Assembly: GCA_903882875.1 (NCBI GenBank)
Contig: CAIRYQ010000011.1
Span: 1 to 64,000, forward strand
DNA from: an uncultured Spartobacteria bacterium
Lineage (GTDB): Bacteria; Verrucomicrobiota; Verrucomicrobiia; Chthoniobacterales; Chthoniobacteraceae
Direction of reading: 5' to 3'
DNA: 64,000 nt
A program made the translations under genes and the position numbers. The notes beneath the pieces are model-generated. The model worked only from the letters and a program-made list of their open reading frames with translations, made no database searches and was not told the DNA's origin. Below, in pieces: positions 1-64,000 of the stretch; position 1 is the first letter of the stretch, and every line of letters starts with the position of its first letter.

Positions 1-241
1 GAATCCTCTGCTCGAACGCTACGCGATCTCACCCGTCGTTGAAGTTCCATGCGTTCGGTATCAGTAAGAATCAATGGTTGAATGGCCATTCGCCAATCTT
101 ATCTCATGTGTGGCCGAAGTCAATGTTACGTTGCACTAGCGCCCTTTGCAGTTCAAATGAGGAATTGAGCGACCTCCCTGAAAATGCGGCAAAGTCGCGG
201 GCCATCCTCCGGCGGAAATTTTCCGGCACAGGCTGTCCGCT

Positions 242-300
242 GCCGCTACTCGCTCGGCAAACTCACCAAGCTCTGGCTCGTGCTGCGCGGGTGGCTTGGG
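242..300 (+). repeat. 59-bp direct repeat, copy 1
   Basis: This segment recurs at 705-763 with four mismatches by my count. In the shared frame both copies read RYSLGK(L/F)TKLWLVLRGWLG. Three of the four differences are silent (CGC/CGT, ACC/ACG, CTG/CTC) and one changes Leu to Phe, so the repeat may be protein-coding rather than merely structural. Confidence 0.7.
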
Positions 301-432
301 ATTCTGGGCAGAGCCGTCGCGCGGCGGTTCGCAGAGGTGCGCCCGCCGAAAAGGCACGGGCCGATTCGTCCCGGCATGGCTGTTGGCGGTTTCGCAGTTG
401 TTCCCACAGGCATCATCCATGAACGAAATCGA

Positions 433-560
433 ATCAACGGAGATGCAAATCGGTTCAATGATGAACCCAAACCGCATCAATGATGATTCAAATCGGATCA
501 ATGATGAACCGAAACCGTATCAACGATGATTCAAATCGCATCAATGATGAACCGATTCGG
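433..560. repeat. six-unit 21/22-bp tandem array
   Basis: Units start at about 433, 454, 476, 497, 519 and 540, giving alternating steps of 21 and 22 bp and hence a 43-bp double unit. The core is ATCAATGATGA followed alternately by TTCAAATCG and ACCGAAACCG. The array lies in non-coding, AT-rich sequence and resembles an iteron-like set of protein-binding sites. What binds it is unknown. Confidence 0.8.
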
Positions 561-564
561 ATTA

Positions 565-590
565 AAATTGATGCCAAAGGACATCAATTT
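565..590. repeat. perfect 9-bp inverted repeat
   Basis: AAATTGATG (565-573) and CATCAATTT (582-590) are perfect reverse complements separated by 8 bp. The arm CATCAAT also resembles the core of the adjacent tandem array. The two-fold symmetry suggests an operator-type binding site for a dimeric regulator; no T-run follows, so a terminator is less likely. Confidence 0.6.
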
Positions 591-664
591 CGGCCAATAT
601 TCCACCAATAAAGAGCCTCCATCCAATGAGTTGTGAATCCATTCGTGAAATCTCCCCGGATTGC

Positions 665-784
665 ATGAAAACCATGCGCCTCGACCGCTGTCAGGTCTTC
701 GACCGCCGTTACTCGCTCGGCAAATTCACGAAGCTCTGGCTCGTGCTCCGCGGGTGGCTTGGGGGCGCTGGGGTAACGGATTGA
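665..784 (+). CDS. possible 39-residue small protein
   Basis: The frame runs from ATG at 665 to TGA at 784 and encodes a basic, Trp/Leu-rich peptide with the core RYSLGKFTKLWLVLRGWLG. That core is shared with a second frame about 460 bp upstream, and three of four nucleotide differences between the copies are silent, which hints at translation. The LWLVLRGWLG stretch is amphipathic or membrane-seeking. No ribosome-binding site is obvious. I do not recognise the family, and a chance frame inside a DNA repeat remains possible. Confidence 0.3.
   Translation: MKTMRLDRCQVFDRRYSLGKFTKLWLVLRGWLGGAGVTD
705..763 (+). repeat. 59-bp direct repeat, copy 2
   Basis: Second copy of the segment at 242-300, with four mismatches. 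It lies inside the small frame 665-784. Confidence 0.7.
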
Positions 785-790
785 GTGATC

Positions 791-1636
791 CTATTCGCCG
801 TCTTCGGGCTTTTCATGATCGGCGATCCAACGTCTCCTGTAACAAAAATATGCCGCGTGTCCGATGTCGTTCGCAAAAGTCGCGTTGAATGAGGCACCCA
901 CAACTGCACCAATGATCGGAATCATCTGAAGTGCCTTGCGCTTGGTCAGATTTATTCCGAGCGATTTTGCGAATTGGCGCAGCGCAGCCAGAAGTGATTG
1001 GGCTCCGATCTGCTTCGCGGCAAGATCGGCAGCCATCTTCTTCCACGCAACTTTGATCAAGATTTGCTCGATCTGCTTGAGAAAGATCAATGCTTCCAGT
1101 TTTGCTGCAACGTCGCTTGCTGTTCCGGTTCGCAGGATGTGAATAACGTATTCCTGTTCTTCAGGCTTGGTTGGGTCGTATCCGTAACAGATGCCCATCT
1201 GTTGAATGAGGCGGATGACAACAGTGAAGAGCGCAGGAATATCCGCTGCAAGGCCTGGCAAACCTAACGCGCCTGTCGCGCCGCCCTCTGCTGCTGCGTA
1301 GCCCAAATGCCAGTTCCAGCAACTTTGTGCTTCTTCGTCGGATGCGGCTAGATGCTGCCACAATTCGGGATTCTCTCCAAAAACCAAACGTCGCTTGGCG
1401 ACTTTCTCTGTAATCGCCGGAGCATCAACGATGTGTTTCGAGAGGTTTGAAATGCCCACCAAAAAGCCTTCGATCGCTTTGGCGACCACATCTTGAACGC
1501 TATCAGGAATAAGCATCTCCGCGGCTTTCTGCGCGGGCCAAAGAATAAAGCTCCCGACTTGTGCCAACCAGCCTGGGCCCTCTTGTTCCCAGCGTTCAAT
1601 CTCAGCCTTTGCTTTTACTATGTAGTCTTCGCTCAT
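791..1636 (-). CDS. EcsC family protein
   Basis: The 281-residue product matches my memory of EcsC-family proteins, a poorly understood bacterial family named after the third gene of the Bacillus ecs locus. It has alternating hydrophobic helices and Gly/Ala-rich segments, for example GALGLPGLAADIPALFTVVI near residue 120 and MIPIIGAVVGASFNA near the C-terminus, which suggest membrane association. I start it at the ATG reading MSEDYIVKAK; the frame continues upstream only as antisense sequence of dxs. Its base composition is visibly lower in GC than the neighbouring genes and it sits beside a repeat-rich stretch, so it may have been acquired. Its function cannot be inferred from context. Confidence 0.7.
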   Translation of the reverse strand: MSEDYIVKAKAEIERWEQEGPGWLAQVGSFILWPAQKAAEMLIPDSVQDVVAKAIEGFLVGISNLSKHIVDAPAITEKVAKRRLVFGENPELWQHLAASDEEAQSCWNWHLGYAAAEGGATGALGLPGLAADIPALFTVVIRLIQQMGICYGYDPTKPEEQEYVIHILRTGTASDVAAKLEALIFLKQIEQILIKVAWKKMAADLAAKQIGAQSLLAALRQFAKSLGINLTKRKALQMIPIIGAVVGASFNATFANDIGHAAYFCYRRRWIADHEKPEDGE

Positions 1637-1674
1637 GGCTGTTTTGGGAGTTTGAGTCTGAGTGAAGTATTGGG

Positions 1675-3597
1675 TTACGCCACGCTCTTTGCGCCCTTTG
1701 CGGCGGGCAGCGCGGCGAGGATGGTCTTGACGGTGTTCTCCACGGTGAGGCCGTGCTTTTTGCGCAGGATGTCCGGCGCGCCGTGCTCGACGAACTGGTC
1801 GGGCCAGCCGATGCGGACGACGGGCGTGGTGATGCGCTGCGTGGAGAGGTGCTCGATGACGGCGCAGCCGAAGCCGTTGTGCAGGACGTGGTCCTCGATG
1901 GTGCAGATCACGTCCACGCTGCGGCCGAAGAATTCGATCAGCGCGGTGTCGAGCGGCTTGATCCAGCGCGGGTTGATGACGGCGGTGGAGATGCCCTGCG
2001 CTTCGAGCTGCGCGGCGGCCTGCTCGGCCATCTGGCACATTCCGCCGAGGCCGAGGATGGCGACGCGGACGGGCTGAGTGCTGCCGTGCTTCACGACTTC
2101 GGCCTTGCCGATTTCGAGGAGCTTCGGCTGCGCCTTGGGCTGCACGCCGGTGCCGCTGCCGCGCGGGTAGCGGATGGCGGTGGGGCCTTCGGTGTGGTTC
2201 GCCATGGTCCAGAGCATGTCGCAGAATTCGTCCTCATCCTTCGGCTGCATGTGGATGAGGTTCGGGATGTGGCGGAGGTAGCCGATGTCGAAGAGGCCGT
2301 GGTGCGTCGGGCCGTCGTCGCCGCTGAGGCCGCCGCGATCCATGCACATGCGCACGGGGAGATTTTGCAGCGCGATGTCGTGGATGATCATGTCGTACGC
2401 GCGCTGCATGAAGGTGGAGTAGATCGCGAGGAAGGGCGTGAAGCCTTCGCACGCGAGCCCGGCGGCGAAGAGCGCGGCGTGCTCCTCGGCGATGCCGACA
2501 TCGAAATAGCGAGTCGGGTGTTCCTTTGCGAAGCTGATGAGCCCGGTGCCGCTGGGCATGGCACCGGTGATGGCGACGAGCTTGTTGTTCGTCGTGGCGA
2601 ATTTCGAGAGCGTCGTGCCGAGCAGTTCGCTGTAGGTCGGCGTGGGCGTGGGCTTCGTCTTGCCGGTCTCGGGCTCGAATTTGCCGAGGCCGTGGAATTT
2701 CATCGGACTCTGGAGCGCGGGCTCGTAGCCCTTGCCCTTCGTGGTGAGGATGTGCAGCAGCACGGGCTCCTCCTGCGTCTTCAGGAATTCGAGCGTGTGC
2801 ATGAGCGTCGGGATGTCGTGCCCGTCCACCGGCCCGTAGTAGCGGAAGCCGAGATCCTCGAAGAGCACGCTGTTTGCGATGAGGCCCTTCATGCCGGTCT
2901 CGACGCGCTTCGCGAAATTCTTGATGCGCTTGCCGAGGAGCTTCTCGACGAGCCGAGCCGCGCGGTCGTGCAGATGCGAGTAGGTTTCGCTCGTGGCGAT
3001 CTTGTTGAAGTAGCGCGCGATGGCCCCGACGTTGCGGTCAATGCTCCACTCGTTGTCGTTGAGGATGACGATGAACTTCTTCGTCTGCTCGGCGGCGTTG
3101 TTCAGCGCCTCGTAGGTCACGCCGCAGGTGAATGCCGCGTCGCCAGCGACGGCGACGACATGTTCGTCCGATCCGCGGAGATCACGCGCGACCGCCATTC
3201 CGAGCGCCGCGCTCACGGCGGTGCCGGCGTGGCCCGCGCCGTAGCAGTCGTGCTCGCTTTCCGTGCGGAGCAGGAATCCGTTCAGCCCCTCGTATTGGCG
3301 GATGGTCTCGAATCGCTCGCGGCGTCCGGTGAAAATTTTGTGGACGTAGCCCTGATGCGAGACGTCGAAAACAAACTTGTCCTTCGGCGTGGTGAAGACG
3401 CGGTGCAGCGCGATGGTCAGCTCGACGACGCCGAGATTCGGCCCGAGATGGCCGCCGACGGATGTCGGGTTGTCGTCCGACATCACGCGGATCAGCTCGT
3501 CACGAACCTCCTGCGCGAGCTGCGGCAGAAGGTTGTCGGGCACCGCCTTCACGTCGGCCGGGGAATTGATGGTGGACAGGATGTTGGTGGTGGTCAT
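1675..3597 (-). CDS. dxs: 1-deoxy-D-xylulose-5-phosphate synthase
   Basis: This 640-residue protein catalyses the thiamine-diphosphate-dependent condensation of pyruvate and glyceraldehyde 3-phosphate, the first step of the MEP isoprenoid pathway in the cytosol. Length and domain order fit the family. Visible landmarks are HLGPNLGVVEL near residue 50, DVSHQGY with His81, the catalytic-glutamate region AEEHA (Glu371), and DRGGLSGDDGPTHHG. It is a divergent form: the thiamine/Mg-binding motif normally written GDG reads GDAAFT at residues 152-157, although the downstream NDN (180-182) is kept, and the usual GTGHSSTS reads GAGHAGTA. xseB lies 73 bp upstream on the same strand, so the two may be co-transcribed. 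Function assignment is strong despite the motif change. Confidence 0.93.
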   Translation of the reverse strand: MTTTNILSTINSPADVKAVPDNLLPQLAQEVRDELIRVMSDDNPTSVGGHLGPNLGVVELTIALHRVFTTPKDKFVFDVSHQGYVHKIFTGRRERFETIRQYEGLNGFLLRTESEHDCYGAGHAGTAVSAALGMAVARDLRGSDEHVVAVAGDAAFTCGVTYEALNNAAEQTKKFIVILNDNEWSIDRNVGAIARYFNKIATSETYSHLHDRAARLVEKLLGKRIKNFAKRVETGMKGLIANSVLFEDLGFRYYGPVDGHDIPTLMHTLEFLKTQEEPVLLHILTTKGKGYEPALQSPMKFHGLGKFEPETGKTKPTPTPTYSELLGTTLSKFATTNNKLVAITGAMPSGTGLISFAKEHPTRYFDVGIAEEHAALFAAGLACEGFTPFLAIYSTFMQRAYDMIIHDIALQNLPVRMCMDRGGLSGDDGPTHHGLFDIGYLRHIPNLIHMQPKDEDEFCDMLWTMANHTEGPTAIRYPRGSGTGVQPKAQPKLLEIGKAEVVKHGSTQPVRVAILGLGGMCQMAEQAAAQLEAQGISTAVINPRWIKPLDTALIEFFGRSVDVICTIEDHVLHNGFGCAVIEHLSTQRITTPVVRIGWPDQFVEHGAPDILRKKHGLTVENTVKTILAALPAAKGAKSVA

Positions 3598-3615
3598 CGG
3601 GATGGTTGGGATAGA

Positions 3616-3641
3616 AATGCGTCGTGCAAATGCGTCGTGCA
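3616..3641. repeat. two perfect 13-bp tandem copies
   Basis: AATGCGTCGTGCA occurs twice head to tail in the spacer between xseB and dxs, just upstream of the dxs start. It may be a slippage duplication or a double binding site; nothing else supports a regulatory role. Confidence 0.6.
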
Positions 3642-3670
3642 GTTCCAGGGGAGTTTTGAAGTGAAGGGGA

Positions 3671-3976
3671 TCAGAAAAGATTCGCGTCGCGGGGGCCGGC
3701 CTTGCGCTGAGGAACGGGAGAGTCCGCCTTTGCCTCGGGATCGAACGCCTTCAGCTCCGGGTCCGCGCCCGCCTGCCGCCGGATGATTTCGATCTTCTTC
3801 TCCGCCTCGGCGAGCTTCTGCTGGCATGTCTTCACGAGCTTGATGCCCTCCTCGTAGTTCACGATGAGGCGCTCAAGCGGGAGATCTTCGCGCTCCATTT
3901 CCTCGACAAGACCTTCGAGCCGGCCGATCGCCGTTTCAAATGTCTGTTCGTTGGAAGCTTCGCTGCTTTTTGCCAT
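3671..3976 (-). CDS. xseB: exodeoxyribonuclease VII small subunit
   Basis: The 101-residue product fits XseB, the small subunit that assembles in several copies with XseA into the single-strand-specific exonuclease VII. The family signature is the central helical hairpin with FETAIGRLEGLVEEME and PLERLIVNYEEGIKLVKTCQ, followed by a charged tail after AEAEKKIEII. I chose the ATG at 3976 (MAKSSEASNE), which has GAAGG a few bases upstream; the longer frame from 4012 adds an atypical basic segment. It lies upstream of dxs on the same strand, an arrangement seen in many bacteria. xseA is not in the window. Confidence 0.88.
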   Translation of the reverse strand: MAKSSEASNEQTFETAIGRLEGLVEEMEREDLPLERLIVNYEEGIKLVKTCQQKLAEAEKKIEIIRRQAGADPELKAFDPEAKADSPVPQRKAGPRDANLF

Positions 3977-4054
3977 CACCGCCTTCGTAGCGCGCTTTGT
4001 GCAGTTCCTCAACCGCCAATTCCACGGGCACCGAAGCTGCTAAAGGAAGGCAAA

Positions 4055-4624
4055 ATGGTGCCCAGCCGCCGAAATGCCGGATTCTCGCTCGTTGAACTTC
4101 TCGTCGCGATGTTCATCGGCGTCGTTCTGTACGCGCTGGTCGTCGGCCCGAGCCGTGAGCACGTCCGGCGGCAGAAGCTCGCGGACTGCGCGGAAAACCT
4201 GCGCAAGCTGCACATGGTTCTCACGCTCTATGCGAACGAACACGACGGCGCGTTCCCGGTCGCGGCGGGCGCGCGCAGTTCCGACGAGATCCTCGCATCG
4301 CTGGTGCCGCGCTACACGAGCGACCGCACATTTTTCTCCTGCCCGGCGACCGGGCACGGCGGGCACACCGACTTTGCCGTCGTGACGGGCCTGCGGAAAG
4401 ATTCGCCCGTCTCGCTGCTCGCGTCCGATGCGCAGGTGAACGCGGAGCCGAAACTGCGCGGCGCGAAAATCTTCGCGGACACCGAGGGCGCGCGCGGCGG
4501 CAACCACGGCGCTGCCGGCGGCAACCTGCTTTTCACGGACGGCCATGTGGAAACCACCGGCACCGCCGCTCCGCGCGATCTCTCCCCGCCTGCCGGAGCA
4601 AAAATTCTGAACCCTGCGCAATGA
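4055..4624 (+). CDS. type II secretion/pilin-like protein with prepilin N-terminus
   Basis: The 189-residue protein begins with a prepilin leader: a short basic leader, then GFSLVELLVAMFIGVVLYAL, in which cleavage after Gly and N-methylation of Phe are expected. The rest resembles the pseudopilin-like proteins abundant in planctomycetes and verrucomicrobia: a helix with RRQKLADCAENLRKLHMVL, a CPAT segment and a C-terminal GNHGAAGGNLLFTDGHVE close to the H-X9-DG signature of that group. It probably sits in the inner membrane or a pseudopilus. Its TGA overlaps the ATG of the next gene (ATGA), so the two are translationally coupled and may act together. The substrate or machine it serves is unknown. 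Confidence 0.75.
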   Translation: MVPSRRNAGFSLVELLVAMFIGVVLYALVVGPSREHVRRQKLADCAENLRKLHMVLTLYANEHDGAFPVAAGARSSDEILASLVPRYTSDRTFFSCPATGHGGHTDFAVVTGLRKDSPVSLLASDAQVNAEPKLRGAKIFADTEGARGGNHGAAGGNLLFTDGHVETTGTAAPRDLSPPAGAKILNPAQ

Positions 4625-6813
4625 AACTCGTCGTCCCCATCAAAGAACTGCCCGTTTCCAGCCCGACCCCCGCGAAGCGCGGACGCGGTTTCTGGATTCT
4701 CGCCGCACTGATCGCCACCGTGCTGATCGCCGCCGTGCTCGGAGGTGGCTGGTATTATTTTTTCGGCCGCAAGCCGAAGGTCTCGATGACCGTCGGGCTC
4801 GAATTGAACGGCAATGCCGCCACGCGCGGCCTGTGGTCCGTCGGCACGGGCGAGGTGCTGCTCGTCGGCGATGGCGACGTTCATCTGATCGACACCGCGT
4901 CGCGGAAGAAAAAATGGACCGCGCAGATTCCAAAATCCACGACGCCCGATCCCGCGTGGCAGGCGACGATGAACGCGCGGTTTGTGCGGCTTCAGGCGTG
5001 GGCCGACGAGCTTTCGCGCAAACGCGGGAGCCTCACGGATGCCGAGGAGATCATCGCGTTCAACGCCGACGCCGCGAAGTACCACGAGGAGCTGACGGCC
5101 GTTCTCGCCGAGGCTGCAAAGCCGAACGCGCGCGCCGCGTCCGCGACCGAACATCAGCCCGAGCAGCAGCCCGTGCGTGTGCCGGATGCGGAGGATGTGT
5201 TCGGCGGTGATCGCTCCAAGGTGGATCGCCTTCACCCGATCGAGGACATGCGCTTGCAGTTGCTGGCGGATCGGATCCGGAAGCGCGAGGGGAAACTCGG
5301 TGCCCTCAAGTCAGACATGATCCTCAAGAAAGGACGCGCAATCACGGCAGTGCAAAAGGTGGCTGCCACCGACGCCGAAGCCCGCTACAACACGGAACTG
5401 GCCGAGCAGCAGAACGACGAGGAGTCGCTGGCCAAGCTCAAGCCGAAAGAGCCGACGCCGGTCGTGACAGCGCAGCGTGCGGAAACCGAGGACGGGCCGC
5501 CTGCCTTCGACGATGAGTTTGCAAGCGCGAGCCCAAAGGCCGCGATCTGCAAAGACCGGATCTGGATCATCGAAGGGCGGCACGCCGTCGCCTTTGATCG
5601 CAACTCGGGAGCGGTGAAGGCGGATGTCGGCCTCGCAGGGCCGGCTCGCCAGATTTTTGCGGACGGCGACACGGCGATCATTGTCGCGTCCGCAGGGGCG
5701 AGCGCGGCGCAGATCACGAAGCTGACGGCGAATGCCCAGCCGCAGGCGATGTATTACTCCACGGGCCGCCGAGAACCCGCGTTCACATTCTCGGGGCGCT
5801 CGCAGACGCCGAACGTGCAGGATTTGCGCACAGAATTTTCCGCCGTCGGCGGCAGCCCGCTGCGCGTGGACATTCGGCTGAAGGAAAAGAACGTGACGGC
5901 GCGCGACGCGATCAAGCCCGGCTCGGAAAAGGAACTGGAAGCCGCGGCTGGCGGTGCCGCCGCGCACTCGGCGGACGAGATGAAATCCATCGCCGCCCTC
6001 ATCCGCAACGACGCAGCGCGGCTGAACGGCTCGGCTGTCGGGCAGATGGACGACAGCACGTATGAGATCACGCTCAGGCGTCCGTTCGATCCTGCCGTGC
6101 CCGAGTGGAACGGCATCCTGCGCGGCCGCGTGCAGATATTCTCCACGCCGACGCTGCACCTCATCACCGCGGGCACGAAGCTGCTCGCATTCGATCGCAT
6201 GAACAAAAAAATCTGGGAGGCCGTGCTCGGCAGCCCCGTGCCGATTTTCGGCGGCGACACCGGTGCAGACGGTTCGCCTCAGCCGTGGTTCGAGACAGGC
6301 GGCCGGCTTTTCTTTGCCGACGGCGCATTCCTCACGGCGTTCGACAGCGCGAGCGGGCAGGTCGCGTGGCGGCTGCCGAGCGTCGGCATCCGCAAGGTGG
6401 TGATGGACGGCGAGGGATTCCTCTACGTGCTGTCGGGAAATTCGCGCGTCGAGAGCCTTACGTTCGCGATGGATGCGAGCTTCGGGGACTCGGTGCCGAT
6501 CACGTTGCGCGTGAATCCCGCCGACGGAAAAATCATGTGGAAGGTGGAAAAATATCAGGACGTGTGGGCGTCCGGCAAAGACGTGTACGCGCTGCGCGAA
6601 TCTCAGAATCCGCACGACATCGAGGAGCAGGTCTTCAACCGCGACAAGCCCGCCGCGGCCCGAGTGAAGCTCTACAAGCTCAGCCGCGGGAGCGGAAACC
6701 CGCTCTGGGAATGGTTCCAGCCGCGCCGCCCGTTCGCGGTCGAGGCGCACGGCAAAAGCGTGGCGCTGCTCTTCGCCGAGGAACTGCAAATCATCAGCTC
6801 GATCTGCTGGTAG
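4621..6813 (+). CDS. membrane-anchored PQQ-like beta-propeller protein
   Basis: The 730-residue protein has a short basic cytoplasmic N-terminus, one transmembrane segment at about residues 22-48 (ILAALIATVLIAAVL) and a large exported domain. Repeats such as GEVLLVGDGDVHLIDTASRK, GAFLTAFDSASGQVAWRLP and NPADGKIMWKVEKYQDVW are typical of PQQ-like or WD-like propeller blades. A charged helical stretch around residues 115-290 interrupts the propeller. The start overlaps the stop of the preceding pseudopilin gene by four bases. The propeller may be a scaffold like BamB, but no enzymatic residue can be pointed to and no function is claimed. Confidence 0.65.
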   Translation: MKLVVPIKELPVSSPTPAKRGRGFWILAALIATVLIAAVLGGGWYYFFGRKPKVSMTVGLELNGNAATRGLWSVGTGEVLLVGDGDVHLIDTASRKKKWTAQIPKSTTPDPAWQATMNARFVRLQAWADELSRKRGSLTDAEEIIAFNADAAKYHEELTAVLAEAAKPNARAASATEHQPEQQPVRVPDAEDVFGGDRSKVDRLHPIEDMRLQLLADRIRKREGKLGALKSDMILKKGRAITAVQKVAATDAEARYNTELAEQQNDEESLAKLKPKEPTPVVTAQRAETEDGPPAFDDEFASASPKAAICKDRIWIIEGRHAVAFDRNSGAVKADVGLAGPARQIFADGDTAIIVASAGASAAQITKLTANAQPQAMYYSTGRREPAFTFSGRSQTPNVQDLRTEFSAVGGSPLRVDIRLKEKNVTARDAIKPGSEKELEAAAGGAAAHSADEMKSIAALIRNDAARLNGSAVGQMDDSTYEITLRRPFDPAVPEWNGILRGRVQIFSTPTLHLITAGTKLLAFDRMNKKIWEAVLGSPVPIFGGDTGADGSPQPWFETGGRLFFADGAFLTAFDSASGQVAWRLPSVGIRKVVMDGEGFLYVLSGNSRVESLTFAMDASFGDSVPITLRVNPADGKIMWKVEKYQDVWASGKDVYALRESQNPHDIEEQVFNRDKPAAARVKLYKLSRGSGNPLWEWFQPRRPFAVEAHGKSVALLFAEELQIISSICW

Positions 6814-6873
6814 CCGGCTCGGAAAAATAATTCGCGCTTTGACGCGGCGGCGCGGGGCATAGAGTCGGATGCA

Positions 6874-9800
6874 ATGTCCGACAGCTTCGTCCATCTCCAC
6901 TGCCACACGGAATACTCCACGCTCGACGGCATGGCGCGCGTGGATGCCGCGGTGAAAAAGGCGAAGAAAATGGGGATGCCAGCGATTGCGATCACCGACC
7001 ACGGCGTGATGTACGGCGCGGTGGATTTTTACCAGGCGTGCAACAAGTCGGGTATCAAGCCCATCGTCGGCTGCGAGGTGTATGTCGCGCCCGATTCGCA
7101 CACGAAAAAGTCCGCCGTCTCGCAGAAGGAGTCCGCATTTCACCTCACGCTGCTCGCTTCGGATCTGGACGGTTACAAGAACCTCGTACGCCTCGTCTCC
7201 ACCGCGCACCTCGACGGATTTTACTACAAGCCGCGCATAGACAAGGAACTCCTAGCGAAGCACGCGAAGGGGCTCATCGGTCTCAGCGGCTGCCTCAAGG
7301 GCGAGGTGCCGCACGCGATTCACGCCGAGGACAATCTCGCGAAAGCGACGCAGCTCGCCGCGACGTATCGCGACATCCTCGGGCCGGAGAATTTTTTCCT
7401 CGAACTCTCCGATCACGGCATCGCCGCACAGACCAAAGTGAACGCCACGCTCCCGAAGCTCGCGCGCGATCTCGGACTCGGCCTCGTCGCGACGAACGAC
7501 GTGCATTTTCTGAACAAGGAGGATCACAGCGCGCACGACGTGCTCATCTGCATCGGCACCGGCGCGAAGGTCTCGGACGAGAAGCGCATGAAGTACGTGC
7601 AGGAGGTGTACTTCAAATCACCCGAGGAAATGCGCGCGCTGTTCGCGGGTTTCGACGGCGCGTGCGACAACACGCTCGCCATCGCCGAGCGGTGCGGCTT
7701 CGAGCTGGATACCACGCCGAAGTATCCCGACTACCAGCCGCCCGCCGGAAAAACGCGCAACGAATACCTCCGTGAAATCACCGAGACCGGCCTGCGCAAA
7801 CGCTACGGTGCGGACGCGGACAGCGAGGCCGTACGCCGCCGTTACGCGCTCGAAATTGACGTGCTCGAAAAACAGGACTTCGTGAATTATTTCCTGATCG
7901 TCTGGGACTTCATTGACTGGGCGCGGCAGCAGGGGATTCCCGTCGGCCCAGGCCGCGGCTCGGCGGCAGGCTCGATGATCGCCTACGCGATGGGCATCAC
8001 CGACATTGACCCGCTGAAGTTCAAACTGCTCTTCGAGCGATTCCTGAATCCCGAACGCGTGTCGCCGCCGGATATTGACGTGGACTTCTGCCAGAACCGC
8101 CGCGGCGAGGTGATTGACTACGTGAAGCGCAAATACGGCGAGCGCGCCGTGTCGCAGATCATCACCTTCGGCACGCTGGGCGCAAAGTCCGTCATCCGCG
8201 ACGTTGCGCGCGTGCTCGACTGGAACTACAGCGACGCCGACCGCATCGCGAAGATGATCCCGACCGAACTCGGCATCACGCTCACGGGCTACGAGGGAAA
8301 AAACAAGGACACCGGCGCGGACGAGCATGTCCCCGGAGCGATTGACAAAAATCCCGAGCTTGCGCAGGCGGTGAAGACCGACCCGAACACCGCGCACATG
8401 TGGGAGGCCGCGACGAAACTCGAAGGCCTCACGCGCGGCGTCGGAGTTCACGCGGCGGGCGTGGTCATCAGCGACCGCGACCTCAGCGAATACATCCCGC
8501 TCACCCGCGCAAACGACGGCTCCATCGTGAGCCAGTACGCGATGGGCGCGCTCACGGAGGTCGGCATGTTGAAGTGCGACTTCCTCGGGCTGAAGACGCT
8601 CACGGTCATCCAGGATGCCGTCGCGCTGATTCACAAGCACACGCCGGACTTCAATGTGGACACGATCCCGTTCGACGACGAGGCGACGTTCAACATTTAC
8701 AACCGCGGCGAAACCGTCGCCGTCTTCCAGGTCGAGTCCGGCGGCATGACCGGCTGGGCAAAGCAATTCGACGTGCGCAGCATCGAGGACATCAACGCAC
8801 TCATCGCGCTCTACCGGCCCGGCCCGATGGACCTCATCCCCGACTACGTGAAGCGCAAGAAGGGCCTCGCGAAAGTGCGCGCGCCGCACAAGCTGCTCGA
8901 CGAAGTCACGAGCGAAACCTACGGCGTGCTCATCTACCAGGAGCAGGTCATGCAGGCCGCGCAGGTGCTCGCGGGATACACGCTCGGCGGCGCAGATCTT
9001 CTCCGCCGCGCGATGGGGAAAAAGGACAAGAAGAAGATGGCCGAGGAGCGCATCAAATTTTGTGAAGGCGCGGCAAAGCTGCACGGCATCAAGGAGGACA
9101 AGGCGAACGAAGTCTTCGACACGCTGGAAAAATTCGCGGGCTACGGATTCAACCGCTCGCACTCCGCCGCCTACGCGTGGCTCAGCTACCAGACGGGATT
9201 TTTGAAGGCGAACTACCCCGTGGAATTCATGGCCGCGGTGATGAGCAACGAAATCTCGAACACGGACAAGATCAGCGTCTTCGTCGCCGAGTGCGAACGG
9301 CTCGGGATCAAAATCCTGCCGCCGGACATCAACCGCAGCGGGCTGAAATTTGAACCCGACCATGTGGACTCCACCGGAGTGAAAGCCGCGCAGGCCGCGC
9401 GTGTCGGCGCGCTCGCGCAGGCGGCGGGCCCGAGCCTGGAGGACATTGCGGAACAAGTGGAGGAGGACGAGGAGAGCGGCATCGGCCACGACGACGAAAT
9501 CCGCTTCGAAGATCTTCCCTCGGGCGGCAAACCGAATGGCACCGCGGAAGCGGCGAACGGTGCTGCCGCCACGGCCGAACGCATCCGCCTCGGCGCGATC
9601 CGCTACGGCCTCGCGGCGATCAAGAACGTCGGCGAGTCCGCGATGGAATCCGCGATGGCCGAGCGCGCACGCGGCGGCGCGTTCAAGGGCATGGAGGATT
9701 TTTGTGCGCGAGTGGATGGCAAGAAGATCAGCAAGAAGGCGATCGAGTGCCTCGTGAAGTCCGGCGCGTTCGACGAGTTCGGCGCGGATCGCGCGACGAT

Positions 9801-10542
9801 GTTCGCCGGCATCGAGGGCGCGATGGCGTCCGCGGCCAGCGCGCACCGTGATCGCGCGGCGGGACAGGTTTCGCTTTTCGGCGACATCGGCGCAGCCACA
9901 CCGCCTGCGGCTAAGCGCGCCGTCTCGACCATCCCGCCGTGGAGCCTCACGGAGAAGCTCGCGTTTGAAAAGGAGCTGCTCGGCTTTTACGTCACCGGCC
10001 ATCCGCTCGACGAGTATCGCAGCGCGCTGGAGAATCCGAAGTTTGTGCCGATCGCGAAACTCGCGTCACAGGAAAGCAAGAGCATCGTGACCATCGCGGG
10101 GCAGCTCACGTCGGTGGAGCGGAAATTCACGAAGAAGGACGGCAAGCCTTTCGCCATCGTCGTGCTCGAAGATTTCACCGGCACGATCGAGGTGATGATC
10201 TGGAACGAGGCGTTCACGAAAGTGCAGAAGCATCTGGAGATCGGCGCGGTGATCACGCTCAAAGGCCGCCTCGACCAGCGCGAGGAAGGCCCGCGCATCG
10301 CCGCCGACGAAGTGAACCCGCTGAAAAAGCCGGAGCCTGCCGAGAAGCCGCTCGTGCTGAAACTCGACCGCACAATATCCACCGAAGCCGACTTGCTCCG
10401 AATCCGCGACGTGCTCGGACGCAACCCCGGCACACGCCGCGTCGAGCTGCGTTTCCCGGATGGACGTCTCATTCTCCCATCGGAGTTCCGCATCGCGCTG
10501 AACGAATCCGCGAAGGAGGAACTCGCGCCGTGGCTGCGGTGA
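6874..10542 (+). CDS. dnaE: DNA polymerase III subunit alpha
   Basis: The 1222-residue protein is the replicative polymerase of the DnaE1 type. The N-terminal PHP domain begins at once (FVHLHCHTEYSTLDG) with its histidine pattern intact. The polymerase core shows GPGRGSAAGSMIAY and the catalytic aspartates in PDIDVDF. The finger region and the tandem helix-hairpin-helix region follow (FAGYGFNRSHSAAYAWLSYQ). A C-terminal OB-fold is seen near VTIAGQLTSVERKFTKKDGK. Residues from about 840 to 900 form a Glu/Ala-rich insertion that looks like a variable linker. The gene ends 13 bases inside the next frame. Confidence 0.96.
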   Translation: MSDSFVHLHCHTEYSTLDGMARVDAAVKKAKKMGMPAIAITDHGVMYGAVDFYQACNKSGIKPIVGCEVYVAPDSHTKKSAVSQKESAFHLTLLASDLDGYKNLVRLVSTAHLDGFYYKPRIDKELLAKHAKGLIGLSGCLKGEVPHAIHAEDNLAKATQLAATYRDILGPENFFLELSDHGIAAQTKVNATLPKLARDLGLGLVATNDVHFLNKEDHSAHDVLICIGTGAKVSDEKRMKYVQEVYFKSPEEMRALFAGFDGACDNTLAIAERCGFELDTTPKYPDYQPPAGKTRNEYLREITETGLRKRYGADADSEAVRRRYALEIDVLEKQDFVNYFLIVWDFIDWARQQGIPVGPGRGSAAGSMIAYAMGITDIDPLKFKLLFERFLNPERVSPPDIDVDFCQNRRGEVIDYVKRKYGERAVSQIITFGTLGAKSVIRDVARVLDWNYSDADRIAKMIPTELGITLTGYEGKNKDTGADEHVPGAIDKNPELAQAVKTDPNTAHMWEAATKLEGLTRGVGVHAAGVVISDRDLSEYIPLTRANDGSIVSQYAMGALTEVGMLKCDFLGLKTLTVIQDAVALIHKHTPDFNVDTIPFDDEATFNIYNRGETVAVFQVESGGMTGWAKQFDVRSIEDINALIALYRPGPMDLIPDYVKRKKGLAKVRAPHKLLDEVTSETYGVLIYQEQVMQAAQVLAGYTLGGADLLRRAMGKKDKKKMAEERIKFCEGAAKLHGIKEDKANEVFDTLEKFAGYGFNRSHSAAYAWLSYQTGFLKANYPVEFMAAVMSNEISNTDKISVFVAECERLGIKILPPDINRSGLKFEPDHVDSTGVKAAQAARVGALAQAAGPSLEDIAEQVEEDEESGIGHDDEIRFEDLPSGGKPNGTAEAANGAAATAERIRLGAIRYGLAAIKNVGESAMESAMAERARGGAFKGMEDFCARVDGKKISKKAIECLVKSGAFDEFGADRATMFAGIEGAMASAASAHRDRAAGQVSLFGDIGAATPPAAKRAVSTIPPWSLTEKLAFEKELLGFYVTGHPLDEYRSALENPKFVPIAKLASQESKSIVTIAGQLTSVERKFTKKDGKPFAIVVLEDFTGTIEVMIWNEAFTKVQKHLEIGAVITLKGRLDQREEGPRIAADEVNPLKKPEPAEKPLVLKLDRTISTEADLLRIRDVLGRNPGTRRVELRFPDGRLILPSEFRIALNESAKEELAPWLR

Positions 10543-11543
10543 TCCCTCGGCCCGGAGTGCGCCGCGCCGCGCGATTTTCTGCACGGGCTCTGGGCGGCGC
10601 ATTGCTTTTGCTGCTCGCGGTCGGTTGCCGTGCGGGCGCGACGGAAATCGAGGGCGTTCCGGGGCAGTCCGCATTCACTTTCGAGTATCGCGCGGCGACG
10701 GATTTCAGCGGGCTCGTGTGGGCGGGCGGGAGCGACTACTTCACCGTGTCCGACAAAGTGCGCGCGATTTTCCCCATGACGATCGCCGTCGATCCCGCGA
10801 CCGGGAAAATCCTCAGCGCATCCATCGGCACCGCGATGCCGGTGAAGACGAAGCTCGCCGACTTCGAGGGCATCACCTTCGTGCCGGACACGCGCAGGCT
10901 CTACGTGAGCTGCGAGACGGGCGACGGCATCTTCGGTTTCGATTTGAAAAGTCGCACGCTGCTCCCGGTCGCAGTGCCACCGATTTTTTCCAAGGCCCGC
11001 AACAACAAGAGCCTCGAATCGCTCACCTACGACGCGACCGTCGGGAACTTCTGGACCGCCAACGAGGAGGCGCTGAAGTGCGACGGCCCGATGAGCGGCC
11101 GCGACCGCGGCACCGTCGTGCGGCTCCAGCGGTTCGATGCCGCGTTTCGTCCCCTCGCGCAGTTTGCTTACGTCACGGAGCCTTCATTTTTCCGCGTGCC
11201 CGGCGGCGGCACCGGCGTGAGCGATCTCGCGCTGCTGCCCAATGGCGAACTGCTCGTCCTCGAACGCGTCGTCGGCGTCTTCGGCCTCTCGGCAAAAATC
11301 TTCCGCGCGGAATTCGCAGGCGCGACGGACACCACAAATCTCCTTGCGCTCGAAGGCGCGACATTCACGCCCGCGAAGAAGACCCTGCTCTTCAGCCGCG
11401 CGACGATCACGAACAACTTCGAGGGCATCGCGCTCGGCCCGCAGCTCGCGAACGGCTGGCGCAGCCTCATCCTCATAGCCGACAGCGGCGGCGGCACCAC
11501 GCATTACCTCATGCCGCTGCGCATCCGCTGGAACGCGAAGTAG
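10530..11543 (+). CDS. esterase-like activity of phytase family protein (lipoprotein)
   Basis: The 337-residue protein starts with a basic N-region, a hydrophobic core (ALGGALLLLLAVGC) and a lipobox-like AVGC, so it is probably a lipoprotein modified at about Cys33. The remainder resembles the 'esterase-like activity of phytase' domain, a beta-propeller seen in secreted proteins. Landmarks are GLVWAGGSDYFTVSDK, KLADFEGITFVPDTRRLYVS, SLESLTYDATVGNFWTANE and NNFEGIALGPQLANGWRSL. The start codon lies 13 bases inside the end of dnaE, suggesting co-transcription, although a functional link to replication is not expected. Actual phosphatase or esterase activity is inferred from the family only. It ends 10 bp before the convergent argC. 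Confidence 0.75.
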   Translation: MAAVIPRPGVRRAARFSARALGGALLLLLAVGCRAGATEIEGVPGQSAFTFEYRAATDFSGLVWAGGSDYFTVSDKVRAIFPMTIAVDPATGKILSASIGTAMPVKTKLADFEGITFVPDTRRLYVSCETGDGIFGFDLKSRTLLPVAVPPIFSKARNNKSLESLTYDATVGNFWTANEEALKCDGPMSGRDRGTVVRLQRFDAAFRPLAQFAYVTEPSFFRVPGGGTGVSDLALLPNGELLVLERVVGVFGLSAKIFRAEFAGATDTTNLLALEGATFTPAKKTLLFSRATITNNFEGIALGPQLANGWRSLILIADSGGGTTHYLMPLRIRWNAK

Positions 11544-11552
11544 CTGGAGCCA

Positions 11553-12590
11553 TCACAGCAGCGCCGTTTCCTCGGGCCAGCCGCAGAGGATGTTCAGGCA
11601 CTGCACGGCCTGGCCGGCGGCGCCCTTCACGAGATTGTCCTCCGCGCTGAGAATCACCACGCGGCCCGTTCGCGCATCGTGGCGGAAGGCGATGTCCACG
11701 AAGTTCGTGCCGGTCACATGCTTCGTGTCGGGCAGTTCCTTTTCGCCGAGCAGGCGCACGAACTTCGACGCGCCGTAGTCCTCCTTCCACGCGTTCGCGA
11801 AATGGAACGGCTCGATGCCATCCTCGGGCGCGGCGTAGATCGTCGTGTGGATGCCGCGGTTCACCGGGATGAGGTGCGGCGTGAAGCTGATCTTCACCGC
11901 GCTCCCCGCTGCGATGCTGAGTTCCTGCTCGATCTCCGCGAGATGCCGGTGCTTCGGCACGCCGTACGCGCGCACGCTCTCGTTGCACTCGGCGAAAAGG
12001 TAATCCGTCTTCGCATTCCGCCCCGCGCCGCTCACGCCGCTCATGCTGAAGACACAGATGCTCCCCGCCTTCACCAGTTGCCGACGCAGCAACGGCACCA
12101 GCGGCACGAGGACGCTCGTCGGGTAACAGCCGGGGCACGCCACCACCTGCGCGTCCTTGATCTTGTCGCGGTAAAGTTCTGGCAGTCCGTACACGGAAGC
12201 CGCAGCCAGTTCCGGCGCGTGATGCTTCTCGCCGTAGAACTCCTCATACACCGCGAGGTCCTTGATCCGGAAATCCGCGCTCAGGTCCAGCACCCGCAGG
12301 CCCGCTTTCACGAGCGGCGCGGCATACTCGGACGCCACGCCGTGCGGCAGCGCGAGGAAGACAATCCGCGCCCCGGTCGCAAGGATCGCCTCGCTCGTCG
12401 AATCAATGAACTTCAGCCCCGCATAGCGCGTCCCGCCGAACCGCGGATACACCGACGCCAGCGTCTGCCCCGCCAGTTGCCGCGAAGTGATCGCCGCGAT
12501 CTCCGCGTGCGGATGCCGCGAGAGGATGCGGACCAGCTCCTCGCCCGAGTATCCGCTGGCACCGACGACGACGACTTTTTCAAGGCTCAT
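11553..12590 (-). CDS. argC: N-acetyl-gamma-glutamyl-phosphate reductase
   Basis: The 345-residue protein catalyses NADPH-dependent reduction of N-acetyl-glutamyl phosphate to the semialdehyde, the third step of arginine biosynthesis. The Rossmann motif GASGYSGEELVRIL lies at residues 10-23 and the catalytic cysteine in ACPGCYPTS is Cys155, both at the expected places. I use the ATG for MSLEKVVVVG; the frame continues 33 codons further upstream through sequence unlike the family. No other arg gene is adjacent. The 3' end faces the lipoprotein gene with only a 10-bp gap and no visible terminator. Confidence 0.95.
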   Translation of the reverse strand: MSLEKVVVVGASGYSGEELVRILSRHPHAEIAAITSRQLAGQTLASVYPRFGGTRYAGLKFIDSTSEAILATGARIVFLALPHGVASEYAAPLVKAGLRVLDLSADFRIKDLAVYEEFYGEKHHAPELAAASVYGLPELYRDKIKDAQVVACPGCYPTSVLVPLVPLLRRQLVKAGSICVFSMSGVSGAGRNAKTDYLFAECNESVRAYGVPKHRHLAEIEQELSIAAGSAVKISFTPHLIPVNRGIHTTIYAAPEDGIEPFHFANAWKEDYGASKFVRLLGEKELPDTKHVTGTNFVDIAFRHDARTGRVVILSAEDNLVKGAAGQAVQCLNILCGWPEETALL

Positions 12591-12699
12591 GATGCGTGGA
12601 GAAAACGGCTTTGCCACCCCCGTTCCAAGCGGAAAACTTCCCGCCCGCGCCGCTTTCGACGGCGGTGCATTCCCCTCGCACTGCGGCATCCCATTGGAA

Positions 12700-12768
12700 T
12701 CACGGAGAGCGCGGAAGGCACGGAGTTCAAAGCAGCCTCCTCCGTGCTCTCCGCGTCCTCCGTGGTTC
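12700..12768. repeat. imperfect palindrome of the CACGGAG/CTCCGTG type
   Basis: The left arm contains TCACGGAGAGCGCGGAAGGC and CACGGAG, and the right arm contains CTCCGTGCTCTCCGCG and CTCCGTGG, giving an extended hairpin with an AAAGCAGC-type loop. Similar 'accacggaggacgcggagagcacggag' repeats are, to my knowledge, scattered through many PVC genomes. Its origin is unknown. Confidence 0.65.
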
Positions 12769-12828
12769 AGACATCTGGCCGCTGCCGGAAAAGGGCTTGG
12801 CGTGATTCAATGTGCGCCAGTGGATTGC

Positions 12829-13050
12829 GGGCCAAAGGCCCAGTGACAAGCCAGCCCAGGGCAAGCGACGCAGGAGCGCAGCCCTGGGATCTCCCGTTCA
12901 AAAGATCACCAGCCCCAACGGGGCGCGACAATTTCCCGGATGTTGCGGGCATTGTTCCGCCCCGTTGGGGCTCGCTATATTTTTCCCCCTACCCAGGGCG
13001 GCGCTCGTTCCTCGCTTGCCCTGGGCTGGCTTGTTCCAGGCCCTTGGCCT
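12829..13050. repeat. large nested inverted repeat (about 220 bp)
   Basis: The outer arms are about 60 bp each. The left arm (12831-12890) contains GCCAGCCCAGGGCAAGCGA and the right arm (about 12990-13050) contains its reverse complement TCGCTTGCCCTGGGCTGGC, with further matching to the GGCCAAAGGCC and AGGCCCTTGGCC ends. Nested inside are arms AGCCCCAACGGGGCG (from 12911) and CGCCCCGTTGGGGCT (to 12972). The whole could fold into a long cruciform or RNA hairpin. It resembles an interspersed palindromic element such as a MITE or REP-type sequence. Confidence 0.8.
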
Positions 13051-13239
13051 GAGCTGCACCGGCCTCACTTTGGATCTCGCCCACAGGACACCGAGCCGCT
13101 TTTCCATCCATTGACAAAACACTCCCCCCTCCGCTATCCCCTCGCCCACACACAGGCGGTCGGCATGACATCCCAGAACGAGAAACCAATGTTGCGGCCA
13201 TGCCGCGCCTCGGGCGCGGTGTAGGTTTCCTCTTTGCAC

Positions 13240-14865
13240 ATGGGCACCCTCTACTACGGCGACAATCTCGACATCCTCGCACGCTACATCGGCGACGAGT
13301 CGGTGGATCTCGTCTATCTCGATCCGCCGTTCAATTCCGCGCAGACCTACAACGCCTTCTTTCAGGAAAAGGACGGCTCCGCGGCGGCTTCGCAGATCAA
13401 GGCCTTTGAGGACACCTGGCATTGGAATGCGGACAGCGTCGCCGCCTACAACGCCATCACCGAGCAGCCGGGCAAGGTCAGCGAAGTCATGCAGGCGTTC
13501 CGCACTTTTCTGGGCAGCAACGACATGATGGCCTACCTCGCCATGATGGCCCCGCGGCTGGTCGAGCTTCGCCGCGTGCTCAAGCCCACGGGCTCGCTCT
13601 ATCTCCACTGCGACCCGACGGCATCGCACTATCTGAAGCTGCTGCTCGACGCGGTGTTTGGGGGAGATAACTTTCGCAACGAGATCATCTGGGTGAGGAC
13701 AGGGGCAAAGGGCTTGGCGAGCAAACGACTTCCCAGCAATCACGACGTGATCCTCGCCTATCAAAAAACTGATGCTGCAACATGGAATGACGAGGCCATT
13801 TACCGCCAATACGATGAAGATGACCTCGACGAAAAGACCGACGAGAAATACTCGCAGGTGGATTCGGATGGAAGGCGCTACCAGCTTACCAGTCTGCTCA
13901 ACCCAAACACCGATCGACCGAATCTAAAGTATGAGTTTCTCGGCATAACGCGAGTCTGGCGCTGGACAAAGGCGCGCATGCAAGCAGCCTACGCAGCGGG
14001 AATCGTCGTCCAGCCAAGTCCCGGTGCCGTTCCGCGTTTCAAACGCTACTTGGATGAACAGAAGGGGAAGCCTTTGAGCGACGTGTGGAACGACATCCCG
14101 CCCATTAACTCCCAAGCCAAGGAGCGCCTCGGCTATCCCACGCAAAAGCCCGTCGCACTCCTCCAGCGCATCGTGGCCATGAGCAGCAATCCTGGCGATT
14201 TGGTGCTCGATCCCTTCTGCGGCTGCGGCACGACCATAGATGCGGCGCAGATGCTCAAGCGAGAATGGATCGGCATTGACATCACCTCGCTTTCCACCGC
14301 CCTCATCAAGAGTCGGCTCCGCGAAACCTATGGCGGCGAACTCATCATGAAGACCGTGGGCGAACCGACCAGCGCCGCCGATGCCGCGAAGCTGGCCGCG
14401 GACGACAAATACCAGTTCCAATGGTGGGCGCTGGGCCTCGTGGGTGCCCGGCCCATCGAGCAAAAGAAGGGGGCCGACCACGGGATTGACGGCAAAATCC
14501 TTTTCCGCGAAGCGCCGAAGCAGGCGAAGCCCCATCAGGTGATCCTGTCCGTGAAAGGCGGGGCGACGGGCGTGAAGGATGTGCGGGATTTGCGCGGAGT
14601 CATCGAGCGGGAAGGCGCAGTCATCGGCGTGCTCATCACCCTGAATGCGCCCACCGGCCCGATGAAGACGGAGGCCGCCGACGCGGGCTTTTACGAGAGC
14701 AAGGTGTGGCAGAGAAAGTATCCCAAGCTGCAAATTTTCACCGTGGCCGAGCTGCTGGAGGGCAGGCAGGTGGCCCGGCCCCCCACCGTGGCGCTCGACG
14801 AGACATTCAAGCGTGCGCCCAAGGCATCCAGCCGGGTGAATGAACAACCGGACCTGGATCTGTAA
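13240..14865 (+). CDS. DNA methyltransferase fused to an Mrr-like nuclease domain
   Basis: The 541-residue protein carries an N-terminal adenine/N4-cytosine methyltransferase in the order motif IV then motif I (beta class): DPPF at residues 28-31 and DPFCGCGTT at 324-332, with SLYLHCDPTASHYLK between. Residues about 400-510 form a second domain, KKGADHGIDGKI then ILSVKGG, fitting an Mrr/PD-(D/E)XK-like fold with Asp413, Asp417 and Lys439 as candidate active-site residues; the usual Glu/Gln before the Lys is Ser-Val. The middle part (roughly residues 145-290), where target recognition is expected, is encoded by sequence lower in GC than both flanks. I start at ATG 13240; a TTG six bases upstream is in frame. 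No separate restriction gene is adjacent. Confidence 0.85.
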   Translation: MGTLYYGDNLDILARYIGDESVDLVYLDPPFNSAQTYNAFFQEKDGSAAASQIKAFEDTWHWNADSVAAYNAITEQPGKVSEVMQAFRTFLGSNDMMAYLAMMAPRLVELRRVLKPTGSLYLHCDPTASHYLKLLLDAVFGGDNFRNEIIWVRTGAKGLASKRLPSNHDVILAYQKTDAATWNDEAIYRQYDEDDLDEKTDEKYSQVDSDGRRYQLTSLLNPNTDRPNLKYEFLGITRVWRWTKARMQAAYAAGIVVQPSPGAVPRFKRYLDEQKGKPLSDVWNDIPPINSQAKERLGYPTQKPVALLQRIVAMSSNPGDLVLDPFCGCGTTIDAAQMLKREWIGIDITSLSTALIKSRLRETYGGELIMKTVGEPTSAADAAKLAADDKYQFQWWALGLVGARPIEQKKGADHGIDGKILFREAPKQAKPHQVILSVKGGATGVKDVRDLRGVIEREGAVIGVLITLNAPTGPMKTEAADAGFYESKVWQRKYPKLQIFTVAELLEGRQVARPPTVALDETFKRAPKASSRVNEQPDLDL

Positions 14866-15194
14866 AGCGATCCAAGGCGGGCGATGGGTGGATGGGGACT
14901 GGAAATGAGACGATGCTGAGGCTCCCGGAGCTGGCGCGCGGGCGGGTATGGCGCGAAACTTTTTTCAAAAAACTTCGCCCGATCGTGTAACAAACGACCT
15001 CCGAAAGGTGTATCCGTATATGAGCACTCATCCATGTTCACGACGAATCCCCTCCCCGCCCCGTCACGCGATTCCCTCGCCGGACGGTTAACCCGTGTCG
15101 CCCGCGGGGGCTGGCGGGGAGCGGGGCGATTGGGCGTCGGCGATGGGCGGGCGCGGGGTGGATTTTTTGCAAGCCGCTGCGGGGAAGCGGGTTT

Positions 15195-15480
15195 GGAAAA
15201 ACCCGGCATCCGAACGGCAAATGGATGGACGGGGGTGGCAAATGGGTGGCGACGGGTGGCAAATGTCGGCGCAGGGGTGGCAAACGCCGGTTCACGGGTG
15301 GCAAAGGGAGGGATGGCGTCGGCAAATGGGTGCGCGGGGATGGGGAACGGCGATTTGCGACCGGCAAATGGCGGGATGCGAGCGGCAAACGGGGTTTCGC
15401 GGATGGCGGATAGGCGGATGCGGATGGCAAATGGATGCTCGCGGATGGCAAACTGTGGCACGGGGCCGGGGAATGCTTCG
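15195..15480. repeat. degenerate 21-bp minisatellite, about 13 units
   Basis: Units begin with GGCAAATGG, or variants such as GGCAAACGG and GGGGAATGC, and repeat every 21 bp exactly from 15216 to 15467, with weaker units at both ends (15195 and 15468). The plus strand is strongly G-rich. Each frame reads as a seven-residue repeat: ANGxxxR-like on plus, PFATRxP-like and HLPxxxx-like on minus. Divergence among units suggests an old array. Confidence 0.85.
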
Positions 15481-15605
15481 CCGTGGAGTTCCGGTGATTT
15501 TTCAATAGGGATGACACGGGCGGCACGGCGGACGGGTTGTTTGTGCGCCGCCCAGCGGGGCTCGTCGCCTTGCAATGAACGGCAAGGGGAAGGTTCCGAA
15601 AATAG

Positions 15606-15625
15606 CCCAGTGCTTCAGCACTGGG
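15606..15625. repeat. perfect 8-bp hairpin CCCAGTGC/GCACTGGG
   Basis: CCCAGTGC and GCACTGGG flank a TTCA loop. It is followed by AAAA on the plus strand, but no gene ends nearby, so it is more likely an interspersed palindrome than a terminator. Confidence 0.6.
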
Positions 15626-15646
15626 AAAAGGGTCGAGGGAGCGGAA

Positions 15647-15697
15647 AAAGTCCCGCCAGGGACGGCAGGAGCGTTCTTTCGTCCCGTGCGGGACTTT
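15647..15697. repeat. 18-bp-arm inverted repeat
   Basis: AAAGTCCCGCCAGGGACG (15647-15664) pairs with CGTCCCGTGCGGGACTTT (15680-15697) with one or two mismatches, leaving a 15-nt loop, and GTTTTC follows. The sequence AGTCCCGC also opens the palindrome at 23493, suggesting one repeat family. Confidence 0.65.
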
Positions 15698-15907
15698 GTT
15701 TTCTCCCTTCGACGATCCCCAGCGATGAATCGCTGCGCTATTGTCGCCTCTCCCCTTCGGCCTTCGACGATCCCGCTTCGGCCTTACCTCTCCCCCTTCA
15801 TCCTTCGTCCTTCATCCTTCGACCTTTCCGAACCTCCGGGCCTGTCACGGGGCCGCCTGGGGGTTCCTCCCGTAACAAGCGCCCCGGAACATAGAAAGAA
15901 ACACACA

Positions 15908-16858
15908 ATGGAATACTACCAACAGGTGCAAAAACGCGCGCAGCAGACTGCGGCGGTCATCAATGCCCAGATCCCGGCACTCACCGTATCGGCGCAGACA
16001 TCCGCCGACCTGCTCACGCAGGCGACCGGGCTCGATGCGCTGGCGCAGGCGCGCGACACGGCGCAGACGGCCAGCGACAATGCGGTGAATGCGGAGGCCG
16101 CGGGCTACCTCCTTTTGCGGAGGCTGGACCTCGGCCTCGCGCAGGTGGCGGGCGGCGAGCTGGATGACACCATTGCCGCGGAGGCGGAGCAGGCGGACCT
16201 GCTTTCGCCGGTCTTCGCCATCGTGCCGGACACGACGGAGACGGCGGTGAAGCGCGCGAAAAAGCTCCAGGCGGCGCTGGAGAAAATCAATCCGTTCCTC
16301 GCCGGGCTCACGCCTGCGCGCGGGCCGATCACCACGGGCGGCAGGGGCCTGCCGGACCTCATCGCCGCCATCGCCGCGCAGCCGGCGCTGGAGCAGGCGG
16401 TGGAGTCGCGCGCGGCGGAGCTTTCGCAGGCGCGCAGTGCGCTCCGCCTCGCGGCGCAGGTGCTGGACCGGCTGAACAAGCGCTTTTACCAGAAGCTCCA
16501 GGCCGAGGCTGCGCTGAACCCGGCGCTGGCGGATGCGCTCGGGCAGATCACCACGGACAGCGCGAACCAGCCCGCCACGCTGGGCATCCGCAATATCCTG
16601 CAAGGGGGGACGGGCGGCCTGCAACTGCTCATCAGCTACGACAACGCGAGCTACGACGATTCGCTGGAGAACACGCTGGAGTGGCTGGTGGTGGGTGTGG
16701 ACGCGGATTTCACGCACACGACCCCCGTGGATCCGAGCGGGAATGCGCTCGGGCCGTTCACCGTGGGCCAGCAGGTGAAGCTGCGCACCCGCACGCGGAA
16801 CGCGAACGGGACGACGACAGGCAGCGTGCGTTCGCTGACGATCCGGCCGCCGGTGTAG
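15908..16858 (+). CDS. unrecognised helical protein with C-terminal beta-domain
   Basis: I do not recognise this 316-residue product. It starts at ATG 15908 with an AGAAAGAA stretch upstream. Residues 1-215 are Ala/Gln/Leu-rich and strongly helical, for example QARDTAQTASDNAVNAEAAG and VESRAAELSQARSALRLAAQ, resembling long coiled coils. Residues about 230-316 are beta-rich with Thr/Asn/Gly and end in GSVRSLTIRPP, like a fibronectin- or Ig-type domain (LEWLVVGVDADFTHTTPVDP). There is no signal peptide. It lies alone between a repeat region and the convergent ftsH. A structural or surface role is only a guess. Confidence 0.6.
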   Translation: MEYYQQVQKRAQQTAAVINAQIPALTVSAQTSADLLTQATGLDALAQARDTAQTASDNAVNAEAAGYLLLRRLDLGLAQVAGGELDDTIAAEAEQADLLSPVFAIVPDTTETAVKRAKKLQAALEKINPFLAGLTPARGPITTGGRGLPDLIAAIAAQPALEQAVESRAAELSQARSALRLAAQVLDRLNKRFYQKLQAEAALNPALADALGQITTDSANQPATLGIRNILQGGTGGLQLLISYDNASYDDSLENTLEWLVVGVDADFTHTTPVDPSGNALGPFTVGQQVKLRTRTRNANGTTTGSVRSLTIRPPV

Positions 16859-16903
16859 GTGAGCGACAACTCTCCGGCGCTCTTGCAGACGGGAACGGAT
16901 CCG

Positions 16904-18943
16904 TTACGCAGGAGCGCCGCTGAGGCCGCCGGGGAAGTCGAGGCCGGGCTTGGGCTCGCTGTCGGCTGGCTTGTCGAGCGGGATCGGGGGCATGGGGGTA
17001 ATCGGTTTCGATGCGCCTCCCGTCGGCGGTGGCGGCGGGTTTTTCATCGTGCCAGTGAGCGCGATGTCCTTCACCTGCGCGCCGTCGAGCGTTTCGAATT
17101 CGAGGAGCGCCTTTGCGATGAGTTCGACCTTGTCGCGGTTGGCGGTGATGAGCTGGAGGGCGCGGTTGTAGGCGTCGTCGCAGAGCTTCTTCACCTCGCG
17201 GTCAATCTCCTGCGCGGTGGCTTCGCTGTATGCGCGGTCGCGGCCGAGGTCGCGGCCGAGGAAGACGTGCTCCTCGTGGTCGCCGTATTCGACCATGCCG
17301 AGGTTTTCGCTCATGCCCCATTCGCAGACCATCTTCCGGGCGAGGCGGGTCATCTGTTTGATGTCCATCGAGGCGCCGGTGCTGAGGTCGTGCGTGAAAA
17401 GCTCCTCGGCGATGCGGCCCGCGGCGGTCATCGCGAGCGTGTCGAGCGCCTCCTTGCGCGAAAGCGAATACTGGTCGCCTTCGGGCAGCGACATCGTCGC
17501 GCCGAGCGAACGCCCGCGCGGGATGATCGTGACTTTGTGCAAAGGATCGGTGTGTTCGAGGAGCACGCTGAGCATGGCGTGGCCGGCCTCGTGCCATGCG
17601 GTGGAGGTCTTTTCCTCGTCGCTCATCGCGAGGCTGCGGCGCTCGCGGCCCCAGCGGACCTTGTCGCGCGCTTCCTCGAGCTGCGGATTGGAAATGGCCT
17701 TCAGGCCGAGGCGTGCGGCGATGAGCGCGGCCTCGTTGATGAGATTCGCGAGTTCCGCGCCAGAGAAGCCGGGCGTGCCGCGAGCGATGACGTCAAGGTT
17801 CACGTCCTCGGCGAGCTTCACCTTTTTCGCGTGAACCTTCAGGATTTCCTCGCGGCCCTTCACGTCGGGCAGCGACACGGTGACCTGCCGATCGAAACGG
17901 CCGGGGCGCAGCAGCGCGGGGTCGAGCACGTCCGGGCGGTTCGTGGCCGCGATGATGATGACGCCGTCCTGCGTGTCGAAGCCGTCCATCTCGACGAGGA
18001 GCGCGTTCAGCGTCTGCTCGCGCTCGTCGTGTCCGCCGCCGAGGCCGTGTCCGCGGTGGCGGCCCACGGCGTCAATTTCATCAATGAAGATCAGGCACGG
18101 CGCGGCCTTCTTGCCCTGCTCAAACATGTCGCGCACGCGGCTCGCGCCGACACCGACGAACATTTCGACGAAGTCCGATCCGCTGATGGAAAAGAACGGC
18201 ACATCCGCCTCGCCTGCGATCGCGCGCGCGAGCAACGTCTTGCCGGTTCCCGGAGGGCCGACCATGAGCACGCCTTTCGGGATGCGGCCGCCGAGTTTTT
18301 GAAAACGCTTCGGGTCTTTGAGGAACTCGACGATCTCCGTCACTTCGTCCTTCGCCTCCTCGACGCCGGCCACGTCCTTGAACGTCACCTTGTTTTTGTC
18401 ACGCGCCATCATCTTCGCCTTGCTCTTGCCAAAGCTCATCGCGCCCTTGCCCGCCATGCGGAGCTGCTGGCGGAAGAAAAAGTAGAGCAGCAGCAGGATG
18501 AGGACGACGGGGAGGAAGTTGAACAGTGCGGAGACGAGCATGTTGTTGTTGTCGGACTCCATCTCGGGGATGATGCCGGCCTTCTCGAGTTCCGGCAGCA
18601 GCCACTGGACATACTGGGGATTGAGCTGCGTCCTGAAGATATCGCCTTTCACCGCATCCTTCGAGGCGAGGAGCGTGCCGCGCACGGTGTCCGTCGGACT
18701 GCCGACGACGGAGATGATCTTGAGCTGATCCTTTGAGATACGGCCCTCGGAGAGGGCCTGGCGGAATTGCGGATAAGTCAGCGTCTTGCTGTTCGCATTC
18801 GGGCTGCGGAGGTAGAAGCCGCCGCCGATCAGCAGGATTGCGGCTGCGAAAAGCAGGAGGCCGCGCCAGTTGAAATTGGATTCGGGATTGCTGCCGCCGT
18901 TTGGGTCTGGATCGCGGTTCGGACGAGGAGTTTGCTGTGCCAT
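16904..18943 (-). CDS. ftsH: ATP-dependent zinc metalloprotease FtsH
   Basis: The 679-residue inner-membrane AAA protease degrades misassembled membrane proteins and regulatory proteins. Two transmembrane segments lie at about residues 27-46 and 137-157 around the periplasmic domain. Walker A GPPGTGKT (229-236), Walker [13 protein letters not shown], the second region of homology ([20 protein letters not shown]) and the zinc site HEAGH (451-455) are all intact. I use the ATG for [10 protein letters not shown]; the frame runs 25 codons further upstream without typical sequence. The tail is Pro-rich (PPPPPTGG). It is not linked to the usual tilS or hpt neighbours here. Confidence 0.95.
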
Positions 18944-19075
18944 TGATGGGTTGCCTTGGGCGGTGAATGTAGAGCGATGCGCGGTGCGGTCAACCGGGAT
19001 GTCGGTGGGAAAAGGCACCGGGGCGGGAAGCGCCGGGCAATGGACACAGGCCGCAGCCTCCCGCGCGGCGTCCGC

Positions 19076-20035
19076 TCAGTAGATTTTCACATACGCCTTT
19101 TTCCGCAGGCGTTGCAGCCATTCCTGCTGATCCTTCTGGCGCTCGACTTGCAGGAGGTGGTTTTCGATCTCCTTGCGCAGCTCCTTCAGCGGTTTCACGA
19201 TGCCGCCCTTTTTCTGCTCCACGAGCATGAGGTAGTAGGCATTGTTCAATTCCACGATGTCGCTGACCTTCCCGGTCGGCAGGCGGAAAAATATCTGCTC
19301 CATCTGCGGGCTGAGGTCGCCGTGCTTCACCCAGCCCCAGTCGCCGCCCTTGTCCTGTGTCGAATCCATCGAATAGACGCGTGCGAGGTCGGCGAACTCG
19401 GCGCCATGAACGATTTTTTCGCGGATTTCCTGAATCAGCTTCCGGTTCTTCGCGGGATCGCTGCCCCGGTCAATCTTGATCATGCGCAGCTTCACCTCGT
19501 CGTTCGTCGTCCATTCCTGAATGTGCTGGTTGTAGTAACGCTCGACGGCACCCGGCGCGAGCATCGGCTCGTTCTTCACCTCGCGCGAACGCATGGCCTG
19601 GACGATGATTTTCTCCTCCTCGATCTTGCGAATGCGATCCATCGTGAGTCCCTGCGCGGCGATGGTGCGGAGGAAGGCCGACTTGTCGCCGCCGAAATCC
19701 TGGCGGATGATCGCGGTCACGCGGTCATCAATCGCGTGCTTCGGAATCTCGCCCTTCATTTTTTTGAACTCCTGCAGGATGAGCTGCCGGTCAATGAGAT
19801 CGTTCACCGCACGGAGGCGGACCTCCTTGATTCGCTCGGCGAGCACCGGGCCGGAGAAGGTCGTGCTGAGCGAATCTTCCATCGGGCCGGTGATTTCGCG
19901 GACCTGGAAATACGTGACCACGTCGTCGTTCACCAGTGCGGCGATGCCGTCGAGCACCCTGGGCTCGGCAGCGCGCGCCGCGGAGGCGCAAAGTGAAATG
20001 ATGGCGGCGAGGAGTAGCGGACGGAATAGTCTCAC
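19076..20035 (-). CDS. SurA/PpiC-type peptidyl-prolyl isomerase
   Basis: The 319-residue protein is predicted to be a periplasmic chaperone-isomerase that assists outer-membrane protein folding. A GTG at 20035 gives a clean signal peptide, VRLFRPLLLAAIISLCASA ending in ARAAEP; the longer frame from 20173 has an unconvincing N-terminus and would overlap the divergent gene. After the signal comes a SurA-like N-terminal helical region (VLDGIAALVNDDVVTYFQV). A parvulin domain follows at about residues 180-280 (VKLRMIKIDRG, EFADLARVYSMDST, KGGDWGWVKHGDL). Only one parvulin domain is present, against two in E. coli SurA. The start codon choice is moderately certain. Confidence 0.82.
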   Translation of the reverse strand: MRLFRPLLLAAIISLCASAARAAEPRVLDGIAALVNDDVVTYFQVREITGPMEDSLSTTFSGPVLAERIKEVRLRAVNDLIDRQLILQEFKKMKGEIPKHAIDDRVTAIIRQDFGGDKSAFLRTIAAQGLTMDRIRKIEEEKIIVQAMRSREVKNEPMLAPGAVERYYNQHIQEWTTNDEVKLRMIKIDRGSDPAKNRKLIQEIREKIVHGAEFADLARVYSMDSTQDKGGDWGWVKHGDLSPQMEQIFFRLPTGKVSDIVELNNAYYLMLVEQKKGGIVKPLKELRKEIENHLLQVERQKDQQEWLQRLRKKAYVKIY

Positions 20036-20172
20036 GAGAATTGTGGTTCGGAATTTCGAGCAGGCTAGGAACCGACCCGTGCAAGTCAAGCGGCGCGTGC
20101 GCGGCGCGGGTCTCGCGGCGGCAAAAGTTTCGTTGCGGCACGGGCTTTGCCGACTAGCTTCGCCGACTTCCA

Positions 20173-20697
20173 ATGCTCAACGAGGACAGCATCCAATACG
20201 CCATCGAGAACACACGCGTGACCGTGGTCCCGCAGAACCGGATCGAGACGTTTGGCACGACCGTGTTCCGCTTTTTTCTCGTCACCGAACTCATGGACAC
20301 CGCGGGCCAGGTGCGCGTGCGCGACGGCCGACTGCACGCGGAACGCCCGGCGATCATCACGCCGGAAAATTTTCACCGGATGCTCGACGAGGGCTTCGGC
20401 GAGAAGGCCGGGAAGTTTGTCGAGTGGCTGCGCGAGAATGCGTCCGAGATGGCCGTGCTGCGATACGGGTTTCAGTTTCGCAAGACGGACATGCAGGAAT
20501 CCATCGTGCATGATTCCGTGGAGGCGGTGCTCGACCGGCTGCGGATCAAAGTGGACCATGCGGAGGATCCGCTGAGCACGGTCATCCACGGCGTGGACGA
20601 GGGCTGGGAGGTGTGCCTGCTGAAATTTGCCACGGACATGATCCAGCGTTCCGCCGCGGGCAATGTGAACGAATGGCGCAGGCGAGGGCTGCTCTGA
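20173..20697 (+). CDS. conserved hypothetical protein, 174 residues
   Basis: I do not recognise a named family. The product is soluble, without signal peptide or membrane segment. It mixes beta-strands near the N-terminus (TRVTVVPQNRIETFGTTVF, FFLVTELMD) with helices in the middle (NFHRMLDEGFGEKAGKFVEW). It begins 137 bp from the divergent isomerase gene and leads a same-strand run with the LysM gene, accA and the methyltransferase gene. The sequence is regular in codon use and looks like a genuine housekeeping-type gene of this lineage. Confidence 0.65.
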   Translation: MLNEDSIQYAIENTRVTVVPQNRIETFGTTVFRFFLVTELMDTAGQVRVRDGRLHAERPAIITPENFHRMLDEGFGEKAGKFVEWLRENASEMAVLRYGFQFRKTDMQESIVHDSVEAVLDRLRIKVDHAEDPLSTVIHGVDEGWEVCLLKFATDMIQRSAAGNVNEWRRRGLL

Positions 20698-20776
20698 ACG
20701 GTGGCCGTGCAGAGCCCGCAACCCCATCTCATGCGCAACCCCGCAGCCACGGTGAGGCGCTGATTTTTCCGCGAAC

Positions 20777-21631
20777 GTGCTGCTCCGCATCTTCGTCGTC
20801 CTCGTCCTCGCGTCCGCCGTTTTCGGCGCGGGCTGGTTTGCGTTTCACGAGCTGTACGTGAAGCCGGGGCAGCGGCTCCAGACGGACAAGGCGCTGCCGC
20901 CGCCGACACCGCCGCCGGATCCGAGCCTCGCAGATTTTGAGAAGTGCGTGCAGACGCACCTCAGCGGCGACCGCGCCGCGAGCCGCGCGGGCATCGAGCA
21001 GTTCATGCGCGAATTCCCCACATCCACAAAGCGCGACGCCGTCCTCGACATGCTCGGCGAGATCAACGCCGCGGAGTTTTTCGCCGTGAAGCCGAACGAG
21101 GGCAACACCTACATCGTCCGGAAGGGCGACGCGCTCGGCACCGTCGCGCGGCACACGAAAGTCACGGTCGAGCTGCTCACGTACCTGAACAGGCTTGACG
21201 CAAAATACCTCCAGCCGAACCAGCGGCTCGTCGCGCCGCAGACGGCGTTCCGGCTCGTGATCCAGCAGCGCAAGCAGCGCGTCGTGCTCTACAACGGCGA
21301 CAAGTTTTTCCGCCAGTATCCCGCCGCCGAATGGCCCGGCGGAAGCCGCGCACCCATCCGCCCGAAGCAGGGCGGTAAGGTCACGGAAAAGCGCGCATTC
21401 GAGAAAAACAGCGCCGGTAGCACCGAGAGCATCCCGCCCACGCAGTTCCGCTACTTCGGTGCAACTCACATGATCCTCATCAACATCCCCGGCCATTCGC
21501 TTTACACACGGCCCGCGGACCCGAAGGCCGAGGTCGTGCGCCCGCCCGGCGGCGGCATCGGGCTCGCGCCGGAGCACATGAATGAAATCGCGATCTTGCT
21601 TCCGTCCGGCGCTCCCGTGACGATGGAGTGA
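20777..21631 (+). CDS. LysM-domain envelope protein
   Basis: The 284-residue protein starts at a GTG (20777) with an uncleaved-looking N-terminal anchor (LLRIFVVLVLASAVFGAGWF). A Pro-rich linker (LPPPTPPPDPS) and a short helical repeat follow. A LysM domain lies at about residues 112-156 (NTYIVRKGDALGTVARHTKV, TYLNRLDAKYLQPNQRLVAP), a fold that binds peptidoglycan. The C-terminal part (RLVIQQRKQRVVLYNGDKFF) resembles the start of an L,D-transpeptidase domain, but I do not see its cysteine motif, so catalytic activity is doubtful. The stop lies 3 bp before accA, suggesting co-transcription. Confidence 0.75.
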   Translation: MLLRIFVVLVLASAVFGAGWFAFHELYVKPGQRLQTDKALPPPTPPPDPSLADFEKCVQTHLSGDRAASRAGIEQFMREFPTSTKRDAVLDMLGEINAAEFFAVKPNEGNTYIVRKGDALGTVARHTKVTVELLTYLNRLDAKYLQPNQRLVAPQTAFRLVIQQRKQRVVLYNGDKFFRQYPAAEWPGGSRAPIRPKQGGKVTEKRAFEKNSAGSTESIPPTQFRYFGATHMILINIPGHSLYTRPADPKAEVVRPPGGGIGLAPEHMNEIAILLPSGAPVTME

Positions 21632-21634
21632 CGC

Positions 21635-22594
21635 ATGAATTCGCAGCCGCTGGATTTTGAAAAACCGATCGTGGAACTCGAGCAGAAGCTCGACGAACTC
21701 CGCGGGCACAGCCGCGAAAACAACGTGAACCTCGACCCCGAGGTGCGCCGCATGGAGTCGAAGATCGAGGAGATGAAAAAAAACGTCTATTCGAACCTCA
21801 CCGCGTGGCAGCGCGTGCAGATCGCCCGCCACACCGCGCGCCCCTACACGCTCGACTACTTCCAGCTTTCGTTCTCCGATTTCGTCGAGCTGCATGGCGA
21901 CCGCCGTTTCGCCGACGACGCCTCGATGCCCGGCGGCCTCGCCACGATCGGCAAGCATCGCTGTGCCGTCGCCGGCCAGCAAAAGGGGCGCGACACGAAG
22001 GAAAACATTCATCGCAATTTCGGCTGTGCGAATCCCGAGGGTTACCGCAAGGCGATGCGCCTCATGCGCATGGCGGAGAAATTCAGCCTGCCCTTCGTCT
22101 CGCTCATTGACACGCCCGGCGCCTATCCCGGCATCGGTGCGGAGGAGCGCCACATCGCCGAGGCCATCGCCGCAAACATCCGCGACATGATGACCCTGCG
22201 CACGCCGACCGTCGCCATCGTCATCGGCGAAGGCGGCAGCGGCGGCGCGCTCGGCATTGGTGTGAGCGACCGCGTCATCATGCTGGAAAATGCGTATTAC
22301 TCCGTCATCAGCCCCGAGGGTTGCGCCGCGATTTTGTGGAAGCACCGCAAGCACGCCCCCGAGGCAGCCGAGGCGCTGAAGCTCACCGCGAAGGATCTGA
22401 AGGAACTCAAGCTCGTGGACGATGTGATCCCCGAGCCGCTCGGCGGCGCGCACCAGGATCAGGCCGCCGCGATTGCGAACCTCCGCGCCGCCATTGTCCG
22501 CCACCTCGACGAGCTGGTGAAAATCCCCATGGATCAGCTCCTCGCGCAACGCTACGAAAAATTCCGCCGCATGGGATTCTTTGCCGGCGAATGA
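21635..22594 (+). CDS. accA: acetyl-CoA carboxylase carboxyltransferase subunit alpha
   Basis: The 319-residue protein is the alpha half of the carboxyltransferase that makes malonyl-CoA for fatty-acid synthesis. Length and landmarks are canonical: LDFEKPIVELEQKLDEL at the N-terminus, TAWQRVQIARHTARPYTLDY, FVELHGDRRFADD, FVSLIDTPGAYPGIGAEER and the oxyanion-forming GEGGSGGALGIG, then SPEGCAAILWK. It follows the LysM gene by 3 bp. The partner accD and the biotin carboxylase genes are not in the window. Confidence 0.96.
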   Translation: MNSQPLDFEKPIVELEQKLDELRGHSRENNVNLDPEVRRMESKIEEMKKNVYSNLTAWQRVQIARHTARPYTLDYFQLSFSDFVELHGDRRFADDASMPGGLATIGKHRCAVAGQQKGRDTKENIHRNFGCANPEGYRKAMRLMRMAEKFSLPFVSLIDTPGAYPGIGAEERHIAEAIAANIRDMMTLRTPTVAIVIGEGGSGGALGIGVSDRVIMLENAYYSVISPEGCAAILWKHRKHAPEAAEALKLTAKDLKELKLVDDVIPEPLGGAHQDQAAAIANLRAAIVRHLDELVKIPMDQLLAQRYEKFRRMGFFAGE

Positions 22595-22654
22595 CCCGGT
22601 GCGAACACTCCCGTCCGCGGAGTTTGCTTGCGCAGCATGTGCGTTGAAGGCCGG

Positions 22655-23494
22655 ATGTCCCGCGCGTTTTCACTCGTCAAAGTCGCCTCCGGCGCCGTCA
22701 GCCTGCGTTCGTTGGAGCACGGCGAGACGTTTCATCCGGTCGTCGGGCCGATGGCGGAGGCTCGTGCGCTGCACGTCGCCGGTTCGCGTATCGTCGAGCG
22801 GGTTGGGAAATCTGCGCACCCTTTTGTGATCTGGGACGTCGGCCTCGGCGCTGCGGCAAATGCCGTCGCCGTCCTCGAAGCACTCGCGGATCTGAGCGAT
22901 CCTGTGCGTGCCGAACTGCACAGCTTCGACTGCACGGGCGAGCCGCTGGAATTCGCGCTGCATCATGCCGACGAGCTCGGCTACCTCGCGAAATGGCACG
23001 CGGCCGGATCGAGCCTGCTCGCCTCTGGCCGCGCAGTCGCGGGCAGGGTGGACTGGCATTTTCACCGCGGCGATTTCCGCGAATTCCTCTGGGCGCCGCG
23101 CACCGCGGTGCCCGCGCCGGATGCGATCCTCTACGATCCGTATTCGCCGGAGTCGAACCGCAGCATGTGGACGCTGGAACATTTCACGCGGCTGCACGCG
23201 CGGCTCGATCCCGCGCGCCCCTGCACGCTCACGAACTACAGCCGCTCCACGTCCGTGCGTGTCACGCTCCTGCTCGCGGGTTTTCACGTCGGCCTCGGCG
23301 GCGCGACCGGGGAGAAAGATCAGACCACCGTGGCGGCGACGCACCGCGAACTCCTCACACAACCGCTCGGCGCGGAATGGCTCGGCCGCGTGGAGCGATC
23401 CACGCGCGGCGCCCCGCTGCGCGAGAGCCGCAGCCCCGGCCCGATTTCCCTCGGGGATCTCGCGGCACTGCGAGCGAAGCTCGGCGGAAAATAG
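22655..23494 (+). CDS. MnmC-like SAM-dependent methyltransferase
   Basis: The 279-residue protein resembles the methyltransferase half of MnmC, which methylates 5-aminomethyl-2-thiouridine in the tRNA wobble position. The cofactor-binding region reads FVIWDVGLGAAANAVAVLEAL, followed by the acidic HSFDCTGEPLEFAL and the substrate-side APDAILYDPYSPESNRSMWT, close to the DxFxPxxNPxMW pattern of the family. The FAD-dependent oxidase half of bifunctional MnmC is absent. I start at ATG 22655, preceded by GAAGG; TTG and ATG codons a few codons upstream are alternatives. It follows accA with a 60-bp gap. Confidence 0.72.
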   Translation: MSRAFSLVKVASGAVSLRSLEHGETFHPVVGPMAEARALHVAGSRIVERVGKSAHPFVIWDVGLGAAANAVAVLEALADLSDPVRAELHSFDCTGEPLEFALHHADELGYLAKWHAAGSSLLASGRAVAGRVDWHFHRGDFREFLWAPRTAVPAPDAILYDPYSPESNRSMWTLEHFTRLHARLDPARPCTLTNYSRSTSVRVTLLLAGFHVGLGGATGEKDQTTVAATHRELLTQPLGAEWLGRVERSTRGAPLRESRSPGPISLGDLAALRAKLGGK

Positions 23495-23582
23495 TCCCGC
23501 GCTTCAACGCGCAAAGCCGTCCGGCATCGAAGCTGCCTCCGGTTCCGCACGGCTCCGCACGTTGAAGCCCGCGGACTACCTT
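23493..23582. repeat. imperfect palindrome with about 33-bp arms
   Basis: The left arm reads TAGTCCCGCGCTTCAACGCG then CAAAGCCGTCCGG. The right arm, read as reverse complement, is TAGTCCGCGGGCTTCAACGT then GCGGAGCCGTGCGG. It immediately follows the methyltransferase stop and could act as a terminator-like hairpin, but it shares the AGTCCCGC word with the repeat at 15647 and probably belongs to a dispersed palindrome family. Confidence 0.7.
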
Positions 23583-23710
23583 GCTGCGCGCTCCCGTGTC
23601 TCACATCGGGCTCCTGCCGTCCGAACACGAGGCGTGCATTCCGAAAAAACGCCGCTAAGTTTGCCACGCCATCACGGCTTTTCCTCCGCAACCTCAACGA
23701 ACCCACCATC

Positions 23711-25180
23711 ATGATCCGCATCCCTGGACAACCCGGCCGCGACCTCTGCGATTCCCACCTCGGCATCACGCGACGCGACTTGCTGCGCGTCGGCGGCAGC
23801 GCGCTGATGGGCCTCACGCTCGGCTCGATTTTTTCCCTGCAAGGAAAGGCGAAGGCTGCGGGCTCGAATTTCGGCAAGGGCTTCGGCAAGGCGAAGCATG
23901 TCGTGATGATCTACATGCAGGGCGGGCCGTCGCACCTCGACCTGTGGGACCCGAAGGAGAATCTGCCGGAAAAAATGCGCAGTCCGTTTAAGAGCATCCC
24001 GACGCGGATTCCCGGCGTGCATTTCACCGAGGTGCTGCCGGAGCTGGCGAAGCTGAACGACAAGTTCTCGATGATCCGCTCGATGAGCTACACGCCGAAC
24101 GGGCTCTTCAATCACACCGCCGCGATTTACCAAATCATGACGGGCTACACGACGGACAAGGTCTCGCCGAGCGGCCAGCTCGAGCCGCCGAGCCCGAAGG
24201 ATTTCCCGAATTTCGGCAGCAACATCATCCGGCTGAAACCGCCGACGGAGCCGGTGCTGCCATTCGTGATGCTGCCGCGTCCGCTGCAGGAAAGTAATGT
24301 CGTCGGCAAGGGAGGCAGTGCGGGATTCCTCGGCAAGGGCTTCGACCCCTACACGCTCTTCCCCGAGGGCGACGACCTCGACCTCACGAAGATGAACCGC
24401 GTAAAGGTGGACGATTTGAAATTGCGTCCCGACGTTTTTGCCACGCGCTTGCAGCGTCGCGCACGGCTGCGCACGGCGATCGAGGATTCGATGCCGGACA
24501 TCGAGAAGGCCGTCGCGAGCTACAACCTCGACGAGTATTACGACAAGGCGCTGAACTTGATCAGCAACGGCAAGGCGCGCGAGGCGTTCGAGATCGATCG
24601 CGAGGACGACAAGATGCGCGCGCGCTACGGGCTGAATACATTCGGCCAGAGCCTGCTGCTCACACGCCGGCTCATCGAGGCGGGCACGCGCGTGGTCGAG
24701 GTGATCTGGCCCAAGGTGGCGAACAGCGACGCCCATTCATGGGACATGCACCAGGGCCTCACGAACCGCATGAAGGATCAGGCGGCGCCGATGCTCGACA
24801 AGGGCTTCTCGGCATTCCTGCAGGACATGGAATCGCGCGGTCTGCTCGAGGAGACGCTCATCGTGGCGCTCGGCGAATTCGGACGCAGCCCTGAGAAGGG
24901 CGTGAGCACGAGCGGCAATGTGAACAGTTCCGACGGACGTGATCACTGGCCGTATTGCTACACCGCAGTCGTCGCAGGCGCAGGTTCGAAGCGCGGCTAC
25001 GTCCACGGCGAAAGCGACGCCACCGGCGCGAGCCCGAAGGACAAGCCGGTTCATCCCACCGAGCTGCTCGCGAGCATCTATCACGCGACGGGGATTGATC
25101 CCGAGACGATCGTTTACAATCACCTCAACCAGCCGCGCGAACTCGTGAAGGCGAAGCCGGTGGACGGTTTGTTCGCATAG
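23711..25180 (+). CDS. DUF1501 domain-containing protein
   Basis: The 489-residue protein has a twin-arginine-type N-terminus ([20 protein letters not shown]), so export by Tat is likely. The body is typical of DUF1501, an alkaline-phosphatase/sulfatase-superfamily-like group abundant in PVC bacteria: [71 protein letters not shown] and [10 protein letters not shown]. The conserved Asp/His positions needed for metal binding look present. In PVC genomes such proteins usually pair with a PSD1/DUF1553 protein; none is adjacent here. The substrate is unknown. Confidence 0.88.
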
Positions 25181-25489
25181 CGCCAAAGGAAAGCGAGCCA
25201 AACGTCGCCTGTGGCGCGCGGCGTGTATAAAGCACGAGAAAAACCGTCCGCCCCGAGGCGGATCGGGATCGTATCATAACGCCGCCGCCTTGCCTCACGT
25301 TGGCGGCGGAATGCAGATCTGGCATGAAGACTCGTCCCCTTCCGACGAAACATCTGCCACGCACCACGCCCGCGTGAATTCCCGGCCCGGAGTGATCTCC
25401 AAATACGCTTCGGCAGGCAACCGACTGGGAGTCCGTCACCACGGAATCCTTGCATCCAAAAAACGCGCCCGCGAGCCCGCCAGACGCCG
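25181..25489. other. 309-bp intergenic region between convergent genes
   Basis: It holds a candidate terminator hairpin (25240-25262) and a short GCCGCCGCCTTGCCTCACGTTGGCGGCGG inverted repeat region near 25281-25310. Short frames are present, but none shows a recognisable domain. I see no gene. Confidence 0.6.
25240..25262 (-). terminator. candidate intrinsic terminator of the acyl operon
   Basis: TCCGCC and GGCGGA form a 6-bp GC stem around a CCGA loop (25247-25262). Read on the minus strand, the stem is followed by CGGTTTTT, a fair intrinsic-terminator arrangement. It lies about 230 bp beyond the end of the acyltransferase gene. Confidence 0.4.
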
Positions 25490-26692
25490 TCAAATTTTCC
25501 ACCGCTTGTGCATCCATATCCATTGTTCGGGATGCCGCAGCAGCGCGCGTTCGAGCGCGGCGTTGAATGCGCGCGCCGTGAGGCGGATCGCCTCGCTCGT
25601 GTTCACGTGCTCGACGACCGGCACCGGCTCCTCGAAACGCAGCACATGCGTGCCGTCCGGCTCGCGCCAGCTCGTCGCGGGGATGACCGGCGCACCCGTG
25701 TCCATCGCGATGATCGGCAGACTGCGAAAGGTGTTCGCAGGCTTGCCAAGAAAATCCGCGACCACGCCCTCGCGCATCGTCGCATGCTGATCGTAGATGA
25801 AGACCACGATCCGCTGCTGCGCAAGCAGATCGAGAATCGTGTCGAGCGATCCGCGCTTTGCGATCGTGCCGAATCCTGCGCGCCGGAATCGCCATGTCAC
25901 ATATGCATTCAGCGGAGCGGGCTTCAGCGGACGGCGCACAAAATGGAACAGCCCCTTGAACTGCGAAAACTGCCCGATGCCCGCGACGGTCGCGACCTCC
26001 CAATTTCCAAAATGTCCGGTGAGCAACAGCAACCCCTTGCCCTTTGCGTATGCGCGCTCAATGACATCAATGCCCTCCACGCGAATCATCGCCTTCTTTT
26101 TTTTTGCCGACATCCACGGCAGCCGGAAAAACTCTCCCATGAACCGCGCGAAATGCCCGTAGTAGGACTGCGCGAGCCGCACGATGTCGGCCTCCGCCAG
26201 CACGTCACCGAAGACGCGCCGCATATTTGCCATCACCGTGCCGCGCTTCACCGGCAGCAGGTGATAGAACAGCTTCCCGAACCACGGCACCTCGATCCGT
26301 TTCGTCTCCGCGACCGCGACCGCCGACGCACTCGTCTCCGTGTGCGTGATAGAAAGGCGAATTTCGCTGATGAAATTGCGATCCATCGCAGTGCGTGCGA
26401 CTGCGCTTGGCTCGACGGACGGCGCACCGTAGCCGTCCTTGCGCACGGAAAAATCATACGGCTCGATTGTCCCGAGCGCCGTCTCACGCGGGAACAATTT
26501 GCAACACGCCTCCTTCGCCGCAAAACGCGCAGCAAGACTCGCAGCACGACCCGCACCTTCGCCAGCGTCCGCAACTTCCTGCTCGCTGAAAAATCTCCGC
26601 AAGTCCTCCGGCGCTGTGTCGCGCAGCAGTTTCTCGATGCGCGCGACCTCGACCGTGTCGATCCCACACCGCGTCGAGGGTGGCGGATTCAT
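25490..26692 (-). CDS. AcpS-type phosphopantetheinyl transferase fused to LpxL-type acyltransferase
   Basis: The 400-residue protein joins two enzymes. Residues 1-130 match holo-ACP synthase: GIDTVEVARIEKLL (Asp12 as Mg ligand), RRFFSEQEV, AARFAAKEACCKLF (Glu61) and LSITHTETSASAVAVAE. Residues about 137-400 match the lysophospholipid/lipid-A secondary acyltransferase family: LLLLTGHFGNWEVATVAG with the HxxxxE catalytic pair His227/Glu232, then FRRAGFGTIAKRG, VFIYDQHATMREGV and a final WIWMHKRW. The start ATG shares one base with the stop of the upstream ketoacyl synthase (TGATG), so translation is coupled. I infer that it activates an acyl carrier protein and also transfers the finished chain to a membrane lipid. 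The frame extends 19 codons upstream, which I reject in favour of MNPPPSTRCG. Confidence 0.85.
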   Translation of the reverse strand: MNPPPSTRCGIDTVEVARIEKLLRDTAPEDLRRFFSEQEVADAGEGAGRAASLAARFAAKEACCKLFPRETALGTIEPYDFSVRKDGYGAPSVEPSAVARTAMDRNFISEIRLSITHTETSASAVAVAETKRIEVPWFGKLFYHLLPVKRGTVMANMRRVFGDVLAEADIVRLAQSYYGHFARFMGEFFRLPWMSAKKKKAMIRVEGIDVIERAYAKGKGLLLLTGHFGNWEVATVAGIGQFSQFKGLFHFVRRPLKPAPLNAYVTWRFRRAGFGTIAKRGSLDTILDLLAQQRIVVFIYDQHATMREGVVADFLGKPANTFRSLPIIAMDTGAPVIPATSWREPDGTHVLRFEEPVPVVEHVNTSEAIRLTARAFNAALERALLRHPEQWIWMHKRWKI

Positions 26693-27975
26693 CACGGTTT
26701 CGCAGCGCGAACCACGAGCGCAACGTTCATCCCGCCGAAACCACGGCACAGCACAAGCGCCACATCACTGCGCGGCCTCTGCGGATCGCGAGAGACAGGC
26801 AGGCTGGAAAATTCCGCAGCCACTTCATTCAGCGTCGGCACGCCGGGCACGACGCCGTGCCGCAGCGCCTCAATCGCAAGCACGAGATCCAGAATCCCCG
26901 ACGCCGCGAGCAGATGGCCGACGCACCACTTGAATGCCGTCACCGGCGGCGGATTGCCGCCGAATGCGCACAAGATTCCCTTCGCCTCCGAGGCATCGGA
27001 CGCAGGCGTGCCGTTGCCGTGCGCCACGATCATGCCGACATCCGCAGTGGTGATTCCCGCATCCAAGAGCGCAAGTGCGATTGCGCGCGCGGGGCCGTCA
27101 CCATCGGGGCGCAGATCCACGACGCCCATCGCTTCCGTCACACAACCGTGGCCGAGAAATTCACCGAGGATCGTCGCTTTGCGCGCCTGCGCATTGTCGA
27201 ACTTCTCCAGCATCACAGCGGCCGCGCCTTCGCCGAAAATCGTTCCGCTGCGCGTGCGATCGAACGGCCGCAACACGTCGCGCGAGAGCAGGCCGAGCTT
27301 GTGATAGCCGAACACCGTCTCCGGCTCGATCGGTGTGTCGTGGCCGACGGCGGCGATGCGATCCGCCTCGTCCGTGCGCAGCGACTCGGCGGCTTCCGCG
27401 ACCGCGAGCACGCCGCCCGCGCATTGGTTCGTGATGCACGCGTTCGTGCCCTTGAACATGTGCCGGATGCCGACGTGGCAGAGCACGTTGTTCGGAAGAT
27501 TTTTCAGCAGCCACATCGGGTTCACCGACGAGCCGAGTTCCGCGCCGAATTTCCGCATGTCACCGCCCGACTCGGTCATGAGCGGGAAGTATTCGTAATT
27601 GCTGCTGTAGGTGCCGCCGCCCGAGCCGACCACGAGGCCGCTGCGGTCGTTGAAATGCGGCACCATCGCCGCGTCGAGCGTCTCGCGGTGCGAGGGAATG
27701 CCGGACGACTTGATCGCCTCGCCACCCGCGTAGATGCCGAAGATATCTGTTCGCGAAATGCTTTTGTGCAGCTTGCGATCCTCGACGAGCTCCTGGTTTT
27801 TCACGCCGTTCACGCCCGCAGCAACTTTCACGGGCCAGCGCGCGGCGTCCCACTGTGTGATCGGTGTCACTGCGGATTGCCCATTGATCACTGCGGCCCA
27901 GATTTTCTCCACAGTGAGGCCCGCGCCGCAGACTGCGCCGCTGCCGGTGATGGCAATGCGAGGTGAATTGCTCAT
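26692..27975 (-). CDS. beta-ketoacyl-ACP synthase II-like, atypical active-site motif
   Basis: The 427-residue thiolase-fold protein belongs to the FabF/KAS II superfamily. The usual TACSSG around the nucleophile reads TNQCAGG; alignment by spacing to its neighbour puts the nucleophile at Cys185. The two histidines (VAHGNGT, His319, and VGHLLAASG, His354) and the lysine before the second (Lys349) are present, so it appears catalytically complete rather than a chain-length-factor with a missing cysteine. It starts 3 bp after the sister synthase and overlaps the next gene by one base. Divergence from the sister suggests a different chain length or starter preference. Confidence 0.85.
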   Translation of the reverse strand: MSNSPRIAITGSGAVCGAGLTVEKIWAAVINGQSAVTPITQWDAARWPVKVAAGVNGVKNQELVEDRKLHKSISRTDIFGIYAGGEAIKSSGIPSHRETLDAAMVPHFNDRSGLVVGSGGGTYSSNYEYFPLMTESGGDMRKFGAELGSSVNPMWLLKNLPNNVLCHVGIRHMFKGTNACITNQCAGGVLAVAEAAESLRTDEADRIAAVGHDTPIEPETVFGYHKLGLLSRDVLRPFDRTRSGTIFGEGAAAVMLEKFDNAQARKATILGEFLGHGCVTEAMGVVDLRPDGDGPARAIALALLDAGITTADVGMIVAHGNGTPASDASEAKGILCAFGGNPPPVTAFKWCVGHLLAASGILDLVLAIEALRHGVVPGVPTLNEVAAEFSSLPVSRDPQRPRSDVALVLCRGFGGMNVALVVRAAKP

Positions 27976-27978
27976 CGG

Positions 27979-29277
27979 TCAGGCCTCCACGAAGTCGGGG
28001 TGGCGGAATGTGAGGGAACTGTTCGAGCCGCCAAAGCCGAGTGAGTTGGAAAGTGCGGCGCGGATGCGCATCGGGCGCGACTGACCGGTCACGAGATTGA
28101 TGTTGCTGCACTGCGGGTCGGGCGTCGCAAAATTCGCGTTCACCGGCGCGATGCCGTCGCGAATCGCGAGAGCGCACACGGCGGCCTCGGCAGCGCCGGC
28201 GGCGGCGATGAGATGGCCCATGCAGCTCTTCGTCGAACTCACGGCGAAATTCGGAAGGTGATCGCCCATCACCGCGCCGAGTGCGACGCACTCGCTGCGG
28301 TCGTTCATCATCGTCGAGGTGCCGTGCGCGTTCACGTAGTCAATGTCCTCCGGCTTCAGCCTCGCATCGGCGAGCGATTGGCAGATGGCCTGAATCGGCC
28401 CGTCGCCATCCGGCGGCGTGTCGGTGATGCGGTAGCAACTCAGCGAATTCCCATCGCCCGCCAGCTCCGCGTAAATCATCGCACCGCGCGCGCGTGCCGA
28501 CTCCCATTTTTCCAGCACGAGAAAAGCCGCGCCTTCGCCGAGCACGAAGCCGTTGCGCGTGCCGTCGAAGGGCCGGCTCGCACGCTCGGGCGTGTCGTTG
28601 TCCGTCGAGAGCGCGCCGAGCAGGCAGAAGCCCGAGAGGCCGATCGGGTTCAGCATCGAGTCAAAGCCGCCCGCGATCATCGCATCCACGTTGCCACGCC
28701 GCATCACTTTCAGCGCGGTGCCGAGCGCCTGGCCGCCGGAGGAGCACGCAGTGTGCACCGCCGTCGCGTAACCGCGAATGCCGAAATTCTTCGTGAGCAG
28801 CGAAAGGCCGGTGTTCGTCTGGGTGCGGCAAAATGCGATCGGATCTGCCGGGTAATCCGGACTGAGCAGGCCGTCGGGGTTGAATTCACCATCCGCCGCA
28901 GCGTGGCGATGCACGCTTTCGAGTTCCTCATACGACACGCCCATCATCCCCGCGCCGACGACGAAGCCCCACCGCTCCGCGTCCGCCGCAGTCGGCCGGA
29001 TGCCTGCGTCGGCGAACGCCTGCTCGGCGGCATTCAGCGCGAAACGGTGCGAGCGCGAGGCGAGCTTCAGCAGCTTGCGGTCGGCGATGGCGTTTTCAAA
29101 ATCGAAGCCCTTCACCTCCGCGCCGATGCGCGTGGAAAAGCCGCTCGCGTCGAAAATCGTGATCGGTCCTGCGCCCGACTTTCCGGCGCGCAGTCCGGCC
29201 CAAGTCTCCGCCGTCGTGTTGCCGATCGGCGTGACCATCCCGATGCCGGTGATTGCAACGCGTACGCGCTGGCTCAT
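27979..29277 (-). CDS. beta-ketoacyl-ACP synthase II-like
   Basis: The 432-residue protein has the full FabF-type catalytic set: AVHTACSSGGQALGTALKVM with Cys178, VNAHGTST with His318 and SSTKSCMGHLIAAAGAAEAA with Lys350 and His355. The N-terminal AITGIGMVTPIGNTTAETW and the C-terminal NSLGFGGSNSSLTFR are also typical. It extends an ACP-bound acyl chain with malonyl-ACP. Its ATG overlaps the stop of the hotdog gene (ATGA) and the next synthase starts 3 bp after its stop. Because it sits in a compact operon without fabD, fabG or acpP, a specialised rather than housekeeping role is likely. Confidence 0.9.
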   Translation of the reverse strand: MSQRVRVAITGIGMVTPIGNTTAETWAGLRAGKSGAGPITIFDASGFSTRIGAEVKGFDFENAIADRKLLKLASRSHRFALNAAEQAFADAGIRPTAADAERWGFVVGAGMMGVSYEELESVHRHAAADGEFNPDGLLSPDYPADPIAFCRTQTNTGLSLLTKNFGIRGYATAVHTACSSGGQALGTALKVMRRGNVDAMIAGGFDSMLNPIGLSGFCLLGALSTDNDTPERASRPFDGTRNGFVLGEGAAFLVLEKWESARARGAMIYAELAGDGNSLSCYRITDTPPDGDGPIQAICQSLADARLKPEDIDYVNAHGTSTMMNDRSECVALGAVMGDHLPNFAVSSTKSCMGHLIAAAGAAEAAVCALAIRDGIAPVNANFATPDPQCSNINLVTGQSRPMRIRAALSNSLGFGGSNSSLTFRHPDFVEA

Positions 29278-30119
29278 GCCGCGGCCTCCGGAGTGAGTTC
29301 GACGCGCGCAGCACCGAGCCGACCTTTTTCGTTCCGCGTCTCGACGGAAATTTTCAGCTCATCGCCCTCGTGACGCATCACCTTCGCCTCGATGCTCAGC
29401 AGGTCGCCCGGCGAGATGAAATCGCGCAGCTTCATGTCCACGACCGCGCGCGGAGTCCACGTCGCGCCTGCGCGCACGGGCACACTCGCGGCGAGCGCGG
29501 TGACGAGCTTGAGATTCATATTCATGAGCAGGGTGCCGGGAAACACGGGGCGTTTTGGAAAATGGTCGCCGAAGAAAGCAGCCTGCGCGGGAACCTGCAA
29601 CGTCGCGCGTGCCTTCATTTGCGGGCCGTCCTCGACCGTAAGCCCGTCGAGCGAAAACGCGAGCACTCCGGTGAACGCACCCGGCACCGCGCCTTCGCCG
29701 CGGAGCAGCGCGAGGCGGACGCGGAGCAAATCGGGATCGTCAAATTCGCCAATCGGCACCATCGGCCCCATGCAGTGATGCAGCCGCAGCACCGGCTCGC
29801 CGTTCACCGACGCGCAGCCGCCGTAGGCCACGTCGCTGGTATCCGCGTTTTCGAGTTCGGCGGAAAGTTCGAGCGTGTCGCCGGGGCGCACTTCGCGCAG
29901 CAGCTCGACGCGGCCCGCGAGCCCCGCGACCGGGCGGTGCGAAAAATCAATCTTCGCCATCGCCGACCACGCCGCGAGCTGCCCGGTCGCCTCCGCGACG
30001 AGCGACATCGGAAACTCCGCGAGCGCCGCCGGGATCGCGTAGCTCCCGGAAATCCGCACGCCCGGCTCGATCACGTTGATGCGATCAACAAACGAGAATG
30101 CGCGGAAGTGGTGATCCAT
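29274..30119 (-). CDS. double-hotdog FabZ-like dehydratase with one composite active site
   Basis: The 281-residue protein is two fused hotdog domains. The first half (residues about 5-125) keeps the helix with the catalytic acid, FPMSLVAEATGQLAAW (Glu43), but has lost the HFP segment. The second half (about 155-270) keeps FFGDHFPKRPVFPG (His186) but has Asn200 where the acid belongs (LLMNMNLK). In FabA/FabZ dimers each site uses His from one subunit and Glu/Asp from the other, so this fusion should retain exactly one working site. It would dehydrate 3-hydroxyacyl-ACP. I choose ATG 30119; a TTG four codons upstream is in frame. It is first in a four-gene operon. Confidence 0.8.
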   Translation of the reverse strand: MDHHFRAFSFVDRINVIEPGVRISGSYAIPAALAEFPMSLVAEATGQLAAWSAMAKIDFSHRPVAGLAGRVELLREVRPGDTLELSAELENADTSDVAYGGCASVNGEPVLRLHHCMGPMVPIGEFDDPDLLRVRLALLRGEGAVPGAFTGVLAFSLDGLTVEDGPQMKARATLQVPAQAAFFGDHFPKRPVFPGTLLMNMNLKLVTALAASVPVRAGATWTPRAVVDMKLRDFISPGDLLSIEAKVMRHEGDELKISVETRNEKGRLGAARVELTPEAAA

Positions 30120-30164
30120 CAGAGTGGGCAATCAGTTAGCCGGAACGGTGCGGTGAAAATCAAC

Positions 30165-30206
30165 CGCGAAGAACGCAGAAGGCGCAAAGGTAACACAACT
30201 TTGCGC
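30165..30206 (-). terminator. hairpin GCGCAAAG/CTTTGCGC downstream of the S10 peptidase gene
   Basis: GCGCAAAG (30182-30189) and CTTTGCGC (30199-30206) form a perfect 8-bp stem with a 9-nt loop. On the minus strand it lies 35 bp after the carboxypeptidase stop and is followed by the T-rich CTTCTGCGTTCTTCGC. It could terminate that transcript before the acyl operon. The flanking CGCGAAGAACGCAGAAGGCG word also resembles a dispersed PVC repeat, so a repeat origin is possible. Confidence 0.4.
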
Positions 30207-30240
30207 AAGAACGGGCTGATGCAAAATAGCCGAAGCCGCC

Positions 30241-31785
30241 CTATTTCAGCCACCCCACGATGTCCGCGCGCAGCTTGGCGGCGTCCTTGTCGAGGAGATA
30301 CATCATGTGGCCGCTGTCGAATGTCGCGATGGTGATGTTCTTGCGCAGGCTGTCGGGGATGGGCATGTGCTCGAGCGAGAAGCGCATCGCATCCGGCGGC
30401 ACGGCGAGGTCGCGCAGGCCTTGGCAGACGAGCACGCGGAGGTTCGGGTTTTCCTTCATCGCATTCGCGAGGCGCGGCTCCATGCTCGCGTAGCGGTTTG
30501 CGAAATTTTTGTAGTTCCACGGCAGGCCTGCGAGGATGCGGTAGGGCTGGTCGGTCTCGTAGCCGAGCGTGCCGCGCACGTAGGCGTTCGCCGCGGCACT
30601 GAACGGCCCGGCGATGAATGCGTGGCTGGGATCAAATTCCGGGCGCGGGTCGCTGCGGTCGCCATCCTCGGCGACGACGCGCGCATCGAAACGGCCGATG
30701 ATTTTCCCCTCCTTCTTCAGCAGTGCCTTGCGGAAGGCGGTGGGCGAAATCCGCAACTCGTGCTCCTCGACAAACTCCGGCGTGAGGCCGGTGAAGCGCG
30801 CGACCTTTTCCGCGATGCGGCGGCGCTCGGCGGCGGAAATGGCGCGGCCTTTCAGCAATGCCGTGGCGTATTCGCCGAATGCGAACGTGCGGACTTCGGC
30901 GAGCGTCTTTTCGAGATTCGAGGAAAGCTCGGGCGCGAGCTTCCCGTGGAATGCGGCGCTCGCGGTCTGCGTCGGGAGGAATGTGAGAAAAGGCAGATCG
31001 TTCGCGGTGTCGGGCTGGAGCGTCTGGAAATTCAGCAGGCCGCTCACGACGATGAACCCGTTCAGAAACATGCCGTGCTTGTCCTGCAGGTATTCGCAGA
31101 GGCCCGCGCCTCGGATGCCGCCGTAGCTTTCGCCGCAGAGAAATTTTGGCGACATCCATCGCTGTTCGCGCGTGGCGAAGAGGCGGATGAAATCGCCGAC
31201 CGACTCGACATCCTCATCCACACCCCAGAACTGCTCGCCCTTTTCGCCCTTCGCCGGACGGCTCGCGCCGGTGCCGACAGGATCAATGAACACGAGGTCG
31301 GCGACATCGAGGATGCTGTTCGCGTTGTCCGAGATTTTGCCGAGCACCTCGGGCGTGACGCCATCGGGCGGGAGCGCGATTTTCTTCGGGCCGAGTCCGC
31401 CGAAGTGCAGCCACACCGCGCTGCTGCCGGGGCCGCCGTTGAAGCAGAAGATGATCGGGCGCTTCGTGTCTGCGGTAGCGAGCGGCTTTCCGTCTTCGCC
31501 GGTGCGCGCGTAGTAAACGTAGAAGACATCGGCACGCGTCGCGCCGTCATCCTTCAACAACGGGAGCGTGCCGGTCTTCGCAGCGTATTTGATTTCGGTG
31601 CCCGCAATGGTGACGCTTCCCTTGCTGTCCTTCGGCTTCTGTTCCTTTGTCTTGTCGTCTTTCTTGTCGTCCTTTTTTTCTGCGGCGTCCTTTTTTTCCT
31701 CTGGCTTCGGGTCGTCGGCGCGCAGCGGAAATGCGAGAAATGCGGCGGTGAAAATGGCGGCGGCGGAGAGCGGGAGTTTCAGCAT
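30241..31785 (-). CDS. S10 family serine carboxypeptidase
   Basis: The 514-residue protein has a signal peptide (LPLSAAAIFTAAFLAFPLRA) and then a Lys/Asp/Glu-rich linker of about 35 residues that looks disordered. The alpha/beta-hydrolase body shows the family landmarks: FCFNGGPGSSAVWLHFGGLG for the oxyanion hole, FLCGESYGGIRG with the catalytic Ser, CQGLRDLAVPPDA with the Asp and TFDSGHMMYL with the His. It should remove C-terminal residues from peptides in the periplasm or outside the cell. Single gene; its 3' end is near a candidate terminator and the acyl operon follows on the same strand. Confidence 0.88.
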   Translation of the reverse strand: MLKLPLSAAAIFTAAFLAFPLRADDPKPEEKKDAAEKKDDKKDDKTKEQKPKDSKGSVTIAGTEIKYAAKTGTLPLLKDDGATRADVFYVYYARTGEDGKPLATADTKRPIIFCFNGGPGSSAVWLHFGGLGPKKIALPPDGVTPEVLGKISDNANSILDVADLVFIDPVGTGASRPAKGEKGEQFWGVDEDVESVGDFIRLFATREQRWMSPKFLCGESYGGIRGAGLCEYLQDKHGMFLNGFIVVSGLLNFQTLQPDTANDLPFLTFLPTQTASAAFHGKLAPELSSNLEKTLAEVRTFAFGEYATALLKGRAISAAERRRIAEKVARFTGLTPEFVEEHELRISPTAFRKALLKKEGKIIGRFDARVVAEDGDRSDPRPEFDPSHAFIAGPFSAAANAYVRGTLGYETDQPYRILAGLPWNYKNFANRYASMEPRLANAMKENPNLRVLVCQGLRDLAVPPDAMRFSLEHMPIPDSLRKNITIATFDSGHMMYLLDKDAAKLRADIVGWLK

Positions 31786-31939
31786 GGCGGTGAACAGACA
31801 CCAAAGTGCTGCATTGGCTCAATCACCATCGTTCGGCGTGCGGCGGACATGCGCCCGCGTTTTCATCGGCGCATGGTGAGGCCGGCAGGCCCCATTCGTG
31901 CAGGTGACAGCCGCGCGACGCGCAGCGACATTGGAGCGC

Positions 31940-33055
31940 CTATTTTGCCGCAGCAAAGACCACGCAGACGGGTGCTCCGACGCCGTCCACTTTTCCTGCG
32001 GGCGTGAGCTTGCCGGTGGCAGGATCGATTTTGTGCGAGGCGAGGCTGTTGCTGTCCTGGCCGGCGGCGACGAGCCAGCCGCCGTCGGGCGAGATGGCAA
32101 AGCCGCGCGGGATTTTCACGTTGGCGGGCGCATTCTGCACGAGCGTGACTTTTCCATCTTCCGCGATGGCGAAGACGGCGATGCTGTTGTGGCCTCGGTT
32201 CGAGACGTACACGAATTTGCCGTTCGGATGGCAGAAAATTTCCGCGGTGCTGTTCTTGCCGGCATCGGGAGCGTCGGCCGGCAGAGTGCTGACCGTCTGG
32301 ATGGCGGTGAGCGTGCCTTTCGCGGCGTCGTGCGTGAGGGCGGTGATGCTGCTCGTCATCTCGTCGCACACGTAGGCGAAGCCGCCCTTCGGATGAAACG
32401 CGAGATGCCGCGGGCCGCTGCCGGGCGGCACTTTTCCGCTCGGCGGATCGTTCGGCGCGAGCGTGCCCTTCGCGGCGTCGAAGCGGTAGATGAAGATGTC
32501 GTCCGTGCCGAGGTCGCACGCGTAGGCGAATGCGCCGTTCACGTAGATCGAATGCGCGTGCGGTCCCTTCTGTCGCGCCGCGTTCGGGCCCGTGCCGGTG
32601 TGCTGCACGAAGGACGACGCGGGTACGACGGAGCCGTCGTCGCGGATGGGAAGCGCCGCGATGCTGCCGCTGTTGTAGTTCGCCGCGAGCACGGCCCTGC
32701 CGCCCGGCTCGACGAAGACGTGGCAGTTGCCGGAGCCTTTCGCGGACTCGTTGTTCAGGTGCCGGAGCGTGCCGTCCTTTTCCACCGTAAATGCGCCGAC
32801 CGCGCCGCCGCTGTCCTCGATCGCGGCGTAGAGAAATTTTCCACCGGGATGCACGGCGAGGAAGCTCGGGTTCTTCGTCTCTGCGGCGAGGCCGAGGAGC
32901 TTGATGTCGCCGGTCGTCGTGTCGAGCGAGCCGCGCTCAATGCCGCGGTTGCCACCGGGCTTTGTGTAGGCGCCGACGTAAAATTCGAGCGTGGCGGCGG
33001 AAGCGGCGGTGGCGAGGACGAGGGGAAGCGCAAAGAGCGCGAGGTGTTTTTTCAT
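31940..33055 (-). CDS. lactonase family protein (seven-bladed propeller)
   Basis: The 371-residue protein has a signal peptide (MKKHLALFALPLVLATAASA) and a repeated blade pattern such as NPSFLAVHPGGKFLYAAIED, PRHLAFHPKGGFAYVCDEMT and TAEIFCHPNGKFVYVSNRGH. It fits the 6-phosphogluconolactonase (Pgl/YbhE-type) propeller family. ARQKGPHAHSIYVNG and GSGPRHLAFHP are conserved in that family. The signal peptide argues against cytosolic pentose-phosphate work and for hydrolysis of an extracytoplasmic sugar lactone. A paralogue of nearly the same length lies at 57006-58133. Confidence 0.85.
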   Translation of the reverse strand: MKKHLALFALPLVLATAASAATLEFYVGAYTKPGGNRGIERGSLDTTTGDIKLLGLAAETKNPSFLAVHPGGKFLYAAIEDSGGAVGAFTVEKDGTLRHLNNESAKGSGNCHVFVEPGGRAVLAANYNSGSIAALPIRDDGSVVPASSFVQHTGTGPNAARQKGPHAHSIYVNGAFAYACDLGTDDIFIYRFDAAKGTLAPNDPPSGKVPPGSGPRHLAFHPKGGFAYVCDEMTSSITALTHDAAKGTLTAIQTVSTLPADAPDAGKNSTAEIFCHPNGKFVYVSNRGHNSIAVFAIAEDGKVTLVQNAPANVKIPRGFAISPDGGWLVAAGQDSNSLASHKIDPATGKLTPAGKVDGVGAPVCVVFAAAK

Positions 33056-33100
33056 GGGAAGTGAGGGGTGGAAATTGCCCGCGCGACAGTCGCGCGGCGT

Positions 33101-35800
33101 TCAAGCGAGGAGTCGGCGGATTTTTTCGCGGGCCTGCGTGAGATTGAACGGCTTCTGGATGAAGTCAATGAACTGGTCGTCCTTGAACCGGTGGGAGATG
33201 TCCTGCGCCGTGAAGCCGCTCATGATGAGGGCGCGCAGATTGGGACGGACCTTGCGCATTTCGCGCAGCGTCTGCTGGCCGTCCATGTGCGGCATTGTGA
33301 GGTCGAGGAAGACGAAGCGCAGCTCACCGAGCGTGGGAAGGAGCTTCACCGCCTCGCGGCCATCCACGGCGGCGACGGGCTCGAATCCGAGGAAGCCGAG
33401 CAGCCGCATGGCGACGCTCCGCACCGTTTCCTCGTCATCCACGACGAGCACGGTGCCTGAGCCGCGCCACTGCTCGGGTGGTTCGGCGACATCACCATCC
33501 GATTCGGCGGCCAGGTCGCTGGCCGGGAGCATCACTCGGAAGCATGAGCCGTGACGCGGCCTGCTCGTAACGGTGAGCGCGCCCTGATGCCCGCGGACAA
33601 TGCCGAGTACCGCCGCGAGGCCGAGGCCGCGGCCGGTGAATTTCGTGGTGAAAAACGGATCGAAGATGCGCTTGAGGACATCGGGTTCCATGCCGCTGCC
33701 GGTGTCGCTCACCTCGATGCACACATAGCTGCCTTCCTTTGCATCCGGCGCGGCATTTGCAGCGGCAAGCTGCGCCGCATCGAGCTGCACGGTGCGGGTC
33801 GCCACGCGTACGGTGCCGTCGCACTCGCCGAGCGCCTCGCTGGCATTGATGACGAGGTTCATCACGATCTGGCGGAGCTGTGTCGCGTCCGCGAGCACCG
33901 CGGGCAGCGATGGCGCGAGCTGGAAATCGAGCCGTGCGCGCTTGCTGATCGAGATGCCGAGAAGGCTCATCGTTTCGCGGATGAGCGCGTTCGGATCGAG
34001 AACCTTCACGTCAAAGCGGCCTTTGCCGGAGTAGGCGAGCATCTGTTTGCAGAGTTCGGCGGCGCGCGACGCGGCCTTTTCGATCTGCGCGAGGAATCCG
34101 TGCGCCGGGGAATTTTCCGGAATCTCCGCAGCGGCGAGGCCCACATTGCCGAGCACACCGGTGAGGAGGTTGTTGAAATCATGCGCGATGCCGCCCGCGA
34201 GCACGCCGAGGCTTTCGAGCTTCTGCGTCTCCTGGAGCTTCGATTCCATCGCGCTGCGTTCCTCGATCGCGCGTTTCCGTTCGCTGATGTCCCGGCAGAA
34301 GGCATGAATCCGCACCCCGTCGCCGGTGTTCTCGACGTTGGCGTTGAACTCGAACGCCGCGGGTCGGCCGCGCAAATCGGCGAGATCAATCTCGGCATTT
34401 TGGATGCGGCCCTCGGCGAGGAGTTTTTCAAATGTCCGCGCAGCCATCGTGCGATGGTGCGGCGCAACGAGATCCAAGTATAAACGCCCGATCAGAGCAG
34501 TCTCGTGGTTTGCGCCGAAGAATGCGAGATACCGGTCGTTTGCCGCGACGATGCGGCCTGTCGCGTCGAGCTGCACGTAGCCGATGCCCGTCGCCTGGAT
34601 GAGCGTGTTCAGCAGCCGGTCGGAAGCCTGCAATTTTTCCAGCGTCTCGACCGTATAGGTGATCTCCTCCGCCAGCGTGAGGTAGGATCGGATCGAACCG
34701 TCGGGATTGCGCAGCACGGAATTCCACCACAGGCAGTGGATCACGCGTCCGTCCTTCGTGACATTGCGGCTGCGCAGCGTGCTGTGATCCTGCGCGCCGC
34801 TCGTCAGGTTCTGGATCATCCCGGCGATCCGTCCGGCCTCGTCGGGATGGTTGACTTTCAGTTCGTCCAGCGTCCGTCCGATGGCCTCGGCGGATGTCCA
34901 GCCGAACATTTTTTCCGCACGACCGGCCCATCGCGTGACACAGAGCGCGGGATCGAGTTCAGCCACGAGCAGCAGTGAATTGTCGAGATGCTGGGAGAGA
35001 CGCAGGCGCGTCTCGCTCAGCTCGTCTGCGGCGCGCTTCATCTCGGTGATGTCGCGCGCGATCACGATCAGCCCGAGGATGCGCCCGCCCGTATCGCGTA
35101 GAGGATATTTGCTCGTGAGGAACCACCCGCTCTTGCCGTCAGGAAAGTTGAAGGGTTCCTCACGGTTCACCATCGCCTCGCCCGTGCGGAGAACCCGCAT
35201 GTCGTCCTCCAAATACAGGCGGCCGAGATCTTCGGGAAAGCCGAGTTCCGTCACGCGGCATCCGATCACTTCACCGTCCGGGCGGCCGGTGAGCTTCCGG
35301 TGGGCGTGGTTGATCATCAGGTATCGCCCGTCGGTGTCCTTGAGGATGATGATGTCCGGGATGCCGTCCATCAGCGCCCGCAGGAGGTGGCGTTCCTCGG
35401 AGACCTGCTCAAATTTTTTCCTGCGCGCCGTGACGTCGCGGATGCTCAGCAGCGTGCGCTCCTCACCGAGCGGCAGCGCGACAACTTCGCACGCGCCCGT
35501 CTCGCCGCCCTTGCGCAGAAAGGCCGTCTCCCCATGCCACTGCGTGTTGTTCACGAAAACCTGCTGCACCGCCGAGGCGAGGCCGCACGTCGTACCGGGA
35601 GACTGAAGCGCGTGGATGGACATCCCCTGCGCCTCGTCCGGCGTCCAGCCAAAGACCCGCGTCGCACCGTTGTTCCACTCGATGACGGTGCCGTCCCTGC
35701 CGGCGACGATGACCGCCTCCTCAAGCAAATCCACGAGCGATTCCGTCGGCGGACGTGCAGCGGCGATGTGTGTGGAGCGTCTCGTTATTTCCGGATTCAT
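33101..35800 (-). CDS. multi-PAS hybrid histidine kinase with C-terminal receiver
   Basis: From the ATG at 35800 the product has 899 residues with no transmembrane segment, so it is a soluble sensor. Four PAS-type domains can be seen at roughly residues 20-126, 131-251, 271-381 and 391-506; examples are GTVIEWNNGATRVFGWTPDE and GRYLMINHAHRKLTGRPDGE. A HisKA helix with GIAHDFNNLL (phospho-accepting His540) follows, then an ATPase domain (VMNLVINASEAL, DTGSGMEPDVLKRIFDPFFT, GRGLGLAAVLGI). The receiver has LVVDDEETVRSVAMRL and the phospho-accepting Asp in FVFLDLTMPHMDG. No output regulator is adjacent. ATGs at 35851 and 35872 are also in frame; none has a clear ribosome site. Confidence 0.88.
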   Translation of the reverse strand: MNPEITRRSTHIAAARPPTESLVDLLEEAVIVAGRDGTVIEWNNGATRVFGWTPDEAQGMSIHALQSPGTTCGLASAVQQVFVNNTQWHGETAFLRKGGETGACEVVALPLGEERTLLSIRDVTARRKKFEQVSEERHLLRALMDGIPDIIILKDTDGRYLMINHAHRKLTGRPDGEVIGCRVTELGFPEDLGRLYLEDDMRVLRTGEAMVNREEPFNFPDGKSGWFLTSKYPLRDTGGRILGLIVIARDITEMKRAADELSETRLRLSQHLDNSLLLVAELDPALCVTRWAGRAEKMFGWTSAEAIGRTLDELKVNHPDEAGRIAGMIQNLTSGAQDHSTLRSRNVTKDGRVIHCLWWNSVLRNPDGSIRSYLTLAEEITYTVETLEKLQASDRLLNTLIQATGIGYVQLDATGRIVAANDRYLAFFGANHETALIGRLYLDLVAPHHRTMAARTFEKLLAEGRIQNAEIDLADLRGRPAAFEFNANVENTGDGVRIHAFCRDISERKRAIEERSAMESKLQETQKLESLGVLAGGIAHDFNNLLTGVLGNVGLAAAEIPENSPAHGFLAQIEKAASRAAELCKQMLAYSGKGRFDVKVLDPNALIRETMSLLGISISKRARLDFQLAPSLPAVLADATQLRQIVMNLVINASEALGECDGTVRVATRTVQLDAAQLAAANAAPDAKEGSYVCIEVSDTGSGMEPDVLKRIFDPFFTTKFTGRGLGLAAVLGIVRGHQGALTVTSRPRHGSCFRVMLPASDLAAESDGDVAEPPEQWRGSGTVLVVDDEETVRSVAMRLLGFLGFEPVAAVDGREAVKLLPTLGELRFVFLDLTMPHMDGQQTLREMRKVRPNLRALIMSGFTAQDISHRFKDDQFIDFIQKPFNLTQAREKIRRLLA

Positions 35801-35940
35801 TCGGGGCGTGCAGTGCGGCGGGCCGAACGCACCGGAGCCATAGTCCGACATGCGAAGCCGGACGGCAAGCATCGCGCGGGAGTTCGGCTGGCACGATCGC
35901 TTTGAACATTGCGCCAGCCGGGTTGACTAAGGTGAGAGGA

Positions 35941-36303
35941 ATGCACACCGCAATCTCCAGACTTGTCCGCATATTCGCCGCCATCGCGCTGGCCCTTGGC
36001 TGCGTGGCTCCGATGCGCGGCGACTGCGGTGCAGTCTCGGCAGGCGTCGCGTGCGGCTGCTGCAAAAATGCCGCTGCGCAATCCTGCTGCCGTGCCCCGG
36101 AAAATGAGTCGCCTGCCCGGCCACCCGTCGAGCCCGCGTCGCGCGATTCGCTCGGGATGCAGCCGCTGAATCTGCAGGACCGAATGGCAGAACTGATCGC
36201 GCCGCCCGCAACTCCGGTGAATTTTCCCCACGGAAAAAATGCTCGGCGCACGACTGCCGTGGGGCACGTCCTGCTGTCGGTGCGCTGCATGTGGATGGTC
36301 TGA
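35941..36303 (+). CDS. small exported cysteine-rich protein next to CusBA
   Basis: The 120-residue product starts at ATG 35941 with GAGAGGA just upstream. It has an N-terminal hydrophobic signal (RLVRIFAAIALALGCVAP) and then a compact cysteine cluster, CGAVSAGVACGCCKNAAAQS followed by CC, with further Cys and Met near the C-terminus. I do not recognise a family. Cysteine clusters in an exported protein immediately upstream of a CusB/CusA pair, 83 bp apart and on the same strand, suggest a periplasmic metal-binding or metal-sensing partner. This is inference from context only. Confidence 0.6.
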   Translation: MHTAISRLVRIFAAIALALGCVAPMRGDCGAVSAGVACGCCKNAAAQSCCRAPENESPARPPVEPASRDSLGMQPLNLQDRMAELIAPPATPVNFPHGKNARRTTAVGHVLLSVRCMWMV

Positions 36304-36386
36304 GAGTGCCTTGACTCCGGAGGTGTGCCCATGCGTCGCGAACGCGAGCGCGGGCCTGGTGAACGTCAACGCAAACTCTCAGACCC

Positions 36387-38069
36387 ATGAAAAAACTTTC
36401 CTTCTCCATTCTCCTCGTCATCACCGGATTTGCCGGCTGGTGGCTCGGCCAGCGCGGACATTCGCGCGGCACAGACGCGGCACACGACACTCGCAAGGTG
36501 CTCTTTTACCAGAGCCCCATGCACCCGTGGGTGAAATCCGACAAGCCGGGCCGCTGCACGATCTGCGGCATGGAGCTTTCGCCCGTGCATGAAGACGACG
36601 CCGGTTTCGATGCGAACACGAATCTCGTGTCGCTCGGCAAGCAGGGCGTCACGGTCACCGGCGTCGAAACTGTGCCGGTGGAGAGAAAAATCATCCGCCG
36701 CACCATCCGCGTCGCGGGAATGGTGGACGATGACGACAGCACGCACCGCCGCATCAGCGCGACTGCGGACGGACGCATCGAAAAGCTGTTCGTCAACTAT
36801 GTCGGCGCGGAGGTCACAGCGGGCCAGCCGCTCGCATCGCTCTACAGCCCCGTGCTGCGCACGAAGCTCTATGAGTATCAGGAAGTCGCCCGCCAGCCGC
36901 ACTCCGCTGAGCGCGCCCAGCTCACCGCAGGCATCCGTGAGCGCCTGCTGCGCTACGGCATGTCCGCCGCCGAACTTGATGCCGCCACCCTGCGTGGCCA
37001 GGTGCCATCGGAACTGAAAATACTCTCGCCCATCACCGGCACCGTCGTCGCGCGCAACGTCTATGAGGGCCAGTACGTGAAGGAGGGCGACCTGCTGTTC
37101 GAGGTCGGCGATTTTTCGAAAATGTGGTTTGTCTTCGATGTGTATGAGCGCGACCTGCCGTGGGTGAAAATGGGCGCCGAAGTGGAAGTCACTACGCCTG
37201 CGCTGCCCGGCCGCGTGCTGCGCGCGCCGATCACATTCATAGACCCCAATCTCACGCCCGCGACCCGCAGCGCAAAGGTGCGCGTGGTGCTCGACAACCC
37301 GCTCACGAACGAACCCGGCAAGCACCGCCACGAACTGCTGCACAAACTCTACGCTGAGGGCCGCATCGCCGCCGAGACCGCATCCACGCTCACCGTGCCG
37401 CGCAACGCCGTGCTGTGGCCCGCGGGAAGGCCGGTCGTTTACGTCGAGAAAAGCGCGGGCATTTACGAGCCGCGCGAAGTGCAGATCGGCGTCGCGGGCG
37501 ACGAGCTTTGGGAAATCGCAGGAGGCCTCGATGAAAAGGAACGCGTGGTGACGAACGGAAACCTCCTCCTCGACGGCCAGTCGCAAATTAACCGCCCGCC
37601 CGCACCTCCACGCGAGCCAAAGCACACATTCACCGACGCGCAGCGCAGGGCTGCGCTCGATTTCTTCGCCGCAGTCTCCGCGCTCGGCGAAGCCCTCGCC
37701 GCCGACAAGCCCGCAGACTTCCGCTCCATCGCGCAAACGTTCACCGCACCCGTATCCGCGCTCGGTGCGCAGTTTGCCGCGTGGACGGATAAACTCACCG
37801 CACTCGCGAAATTGCCCGACACTGCCGACATCAAAGTTCAGCGCGCAGCATTTTATCCGCTCAGCGAAGCCACCGCCGATTTCGCGCTCAACCTGCGTCG
37901 CGAGGATGACGGGTTTGATGCCGTGAAGATCTTCGCGTGCGACATGGCAAAAGGCGCCGTCCCCAGTGCGTCGAAGGAGCGCGGACGCTGGATTCAAATC
38001 AGCAGCAAGCTCAGGAATCCGTGGTGGGGCGCGGAGATGCTCGAGTGCGGTGCGGAGGTGCGGCCGTGA
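36387..38069 (+). CDS. cusB: RND efflux periplasmic adaptor, CusB type
   Basis: The 560-residue protein is the membrane-fusion subunit of a heavy-metal RND pump. After an N-terminal anchor or signal (LSFSILLVITGFAGWWLG) comes a heavy-metal-binding motif at residues 41-69 (YQSPMHPWVKSDKPG, then CTICGMELSPVHE), as in Cu/Ag adaptors. Barrel-sandwich and hairpin regions follow (RISATADGRIEKLFVNYVGA, ILSPITGTVVARNVYEGQYV). An extra C-terminal segment of about 150 residues (from HTFTDAQRRAALDFFAAVSA) resembles a DUF3347-like helical domain seen in some CusB proteins. Its stop overlaps the start of cusA by four bases (GTGA). Confidence 0.88.
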   Translation: MKKLSFSILLVITGFAGWWLGQRGHSRGTDAAHDTRKVLFYQSPMHPWVKSDKPGRCTICGMELSPVHEDDAGFDANTNLVSLGKQGVTVTGVETVPVERKIIRRTIRVAGMVDDDDSTHRRISATADGRIEKLFVNYVGAEVTAGQPLASLYSPVLRTKLYEYQEVARQPHSAERAQLTAGIRERLLRYGMSAAELDAATLRGQVPSELKILSPITGTVVARNVYEGQYVKEGDLLFEVGDFSKMWFVFDVYERDLPWVKMGAEVEVTTPALPGRVLRAPITFIDPNLTPATRSAKVRVVLDNPLTNEPGKHRHELLHKLYAEGRIAAETASTLTVPRNAVLWPAGRPVVYVEKSAGIYEPREVQIGVAGDELWEIAGGLDEKERVVTNGNLLLDGQSQINRPPAPPREPKHTFTDAQRRAALDFFAAVSALGEALAADKPADFRSIAQTFTAPVSALGAQFAAWTDKLTALAKLPDTADIKVQRAAFYPLSEATADFALNLRREDDGFDAVKIFACDMAKGAVPSASKERGRWIQISSKLRNPWWGAEMLECGAEVRP

Positions 38070-41000
38070 TTCCGAAGCTCATCGAGTGGTCGCTGAAGAA
38101 CCGTTTCCTCGTCGCGTGCGGCACGCTGCTGCTCATCGCGCTCGGCATCTTCGAGGTGCGCCGCGCGCCCGTGGATGCGATTCCAGACCTCAGCGAAAAC
38201 CAGGTGATTGTCTTTGCCGATTGGGAAGGCCGCGCGCCGCGCGAGGTCGAGGACCAAGTGACTTATCCGCTCTCGACGCAGCTCCAGGGACTCGCCGGCG
38301 TGAAGGCCGTGCGCGCGCAGAGCATGTTCGGCTTCTCGCTGCTCACTGTGATTTTCCGCGACGATGTGGACAACTATTTCGCGCGGTCACGTGTGCTCGA
38401 GCGCCTGAACTCCATCGGCGACAGCCTGCCCGCGGGCGTCTCGCCGAAGCTCGGCCCCGACGCGAGCGGGCTTGGCTGGGTGTATCAGTATTACCTCGAC
38501 GTGGATCCCGCGAAGGCCCCGCAGGGCGGCTATGACCTCGGGCGATTGCGTGCGGAACAGGATTTCTTCGTCCGCTACGCGTTGCAAAGCGTCCCCGGCG
38601 TCGCGGAAGTCGCGAGCGTCGGCGGCTTCGTGCGTCAGTGGCAGGTCGAGGTGTCGTCTTTCAAAATGAAGGCGGCAGGTGTGTCGCTCGACGAAGTGAT
38701 GACCGCAGTCGGTCAGAGCAGCCTCAATGTCGGCGGTCGTGTCATCGAGGAGAACGGCATGGAGTTTGTCGTCCGCGGACTCGGCCTCGTAAAGAGCGCA
38801 GTGGATCTCGAACACGTCGTCCTGCGCGAACGCGAAGGCACGCCGATTTTCCTGCGTGATGTCGCGCGCATCGAGGTCGGCGGCGACTTCCGCCGCGGCG
38901 CGCTGGATGTGAATGGCCACGAGGTCGTCGGTGGCGTGGTCGTGATGCGCACGGGCGAAAACGCGCACGCCGTCATCAAGGCCGTGAAGGAGGAAATCGC
39001 CCGCGTCGCGCCGAGCCTCCCGCCGGGCGTGACCATCAAGCCTTTCTACGACCGCAGCGAACTGATTGATCGTACCATCGGCACGCTCAACCACGCGCTC
39101 ATCGAGGAAGTGATCCTCGTCACGCTCGCGCACATCATCTTCCTGTTTCATTTTCGCAGCGTCCTCATCGTCACGTTCCCGCTGCCGGTTTCGATCCTCA
39201 TCGCGTTCGTGCTCATGCGGCAGTTCGGCATCACGTCGAACATCATGTCGCTCTCCGGCATCGCCATCGCCATCGGCGTGCTCGTGGATGCCGCGATTGT
39301 GATCACGGAGAATGTGATCCGGCATTGCGAGAAGGCGGAGAAGGAGAGGGGGCATCGTCTCAGCGCAGCGGAAACGTGGGAGGTCACGCTGAAGGCCGCA
39401 CAGCAGGTCGGCCGTCCGATTTTCTTCGCGATGGCGATCATCATCCTCGCGTTCGTCCCGGTGTTTGCGCTCACGGGGCAGGTGGGAAAACTTTTTCACC
39501 CTCTCGCAGCCACGAAGACCTTCGCGATGATCGGCTCCACGATTCTCGCCGTCACCATCGTGCCAGTGCTGTGCGCGCTGCTCGTGCGTGGGCCATTCCA
39601 CCGCGAGGAGGACAACTGGGTGATGCGCGCTCTGCTCCGCATTTACGATCCTGTGCTCGACTGGGCGCTGCGCCGCCGCAAGACCGTGATTGCGCTCGCC
39701 GCGCTGCTGCTCGTCTCCGCTTTCACGCTCGCGTTCGGCCTGCCGCGTGCGGTGCTCGCGAGGCTCGGCGCATTTCCCCGCATGCAAAAAACCTTCGCGG
39801 GCATCGGCGGCGAATTCATGCCGCCGCTCAACGAAGGCAGCCTGCTCTTCATGCCCATCTTCATCCCCACCACGAGCCTCACCGAGGTGAAGCGCGTGCT
39901 CGCGTGGCAGGATCGCGTGATCGCCGACACGCCCGAGGTGCTCAGCGTCGGCGGAAAATTGGGACGCGCCGACACCGCGACCGATCCCGCGCCGGTCGAG
40001 ATGATCGAGACGACCATCATGCTGAAGCCGCAGGATCAGTGGCGTGCCGGCATGACGCTCGAAAAACTCCAGCACGAGCTGACGGAGAAACTCGCGCAGG
40101 TGCCCGGCTACGTGCCCGGCGCATTTTTGCAGCCGATCGAAAACCGCCGTCTCATGCTTGCCACCGGCATCCGCGCGCAGCTCGGCGTGAAAATCCTCGG
40201 CGATGATCTCGACACGCTCCAGCAGCTCACGTTCGAGGTCGAGCGCGCCGTCCGCGAAGTCCCCGGCGCCGCCGGCGTGTCGCCGCTGCGCGTGCAGGGC
40301 AAGCCGTATCTCGAAATCGAAATTGATCGCGAAGCTGCCGGACGCTTCGGCCTCCGCGCCGAGCAGCTCTTTGCCGCCATCGAGGCCGGACTCGGCGGTC
40401 GCAAGGTCGCCACGACCATCGAGGGCCGCGTGCGCATTCCCATCCAGGTGCGCCTCGCCCGCGAGGAGCGCGACGACATCGAGCACCTTGGCTCACTCCT
40501 CATCGGCACGCCCGCGGGAAAAAGCATCCCGCTCGCGCAAGTCGCGACCATTCGCCGCACGAGCGGACCGAACGAAATCCAGAGCGAAAACGGACGCCTG
40601 AAAAGCTACGTGCAGGCCAACGTGCAGGGCCGCGACCTCGCCGGCTTCGTGAAGGAAGTGAAGGCCCGCGTCGAAGCCATCCCGCGCCCGCCCGGCGTGA
40701 AGTTCGAGTTTGCCGGCGAATACGAAAACCAGCTCCGGCTCATTGACACGATGTGGCTCGTCGTCCCCTGCGTGCTCGTCGTGATTTTCCTGCTGCTCTA
40801 CATCGTCTATGGCAGCGTGAAGGAAGCCGCGCACGTCATCCTCGCCGTGCCCTTCGCACTCACCGGCGGCGTCTTTCTGCAATGTGCGCTCGGCTACAAT
40901 TTCAGCGCCGCCGTCGCCGTCGGCTACATCGCGCTCTTCGGCACTGCGATCCAGACGGGCGTGGTGATGGTCGTCTATCTCGAGGAAGCGCTCGCGCAAA

Positions 41001-41287
41001 AGCGCAAGGCTCTCGGCGCTGCGTTCACGCGCACCAATCTCATCGCCGCGATCAAGGAAGGCGCGCGCCTGCGCCTGCGCCCGAAGGTGATGACCGTCGC
41101 CACCATCGTCGCCAGCCTGCTGCCGATCATGTGGAGCACGCGCACCGGCGCTGAAGTGATGAAGCCGCTCGCCGCCCCCGTCATCGGCGGAATGCTCAGC
41201 AGCCTGCTGCACATCCTCATCGTCACGCCGGTCATTTTCGCGTGGCTGCGCGAGCGTGAATGTGGAGTCCATGAACCTTTGGACTGA
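38066..41287 (+). CDS. cusA: heavy-metal RND efflux pump, CusA type
   Basis: From GTG 38066 the 1073-residue inner-membrane proton antiporter fits the CusA/HME-RND family. It opens with IPKLIEWSLKNRFLVACGTL, and the periplasmic pore domain contains PDLSENQVIVFADWEGRAPR and FGFSLLTVIF. The TM4 region reads AIAIGVLVDAAIVITENVI, the form associated with monovalent copper/silver pumps, with the proton-relay Asp. The second half repeats the fold and ends with MTVATIVASLLPIMWSTRTG. The GTG overlaps the cusB stop, so the pair is coupled. The usual outer-membrane factor CusC is not adjacent. The frame extends upstream inside cusB, which I reject. Confidence 0.92.
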   Translation: MIPKLIEWSLKNRFLVACGTLLLIALGIFEVRRAPVDAIPDLSENQVIVFADWEGRAPREVEDQVTYPLSTQLQGLAGVKAVRAQSMFGFSLLTVIFRDDVDNYFARSRVLERLNSIGDSLPAGVSPKLGPDASGLGWVYQYYLDVDPAKAPQGGYDLGRLRAEQDFFVRYALQSVPGVAEVASVGGFVRQWQVEVSSFKMKAAGVSLDEVMTAVGQSSLNVGGRVIEENGMEFVVRGLGLVKSAVDLEHVVLREREGTPIFLRDVARIEVGGDFRRGALDVNGHEVVGGVVVMRTGENAHAVIKAVKEEIARVAPSLPPGVTIKPFYDRSELIDRTIGTLNHALIEEVILVTLAHIIFLFHFRSVLIVTFPLPVSILIAFVLMRQFGITSNIMSLSGIAIAIGVLVDAAIVITENVIRHCEKAEKERGHRLSAAETWEVTLKAAQQVGRPIFFAMAIIILAFVPVFALTGQVGKLFHPLAATKTFAMIGSTILAVTIVPVLCALLVRGPFHREEDNWVMRALLRIYDPVLDWALRRRKTVIALAALLLVSAFTLAFGLPRAVLARLGAFPRMQKTFAGIGGEFMPPLNEGSLLFMPIFIPTTSLTEVKRVLAWQDRVIADTPEVLSVGGKLGRADTATDPAPVEMIETTIMLKPQDQWRAGMTLEKLQHELTEKLAQVPGYVPGAFLQPIENRRLMLATGIRAQLGVKILGDDLDTLQQLTFEVERAVREVPGAAGVSPLRVQGKPYLEIEIDREAAGRFGLRAEQLFAAIEAGLGGRKVATTIEGRVRIPIQVRLAREERDDIEHLGSLLIGTPAGKSIPLAQVATIRRTSGPNEIQSENGRLKSYVQANVQGRDLAGFVKEVKARVEAIPRPPGVKFEFAGEYENQLRLIDTMWLVVPCVLVVIFLLLYIVYGSVKEAAHVILAVPFALTGGVFLQCALGYNFSAAVAVGYIALFGTAIQTGVVMVVYLEEALAQKRKALGAAFTRTNLIAAIKEGARLRLRPKVMTVATIVASLLPIMWSTRTGAEVMKPLAAPVIGGMLSSLLHILIVTPVIFAWLRERECGVHEPLD

Positions 41288-41436
41288 TGCCAGCTTTCAG
41301 AAATAACCGGCCACTTCAGCGGTAACTGCGAACAGCGTAGGACAGCGAGTTGCTTCACGCCGACGTCCACCGTGGGCCTTGCCAGTCATCTGCATGCATC
41401 CGCGTTTGTCCGCGATTCACCACCGCGTCGCACCGC

Positions 41437-43029
41437 TCACTTCGCGAACCACGTCTTCGCCATCTCGTTCGACGTGAAAAAATCCAGCAGCAGCTTCGCC
41501 ACTTTGTCACGTCCGCTGCCCGACGGATGCGTTCCGTCGCCGGAGAGATCCTCGCGCTTGAAGACGAGTCCGTCGGACTTCCGCCCCGCCTCGCCATTCG
41601 TCCAGAGATACGGACCCCACAGCAGCACGGGCGCCTTCACCTCGCCCTTGGCGGCATCGGCATTCAGCACGGGCGCGCCCTGGATTTGTTCCCCGATGAG
41701 CCACCGCACGGCGAACGCGCCCTCATACGCGTACGGCTCCGGGTTCAGCGGCGTGGAGGCGTAGCCCGCGTAGATGCGGCTGCTGAGGTACGCGACGCGC
41801 AGGTTCGGGTATTTCTGCTTTGCCAAAGTGACGATCTCGCGCACGCGGTCGCGCAGCCGTTCCGTCTCGGACGGGAAACCCGCGTGTGGCCCCATGAGCG
41901 CCTGCTTGATCCACACCGCCTGCACCTGCGAGGCGGAAACTCCCGCTCCTTCGAGCTTCTGCGCGGCGACTTTCCACGGCTGCGCGTCGGCGGATGCCCA
42001 CGCGGTCGCGTCCTTGCCGCCCTGCGCGGCGTCCACGATCACCACGTTCGCAGCCTTGCGTGCATCCGCGTTTGCGATCTGAACGAAGCTGCTGAATTCC
42101 ATCGTCGTGTTGGACATGCCGATGCTCATCAGCACGATCTTGCCGTCCGCCGCGGGCTTGCCCTCGCGGTCGAGCGGTTTGATTTCCGCGACGGCCCTGT
42201 GTGCGAATGCGGCGTGCTCCGCGGGCGGCTCGTTTTTTCCGCCGCCGTAAAGTCCGCCGTCCTGCTCCTTGTATTTTCCGTTCAGCTCGTTCAGCGGCAC
42301 GAGATCCTTCGGCGGCGGCGCGAGCGGCGGACGCTGCGCGTCGGGTCGGCCCTGCGGATTTCCGCCCGGCCGTCCGGGGCCGCGGCCCTCGGCGAGGCGC
42401 TTTTTCGCGGCTTCGAGGATTTTTTTCTCGTCGTCGTTCAGCGGCTCGCCGCGCTGCTCCTTCTCGTGCGCTGAGCGCGCTTTTTCCCATGGGAAATCAT
42501 CCTGCACCTGCGCGCGATCACCCGACGGATTCTGCAGGCGCTGCGGGGCATTGGCCGATGGCTTCGCCGGATCACTGTCCGGCCCGCGGCCTTCCTCAAA
42601 ATGCTTCCTCGCCTCCGACAGCAGCTTCTTCTCATCGTCGTTGAGCGTCTCCCCGCGCTGTTCCTTCTCGTGCGCCGCGCGCGCCTTGTCCCACGTGAAG
42701 TCTCCCCCGCTCTGCTCCGCAGCCATGCGTCTGCGAATTTCATCGGCCGTCTTCTGCTCGTCGTCCGTCAGCTTCTCGCCGCGTTCGATTTTTTCGCGGA
42801 GTGCGCGCATTTTCTCACGCTCCTGACCGCCGCCGCCCTGCTGCGTCTCGCGTTGGCGCTTCGCCTCGTCGAGATACTTCTGCTCTTCCTCCGTCAGCTT
42901 CCCGCCCGCCTGCGATCGCTGGAAGAGATCCTTCGCGCGCTCCATGTCAATCGGCTGATCCGTCGCGCGCAGCGCAGAGACGAATGGGGTGAGCGTAAGG
43001 GCGAGGAAAAACGGGAGGATGCGTTTCAT
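41437..43029 (-). CDS. SGNH-type hydrolase with N-terminal helical repeats
   Basis: The 530-residue protein has a signal peptide (RILPFFLALTLTPFVSALRA). Residues 29-216 contain four copies of a charged helix-turn-helix motif of about 30 residues. Examples are LREKIERGEKLTDDEQKTAD, AHEKEQRGETLNDDEKKLLS and AHEKEQRGEPLNDDEKKILE, the last two nearly identical. From about residue 290 a SGNH/GDSL-like domain begins: VLMSIGMSNTTMEFSSF with a candidate nucleophile Ser306, VVIVDAAQGG, and near the C-terminus GDGTHPSGSGRDKVAKLLL with the Asp/His pair. An esterase or deacetylase acting on an extracellular glycan is plausible. I start at MKRILPF; the frame continues upstream only as antisense of the FAD oxidoreductase. 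Confidence 0.75.
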   Translation of the reverse strand: MKRILPFFLALTLTPFVSALRATDQPIDMERAKDLFQRSQAGGKLTEEEQKYLDEAKRQRETQQGGGGQEREKMRALREKIERGEKLTDDEQKTADEIRRRMAAEQSGGDFTWDKARAAHEKEQRGETLNDDEKKLLSEARKHFEEGRGPDSDPAKPSANAPQRLQNPSGDRAQVQDDFPWEKARSAHEKEQRGEPLNDDEKKILEAAKKRLAEGRGPGRPGGNPQGRPDAQRPPLAPPPKDLVPLNELNGKYKEQDGGLYGGGKNEPPAEHAAFAHRAVAEIKPLDREGKPAADGKIVLMSIGMSNTTMEFSSFVQIANADARKAANVVIVDAAQGGKDATAWASADAQPWKVAAQKLEGAGVSASQVQAVWIKQALMGPHAGFPSETERLRDRVREIVTLAKQKYPNLRVAYLSSRIYAGYASTPLNPEPYAYEGAFAVRWLIGEQIQGAPVLNADAAKGEVKAPVLLWGPYLWTNGEAGRKSDGLVFKREDLSGDGTHPSGSGRDKVAKLLLDFFTSNEMAKTWFAK

Positions 43030-43374
43030 GGCGCGAAGTGAACCCTCACAGCGGGGAAAAGTCGCCGGTGTTTTTCTTCCAGTTTGGCGGGAAGCGGAAC
43101 ATGGGCGCGGGCGCGTACATCGCGCAGTCCTCAACGTTTTTCCGGGCAAGCTCAAGAAGGCGAAACTTGCATCGCGTCGCTCGCCCTCTACCTCGCCGGC
43201 GACGCCATCAGTTTCATGACCGGCAACGTGCTTGTCATTGATGGCGACAAGCTGCTGTGGTGAATCCGTGACCAAACTCCCATGACATTCCCCCGGGACG
43301 AACCGCACCGCACGCCACACCTCCTCAACGGGACGAAGCGCAGGATTGTGCAGCCTTTTGCGGAGACGTGAGCG
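43030..43374. other. 345-bp spacer with a gene remnant
   Basis: Between the divergent hydrolase and oxidoreductase genes lies a short-chain-dehydrogenase remnant (43162-43263), listed separately. From about 43282 a 29-codon frame (MTFPRDEPHRTPHLLNGTKR) runs to a TGA just before the oxidoreductase ATG; I cannot assign it. Confidence 0.5.
43162..43263 (+). pseudogene. C-terminal remnant of a short-chain dehydrogenase/reductase
   Basis: Read from 43162 in frame to TGA at 43263, the sequence gives ETCIASLALYLAGDAISFMT then GNVLVIDGDKLLW. This is the classical SDR C-terminus, compare 'EEIAxLALYLASDxASFVTGxxLxVDGG'. The upstream part lacks the Rossmann GxxxGxG and the YxxxK site; the preceding sequence in this frame does not look like an SDR. 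This is a decayed or recombined gene fragment, too short to be functional. Confidence 0.7.
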
Positions 43375-44535
43375 ATGGCACGCAGCATCGTCATCGTCGG
43401 CGCAGGGGAATTCGGGCTGACCGCCGCGCTCGAACTGCGGCGGCGCGGGTGGAACGTCACCGTGCTCGACCAGGGCACCGTGCCGCATCCCGATGCGGCC
43501 TCGACGGACATCAGCAAAGTCGTGCGCAGCGACTATTCCGCGGATGTGATTTACACGGAGATGGGCGAGGCCGCGATCACAGGCTGGCGGAACTGGAACG
43601 CGGACTTCGGCACCACGCTCTACCATGAGGACGGATACCTCGTGATGACCACGGAGCCGATGAAGCCCGGCGGCTTCGAGCACGACAGCTTTGAATTTCA
43701 AGGTGCGCGCGGCCACGCGCTGCACCGCCGCCGGAGCGTGGAGCTGAAGCGCGAACATCCGCTGTGGAATGCAGATCGCTATGTGGACGGCTACCTGAAT
43801 CCCGCCGGTGGCTGGGCCGAAAGCGGACGCACCGTCGCCGTGCTCGCCGCACACGCGCGCACGCTCGGCATCACCATCGCCGAACACGCGGCGCTCGCCG
43901 GGCTGATCGATCACGGCGTCCGCACGCACGACGGCCGCGAGTGGCGCGGAGACACGGTGCTCATGGCCATCGGCGCGTGGACGCCCGCGCACCTGCCGCA
44001 TTTGCAGGACGTGATGTGGGCGACGGGACAGACGGTGCTGCATTTCAAGCCGGACGATCCTTCGCACTTCCGCGCGCCGGCTTTCCCCGTGTGGGCCGCG
44101 GACATCGGGCGCACCGGCTGGTACGGCTTTCCCGCAAATGCGGACGGCATCGTGAAAGTCGCAAACCACGGAGTCGGCGTGCGGGTGAACCCGATGGAGC
44201 CGCGCATCATCCCGCCTGATACGGAGGAAAAATTCCGCGCCTTCCTCCGCACGACATTCCCCGCACTCGCCGGCGTGCCGCTCGCCGCATCGCGCCTGTG
44301 TCTCTATTGCGACACGTTCGACGGCGACTTCTGGATCGATCTCGATCCCGCACACGCGGGTCTGGTCGTCGCGGCGGGCGACAGCGGGCACGCGTTCAAA
44401 TTCGCGCCCGTGCTCGGCGGAATCATCGCGGATGTCGTCGAAGGAAAACCAAACCGCTGGGCCGCGCGCTTCCGCCGCCGCGCCCGCAGCGCCGCATCGC
44501 GTGAAGGCGCTCGCGCAACCTCGAAGTCACGCTGA
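43375..44535 (+). CDS. FAD-dependent oxidoreductase (DAO/sarcosine-oxidase-like)
   Basis: The 386-residue protein opens with a dinucleotide-binding fold, IVIVGAGEFGLTAALELRRR, ending at the acidic residue of VTVLDQG. It follows the D-amino-acid-oxidase/sarcosine-oxidase architecture: the second FAD contact GDTVLMAIGAWTPAHLPHL and the C-terminal LVVAAGDSGHAFKFAPVLGG are characteristic. It probably oxidises an amine or N-methyl amino acid. CLYCDTFDGDFWIDLDP near the end is reminiscent of the covalent-FAD cysteine region of monomeric sarcosine oxidases. No signal peptide is visible. An SDR remnant lies just upstream. The last 30 residues are Arg/Ala-rich and may be a disordered tail. Confidence 0.82.
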   Translation: MARSIVIVGAGEFGLTAALELRRRGWNVTVLDQGTVPHPDAASTDISKVVRSDYSADVIYTEMGEAAITGWRNWNADFGTTLYHEDGYLVMTTEPMKPGGFEHDSFEFQGARGHALHRRRSVELKREHPLWNADRYVDGYLNPAGGWAESGRTVAVLAAHARTLGITIAEHAALAGLIDHGVRTHDGREWRGDTVLMAIGAWTPAHLPHLQDVMWATGQTVLHFKPDDPSHFRAPAFPVWAADIGRTGWYGFPANADGIVKVANHGVGVRVNPMEPRIIPPDTEEKFRAFLRTTFPALAGVPLAASRLCLYCDTFDGDFWIDLDPAHAGLVVAAGDSGHAFKFAPVLGGIIADVVEGKPNRWAARFRRRARSAASREGARATSKSR

Positions 44536-44588
44536 ATCCCACGCGGATGCCTTTTTTCACGCCCCATGAACAAAGGCTGCGGATCGGA

Positions 44589-46067
44589 TCAGATCAGTTC
44601 GCGAATTGCCCGGCCATCCTGCACCGCGCTTGCGACATCCCGCGGGATGGTCGGGTCGAGGCGCATCTCGGCCACGTCGAAGACCGTCTGGAAAATCGTC
44701 GCCATGAGGTTTTCCGGGCCGTACGCGTCGCTGTCTGGCTTCTCGGCGAAGCGATCCGACTGGCCGATCACCTGCCCCATTTTCAAGCCGCCGCCAGCGA
44801 GGACGAGCGGAGTGAGATTGCCGTGGTGATCGCGTCCACCGTCCTTGTTGATCCGCGGGGAGCGGCCCATCTCGCCGGTGATCACGAGCAGGATTTTTTC
44901 GTTGAGTCCGCGCGACTGCACGTCTTCGAGAAATGCGGACACGGCGTGATCCACCTGGCTGCCGAGGAAGTTCATCCCGCCGAGATTTTTCGGGCTGTTG
45001 GAATTCGAGTGCATGTCCCAGCCGCAGTCGCTCACGGTCACGAATCCGCAGCCCGCCTCGCACAGCCGCCGGGCCATGAGCAACTGGTGGCCGAGCATGT
45101 TACTCGCGCGCTTCATGTCGTGCCAGCGCGTCACGTCCTCGAGGCGGAAGAGCCTGCTCGTGTCGTATTGCGCGACCGTGCGCGGGTCTTCCTTGGAGAG
45201 ATCGAACGCCTCGCCGACGCCTTTCGTGATCACCTCGAATGCCTGCTGCTGATACCGATCCATCACGTCAAAGGTGCCCGAGCTTTCCGCGTTGCGACGG
45301 AGGCTGTCGAGTTGGCTCAGGAGATTCCGGCGGTCGGTGAAACGTCCCGGCTCCATGCGAAGCTCCATGTTGTCGCGCATCACATTGCCGCCGCCGACAC
45401 GGGCGGCCTTGGCGTCCTTCCCCTTGCGCGACTCGCCCTTGCTCACGTAGCCGGCGACGTTGAACGCCTCGTAATTCAGCCCGAGTTCGCCGCCCTGCGT
45501 CACGCTTCCGAGCGCGGATGTTTCAAAGTTCGATCCCAGCGGGATGCCCGGTTGCACGGCCTCGGGCAGCACCTGCACATTCAGCGGAATTCCCGTCAAC
45601 GGATGATTCGTCCCGGCAACGCGCGCATAGATCGCGCTCATCGCGGCCTTCGTAGGATTTCCCGCGGTGGAGACGGCCTCGTAAGTGTGCCCCGCATTGC
45701 GGCTCTGAAAGGAACGCACAATCGCGAGCCGGTCCGCCAGCTTCGCCATCTTCGGGAAATGCGATCCGAAATGCACACCGGGCAGGCTCGTCGGGACTGT
45801 ACCGAACATGGACCGGATGCCGCTCGGCGCATCGGGCTTCGGATCCCACGTCTCGAGTTGCGACGGCCCTCCGTGCAGGAAAAGCAGCACGACGGACTTG
45901 TCCTTCACATACGGCCTCAGCCCCGCCGCCGGTCCCGCGCCCGCCTTCGCCGCGAGGAGGTGCGACAGCGTGAGTCCGCCGAACCCCAGCGACCCGATGC
46001 GCAGAAAATCGCGTCGGCTGAAGCCCGCGCAGTTGTGCGCCATTTTGGTGTCTGAGATTCTGAACAT
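44589..46067 (-). CDS. DUF1501 domain-containing protein
   Basis: The 492-residue protein has a Tat-type leader (FSRRDFLRIGSLGFGGLTLS) and the DUF1501 body: SVVLLFLHGGPSQLETWDPK, VHFGSHFPKMAKLADRLAIV, CGWDMHSNSNSP, ILLVITGEMGRSPRI and GRDHHGNLTPLVLAGGGL. Compared with the copy at 23711 it has a long central insertion (residues about 170-290) rich in Gly and charged residues. No PSD1 partner is adjacent. Predicted periplasmic; substrate unknown. The ATG at 46067 is used; an in-frame ATG eight codons later is an alternative. Confidence 0.88.
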   Translation of the reverse strand: MFRISDTKMAHNCAGFSRRDFLRIGSLGFGGLTLSHLLAAKAGAGPAAGLRPYVKDKSVVLLFLHGGPSQLETWDPKPDAPSGIRSMFGTVPTSLPGVHFGSHFPKMAKLADRLAIVRSFQSRNAGHTYEAVSTAGNPTKAAMSAIYARVAGTNHPLTGIPLNVQVLPEAVQPGIPLGSNFETSALGSVTQGGELGLNYEAFNVAGYVSKGESRKGKDAKAARVGGGNVMRDNMELRMEPGRFTDRRNLLSQLDSLRRNAESSGTFDVMDRYQQQAFEVITKGVGEAFDLSKEDPRTVAQYDTSRLFRLEDVTRWHDMKRASNMLGHQLLMARRLCEAGCGFVTVSDCGWDMHSNSNSPKNLGGMNFLGSQVDHAVSAFLEDVQSRGLNEKILLVITGEMGRSPRINKDGGRDHHGNLTPLVLAGGGLKMGQVIGQSDRFAEKPDSDAYGPENLMATIFQTVFDVAEMRLDPTIPRDVASAVQDGRAIRELI

Positions 46068-46214
46068 GTTGCACCGGAGCCCAGCAGTCGCCGGGGCACC
46101 TTAGCACATCAAGCAATGCAGCCTGTCGTAACTTAGGAGCTTTTGGAATGCGCGGCCGATCTGAGGGATTTGCCCGCGGAAGAGAACCCCGCAAAAGGCG
46201 CACGTTTGAACGCC

Positions 46215-46232
46215 TGACACGGTGAGGTGTCA
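46215..46232. promoter_or_regulatory. inverted repeat TGACAC-N6-GTGTCA upstream of a small gene
   Basis: A perfect 6-bp two-fold repeat ends 12 bp before the start codon at 46245. It overlaps the purine-rich GGTGAGG that could serve as the ribosome site, so a bound protein or RNA hairpin could control translation or transcription of the downstream gene. Confidence 0.35.
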
Positions 46233-46244
46233 TAGTTTGGCAAT

Positions 46245-46700
46245 ATGCAAAAGACCAAACGACCGCAGAAAAAGCGCGGAAGGCCGCTGGCGCAGAACGA
46301 GTGGCTCCGCGTTGTCAAATCTCTGGGGCGGATCATGGAGCAGCGCGTGGAGGCGGAGATGCCGAAGCGTGAAAAGGTGCTGATGGAGAAACCGGCCATC
46401 ACCGCACTGAACCGGGCCTATGCGACGACGCTGCGCTATTACACACATCTGCTCGCGGGAGGCCCGCACGACGCGCGCGTGCAGACGGCGATCTCGCGGC
46501 TGTGGCAGCAGGCGGGCGCGCGGATGCGGAAATTCGACGCCTCGCTGGCGCAGCGGCTGCGGGCGAACAACAGCTTCTGGTCGCAGGATGTGACGTGGCA
46601 GCAGGCGACGATTCAGGAGGCGTGGGCGCACCTGAATTCGATCCGCGCGTGCGCAAACCGGATGGATCCGGATCTGCGGAGCCCGTTCTCGGTCTCGTGA
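46245..46700 (+). CDS. hypothetical basic protein, 151 residues
   Basis: I do not recognise this family. The N-terminus is highly basic (KTKRPQKKRGRPL), resembling an AT-hook-like or nucleic-acid-contacting tail (KKRGRPL). The rest is helical: RVVKSLGRIMEQRVEAEMPK, ITALNRAYATTLRYYTHLLA and SRLWQQAGARMRKFDASLAQ. There is no signal peptide. It is flanked by a divergent DUF1501 gene and the DUF1080 gene. A DNA-binding role is only suggested by the GRP motif. Confidence 0.55.
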   Translation: MQKTKRPQKKRGRPLAQNEWLRVVKSLGRIMEQRVEAEMPKREKVLMEKPAITALNRAYATTLRYYTHLLAGGPHDARVQTAISRLWQQAGARMRKFDASLAQRLRANNSFWSQDVTWQQATIQEAWAHLNSIRACANRMDPDLRSPFSVS

Positions 46701-46768
46701 ACGGCGGCAATGCCGCAGCGGTGAAAATGATTCTCGCGCAGCCGCGTTTTTTGCATTGAGCTAACGCA

Positions 46769-47332
46769 ATGCGAATCTCCCCCTTTGCCATCCTGCTCGC
46801 CTGCCTCTCCACCCTGCTCACGGTGCCGCGCTCCGGCGCCGCAGACTTCACTCCGGAACCCGGCTTCACGCTGCTCTTCAATGGCAAGAATCTGGATGGC
46901 TGGCAGACTGCAAAGACCGCCACACCCGAGCCGCTGGAAGGAAAGACCGAGGCATTCGGCGGACGCTTCAAAGTCGTGGATGGCACGCTCGTGTACGACC
47001 CCTCGGTGAAGGGGAATCTTTACATCGAAACGACAAGGGAATTTGCCAAGGATGTCCACATCAAGCTCGACTTCAACGCAGGGCCGAAATGCAACAACGA
47101 CTTTTTCCTGCGGGGCACGAAATTCGACATCATCCCCGGAACGAAGGAGACGAAGAACGTGAAGGAAGGCGAGTGGCTCACGCTGGAAATCATCGTCCAG
47201 GGCGACAAGGTGGAGCACAAGATCGGTGGCGAGACCGTGCGCACGTCGAAGGCATCCGCGCCGTCGAGCCGCTTCATGCTGCGCGCGGAATTCGGCGCGA
47301 TCCAGATCCGGAATATCCGCGTGAAGGAGTAG
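46769..47332 (+). CDS. DUF1080 (3-keto-disaccharide hydrolase) protein
   Basis: The 187-residue protein has a signal peptide (ISPFAILLACLSTLLTVPRS). The body is the DUF1080 jelly-roll fold: FTLLFNGKNLDGWQTAK at the start, DVHIKLDFNAGPKCNNDFFL in place of the family's '…FEFRxxxxxNSGxxxR', then GEWLTLEIIVQGDKVEHKIG and a terminal IQIRNIRVKE. DUF1080 proteins include 3-keto-disaccharide hydrolases and are common in PVC sugar-degradation loci. Here it is a single-domain secreted form. Substrate unknown. Confidence 0.82.
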   Translation: MRISPFAILLACLSTLLTVPRSGAADFTPEPGFTLLFNGKNLDGWQTAKTATPEPLEGKTEAFGGRFKVVDGTLVYDPSVKGNLYIETTREFAKDVHIKLDFNAGPKCNNDFFLRGTKFDIIPGTKETKNVKEGEWLTLEIIVQGDKVEHKIGGETVRTSKASAPSSRFMLRAEFGAIQIRNIRVKE

Positions 47333-47389
47333 CCCGCGACAGCTTGCATTGCCGCACGGAAATCGGAGGGGCGAATTTTCCGCGGGCTG

Positions 47390-50197
47390 CTATTTTGGCA
47401 GCGGCACTTGGGCATTGCCCATGAGGTAGGCAATGAGGTGTTTCACGTTTTCCTCGCCAAGCGCGGCAAGCAGCCCCTCGGGCATGAAGCTCTGCGAAAG
47501 CTGTTCCATTTCTGCGATTTCACTGCGCGGAAAGGTCACGCGCTCGGCGGGCGTCTGCACGGTGATGGTCCGGTCGTTCTGCTCGGGAATCACGCCGCTC
47601 AGCGTGCGGCCGTCCTTCAGTTTCACGACGGTCATGCGGTAGTCGGCGGGGACGACGGCGTTGGGGTCCACGATGTTTTCGAGGAGGTAGTTGAGGTTGT
47701 GCCGGTCGCTGCCGGTGAGTTCCGGGCCGATGGGCGCGCCTTCGCCGTACATCCTATGGCATGTCGCGCACACGGTGGCGAAGACCGCGCGGCCCTTGCT
47801 GGCGTCGGCCTTTGCAAGCGTGTCGGCGGTGAGCAGCACGCGCCACTTCGCGATCTCCTGTTTCTTCGCCTCGGGGGTGTCGCGGAGTTCGCCCCACACT
47901 TTTGTGAGTTGCTGGTTCACGGTGTCGTCGCCGAGGCTGCGGATCTGCCGCGCATGGATCGGCGTGATGTCCTCGCGCGCGGCGGGATGTTTTTCGACAA
48001 AGGCGAGCAACTCCTTCGCCCACGCGGGACGCGATGCGAGGGTGGTGACATTCGCCGCGCGCCACTCCTGGCTGCGGTCGGGCCACGCGGCGAGGAGCGA
48101 CTTCGGCACTTCGGCGTCGGAAAACTTTGCGAGCCCGAGCCGCGCGGCGGCACCGAGCACCTTGTCGTTGATCATGCTTCTGGCGATTGCGAAATGCTCG
48201 GGCTTTGCATTGCGCAGCAGCGAGTCGAATGCGCTGCGACGCGCGTTCGCATCGCCGTTGCCGTCCTTGATGAGCGCGATGATTTCGTCCACCGCGCGTC
48301 CGCTGCCGAAGACCAGCGAGACATTGCGAACGAGGCCGGCCTGCGTGCCGATCGCGTTTGCAAAATCATCCCAGTGCGCCGGCTTCGCGACTTGGCGGAA
48401 GCCTTTCAGCGCCTCGCTCATTCCGCGGACGATATCCTCGCGCGCACTTGCGCTTCCGTCCTTCAGCGCGACGGCGAGCAGCGCGTCCACGGGGCCGGGC
48501 GTCGTTTCGATTTCCTCGGTGAGCCGCCGCGTCACGAGCCGGCGAACGGTGGGGATCTTCGACGACAGAACGAGCGCGATGGCCTGCTCGGGATGCGCCG
48601 TGACGGCGGGCTCAATGCCGTACCAAATCATGAGCGGCTGCTGCCGGTCATTCGCGTCCTCCGCGTGCGAGGCGAGCGCGCTGGCGAATGAAAAACGCGC
48701 ATCGAGCGGGAGCCGCTGCATCGCGCTGGCCGTGTGCAGCCGCACGAGACTGTCGCTGCTGTTCGCGTCGGCGAGCTGCGGCAGCACGGGCCCCGCGAGC
48801 TGCTCGCCTTTGTCCGCGCGGACGCGTGCGATCATGCGCGGCCACCAGTTGTTGCCCGGATGCATGGCGGCTTCCTCCCCCAGCGACACTCCGCCCATCT
48901 TTGAAAGATCAAATGTCCGCGCAGGTTTGTTCTCGTCATAGACGATTTTGTAGATGCGCCCGCTCGTGCGGTGGACCCCGTCGCTGTCGTGGCATTCGCC
49001 GGTGTCGCTCCAATCAATCACGAACACACTCCCATCTGGTCCCGTGCTGAGATCGATCCCGCGGAACCATTTGTCCTTCGACTTCATGAACTCCGCGCCG
49101 TGCTTCGCCACGAAGCCGTTGCCCTCACGCTCAAGGGTGTCCATGTTGATGCGGTTCCCGTGCAGATTGCAGGTGAAGAGCTTGCCCGCGTATTCCTTCG
49201 GCCACGAACCGCCGTTGTAGATCACGCAGCCCACGTGCGCGTGGCCGCCGCCGAGCGCATCCGTCTTGCCGCTCATGCCCTTTTTCACGTCGGCCCATTT
49301 CTCGTTGCCCTGGTCAAAGTGATAGTGATCCGCAGTCTGCGGAATCGTCTCATACACGTGCGGGTTCAGATGCGTGCCGAACATGCGGTCATAATACGCG
49401 CCGGGGATGCCGTGGAAGAGATGCCCGATGACCGTGTTGATCCAAAACATCTCGCCATTCGCATCCCAGTCGTGGCCCCACGAATTCGTGCCGCCATTCA
49501 GCACCACCTCGAATTTCCGCGTCTTCGGATGGAAGCGCCAGATACCGCAGTTCATCCGCGTGCGATCCTTTTCCGACGTGCCGGGCGCGCCGATGGACGA
49601 CGTGTCCGTGATGCCGTGGCGTCCGTAGAGCCAGCCATCCGGCCCCCAGCGCAGGCCATTCACGATGTTGTGTCCGATGGTCTTGAAATTGAACCCGTCG
49701 AGCAGCACCTCCGGCGGGCCGGAGGGCTTGTCGTCACCGTTGCGATTCGGGATGAAGAGCAAGTTCGGCGCGCACAGCGCATACACGCCGCCGTTGCCGA
49801 GTTCGATGCTCGTGAGCCGCACGCCCTCATCCCAGAAAACGGTGCGCTTGTCGAAATGCCCGTCGTTGTCCGTGTCCTCAAAAATCACGATGCGGTCGCG
49901 CAACTTCGTGTCCCAGCGCATGGGTGTCTCTGCATAGGTGTAGCACTCCGCGATCCACAGCCGCCCGCGCGCATCCCACGCCATCGCGATCGGTTGCTGC
50001 ACGTCCGGCTCAGCCGCGAAGACCTTGCAGGAAAATCCCGGCGGCAGTTCCATCGTGCGCGCAGCCTCCTCCGCAGGCATCGGCCCGCCGGGCGCTTTCT
50101 CGGTGTTGTAGATGGCGGGAAATTCCGCAGACGCGGGAATGCTGCACGACAGCCAGCAGGAAAGTGCGACGAGCGGAGAAAGGAGTGTTCGATTCAT
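47390..50197 (-). CDS. PVC-type heme-binding (CxxCH) dehydrogenase-like protein
   Basis: The 935-residue secreted protein (signal LLSPLVALSCWLSCSIPASA) follows the PVC-specific order. First comes a membrane-bound-dehydrogenase/NHL-type propeller (MELPPGFSCKVFAAEPDVQQ, GLRWGPDGWLYGRHG, HAHVGCVIYNGGSWP). A helical HEAT-like region then covers about residues 450-770. A cytochrome c module with VCATCHRMYGEG near residue 795 and a distal SFMPEGLLAALGEENVKHLI complete it. Such proteins are thought to oxidise sugars or alcohols and pass electrons through heme, but the dehydrogenase activity is inferred. It is convergent with the DUF1080 gene, whose stop is 57 bp away. Confidence 0.88.
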   Translation of the reverse strand: MNRTLLSPLVALSCWLSCSIPASAEFPAIYNTEKAPGGPMPAEEAARTMELPPGFSCKVFAAEPDVQQPIAMAWDARGRLWIAECYTYAETPMRWDTKLRDRIVIFEDTDNDGHFDKRTVFWDEGVRLTSIELGNGGVYALCAPNLLFIPNRNGDDKPSGPPEVLLDGFNFKTIGHNIVNGLRWGPDGWLYGRHGITDTSSIGAPGTSEKDRTRMNCGIWRFHPKTRKFEVVLNGGTNSWGHDWDANGEMFWINTVIGHLFHGIPGAYYDRMFGTHLNPHVYETIPQTADHYHFDQGNEKWADVKKGMSGKTDALGGGHAHVGCVIYNGGSWPKEYAGKLFTCNLHGNRINMDTLEREGNGFVAKHGAEFMKSKDKWFRGIDLSTGPDGSVFVIDWSDTGECHDSDGVHRTSGRIYKIVYDENKPARTFDLSKMGGVSLGEEAAMHPGNNWWPRMIARVRADKGEQLAGPVLPQLADANSSDSLVRLHTASAMQRLPLDARFSFASALASHAEDANDRQQPLMIWYGIEPAVTAHPEQAIALVLSSKIPTVRRLVTRRLTEEIETTPGPVDALLAVALKDGSASAREDIVRGMSEALKGFRQVAKPAHWDDFANAIGTQAGLVRNVSLVFGSGRAVDEIIALIKDGNGDANARRSAFDSLLRNAKPEHFAIARSMINDKVLGAAARLGLAKFSDAEVPKSLLAAWPDRSQEWRAANVTTLASRPAWAKELLAFVEKHPAAREDITPIHARQIRSLGDDTVNQQLTKVWGELRDTPEAKKQEIAKWRVLLTADTLAKADASKGRAVFATVCATCHRMYGEGAPIGPELTGSDRHNLNYLLENIVDPNAVVPADYRMTVVKLKDGRTLSGVIPEQNDRTITVQTPAERVTFPRSEIAEMEQLSQSFMPEGLLAALGEENVKHLIAYLMGNAQVPLPK

Positions 50198-50399
50198 GGG
50201 AAGGGCAATGACGGGGCGCAGATAGAAGATGCGTGAATGTTCGAGAACAAGTCCCGATGCGATCCGAATCCCGCGTCGTGCGTTCGGAGGGATCGCGTGC
50301 CTCGTGGATTTACGAACGACGCGATGATCCCGTTTTCAAATGCTGCGGGACAGTTCCCGACGGACGCGGCATGATCCCGCCCAACATTTTTGCGCATCC

Positions 50400-50903
50400 A
50401 TGAAATCCTCCTTCTTCATCCTGCTCATCCTCTCCGCCGTCGCCGCCGGGCAGGAGTCCTTGAAAAATGCCGACTTCACCGCTGTGCGGCCCGACGGGAA
50501 GCCGACGCCACTGCACTGGTATCTCGATGGCAACTGCACCATCACGGCATCGAAAAGCGATGGCGCGCAGGTGACCGTGACCGCGGCGGGCAAGAAGGAC
50601 GGACGCCTCACGCAGTCGCTCGATGTCTCGCCGCAGAGCACCTACATCGTCAGCGCAGAAATCAAGGCCACCGTGGCCGGGATGGCTTACGTGCAGATCG
50701 AATTCCTCGACGGCGGCAACGAGATCAAGTCCATGCCGCGCATTGACAGCGAAAAAAACGGCGATGCGTGGACTCCTGTGACGCTGGAATTTTCCACAAA
50801 GGAGGCAAAGCGGTTCAGCGTGCTGTGCCGCTTCGAGCAGACCGCGCGCACCTCCGGACAGAGCGCGTCATTCCGAAATATCCGGGTGCAGAAAAAGCAG
50901 TGA
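50400..50903 (+). CDS. small secreted beta-sandwich protein (carbohydrate-binding-like)
   Basis: From ATG 50400 the 167-residue product has a signal peptide (KSSFFILLILSAVAAGQ). It then continues as a single beta-rich domain: SLKNADFTAVRPDGKPTPLH, YIVSAEIKATVAGMAYVQIE and FRNIRVQKK at the end. The pattern resembles the carbohydrate-binding modules with 'LxNxxFexxxxxgxPxxW' starts. The frame can be extended 20 codons upstream, but the added residues precede the signal peptide and look unnatural. Ligand unknown. Confidence 0.65.
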   Translation: MKSSFFILLILSAVAAGQESLKNADFTAVRPDGKPTPLHWYLDGNCTITASKSDGAQVTVTAAGKKDGRLTQSLDVSPQSTYIVSAEIKATVAGMAYVQIEFLDGGNEIKSMPRIDSEKNGDAWTPVTLEFSTKEAKRFSVLCRFEQTARTSGQSASFRNIRVQKKQ

Positions 50904-50959
50904 CGTCCACGATGCTCGAAAACGGGGCGGTGGAGCCCCTGCCCCATGTGTGATTGCGG

Positions 50960-51964
50960 CTACACCGCGAGATGGAAATACGCGTGGATGTGCGGCACTC
51001 CGCGGAAATACCACACCATCTCCGGCCCTTCGATCTGCCAGGTGTCCCACACCTTGTCGTCGCCGATGTCGTAGGCGCCGCCGTAGCACGAGATGAAGAG
51101 CCGCTCGACCAGCTTGTTGTCCTCGATCGTCTTCATCGTCGCGGCCACGTCGTCGGCACGGAAGCACGCGAGCATGCGGCGCATCGTGTCGAGCAGCTTC
51201 GCCTGCTGGTCCTTGCTCAGGTCCGCGCCGCAGATTCCGGGCAGATCCGTTTTGCGCTTTTCGATGACCGTCGCCGGTTTTTCGTCCCTCGGTGCGCGTC
51301 CGACGAGCGCCTTCTCCTGCTGCTTGCCGTCCAGCGCGCCGTAGAACTCATTGAAGAGCAGCCCCTGGTACCAGAACGGATTCCCCTCGTGATCCTTCGA
51401 CTCGCGGAACGCCTTCGCGAAATTCCCGTAGAAAATCGGCGCACCGCCGAAGCCGAGTCCTTTGTCCGTGTTCGCATGGCACCGCCGGGTGACGTGGTGC
51501 CCCGTGTAGATGAACTCGAAATCCCTGTCCGCCGGCGTGCCGAAGAACCCGACGGAAGGCGTGTTCTTGATGTTCCCCATGAGATCCTTTTGCACCTGCC
51601 AGTTCATCTTCTCGCGATGCTCCGGGGAATGCAGCGACTCAAAAATCTGCCTCACGAGATCCTGCTGATCCTGCGTGTAGAAAGTGTTCAGCCGCTGCTC
51701 GGGGCAGATGTACCACCAGTTGCTCACAAACTGCCGCTTCGGATGATTCACCGGCAGGCAGATCTTCGCGTGCTGCTCCTCGGTGAGGCTCCTGTAGAAC
51801 TGCATCGGCAGCGAATCCTTCTCCGCCGCGGCCGCCTGCAATTTCGGAAACGCGCCGAACGCAGTGCCAACAGCCGTGGCACCGAACGCGCGAAGGACAT
51901 CGCGCCGGGAGACATCACGGCGCGTGAGAAGGGGCATGTCGCTGGAAGGGAGGATCAGGTTCAT
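50960..51964 (-). CDS. DUF3500 domain-containing protein
   Basis: The 334-residue protein has a twin-arginine signal (TRRDVSRRDVLRAFGATAVG) and then a body that fits DUF3500: MQFYRSLTEEQHAKICLPVN, FVSNWWYICPEQRLNTFYT, FEFIYTGHHVTRRCHANTDK, GAPIFYGNFAKAF and a C-terminal EMVWYFRGVPHIHAYFHLAV. DUF3500 proteins are secreted and of unknown activity, often found with DUF1501/PSD1 genes; here they follow on the same strand. I use ATG 51964; ATG 51937 is also possible. Neither has a strong ribosome site. Confidence 0.78.
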   Translation of the reverse strand: MNLILPSSDMPLLTRRDVSRRDVLRAFGATAVGTAFGAFPKLQAAAAEKDSLPMQFYRSLTEEQHAKICLPVNHPKRQFVSNWWYICPEQRLNTFYTQDQQDLVRQIFESLHSPEHREKMNWQVQKDLMGNIKNTPSVGFFGTPADRDFEFIYTGHHVTRRCHANTDKGLGFGGAPIFYGNFAKAFRESKDHEGNPFWYQGLLFNEFYGALDGKQQEKALVGRAPRDEKPATVIEKRKTDLPGICGADLSKDQQAKLLDTMRRMLACFRADDVAATMKTIEDNKLVERLFISCYGGAYDIGDDKVWDTWQIEGPEMVWYFRGVPHIHAYFHLAV

Positions 51965-52110
51965 GCACAGATTGTCTTGTGGCATTTCGGAAATGCGAGC
52001 GGATATTTTGGGTGGAAATCTGTCATTTGCTGGGAGGTGAATTTCAAAAATCGCTCCTGCCCAGTGTTGGAAATTCGCTGGGATGATTCCCCTGCCACGC
52101 CCGGCATTCC

Positions 52111-52135
52111 ACATCCATCGCTATCTCATGGATGT
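52111..52135. repeat. perfect 8-bp inverted repeat ACATCCAT/ATGGATGT
   Basis: ACATCCAT (52111-52118) and ATGGATGT (52128-52135) flank a 9-nt spacer in the gap between the DUF1501 and DUF3500 genes. No T-run follows. It may be an operator, an attenuator hairpin or one of the dispersed palindromes of this genome. Confidence 0.45.
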
Positions 52136-52206
52136 GAGCGCGCTCGCACAACCGAGAAGTCCCGCCGAGCCATGCACACCACTCCGCGTGCAAGGAACAC
52201 CAAGGA

Positions 52207-53664
52207 TCACGCGAGCACGCCCTTCACCACACTCCCATGCACGTCGGTGAGCCGGTAGTGGCGACCTTGGAATTTGAACGTGAGTCGGGTGTGATCAATC
52301 CCGAGGCAGTGCAGCAGCGTCGCGTGCAAATCATGCACTTCCACGGGATCGCGTACGACGTTGTAGCTGTAGTCGTCCGTCTCGCCAAAAGTGATGCCCG
52401 GCCGGATGCCGCCGCCCGCGAGCCAGATCGTGAAGCACCGCGGATGATGGTCGCGCCCGTAGTCGTCCTTCGTGAGTTTGCCCTGGCAATAAACCGTGCG
52501 CCCGAATTCGCCGCCCCACACGACGAGCGTGTCGTCGAGCAGGCCGCGCTGTTTCAGGTCCTCGATGAGCGCCGCGCTCGGCTGGTCGGTGTCGCGGCAC
52601 TGGCCCGCAATTTGGCTCGGCAGCTTCGTGTGCTGATCCCATCCCCGGTGGAAAAGCTGGATGAACCGCACGCCGCGCTCCGCGAGCCGACGGGCAAGCA
52701 GGCAGTTCGCCGCAAATGTCCCCGGCTTGCGCGCCTCGGGGCCGTAGAGGTCGAACGCGCTCGCGGGTTCGCGTGAAACATCCGTCAGCTCCGGCACGCT
52801 CGTCTGCATTCGATACGCCAGCTCGTATTGCGCGATGCGCGTGGAAATTTCCGGGTCGCCGAATTCCGCGAGCTGCATCCCGTTCAGTTTCGCGAGATCA
52901 TCAAGCATCCGCCGCCGCGCCGTCGTGTCGAGTCCCGCGGGGTTGGAAAGAAACAGCACCGGATCGCCACCGGCGCGGAATTTGATCCCTTGATGCGTCG
53001 TCGGCAAAAAGCCGCTGCTCCACAGCCGGTCGTAGAGCGGCTGGTCGTTCGGATTGCCCGTGCCGTTCGAGAGCAGCGCGACGAATGCAGGCAGATCGCG
53101 GTTCGTGCTGCCGAGTCCGTAGCTGAGCCACGAGCCGATGCTCGGCCGCCCCGCGAGCTGTGCGCCGGTCTGGAAAAACGTGATCGCCGGATCGTGATTG
53201 ATGGCCTCGGTGTGCATCGTCTTGATGAAGCACAGCTCGTCCGCCACGCGTGCCGTGTGCGGCAGCAGTTCGCTCAACCACGCGCCGCTGCGCCCGTGCT
53301 GCGCAAAGCGGAAGCGCGTCGGCGCGATGGGAAAATGATCCTGCGTCGCCGTCATGCCCGTGAGCCGCTGGCCCTGGCGGATCGAGTCCGGCAGATCGGT
53401 GCCGTGCCGCTCCGCGAGCTGCGGCTTGTAGTCGAACAAATCCATCTGCGACGGCGCACCTGATTGAAAAAGATAGATCACGCGCTTCGCCTTCGGCGCA
53501 AAATGCGGCAGGCCCGGCAGTCCGCCCGTGGCCGTCGCATCGTTCGTCGGCGCGGCGAACAACTCCTCATTCAACAACGACGCCAGCGCCGTAGCACCGA
53601 GGCCCACGCGCCCGAAGAAATGTCGGCGGTTGATGAGCAAGCGATGGTCGAGCAGCGGATTCAT
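52207..53664 (-). CDS. DUF1501 protein, PSD1 partner
   Basis: The 485-residue protein has an N-terminal [19 protein letters not shown] leader and DUF1501 features: [71 protein letters not shown] and [17 protein letters not shown]. The C-terminal [20 protein letters not shown] followed by [11 protein letters not shown] defines the larger planctomycete-type subgroup. It starts 7 bp after the PSD1 gene, the classic pairing of this subgroup. Substrate unknown; export probably by Tat. Confidence 0.9.
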
Positions 53665-53671
53665 GCGGCGC

Positions 53672-56600
53672 CTATTGTTTGGTGATGGCCTCGTCGAGAT
53701 TCAGAATCAATCCCGCCACCCCAGTGTAAGCGGCCAGTTCGATCGCATCGAGCTTCTCATCGCGCGGTGCATCGCCTGCGCTGATGAGCGATTGCGCCGA
53801 CTTCGGATCGGCGCGGAAGCGCGCGAGATGATTATTCAAATCTTCGAGCAGCACTTTCAACTCCGGCGGTTTCGGTGCGCGTGTGAGCACGAGGCGGAAA
53901 ACCATTTGCACGCGCTCATCCGCCGTCGCGCCGGCTTCGCGCATCACGCGCTGCGCGAGACAGCGCGCGGCCTCGACGAAGGTCACGTCGTTCATCAGCG
54001 CGAGCGCCTGCAACGGTGTGTCCGTCCGGCTCGGGCGCACGGAGCACATCTCGCGGCCTGCGGCGTCGAACGTCGTCATCGTCGGCTGCGGGCTCGTGCG
54101 TTTCCAAAATGTGTAGAGGCTGCGACGCCAGAGCGCGTCGCCGTGATCCTGGACATAGTCGGTGCCGCTCAATTCCTTCCACAATCCCGGCGGCTGATAC
54201 GGCTTCACCGATGGCCCGCCGATTTCGCGCACGAGCAGTCCGCTCACCGCGAGCGCCTGATCGCGGATCATCTCCGCCGGCAGTCGCACGCGCGGCCCGC
54301 GTGCAAGCACGCGGTTGTCCGGGTCGCGCGCGAGCAACTCAGCCGTCACGCGCGACGACTGCCGATACGTCGCGCTCATCACGAGAGTCTTGAGCAACCG
54401 TTTCACGTCCCATCCCGTGCGGACGAACTCCGTTGCGAGCCAGTCGAGCAATTCGGGATGGCTCGGCAATTCGCCCTGCGAACCGAAGTCCTCCGCAGTC
54501 TTCACCAGGCCGGTGCCGAAAATCATCTGCCACTGGTGATTCACCGCGACGCGCGCCGTGAGCGGATTCGCGGGACTCACGAGCCAGCGTGCAAAGCTGA
54601 GCCGGTTCCGCGCTGCATCCACAGGCAGCGGCGGGAGGCTCGCGGGCACGCCGGGCGCGACGCGCTCGCCGTGCTGATCATACACGCCACGCTTCAGCAC
54701 GAACGTCTCGCGCGGCTCCACCATCTCCTCCATCACCATCACGGTCGGCAGTCTCTCTATGAATTTCGCGCGCTGCTCACGCAACGCTGCGGCATTCGTC
54801 TGCGCCTCGCGCATCGGCGCGGGCGCGTGCTCGGCGAGGAAGCACGAGCGCAGTTTCGCAGCCTGCGAGGCAGTGCGCTTCGCGGGAAAAATCGCGGCGA
54901 GTTCGTTCATATTTTCAGTCGTGGCGACGATGCCGATTTCCTCCGCGGACAATGTGCGCTCATACATGCGCACGTCGCTGACAAGTCCGTGAAAACGGTT
55001 CGCCGGTCCGCCGCCCGCGCCGATGCGCAGCGGCTGTTTTGTTTGGAAGGTCTGGTTCAATTGGTCGAGCAGCACGCGCATTTTCTGCGGCTGGCCGTTG
55101 ATGAAAATCTTCACACCCGATGCGAGCCGCGAGCCGTCATACACGACCACGATGTGATGCCATTGCTCCGGCGCGAGCGCGGCCTCGGTCTCCACGCGCA
55201 GCGCGTCGTCGAGCCAGCGCTTCGTGAGATGCACCTGCACGCGGCCCGCCTTGAGATGCACGCTGTATCCCTCGGAGTCCGACGCGAACGCGGAATCCGC
55301 CGCCTGCTCAACCATGCGCGAGAGGATCGCGCCGCCGTCCGTGCCGTGCGGCTGAATCCACGCGGCAAGCGTGAACTTGTCGAAGAAGCCGAAGTCGCCC
55401 ACGTCGCCGCAGTTGATGAAGCGCTTGCCGTCGAGCACTGCTGCCTTCGCGCCGTGTCCCGGCGCGAAGGCAGCAGTGCCGCTTTCAAATTTCGCCGTCG
55501 CGTCTTTCCCAAACGAGCTCGTGAGTTTGCCGTTCAACTCGAAGCGTGCCTGCAAACCGTTCGTCGCAGTCCACTGCATAGCCGGCGCTGCGACGAGCGT
55601 CTTCTCCCACGCTGTTTGCGCGGCGACGATTTGCGGTTCGAGTTCGTGCAGGCGCGCTTCGGCGACGGCGAGTTGCTGATCGAGTTTCGCGAGTTCCTTC
55701 TCCTGCGCGTCCGTCGGTGCGGTGAGAACCGGCGGCGAGTTGCCGATTTTCACGGCGCGGCCTTTCTCCGGCACGTTGTTGAAAAATGCGAACACCGAGT
55801 AGAACTCGCGCTGCGTGAGCGGGTCGTATTTGTGATCGTGGCAGCGCGCGCAACCCATCGTGAGGCCGAGCCACACGGTCGCGGTCGTGTCCACGCGATC
55901 CACGACATACTCGGCCGCATACTCCTCGGGGATGATTCCGCCCTCGGCGTTACCGCGGTGATTGCGATTGAATCCGGTGGCGATGCGCTGCTCGCGCGTT
56001 GCGTTCGGCAGCAGGTCACCCGCGAGTTGCTCGATGGTGAATTGATCGAACGGCATGTTGCGGTTGAACGCATCAATCACCCAGTCGCGCCAGCGCCACA
56101 TCGAGCGCTCGCCGTCGCTCTGGTAGCCGCTCGTGTCCGCGTAGCGCGCTGCATCGAGCCAGCGACTCGCCATGCGCTCGCCGTATGCGGGCGAGGCGAG
56201 CAGGTGGTCCGCGAGATTGCGGATTGCGGATTGCGGATCGCGGATTGATTCCGCAACGAACGCATCCGCTTCGGCGGGCGTCGGAGGAAGGCCCGTGAGA
56301 TCGAGCGTCATGCGGCGGATGAGTTGCTCCGGCGTCGCCTCGCGTGAAGGCGTCAGCCCGCTCTCGGCGATCTTTTTCAAAATGAAACCGTCAATCGGAT
56401 TTGCGCTCCAATCGCTGAAGCCGTTCGCGTCATTCCGAAAACCTGCAACCGCGATTTTGAAATCCGAAACCTTCGGAACATCGGTCCGCACTGGCGCGAT
56501 GAACGACCAGTGCGCCTCCCACTTCGCGCCCTGCGCGATCCAGCGGCGGAGCAATTCGATCTGTCGCGGAGTGAGCTGCCTTCCCGCGTCGGCGGGCGGC

Positions 56601-56887
56601 ATGTGATCATCCGCATCGCTCGTCGTGATGCGGCGAATGAGTTCGCTCTGCTCCGGCCTGCCGGGGACGATGGCAAAGCGATCCTCGATCTTCGCCTTCG
56701 CGCTCGCCTCGATGTCGAGACGCAGCTCGGCCTTGCGCTTGGCCTTGTCCGGCCCGTGGCATGTGTAGCAGATGTCCGAGAGGATGGGCCGAATGTCGCG
56801 GTTGAACTTCACATGTGCGGGCAGCGGAAGCTCGTCGCCAAGCCCCGCAACGACGGATGCCAGCAGCGCAACAGCGAAGACGCGCAT
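53672..56887 (-). CDS. PSD1 / DUF1549-DUF1553 cytochrome-type protein with LamG-like domain
   Basis: The 1071-residue secreted protein starts with a signal ([20 protein letters not shown]) and a Planctomycete cytochrome C motif, [12 protein letters not shown], with the heme-binding CYTCH at residues 40-44. DUF1549 follows ([80 protein letters not shown]). A concanavalin/LamG-like insert lies at about residues 530-690 ([20 protein letters not shown]). DUF1553 is C-terminal ([40 protein letters not shown]). It is directly upstream of its DUF1501 partner. An in-frame ATG at 56914 is an alternative start. Confidence 0.9.
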
Positions 56888-57005
56888 GGTTCTGTGTGGT
56901 AGGGGAAATGTCATGATTTCAGACGCGCAAACGCACGAGGAATAACCCGCGGGCCGGAAGCGTTCGAGGATTTCTTCGGATGCGCCCGTACCAAGCACGC
57001 GATGC

Positions 57006-58133
57006 TCACGGCAGCCAGCGGATGCACGAGGGCATCGGCATCGCGACCGGATCGCCCGTGGAGGCGAGGCCGCCGGTCTTCGGATCGATCCGGAAGACCA
57101 CCACGCTGTTGCCAGGCATATTGGCGCAGAGCAGCCACCGGCCGTCGGGCGTGATGAGGAGATTCTGCGGGCCTTTGCCGAGACTCGGGTGGATGCCGAG
57201 CAGCGTGAGCATTCCGTCGTCGCCAATGCGATATGCGGCGATGCTGTCGTGACCTCGATTCGTGCCGTAGAGAAAATTCCCGTCGGGCGTGATTTTCAGA
57301 TCAGCGCAGTAGCTCCTGCCCGTGAAATCCGATGGCAGCGTGGAGATCGTCTGGCGCTCGGTGAGCGTGCCGGCATCGGCGGCATAGTCGAAAAAGGTGA
57401 CGATGTTTTTCAATTCGCTGATCACGTAAACGCGTCGGCCATCCGGATGAAATACGAGGTGCCGCGGGCCGGAGCCGGGCTGCATTTTCACGGAGGGCTG
57501 CGCACCGTTCGGCGTCAGCTTCGCCGTGGCTGCGTCGAGTTTGCAGATGAGGATTTGGTCAATGCCGAGATCCGCCGAGAGGGCGAATCGGTTGTCGGGG
57601 CTGATGACGATGCTGTGCGCGTTCGGACCTTTCTGCCGCGCCGGGTCCGCGCCGGAACCGGTGTGCTGCTCGAAGGAAACCGCCTCGCCGAGCGAACCGT
57701 CCTTCTTCACCGGCAGCGCGGCGACGCTCCCCGTGGAGTAGTTCGCGACGAGCAACGTTTTGCCCGTCGCATCCACATCAAGGTAGCACGACGCAGTGCC
57801 GCGCGAGGACTGCTGATTGAGCCGCCGAAGCTTTCCCGTGCGATCCTCGATGGCAAATGCGGCAACGGCCTCGTCCTCCTTGCCGCCGAATTTTTTTGCA
57901 TCAATCGCATATAGAAAATGTCCGTCCTTCGACACCGCGAGAAAGAACGGGTTCTGGATTTCCGTGGTGCGATGCAGCGGTTTCAGCGCACCGGATTTCA
58001 TGTCGAACTGAAACGCGTGGATGCCGGCTTTTTCGCCGGATGCGAATGCGGAGATGAAGACGAGCGGTTCATCCGCACGGGTGGAAACGGAGGCCAGCAG
58101 TGCGGCGATGAGGAGCGGAATGAGTTTGCGCAT
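57006..58133 (-). CDS. lactonase family protein (second paralogue)
   Basis: The 375-residue secreted propeller (signal MRKLIPLLIAALLASVSTRA) parallels the copy at 31940-33055. Shared landmarks are ARQKGPNAHSIVISPDNRFA, QPSVKMQPGSGPRHLVFHPD, YCADLKITPDGNFLYGTNRG and GKGPQNLLITPDGRWLLCAN. It should open a sugar lactone outside the cytosol. Its position in the minus-strand run with a sugar-acid dehydratase and a glycoside-hydrolase protein fits a lactone-to-acid step in sugar oxidation. Confidence 0.85.
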   Translation of the reverse strand: MRKLIPLLIAALLASVSTRADEPLVFISAFASGEKAGIHAFQFDMKSGALKPLHRTTEIQNPFFLAVSKDGHFLYAIDAKKFGGKEDEAVAAFAIEDRTGKLRRLNQQSSRGTASCYLDVDATGKTLLVANYSTGSVAALPVKKDGSLGEAVSFEQHTGSGADPARQKGPNAHSIVISPDNRFALSADLGIDQILICKLDAATAKLTPNGAQPSVKMQPGSGPRHLVFHPDGRRVYVISELKNIVTFFDYAADAGTLTERQTISTLPSDFTGRSYCADLKITPDGNFLYGTNRGHDSIAAYRIGDDGMLTLLGIHPSLGKGPQNLLITPDGRWLLCANMPGNSVVVFRIDPKTGGLASTGDPVAMPMPSCIRWLP

Positions 58134-58287
58134 GATCGAGGAGGATGACGCTACGAGAACTCGCCATCACGCCGGGGCTTTGCGTCAAATTTCAGCGGCG
58201 CAGCGCGCCGAAGAGAATCCGCAGGCGGGCCGCGCGACTTCGAGTACAGCGGGAAAAATCCCGATCAGCCGCCGGCTGAAAACGGCC

Positions 58288-61200
58288 CTACCGCGCCGAA
58301 TACACGATGTCGTCGAGAGGCTTGCCGGTGGCGGGGTCGAGCAGATTGAAGTAAAATCCCCAGCCGCCGCTGCCCTGCGTCACCTTCAGGAGTATCTCGT
58401 TGCGGCCCTGTTTGAGTTCGACCGGGATTTTCTGCTGACCGGGGCTCGCGGCGTGCGAGCCGTCGTCGGTGTAAACTTGCCGGCCGTTCACGAAACCTTT
58501 GCCGCCATCGTCGGTGCCCACGGAGAAGACGGCCTTCCGCGCCACGGGGCTGCTGACGAATGTCGCAGCGTACGCGAGCACCTCGGTGTTCGGCTTGATG
58601 TTGTCGGCGAGGTTCACGAGGCCCTCGGCGTTCGGCTGTGCCGACATCCATTTTTTTTCGTTGCCCATCGCATCCGTGAAGCTCCGGGAAAAATCCACGC
58701 CCTTCTCGGGTCCGAAGTCGGTTTCAAATTCGCGTGGAAACGGCCCGACGATCATCCACTGCTGCCGCGCGAGATCACCTTCTGCAGCGACGACGATCCC
58801 GTTCGCGACAATTTGAAAATCCGCACGCCAGTGCTCGCCCGTGATGTCAATTCCCGGCACTTTCCACTCGACGCTCGCGCTGTCCCCCGCGGCCACGGGC
58901 CCGAACGGGACGGTGAGCGGCGCGAGCTTGCGAGGCCCGGTGAGGCGCAACCGCGCCGCGCCGGAGAGCGCCGCGCCGGACGTGTTGCGGATCACCACTG
59001 ACAGATCCTGCGTGCCTCCAACTGCCGGATTCACGGGCTCGGGCTTGATTTCGATCGGAGCGGGAATGCGGATCGCATCGAACGATGCACCGGCCAGCGC
59101 GCCCTTGGCATCACGCAGTTCCGCATCCACGAACGCAGTGCCCGCGGGAATTTCCGGCGGCGGCGTGAGCTTCAGCGCAACGGTCGTCGCTCCGCCTGCG
59201 GGGATTTCAACCTGCCGCACCTGCGGCGCGACCGACAGGCCTGCCGTGGAAAACGCGCGCAGTTCCCCGCGCCATGCCTCGCGGCCCGCGTTCGAAATCC
59301 GAAACACCGTTTCCGCGGGAACCGGCCCGGATGCGCCTGCACCGCTCCTCGGAAGCACCCCGATCGCGACCTTTTCGCGCGGCGCAAAGACCTCCACTTC
59401 GCGGAGCATCACGCGTTCCGGCATCGGCGCACGCCCGCCCTGGCAGAGCGTGTCGGGCTCGAAGCCGCGCGTCGTGGCCCGCACCACGATGCGAAGCCGC
59501 GACGTGGTGACGGGCGCGAACTGATGCATGAAAAAATTCGTGTCATCCATCCAGTTCACGAACATCGCATCCGCACTGCGCGCAGGCTCCGATGGCGGCA
59601 TCGGCCGGTCCACGCGCTCGATGGTCTTCCATGCGGTGCCGTCGTGATATTGCAGATCGTACGCGAGCAGCGCGCAGAATGCGTTGTCCGCCCGGATGCC
59701 GCGAAGCACGACTTTGTCCACGATCTGCGGACGTTCGAAGTTGATGTCGAGCGTCACCGGATTTTCCCGCGCATCGGCGGGCATGTCGCCCGCCCAGATC
59801 ATCCGTCCGTTCGTGTCGCCGTTCGGATTTCCCGACTGGTACGTCTCGATGATTCCGTTGTTCAGCCACTGGAGATCGCCCTTGAACGTCGAGGAATATG
59901 CAAAGGTGGCGCGCGCCGCCACATTGAGGCCGAAGTCCATTTTCGGCGCGACAATCTCCGCACCGCGCGGCAGTCGCACATAGCTTGGCAACTGCGCGAG
60001 CGTCAGTCTCACCTTCCCATCCGCGACACGCACGGTCTCCGTGTTGCCCCACGCATCCGTCACCTCGATCATAGCCGCGCCGCGCACTTCAAAATCGAGT
60101 GGCGTGTCGCGCGTGCCGAGATTGCGCAGGCTCACGGTTTCTCCGTTATCACCGCGGAAGCGCACTCCGAGAAACAAGCCGTTCCCATCCGGCCCAAAAT
60201 CGAGCTGCCCCGCGAATTTCCGACCCATCGCGGCGGTCAGCGCGTGCCGCGTCCGCAGCACGATCGCCGCCGGATGCGGGCCATACGGGCTCCACACATA
60301 CGTCGGCACGGACGAGTAGCCGGCCTGGTTCAGATAGTAGTGAAAATTGTGATCCGACGGCGTGCCGAACGACTCCAGCAAGTCGCGGTGCATCGCCGTG
60401 CGGATCGCCTGCACGAGCCCCTGGAAGCTGCGTCCGCGCACCCCGCTGATCGCGCGTTCGGTCTGCCAGATCGGTTTCGCGCCGTCGCCGTGCTCCGCCA
60501 TGATCCGGCGCATCTCGCCGTACTTCCACCGCCAGTGATCGGGGTCTATGCTCTCGTGCCCCTCATAATCGTGCGTCGAGACGATGTCGCTCACATCCTT
60601 GAACCCAAGCTCGTACAGCCGCGCGAGCCACTTCAGATCAATGTTCACCGTCACGGGCCCCATCACTTTCACGCTCGGATCGATGGACTTCACGATCGCG
60701 TACGTCTCCTTGTGGATCCGAAAGTAATCATCGGCGGTGCCGGAAAAATTCGGCTCGTTGCAAACCTCGACATATTTGATGCGGCCCTTGAACCGCTCCA
60801 TGATTTCGCGCGTCTGTTCCGGGCTCATCGTCTTCAGGCTCTCGCCGATTTGCACGATGGCCGTGAGGCCCGCGACCTCGCACGCCTTCAGCGATCCGTC
60901 GAGCGCCGCGATGTCTTTCTTCGGGTGCAGCCGCATGAACGGCAGCCCGCTCCAGATCTGTCGCGGCGCATCCTCCCATCCGTGCTTCCCGTCGTCGTCG
61001 CCGAGTGCCGGCATGTTCGGCCACTTCGGCGTCACGCCCACATGCAGCCCGAGCGCGCCCATCCCACCCTGACTGCTTGTGGCGATCGCCTGGACAAAAT
61101 ATCCGCCGAACCGCGGCGGCACGAATGAAAAATCCGCGCGGGCTTCCTCGCCGTTTTTCAGCGCGAGATCGAAACGCCCTTTTCCCACCTCATTCTTGGA

Positions 61201-62457
61201 CGCGTCCCACACGCGCCATTCCACCGTGACCGCATCCACGAAGCGGTTCGCCGCCTGCACCGTGTATTGCAAAGGAACCGGCTTGCCCGGCTCGTACGAG
61301 ACATGATGCGGGAGCGGGCACGAGAGCGCCGGACGAAAGCCCGGCACGTACGCAGGCGAGTGCCGCACCTGAAGCGGCGGCGTCTCAAAAAAGTCCGCCT
61401 TCGCGCGCACGATCGCAGGCGTCGCGCGGTAGCGGGAGGAATTCTCCGTCTTCGGATCATGCACGCCCGTCGCTCCGGCCCACAGCCGATCGCGCGGATC
61501 GATGGCGAGGATGATGTAGGCCGAGTGTGCGCTCCACGGATCGGCAAACTTGAACTGGCCCCCGCGCTGCGTGAGCATCTTTCCGTCGGCGTTGAATCGC
61601 GTGATGAGCGCCGGGTTGCCCCACGAGACGGTGTAAACATTGCCCTTCGAATCCACCGCCACCGTGTGCAGGACTTCCGAGGCGTCCTCTGCGCGCGTCG
61701 TCGGATTGCCACCGAATGTCTTCAGCAGCGTGCCGTCCGGTGCAAATTTGTAAACAGCGTTCGGCTCCGCCTGGACGTAAAAATTTCCCGCGCGATCCGC
61801 CGCGAGGTCATGCACTCCGTCGAGCGGCTGAGGAATTTTCAATGTGACCTTCCGCTCGATGTCGCCATCCGGCGTGAGGATGACGATCGCATCGCCTCCG
61901 CTCTTCACCAACTTGCCCTGCACCACGCCCTTGAAACCCGGCAGCACCGCGAGCCGCTCGGCGCCTCCCGTTTGCACCGTGGTGATCCCCATTGCCCCGC
62001 GCATCTCAATGGAGCGTACGAATTTTCCATCCGCGCCAAACTCCTGGACGCATCCTGCAGCAGGCTGCGTCACGAAAACGTGACCTCGCGTATCCACCGC
62101 CAGTCGCTGCGGATCGTTTCGGTCGCCGAGCAACTCGCCCGTTGCCGCGTCGCGGAGATCCATGGTCGCGAGCAGCTTTCCGTCGTCGGAAAATTTCTGC
62201 ACGCGCAGGTTGCCCTTCCTCAGTTTCGTCTTCGCATCGTACCGCGCGCCGTCGAGCGCGAAGACATTTCCCGTGCTGTCGAAGGCCAGATCGCGCAGCT
62301 CGATGAATTTCCCCGGCTCGCTCCCGAAGCCGCCGAATGCGACATCGCCGCCGTCGTTGGATTTTGTGTCCTGGGCGGCGGACGGGGACGTGACGATTGC
62401 AGCTCCGAGGAACAGCGACGAAAGAAAGCAGACTGCGAAGCGGAGGGTTCGGATCAT
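58288..62457 (-). CDS. very large secreted NHL-propeller / clan-A glycoside-hydrolase protein
   Basis: The 1389-residue protein begins with a signal peptide (RTLRFAVCFLSSLFLGAAIV). Residues about 40-340 form an NHL-like six-bladed propeller (IELRDLAFDSTGNVFALDG, HTVAVDSKGNVYTVSWG). A beta-domain leads to a TIM-barrel at about 480-760 with VEVCNEPN (acid/base Glu568) and KPIWQTERAI (nucleophile candidate Glu667), the spacing expected of clan GH-A. Later domains are a discoidin-like region (VTLDINFERPQIVDKVVLRG), CARDB-like and Ig-like domains, and a C-terminal jelly-roll (AVFSVGTDDGGKGFVNGRQV). I start at MIRTLRF; the frame continues upstream as antisense of the dehydratase. The family number and substrate cannot be fixed by eye. 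Confidence 0.75.
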   Translation of the reverse strand: MIRTLRFAVCFLSSLFLGAAIVTSPSAAQDTKSNDGGDVAFGGFGSEPGKFIELRDLAFDSTGNVFALDGARYDAKTKLRKGNLRVQKFSDDGKLLATMDLRDAATGELLGDRNDPQRLAVDTRGHVFVTQPAAGCVQEFGADGKFVRSIEMRGAMGITTVQTGGAERLAVLPGFKGVVQGKLVKSGGDAIVILTPDGDIERKVTLKIPQPLDGVHDLAADRAGNFYVQAEPNAVYKFAPDGTLLKTFGGNPTTRAEDASEVLHTVAVDSKGNVYTVSWGNPALITRFNADGKMLTQRGGQFKFADPWSAHSAYIILAIDPRDRLWAGATGVHDPKTENSSRYRATPAIVRAKADFFETPPLQVRHSPAYVPGFRPALSCPLPHHVSYEPGKPVPLQYTVQAANRFVDAVTVEWRVWDASKNEVGKGRFDLALKNGEEARADFSFVPPRFGGYFVQAIATSSQGGMGALGLHVGVTPKWPNMPALGDDDGKHGWEDAPRQIWSGLPFMRLHPKKDIAALDGSLKACEVAGLTAIVQIGESLKTMSPEQTREIMERFKGRIKYVEVCNEPNFSGTADDYFRIHKETYAIVKSIDPSVKVMGPVTVNIDLKWLARLYELGFKDVSDIVSTHDYEGHESIDPDHWRWKYGEMRRIMAEHGDGAKPIWQTERAISGVRGRSFQGLVQAIRTAMHRDLLESFGTPSDHNFHYYLNQAGYSSVPTYVWSPYGPHPAAIVLRTRHALTAAMGRKFAGQLDFGPDGNGLFLGVRFRGDNGETVSLRNLGTRDTPLDFEVRGAAMIEVTDAWGNTETVRVADGKVRLTLAQLPSYVRLPRGAEIVAPKMDFGLNVAARATFAYSSTFKGDLQWLNNGIIETYQSGNPNGDTNGRMIWAGDMPADARENPVTLDINFERPQIVDKVVLRGIRADNAFCALLAYDLQYHDGTAWKTIERVDRPMPPSEPARSADAMFVNWMDDTNFFMHQFAPVTTSRLRIVVRATTRGFEPDTLCQGGRAPMPERVMLREVEVFAPREKVAIGVLPRSGAGASGPVPAETVFRISNAGREAWRGELRAFSTAGLSVAPQVRQVEIPAGGATTVALKLTPPPEIPAGTAFVDAELRDAKGALAGASFDAIRIPAPIEIKPEPVNPAVGGTQDLSVVIRNTSGAALSGAARLRLTGPRKLAPLTVPFGPVAAGDSASVEWKVPGIDITGEHWRADFQIVANGIVVAAEGDLARQQWMIVGPFPREFETDFGPEKGVDFSRSFTDAMGNEKKWMSAQPNAEGLVNLADNIKPNTEVLAYAATFVSSPVARKAVFSVGTDDGGKGFVNGRQVYTDDGSHAASPGQQKIPVELKQGRNEILLKVTQGSGGWGFYFNLLDPATGKPLDDIVYSAR

Positions 62458-62507
62458 GGAATTGCTGCGGTCGAAATGAATTTCAAATGCACGGAATCGG
62501 ATACTGA

Positions 62508-63737
62508 TCACGTCTTCGCATCGCTGCGCCGGTATGAATTCACGCCGGGCCGAAACAGATCGTCGCGCAATTTCGTCCCGAGTCCCGTGCCCGCGGGCAG
62601 GCGTGCCTTGCCGTGTTCGATCACGGGCAGCGTGTCCACGAGCTTCTCGTAGAATGAGCGGATATGCGCGCGCACGGTCTCCTGGAAGACGACGTTCGCC
62701 GACGATGCCGCGAGGTGCAGTCCGGCGAAAAGTGTCAGCGGCCCCGTGCAGTCGTGGATCGTGGAGGGAATGTTGAACGTCTGCGCGAGATCGATCACGC
62801 GGCGCGTCTCGCTGATGCCGCCATTCCAAGTCGGGTCCACCATCGCGTAATCGGCGGCACCGGACTGCAAGACGGCGAGGTATTCCTTGCGGCCGAGGAT
62901 CATTTCGCTCGCCGCGATCGGCAGGCCAGACTTGCGGCGGAAATCCGCGAGCGTCGCGACATTGTCCACGCGCAGCACGTCCTCGAGCCAGAGCGGTTTG
63001 ATTTCGCGCAGCGCCTCCGCGATGCGCAGCGCGGCGGGGAGCTGGAAGAAAGCGTGGCCCTCGATGGCGATCTCGATCTTCATGCCGACACGTTCGCGGA
63101 TTTCGCGCAGCGGTTTCATCCCTTCCTCGATGTCGGCCCAGGAAATGTGCAGTCCGCCGCTGCGATGCGCGGCCTTGTCAAAGGGCCACATTTTCAGCGC
63201 GGGGATTCCCTCGGCGATAAGTTCTTCCGCGAGATCACCCGCAGCGAAATTCGACTTCCAGTTGTCCTGCAGCGCGCCGTCCTTTCCCACATCGCCGTAG
63301 CCGGGCCAGCCGGGATGGCGCGCACTTTTCTCCGCATCCGCCACCGCGCCGTAGCTCGGGCCGCCGCAGGTATTGTAGATCGGAATCGCATCGCGCACCG
63401 GCCCGCCGAGCAGGCGATACACCGGCTGTCCGCACGCCTGCCCGAGGATGTCCCACAGCGCGATGTCCACCGCGGACAGCGCACGCATCTCCGCGCCAGG
63501 ATGCCCGAACGGCGTGCATCGTTCGTAGAGGAAACGCCAGTGCGATTCGACGGCAAGCGCGTCCGCACCGAGCAGTCGCTCGGCCATCCAGTCATGCACG
63601 AGCGCGGCGATCGCGTGCGGCGTGTAGTACGTCTCGCCGCAGCCGATGAATCCGTCGTCCGTGTGGATGCGGACGAGGATGAGGTTCGGCATGACGCCGG
63701 ATGGGATGGCGGTCTCGATGGCGGTGATCTTTGACAT
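62508..63737 (-). CDS. mandelate racemase/muconate lactonizing enzyme family protein
   Basis: The 409-residue enolase-superfamily protein matches the sugar-acid dehydratase branch. The capping domain has GFIGCGETYYTPHAIAALVH. The ordered SAVDIALWDILGQACGQPVY and IYNTCGGPSYG lead to GIPALKMWPFD near the catalytic lysine. IEIAIEGHAFFQ, PLWLEDVLRVDN and PIAASEMILGRKEY supply the metal and acid positions. STIHDCTGP and AASSANVVFQET end the barrel. It probably dehydrates an aldonate-type sugar acid to a 2-keto-3-deoxy acid in the cytosol. Spacing to both neighbours is about 50 bp on the same strand, consistent with one operon with the glycoside hydrolase. Confidence 0.87.
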   Translation of the reverse strand: MSKITAIETAIPSGVMPNLILVRIHTDDGFIGCGETYYTPHAIAALVHDWMAERLLGADALAVESHWRFLYERCTPFGHPGAEMRALSAVDIALWDILGQACGQPVYRLLGGPVRDAIPIYNTCGGPSYGAVADAEKSARHPGWPGYGDVGKDGALQDNWKSNFAAGDLAEELIAEGIPALKMWPFDKAAHRSGGLHISWADIEEGMKPLREIRERVGMKIEIAIEGHAFFQLPAALRIAEALREIKPLWLEDVLRVDNVATLADFRRKSGLPIAASEMILGRKEYLAVLQSGAADYAMVDPTWNGGISETRRVIDLAQTFNIPSTIHDCTGPLTLFAGLHLAASSANVVFQETVRAHIRSFYEKLVDTLPVIEHGKARLPAGTGLGTKLRDDLFRPGVNSYRRSDAKT

Positions 63738-63785
63738 GGGGAAGGGGAGTTTTTACGACGGTTGCGGGACGAGCACGCGCAGTCG

Positions 63786-64000
63786 TCACGCGAGGAGCTC
63801 TTTGATCACGTGGCCGTGAACGTCCGTGAGGCGGCGGTTGATGCCGTTGTGGTAAAAAGTGAGCCGCTCGTGATCGATGCCGAGCAGGTGCAAAATCGTC
63901 GCGTGAAAATCGGGGATGATCACCTTGTTTCCGCCGACGAGGTAGCCGATCTCATCGGAACTGCCGTAGCTCGTGCCGCCCTTCACGCCCGCACCGGCGA
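63786..64000 (-). CDS. DUF1501 protein, C-terminal part only (cut by window edge)
   Basis: About 71 C-terminal codons are visible. They include [59 protein letters not shown], the same ending as the DUF1501 protein at 52207-53664. The gene continues beyond position 64000. By analogy a PSD1 gene is expected further upstream, outside the window. It ends 48 bp before the dehydratase gene. Confidence 0.85.

Follow-up and report, generated by a model that had tools for sequence, protein, structure and literature searches.

Four adjacent genes on the minus strand of the window (i.e., the whole stretch of 64,000 nucleotides analysed here) form the distal half of a ten-gene set, and only that half lies in the window. 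Our preferred reading, to which we give a probability of about 0.58, is that the complete set encodes a fully reducing, dedicated type II fatty-acid synthase that brings along its own acyl carrier protein (ACP) and phosphopantetheinyl transferase, and that an LpxL-family acyltransferase domain passes the chain to an envelope lipid. Gene content, gene order, intact motifs and co-inheritance were all established directly. The cluster is real and conserved and, just as the earlier note on this DNA had proposed for the pathway, apparently undescribed, no description of the gene set having been found in the literature searched (open-licence papers).

The four genes of the window

The four genes between 25490 and 30119 are, in the direction of transcription:

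29274..30119, minus strand: double-hotdog 3-hydroxyacyl-ACP dehydratase, 281 amino acids (Pfam FabA-like)
27979..29277, minus strand: KS1, FabF-like ketosynthase, 432 amino acids (Pfam; Cys-His-Lys-His intact)
26692..27975, minus strand: KS2, divergent ketosynthase, 427 amino acids (Pfam; atypical NQC-x-GG motif)
25490..26692, minus strand: AcpS-type phosphopantetheinyl transferase fused to an LpxL-family acyltransferase, 400 amino acids (Pfam ACPS and Lip_A_acyltrans)

Their identities and junctions, as first described in the earlier note, were borne out by reading of the open reading frames and by a Pfam profile search, where every domain assignment lies above its curated cut-off. The dehydratase and KS1 frames overlap by four bases (ATGA), KS1 and KS2 are separated by three (TGA CCG ATG), and KS2 shares one base with the AcpS-LpxL gene (TGATG). 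About 15 genomes, some of them truncated by contig ends, have dehydratase, KS1, KS2 and LpxL in identical order and on the same strand, and this recurrence argues against a chance arrangement. Among congeners the four proteins are 84-95% identical. No foreign base composition was seen: GC and GC3 of the four genes resemble those of their neighbours and are typical of the genome.

Upstream, a serine-carboxypeptidase-like gene of S10 type (recognised by eye; 30241-31785, minus strand) ends 121 bases before the dehydratase, with which it is possibly co-transcribed. The same type of peptidase gene stands beside the four genes of a congener (genome G490). In an empty-site comparison, the S10 peptidase and PEPCK neighbours also occur in other members of the family, without conserved flanks. 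Three DUF1501-like proteins (again by eye) are scattered over the window, at 23711-25180, 44589-46067 and 52207-53664.

A ten-gene cluster split in this genus

Roughly twelve related genomes have the four genes at the end of a longer, strictly ordered cluster, which component mapping across the relatives resolves as COND-HYD(-HYD)-ICMT-SDR1-SDR2-ACP-DH-KS1-KS2-(AcpS-)LpxL. A Burkholderiales copy, contiguous like that of genome G677, keeps this order except for shuffled accessory genes (COND, HYD and ICMT). Wherever the contig of a relative reaches far enough, the upstream genes directly precede the dehydratase, including the ACP, a FabG-type ketoreductase and a FabL-type enoyl reductase. A search of the window's own genome for ACPs found the missing first half on another contig:

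contig C5, L049:8668-13991, minus strand: six-gene block comprising a condensation/PapA-like protein, a lipoprotein hydrolase, an ICMT-like membrane protein, the FabL-type SDR1, the FabG-type SDR2 and the ACP

This disposes of the view that the system lacks an ACP and a ketoreductase and has to borrow them from primary metabolism, a view put forward from the window alone and dropped once the C5 block was found; nor is the set conserved in relatives without these two activities, which in the neighbourhood comparison lie directly upstream. The absence of a malonyltransferase, remarked on at the same time, did hold for every cluster copy read.

In the window's genus the cluster breaks exactly between ACP and dehydratase. 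We take this split over two loci to be real, since both halves lie away from contig ends in the window's genome and the congener G490 is arranged alike, with its ACP (97% identical over 89 comparable residues) on a different contig from its four genes. An assembly artefact is disfavoured on the same grounds. All ten frames are open, and their catalytic motifs are intact.

The window's genome additionally carries a separate AcpS (contig C25), two other LpxL homologues (C34 and C117) and LpxC (C64), so the cluster is an extra, dedicated set beyond primary metabolism, in a cell capable of making lipid A. Orthologues of KS2 are rare: three of 40 genomes of the family have one, all three in a single genus, as do 12 of 245 in another order of the class (that of genome G101) and two of 141 in a draw from the class, the window's genome included, and a draw of 387 genomes from the phylum returned the window's own genome only. 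A scan of contigs with KS2, which relied on peptide patterns of close relatives and may miss distant copies, found orthologous loci in several Verrucomicrobia metagenome-assembled genomes and one from the Burkholderiales. Such a patchy distribution is consistent with repeated loss or with lateral transfer.

What the enzymes are likely to do

The dehydratase matches the Pfam FabA-like and 4HBT families, and its AlphaFold2 model, of moderate confidence (mean pLDDT 74.7), contains a pair of hotdog repeats, and its structural matches are tandem-hotdog enzymes (Z 15-18). The active site of FabZ takes one residue from each subunit. In the fused protein, Glu43 of the N-terminal and His186 of the C-terminal hotdog are identical in 13 of 13 orthologues, position 200 (the usual FabZ Glu site) being variable among them. 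To judge from the sequence, each fused protein thus carries one His-Glu pair of the FabA/FabZ type, and by analogy Glu43 and His186 would form its single predicted active site.

KS1 and KS2 both have the N- and C-terminal ketoacyl-synthase domains of Pfam, but fall into separate clades of the ketosynthase tree, KS1 with the normal Cys-His-Lys-His set and KS2 with its unusual NQC-x-GG motif. In the Burkholderiales KS2 (L067:10001-11275) the catalytic Cys is replaced by Ser, in the style of a chain-length factor, and KS2 is likely to be a chain-length-factor-like partner of KS1.

In the fusion protein the ACPS domain occupies residues 9-94 and Lip_A_acyltrans residues 138-399. The former passes PF01648 (38.5 bits, cut-off 25), its FxxKEAxxK motif reading FAAKEACCK, and the latter PF03279 (136 bits, cut-off 22.3), with the HX4E motif present as HFGNWE (i.e., HxGNxE intact). 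A single polypeptide that would both load and unload the ACP is unusual in its own right. Of the 16 loci with a readable copy of the gene, 12 have the AcpS domain; the four relatives that have lost it are L063:11386-12258, L065:11283-12161, L066:2180-3091 and L134:4878-5675, the Lake Pavin copy (L066) retaining a short stub that resembles the AcpS-LpxL N-terminus.

SDR1 of the C5 block has FabL as its best PDB match (3oic, E 5e-59), the Bacillus subtilis enoyl-ACP reductase III being its closest solved structure, and shows Tyr-x6-Lys in every copy read. Its score on the FabL equivalog NF005975, by far its best family match, is 320.5 bits, slightly under the cut-off of 328, and such SDRs can be misassigned; we call it FabL-like. 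Unlike the B. subtilis enzyme it belongs to a specialised cluster, where it would act on the cluster's own ACP, and it is present in every cluster copy whose DNA extends that far. SDR2 is a ketoreductase of FabG type according to the FabG models. Given a FabL-like SDR1 and a FabG-like SDR2, the cluster would hold every step of the reducing cycle except malonyl loading.

The ACP (L049:8668-9093, minus strand; 141 amino acids) is conserved across its whole length, including a C-terminal extension of about 65 residues absent from ordinary ACPs. The lipoprotein hydrolase carries a GHSQG motif and matches no Pfam family, and its AlphaFold2 model (mean pLDDT 41) is unusable.

A proposed dedicated route to an envelope lipid

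These assignments suggest the following pathway. The AcpS domain would activate the cluster's own ACP, on which KS1, with KS2 as its partner or chain-length factor, would extend an acyl chain from malonyl units supplied by primary metabolism. The FabG-like, dehydratase and FabL-like enzymes would fully reduce each round, and the LpxL domain would finally transfer the finished chain from the ACP to an envelope lipid. We infer the full reduction, the pairing of the two ketosynthases and the transfer to lipid. That these genes form a module for an acyl chain, with a transferase of the LpxL family, had been suggested from the window alone and is supported here, an outer-membrane lipid being a plausible target. 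Lipid A is our best guess at the acceptor, though enzymes of the LpxL family acylate lipids other than lipid A too, and aryl-polyene clusters likewise contain an acyltransferase; both points count against our reading.

The best functional parallel is the rhizobial acpXL-lpxXL system, which makes a very-long (about C26-C34) acyl chain carried by lipid A, and it is by analogy with this system that we guess the present chain to be long or very long. The rhizobial cluster comprises acpXL, fabZXL, fabF2XL, fabF1XL, a dehydrogenase and lpxXL (PMC11901934). Reading of the Sinorhizobium meliloti locus gives ACP-FabZ-KS-KS-dehydrogenase-LpxL, nearly the same order and logic as here, and one of its ketosynthases has lost the Cys; in S. 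meliloti and A. fabrum, as in the present cluster, a dedicated ACP stands together with a dehydratase, two ketosynthases (one maybe non-catalytic) and a reductase, and an LpxL-family transferase is the terminal member. The parts, however, are not the same. Where the rhizobial system has a zinc-binding dehydrogenase and a single hotdog, ours has SDRs of FabL and FabG type and a fused double hotdog; its AcpS is fused to LpxL, and the condensation/PapA-like, hydrolase and ICMT-like genes, which are without acpXL counterpart, point to an extra tailoring step.

It is tempting to go further and see in this patchily distributed, self-contained synthase a counterpart to the rhizobial very-long-chain system that evolved independently of it, placing on verrucomicrobial lipid A a new chain that is long, fully reduced and perhaps further esterified or methylated, with a fusion enzyme that both activates and unloads the carrier. 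We offer this fuller picture tentatively, with the odds somewhat against it. If a long chain on lipid A proved true, the rhizobial strategy of membrane-spanning chains for stress resistance would have had more than one origin, each from different parts. The lipid A and envelope lipids of Verrucomicrobiota seem to be little known (our literature searches turned up little), and a complete, dedicated acyl synthase that ends in a transferase of its own points to the exact genes and the lipid fraction of interest.

Other interpretations

A highly reducing type II polyketide pathway leading to a lipid other than lipid A (e.g., a glycerolipid or an amino- or hydroxy-lipid), in which the PapA-like protein forms an ester, is the alternative that fares best, although we find it rather unlikely. 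Its attraction lies in the type II clusters of Streptomyces plasmids (NZ_CP108007 and NZ_CP106799), whose ACPs match the C5 ACP nearly full-length (about 120 residues, 37-41%) and stand alongside a ketoreductase, two dehydratases and two ketosynthases. In the tree KS2 groups with the Cys-less Streptomyces KS2, to which it is possibly related, and the condensation/PapA-like and ICMT-like genes would suit such a pathway as well. The pairing of the two KS2s may, however, reflect long-branch attraction, and the terminal transferase belongs to the lipid A acyltransferase family. The plasmid clusters also differ in having their hotdogs as separate genes, with a FabD of their own, a KASIII, a third ketosynthase fusion and oxidative tailoring, and in having no LpxL.

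A polyene product, which the earlier note had entertained, is improbable. It would mean an aryl-polyene-like (APE) or other polyene pigment cluster, where unreduced double bonds accumulate in a chain anchored in the outer membrane. APE clusters do combine two ketosynthase systems, a dehydratase, a ketoreductase, an ACP and a protein of the lysophospholipid-acyltransferase family (PMC8358021), all of which have their likeness here, and the ApeA-R cluster of Escherichia coli CFT073 would share a chain-length factor as well. No enoyl reductase is seen in that cluster, whereas the FabL-type enzyme is found in every sufficiently long copy of ours, and the copies read lack an aryl starter ligase, an MMPL exporter and LolA, as well as the glycosyltransferase and second ACP of the APE system. 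The ketosynthases stay below cut-off on the APE-type models PRK09185 and PRK09116; their best scores are 243.6 on NF006618 (cut-off 407) and 247.4 on NF006587 (cut-off 470), models that E. coli ApeO and ApeR pass with 556 and 779. On these profile comparisons we reject membership in the APE family. The case for an undescribed pathway had been said to fall if homologues sat inside a complete APE or PUFA cluster; a larger cluster does surround them, though one that falls short of every APE and XL family model tested. Elsewhere in the window's genome, the FabF-like ketosynthase loci on contigs C59, C68 and C120 were inspected for an APE cluster and none is one. Contig C68 holds (L048:7811-10150, minus strand) a 779-amino-acid open reading frame with two tandem ketosynthase N-terminal matches, outside any recognisable polyketide synthase cluster.

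True orthology with the rhizobial acpXL-lpxXL cluster, suggested by the same activities in a very similar order (ACP-DH-KS-KS-(dehydrogenase)-LpxL), is very improbable. The present cluster is not a member, since all four XL equivalog models tested fail whilst the S. meliloti proteins pass: the C5 ACP reaches 48.9 bits on NF005079 (AcpXL; cut-off 83, S. meliloti 189.5), the ketosynthases at best 310.7 on NF005076 (FabF1XL; 629 and 770) and 63.5 on NF005084 (FabF2XL; 320 and 618), and the acyltransferase 97 on NF005120 (LpxXL; 273 and 492.5). Neither ketosynthase pairs with an XL ketosynthase in the tree, and the reductase families and the number of hotdogs differ as described above.

Finally, the split over two contigs in the window's genome and in G490, together with the absence of the cluster from most of the family, might be read as decay, the four genes being a remnant that is no longer a working pathway in this genus, but ten open frames with intact catalytic motifs, 84-95% protein identity over the four genes among congeners and a base composition like that of the rest of the genome make this hardly credible.
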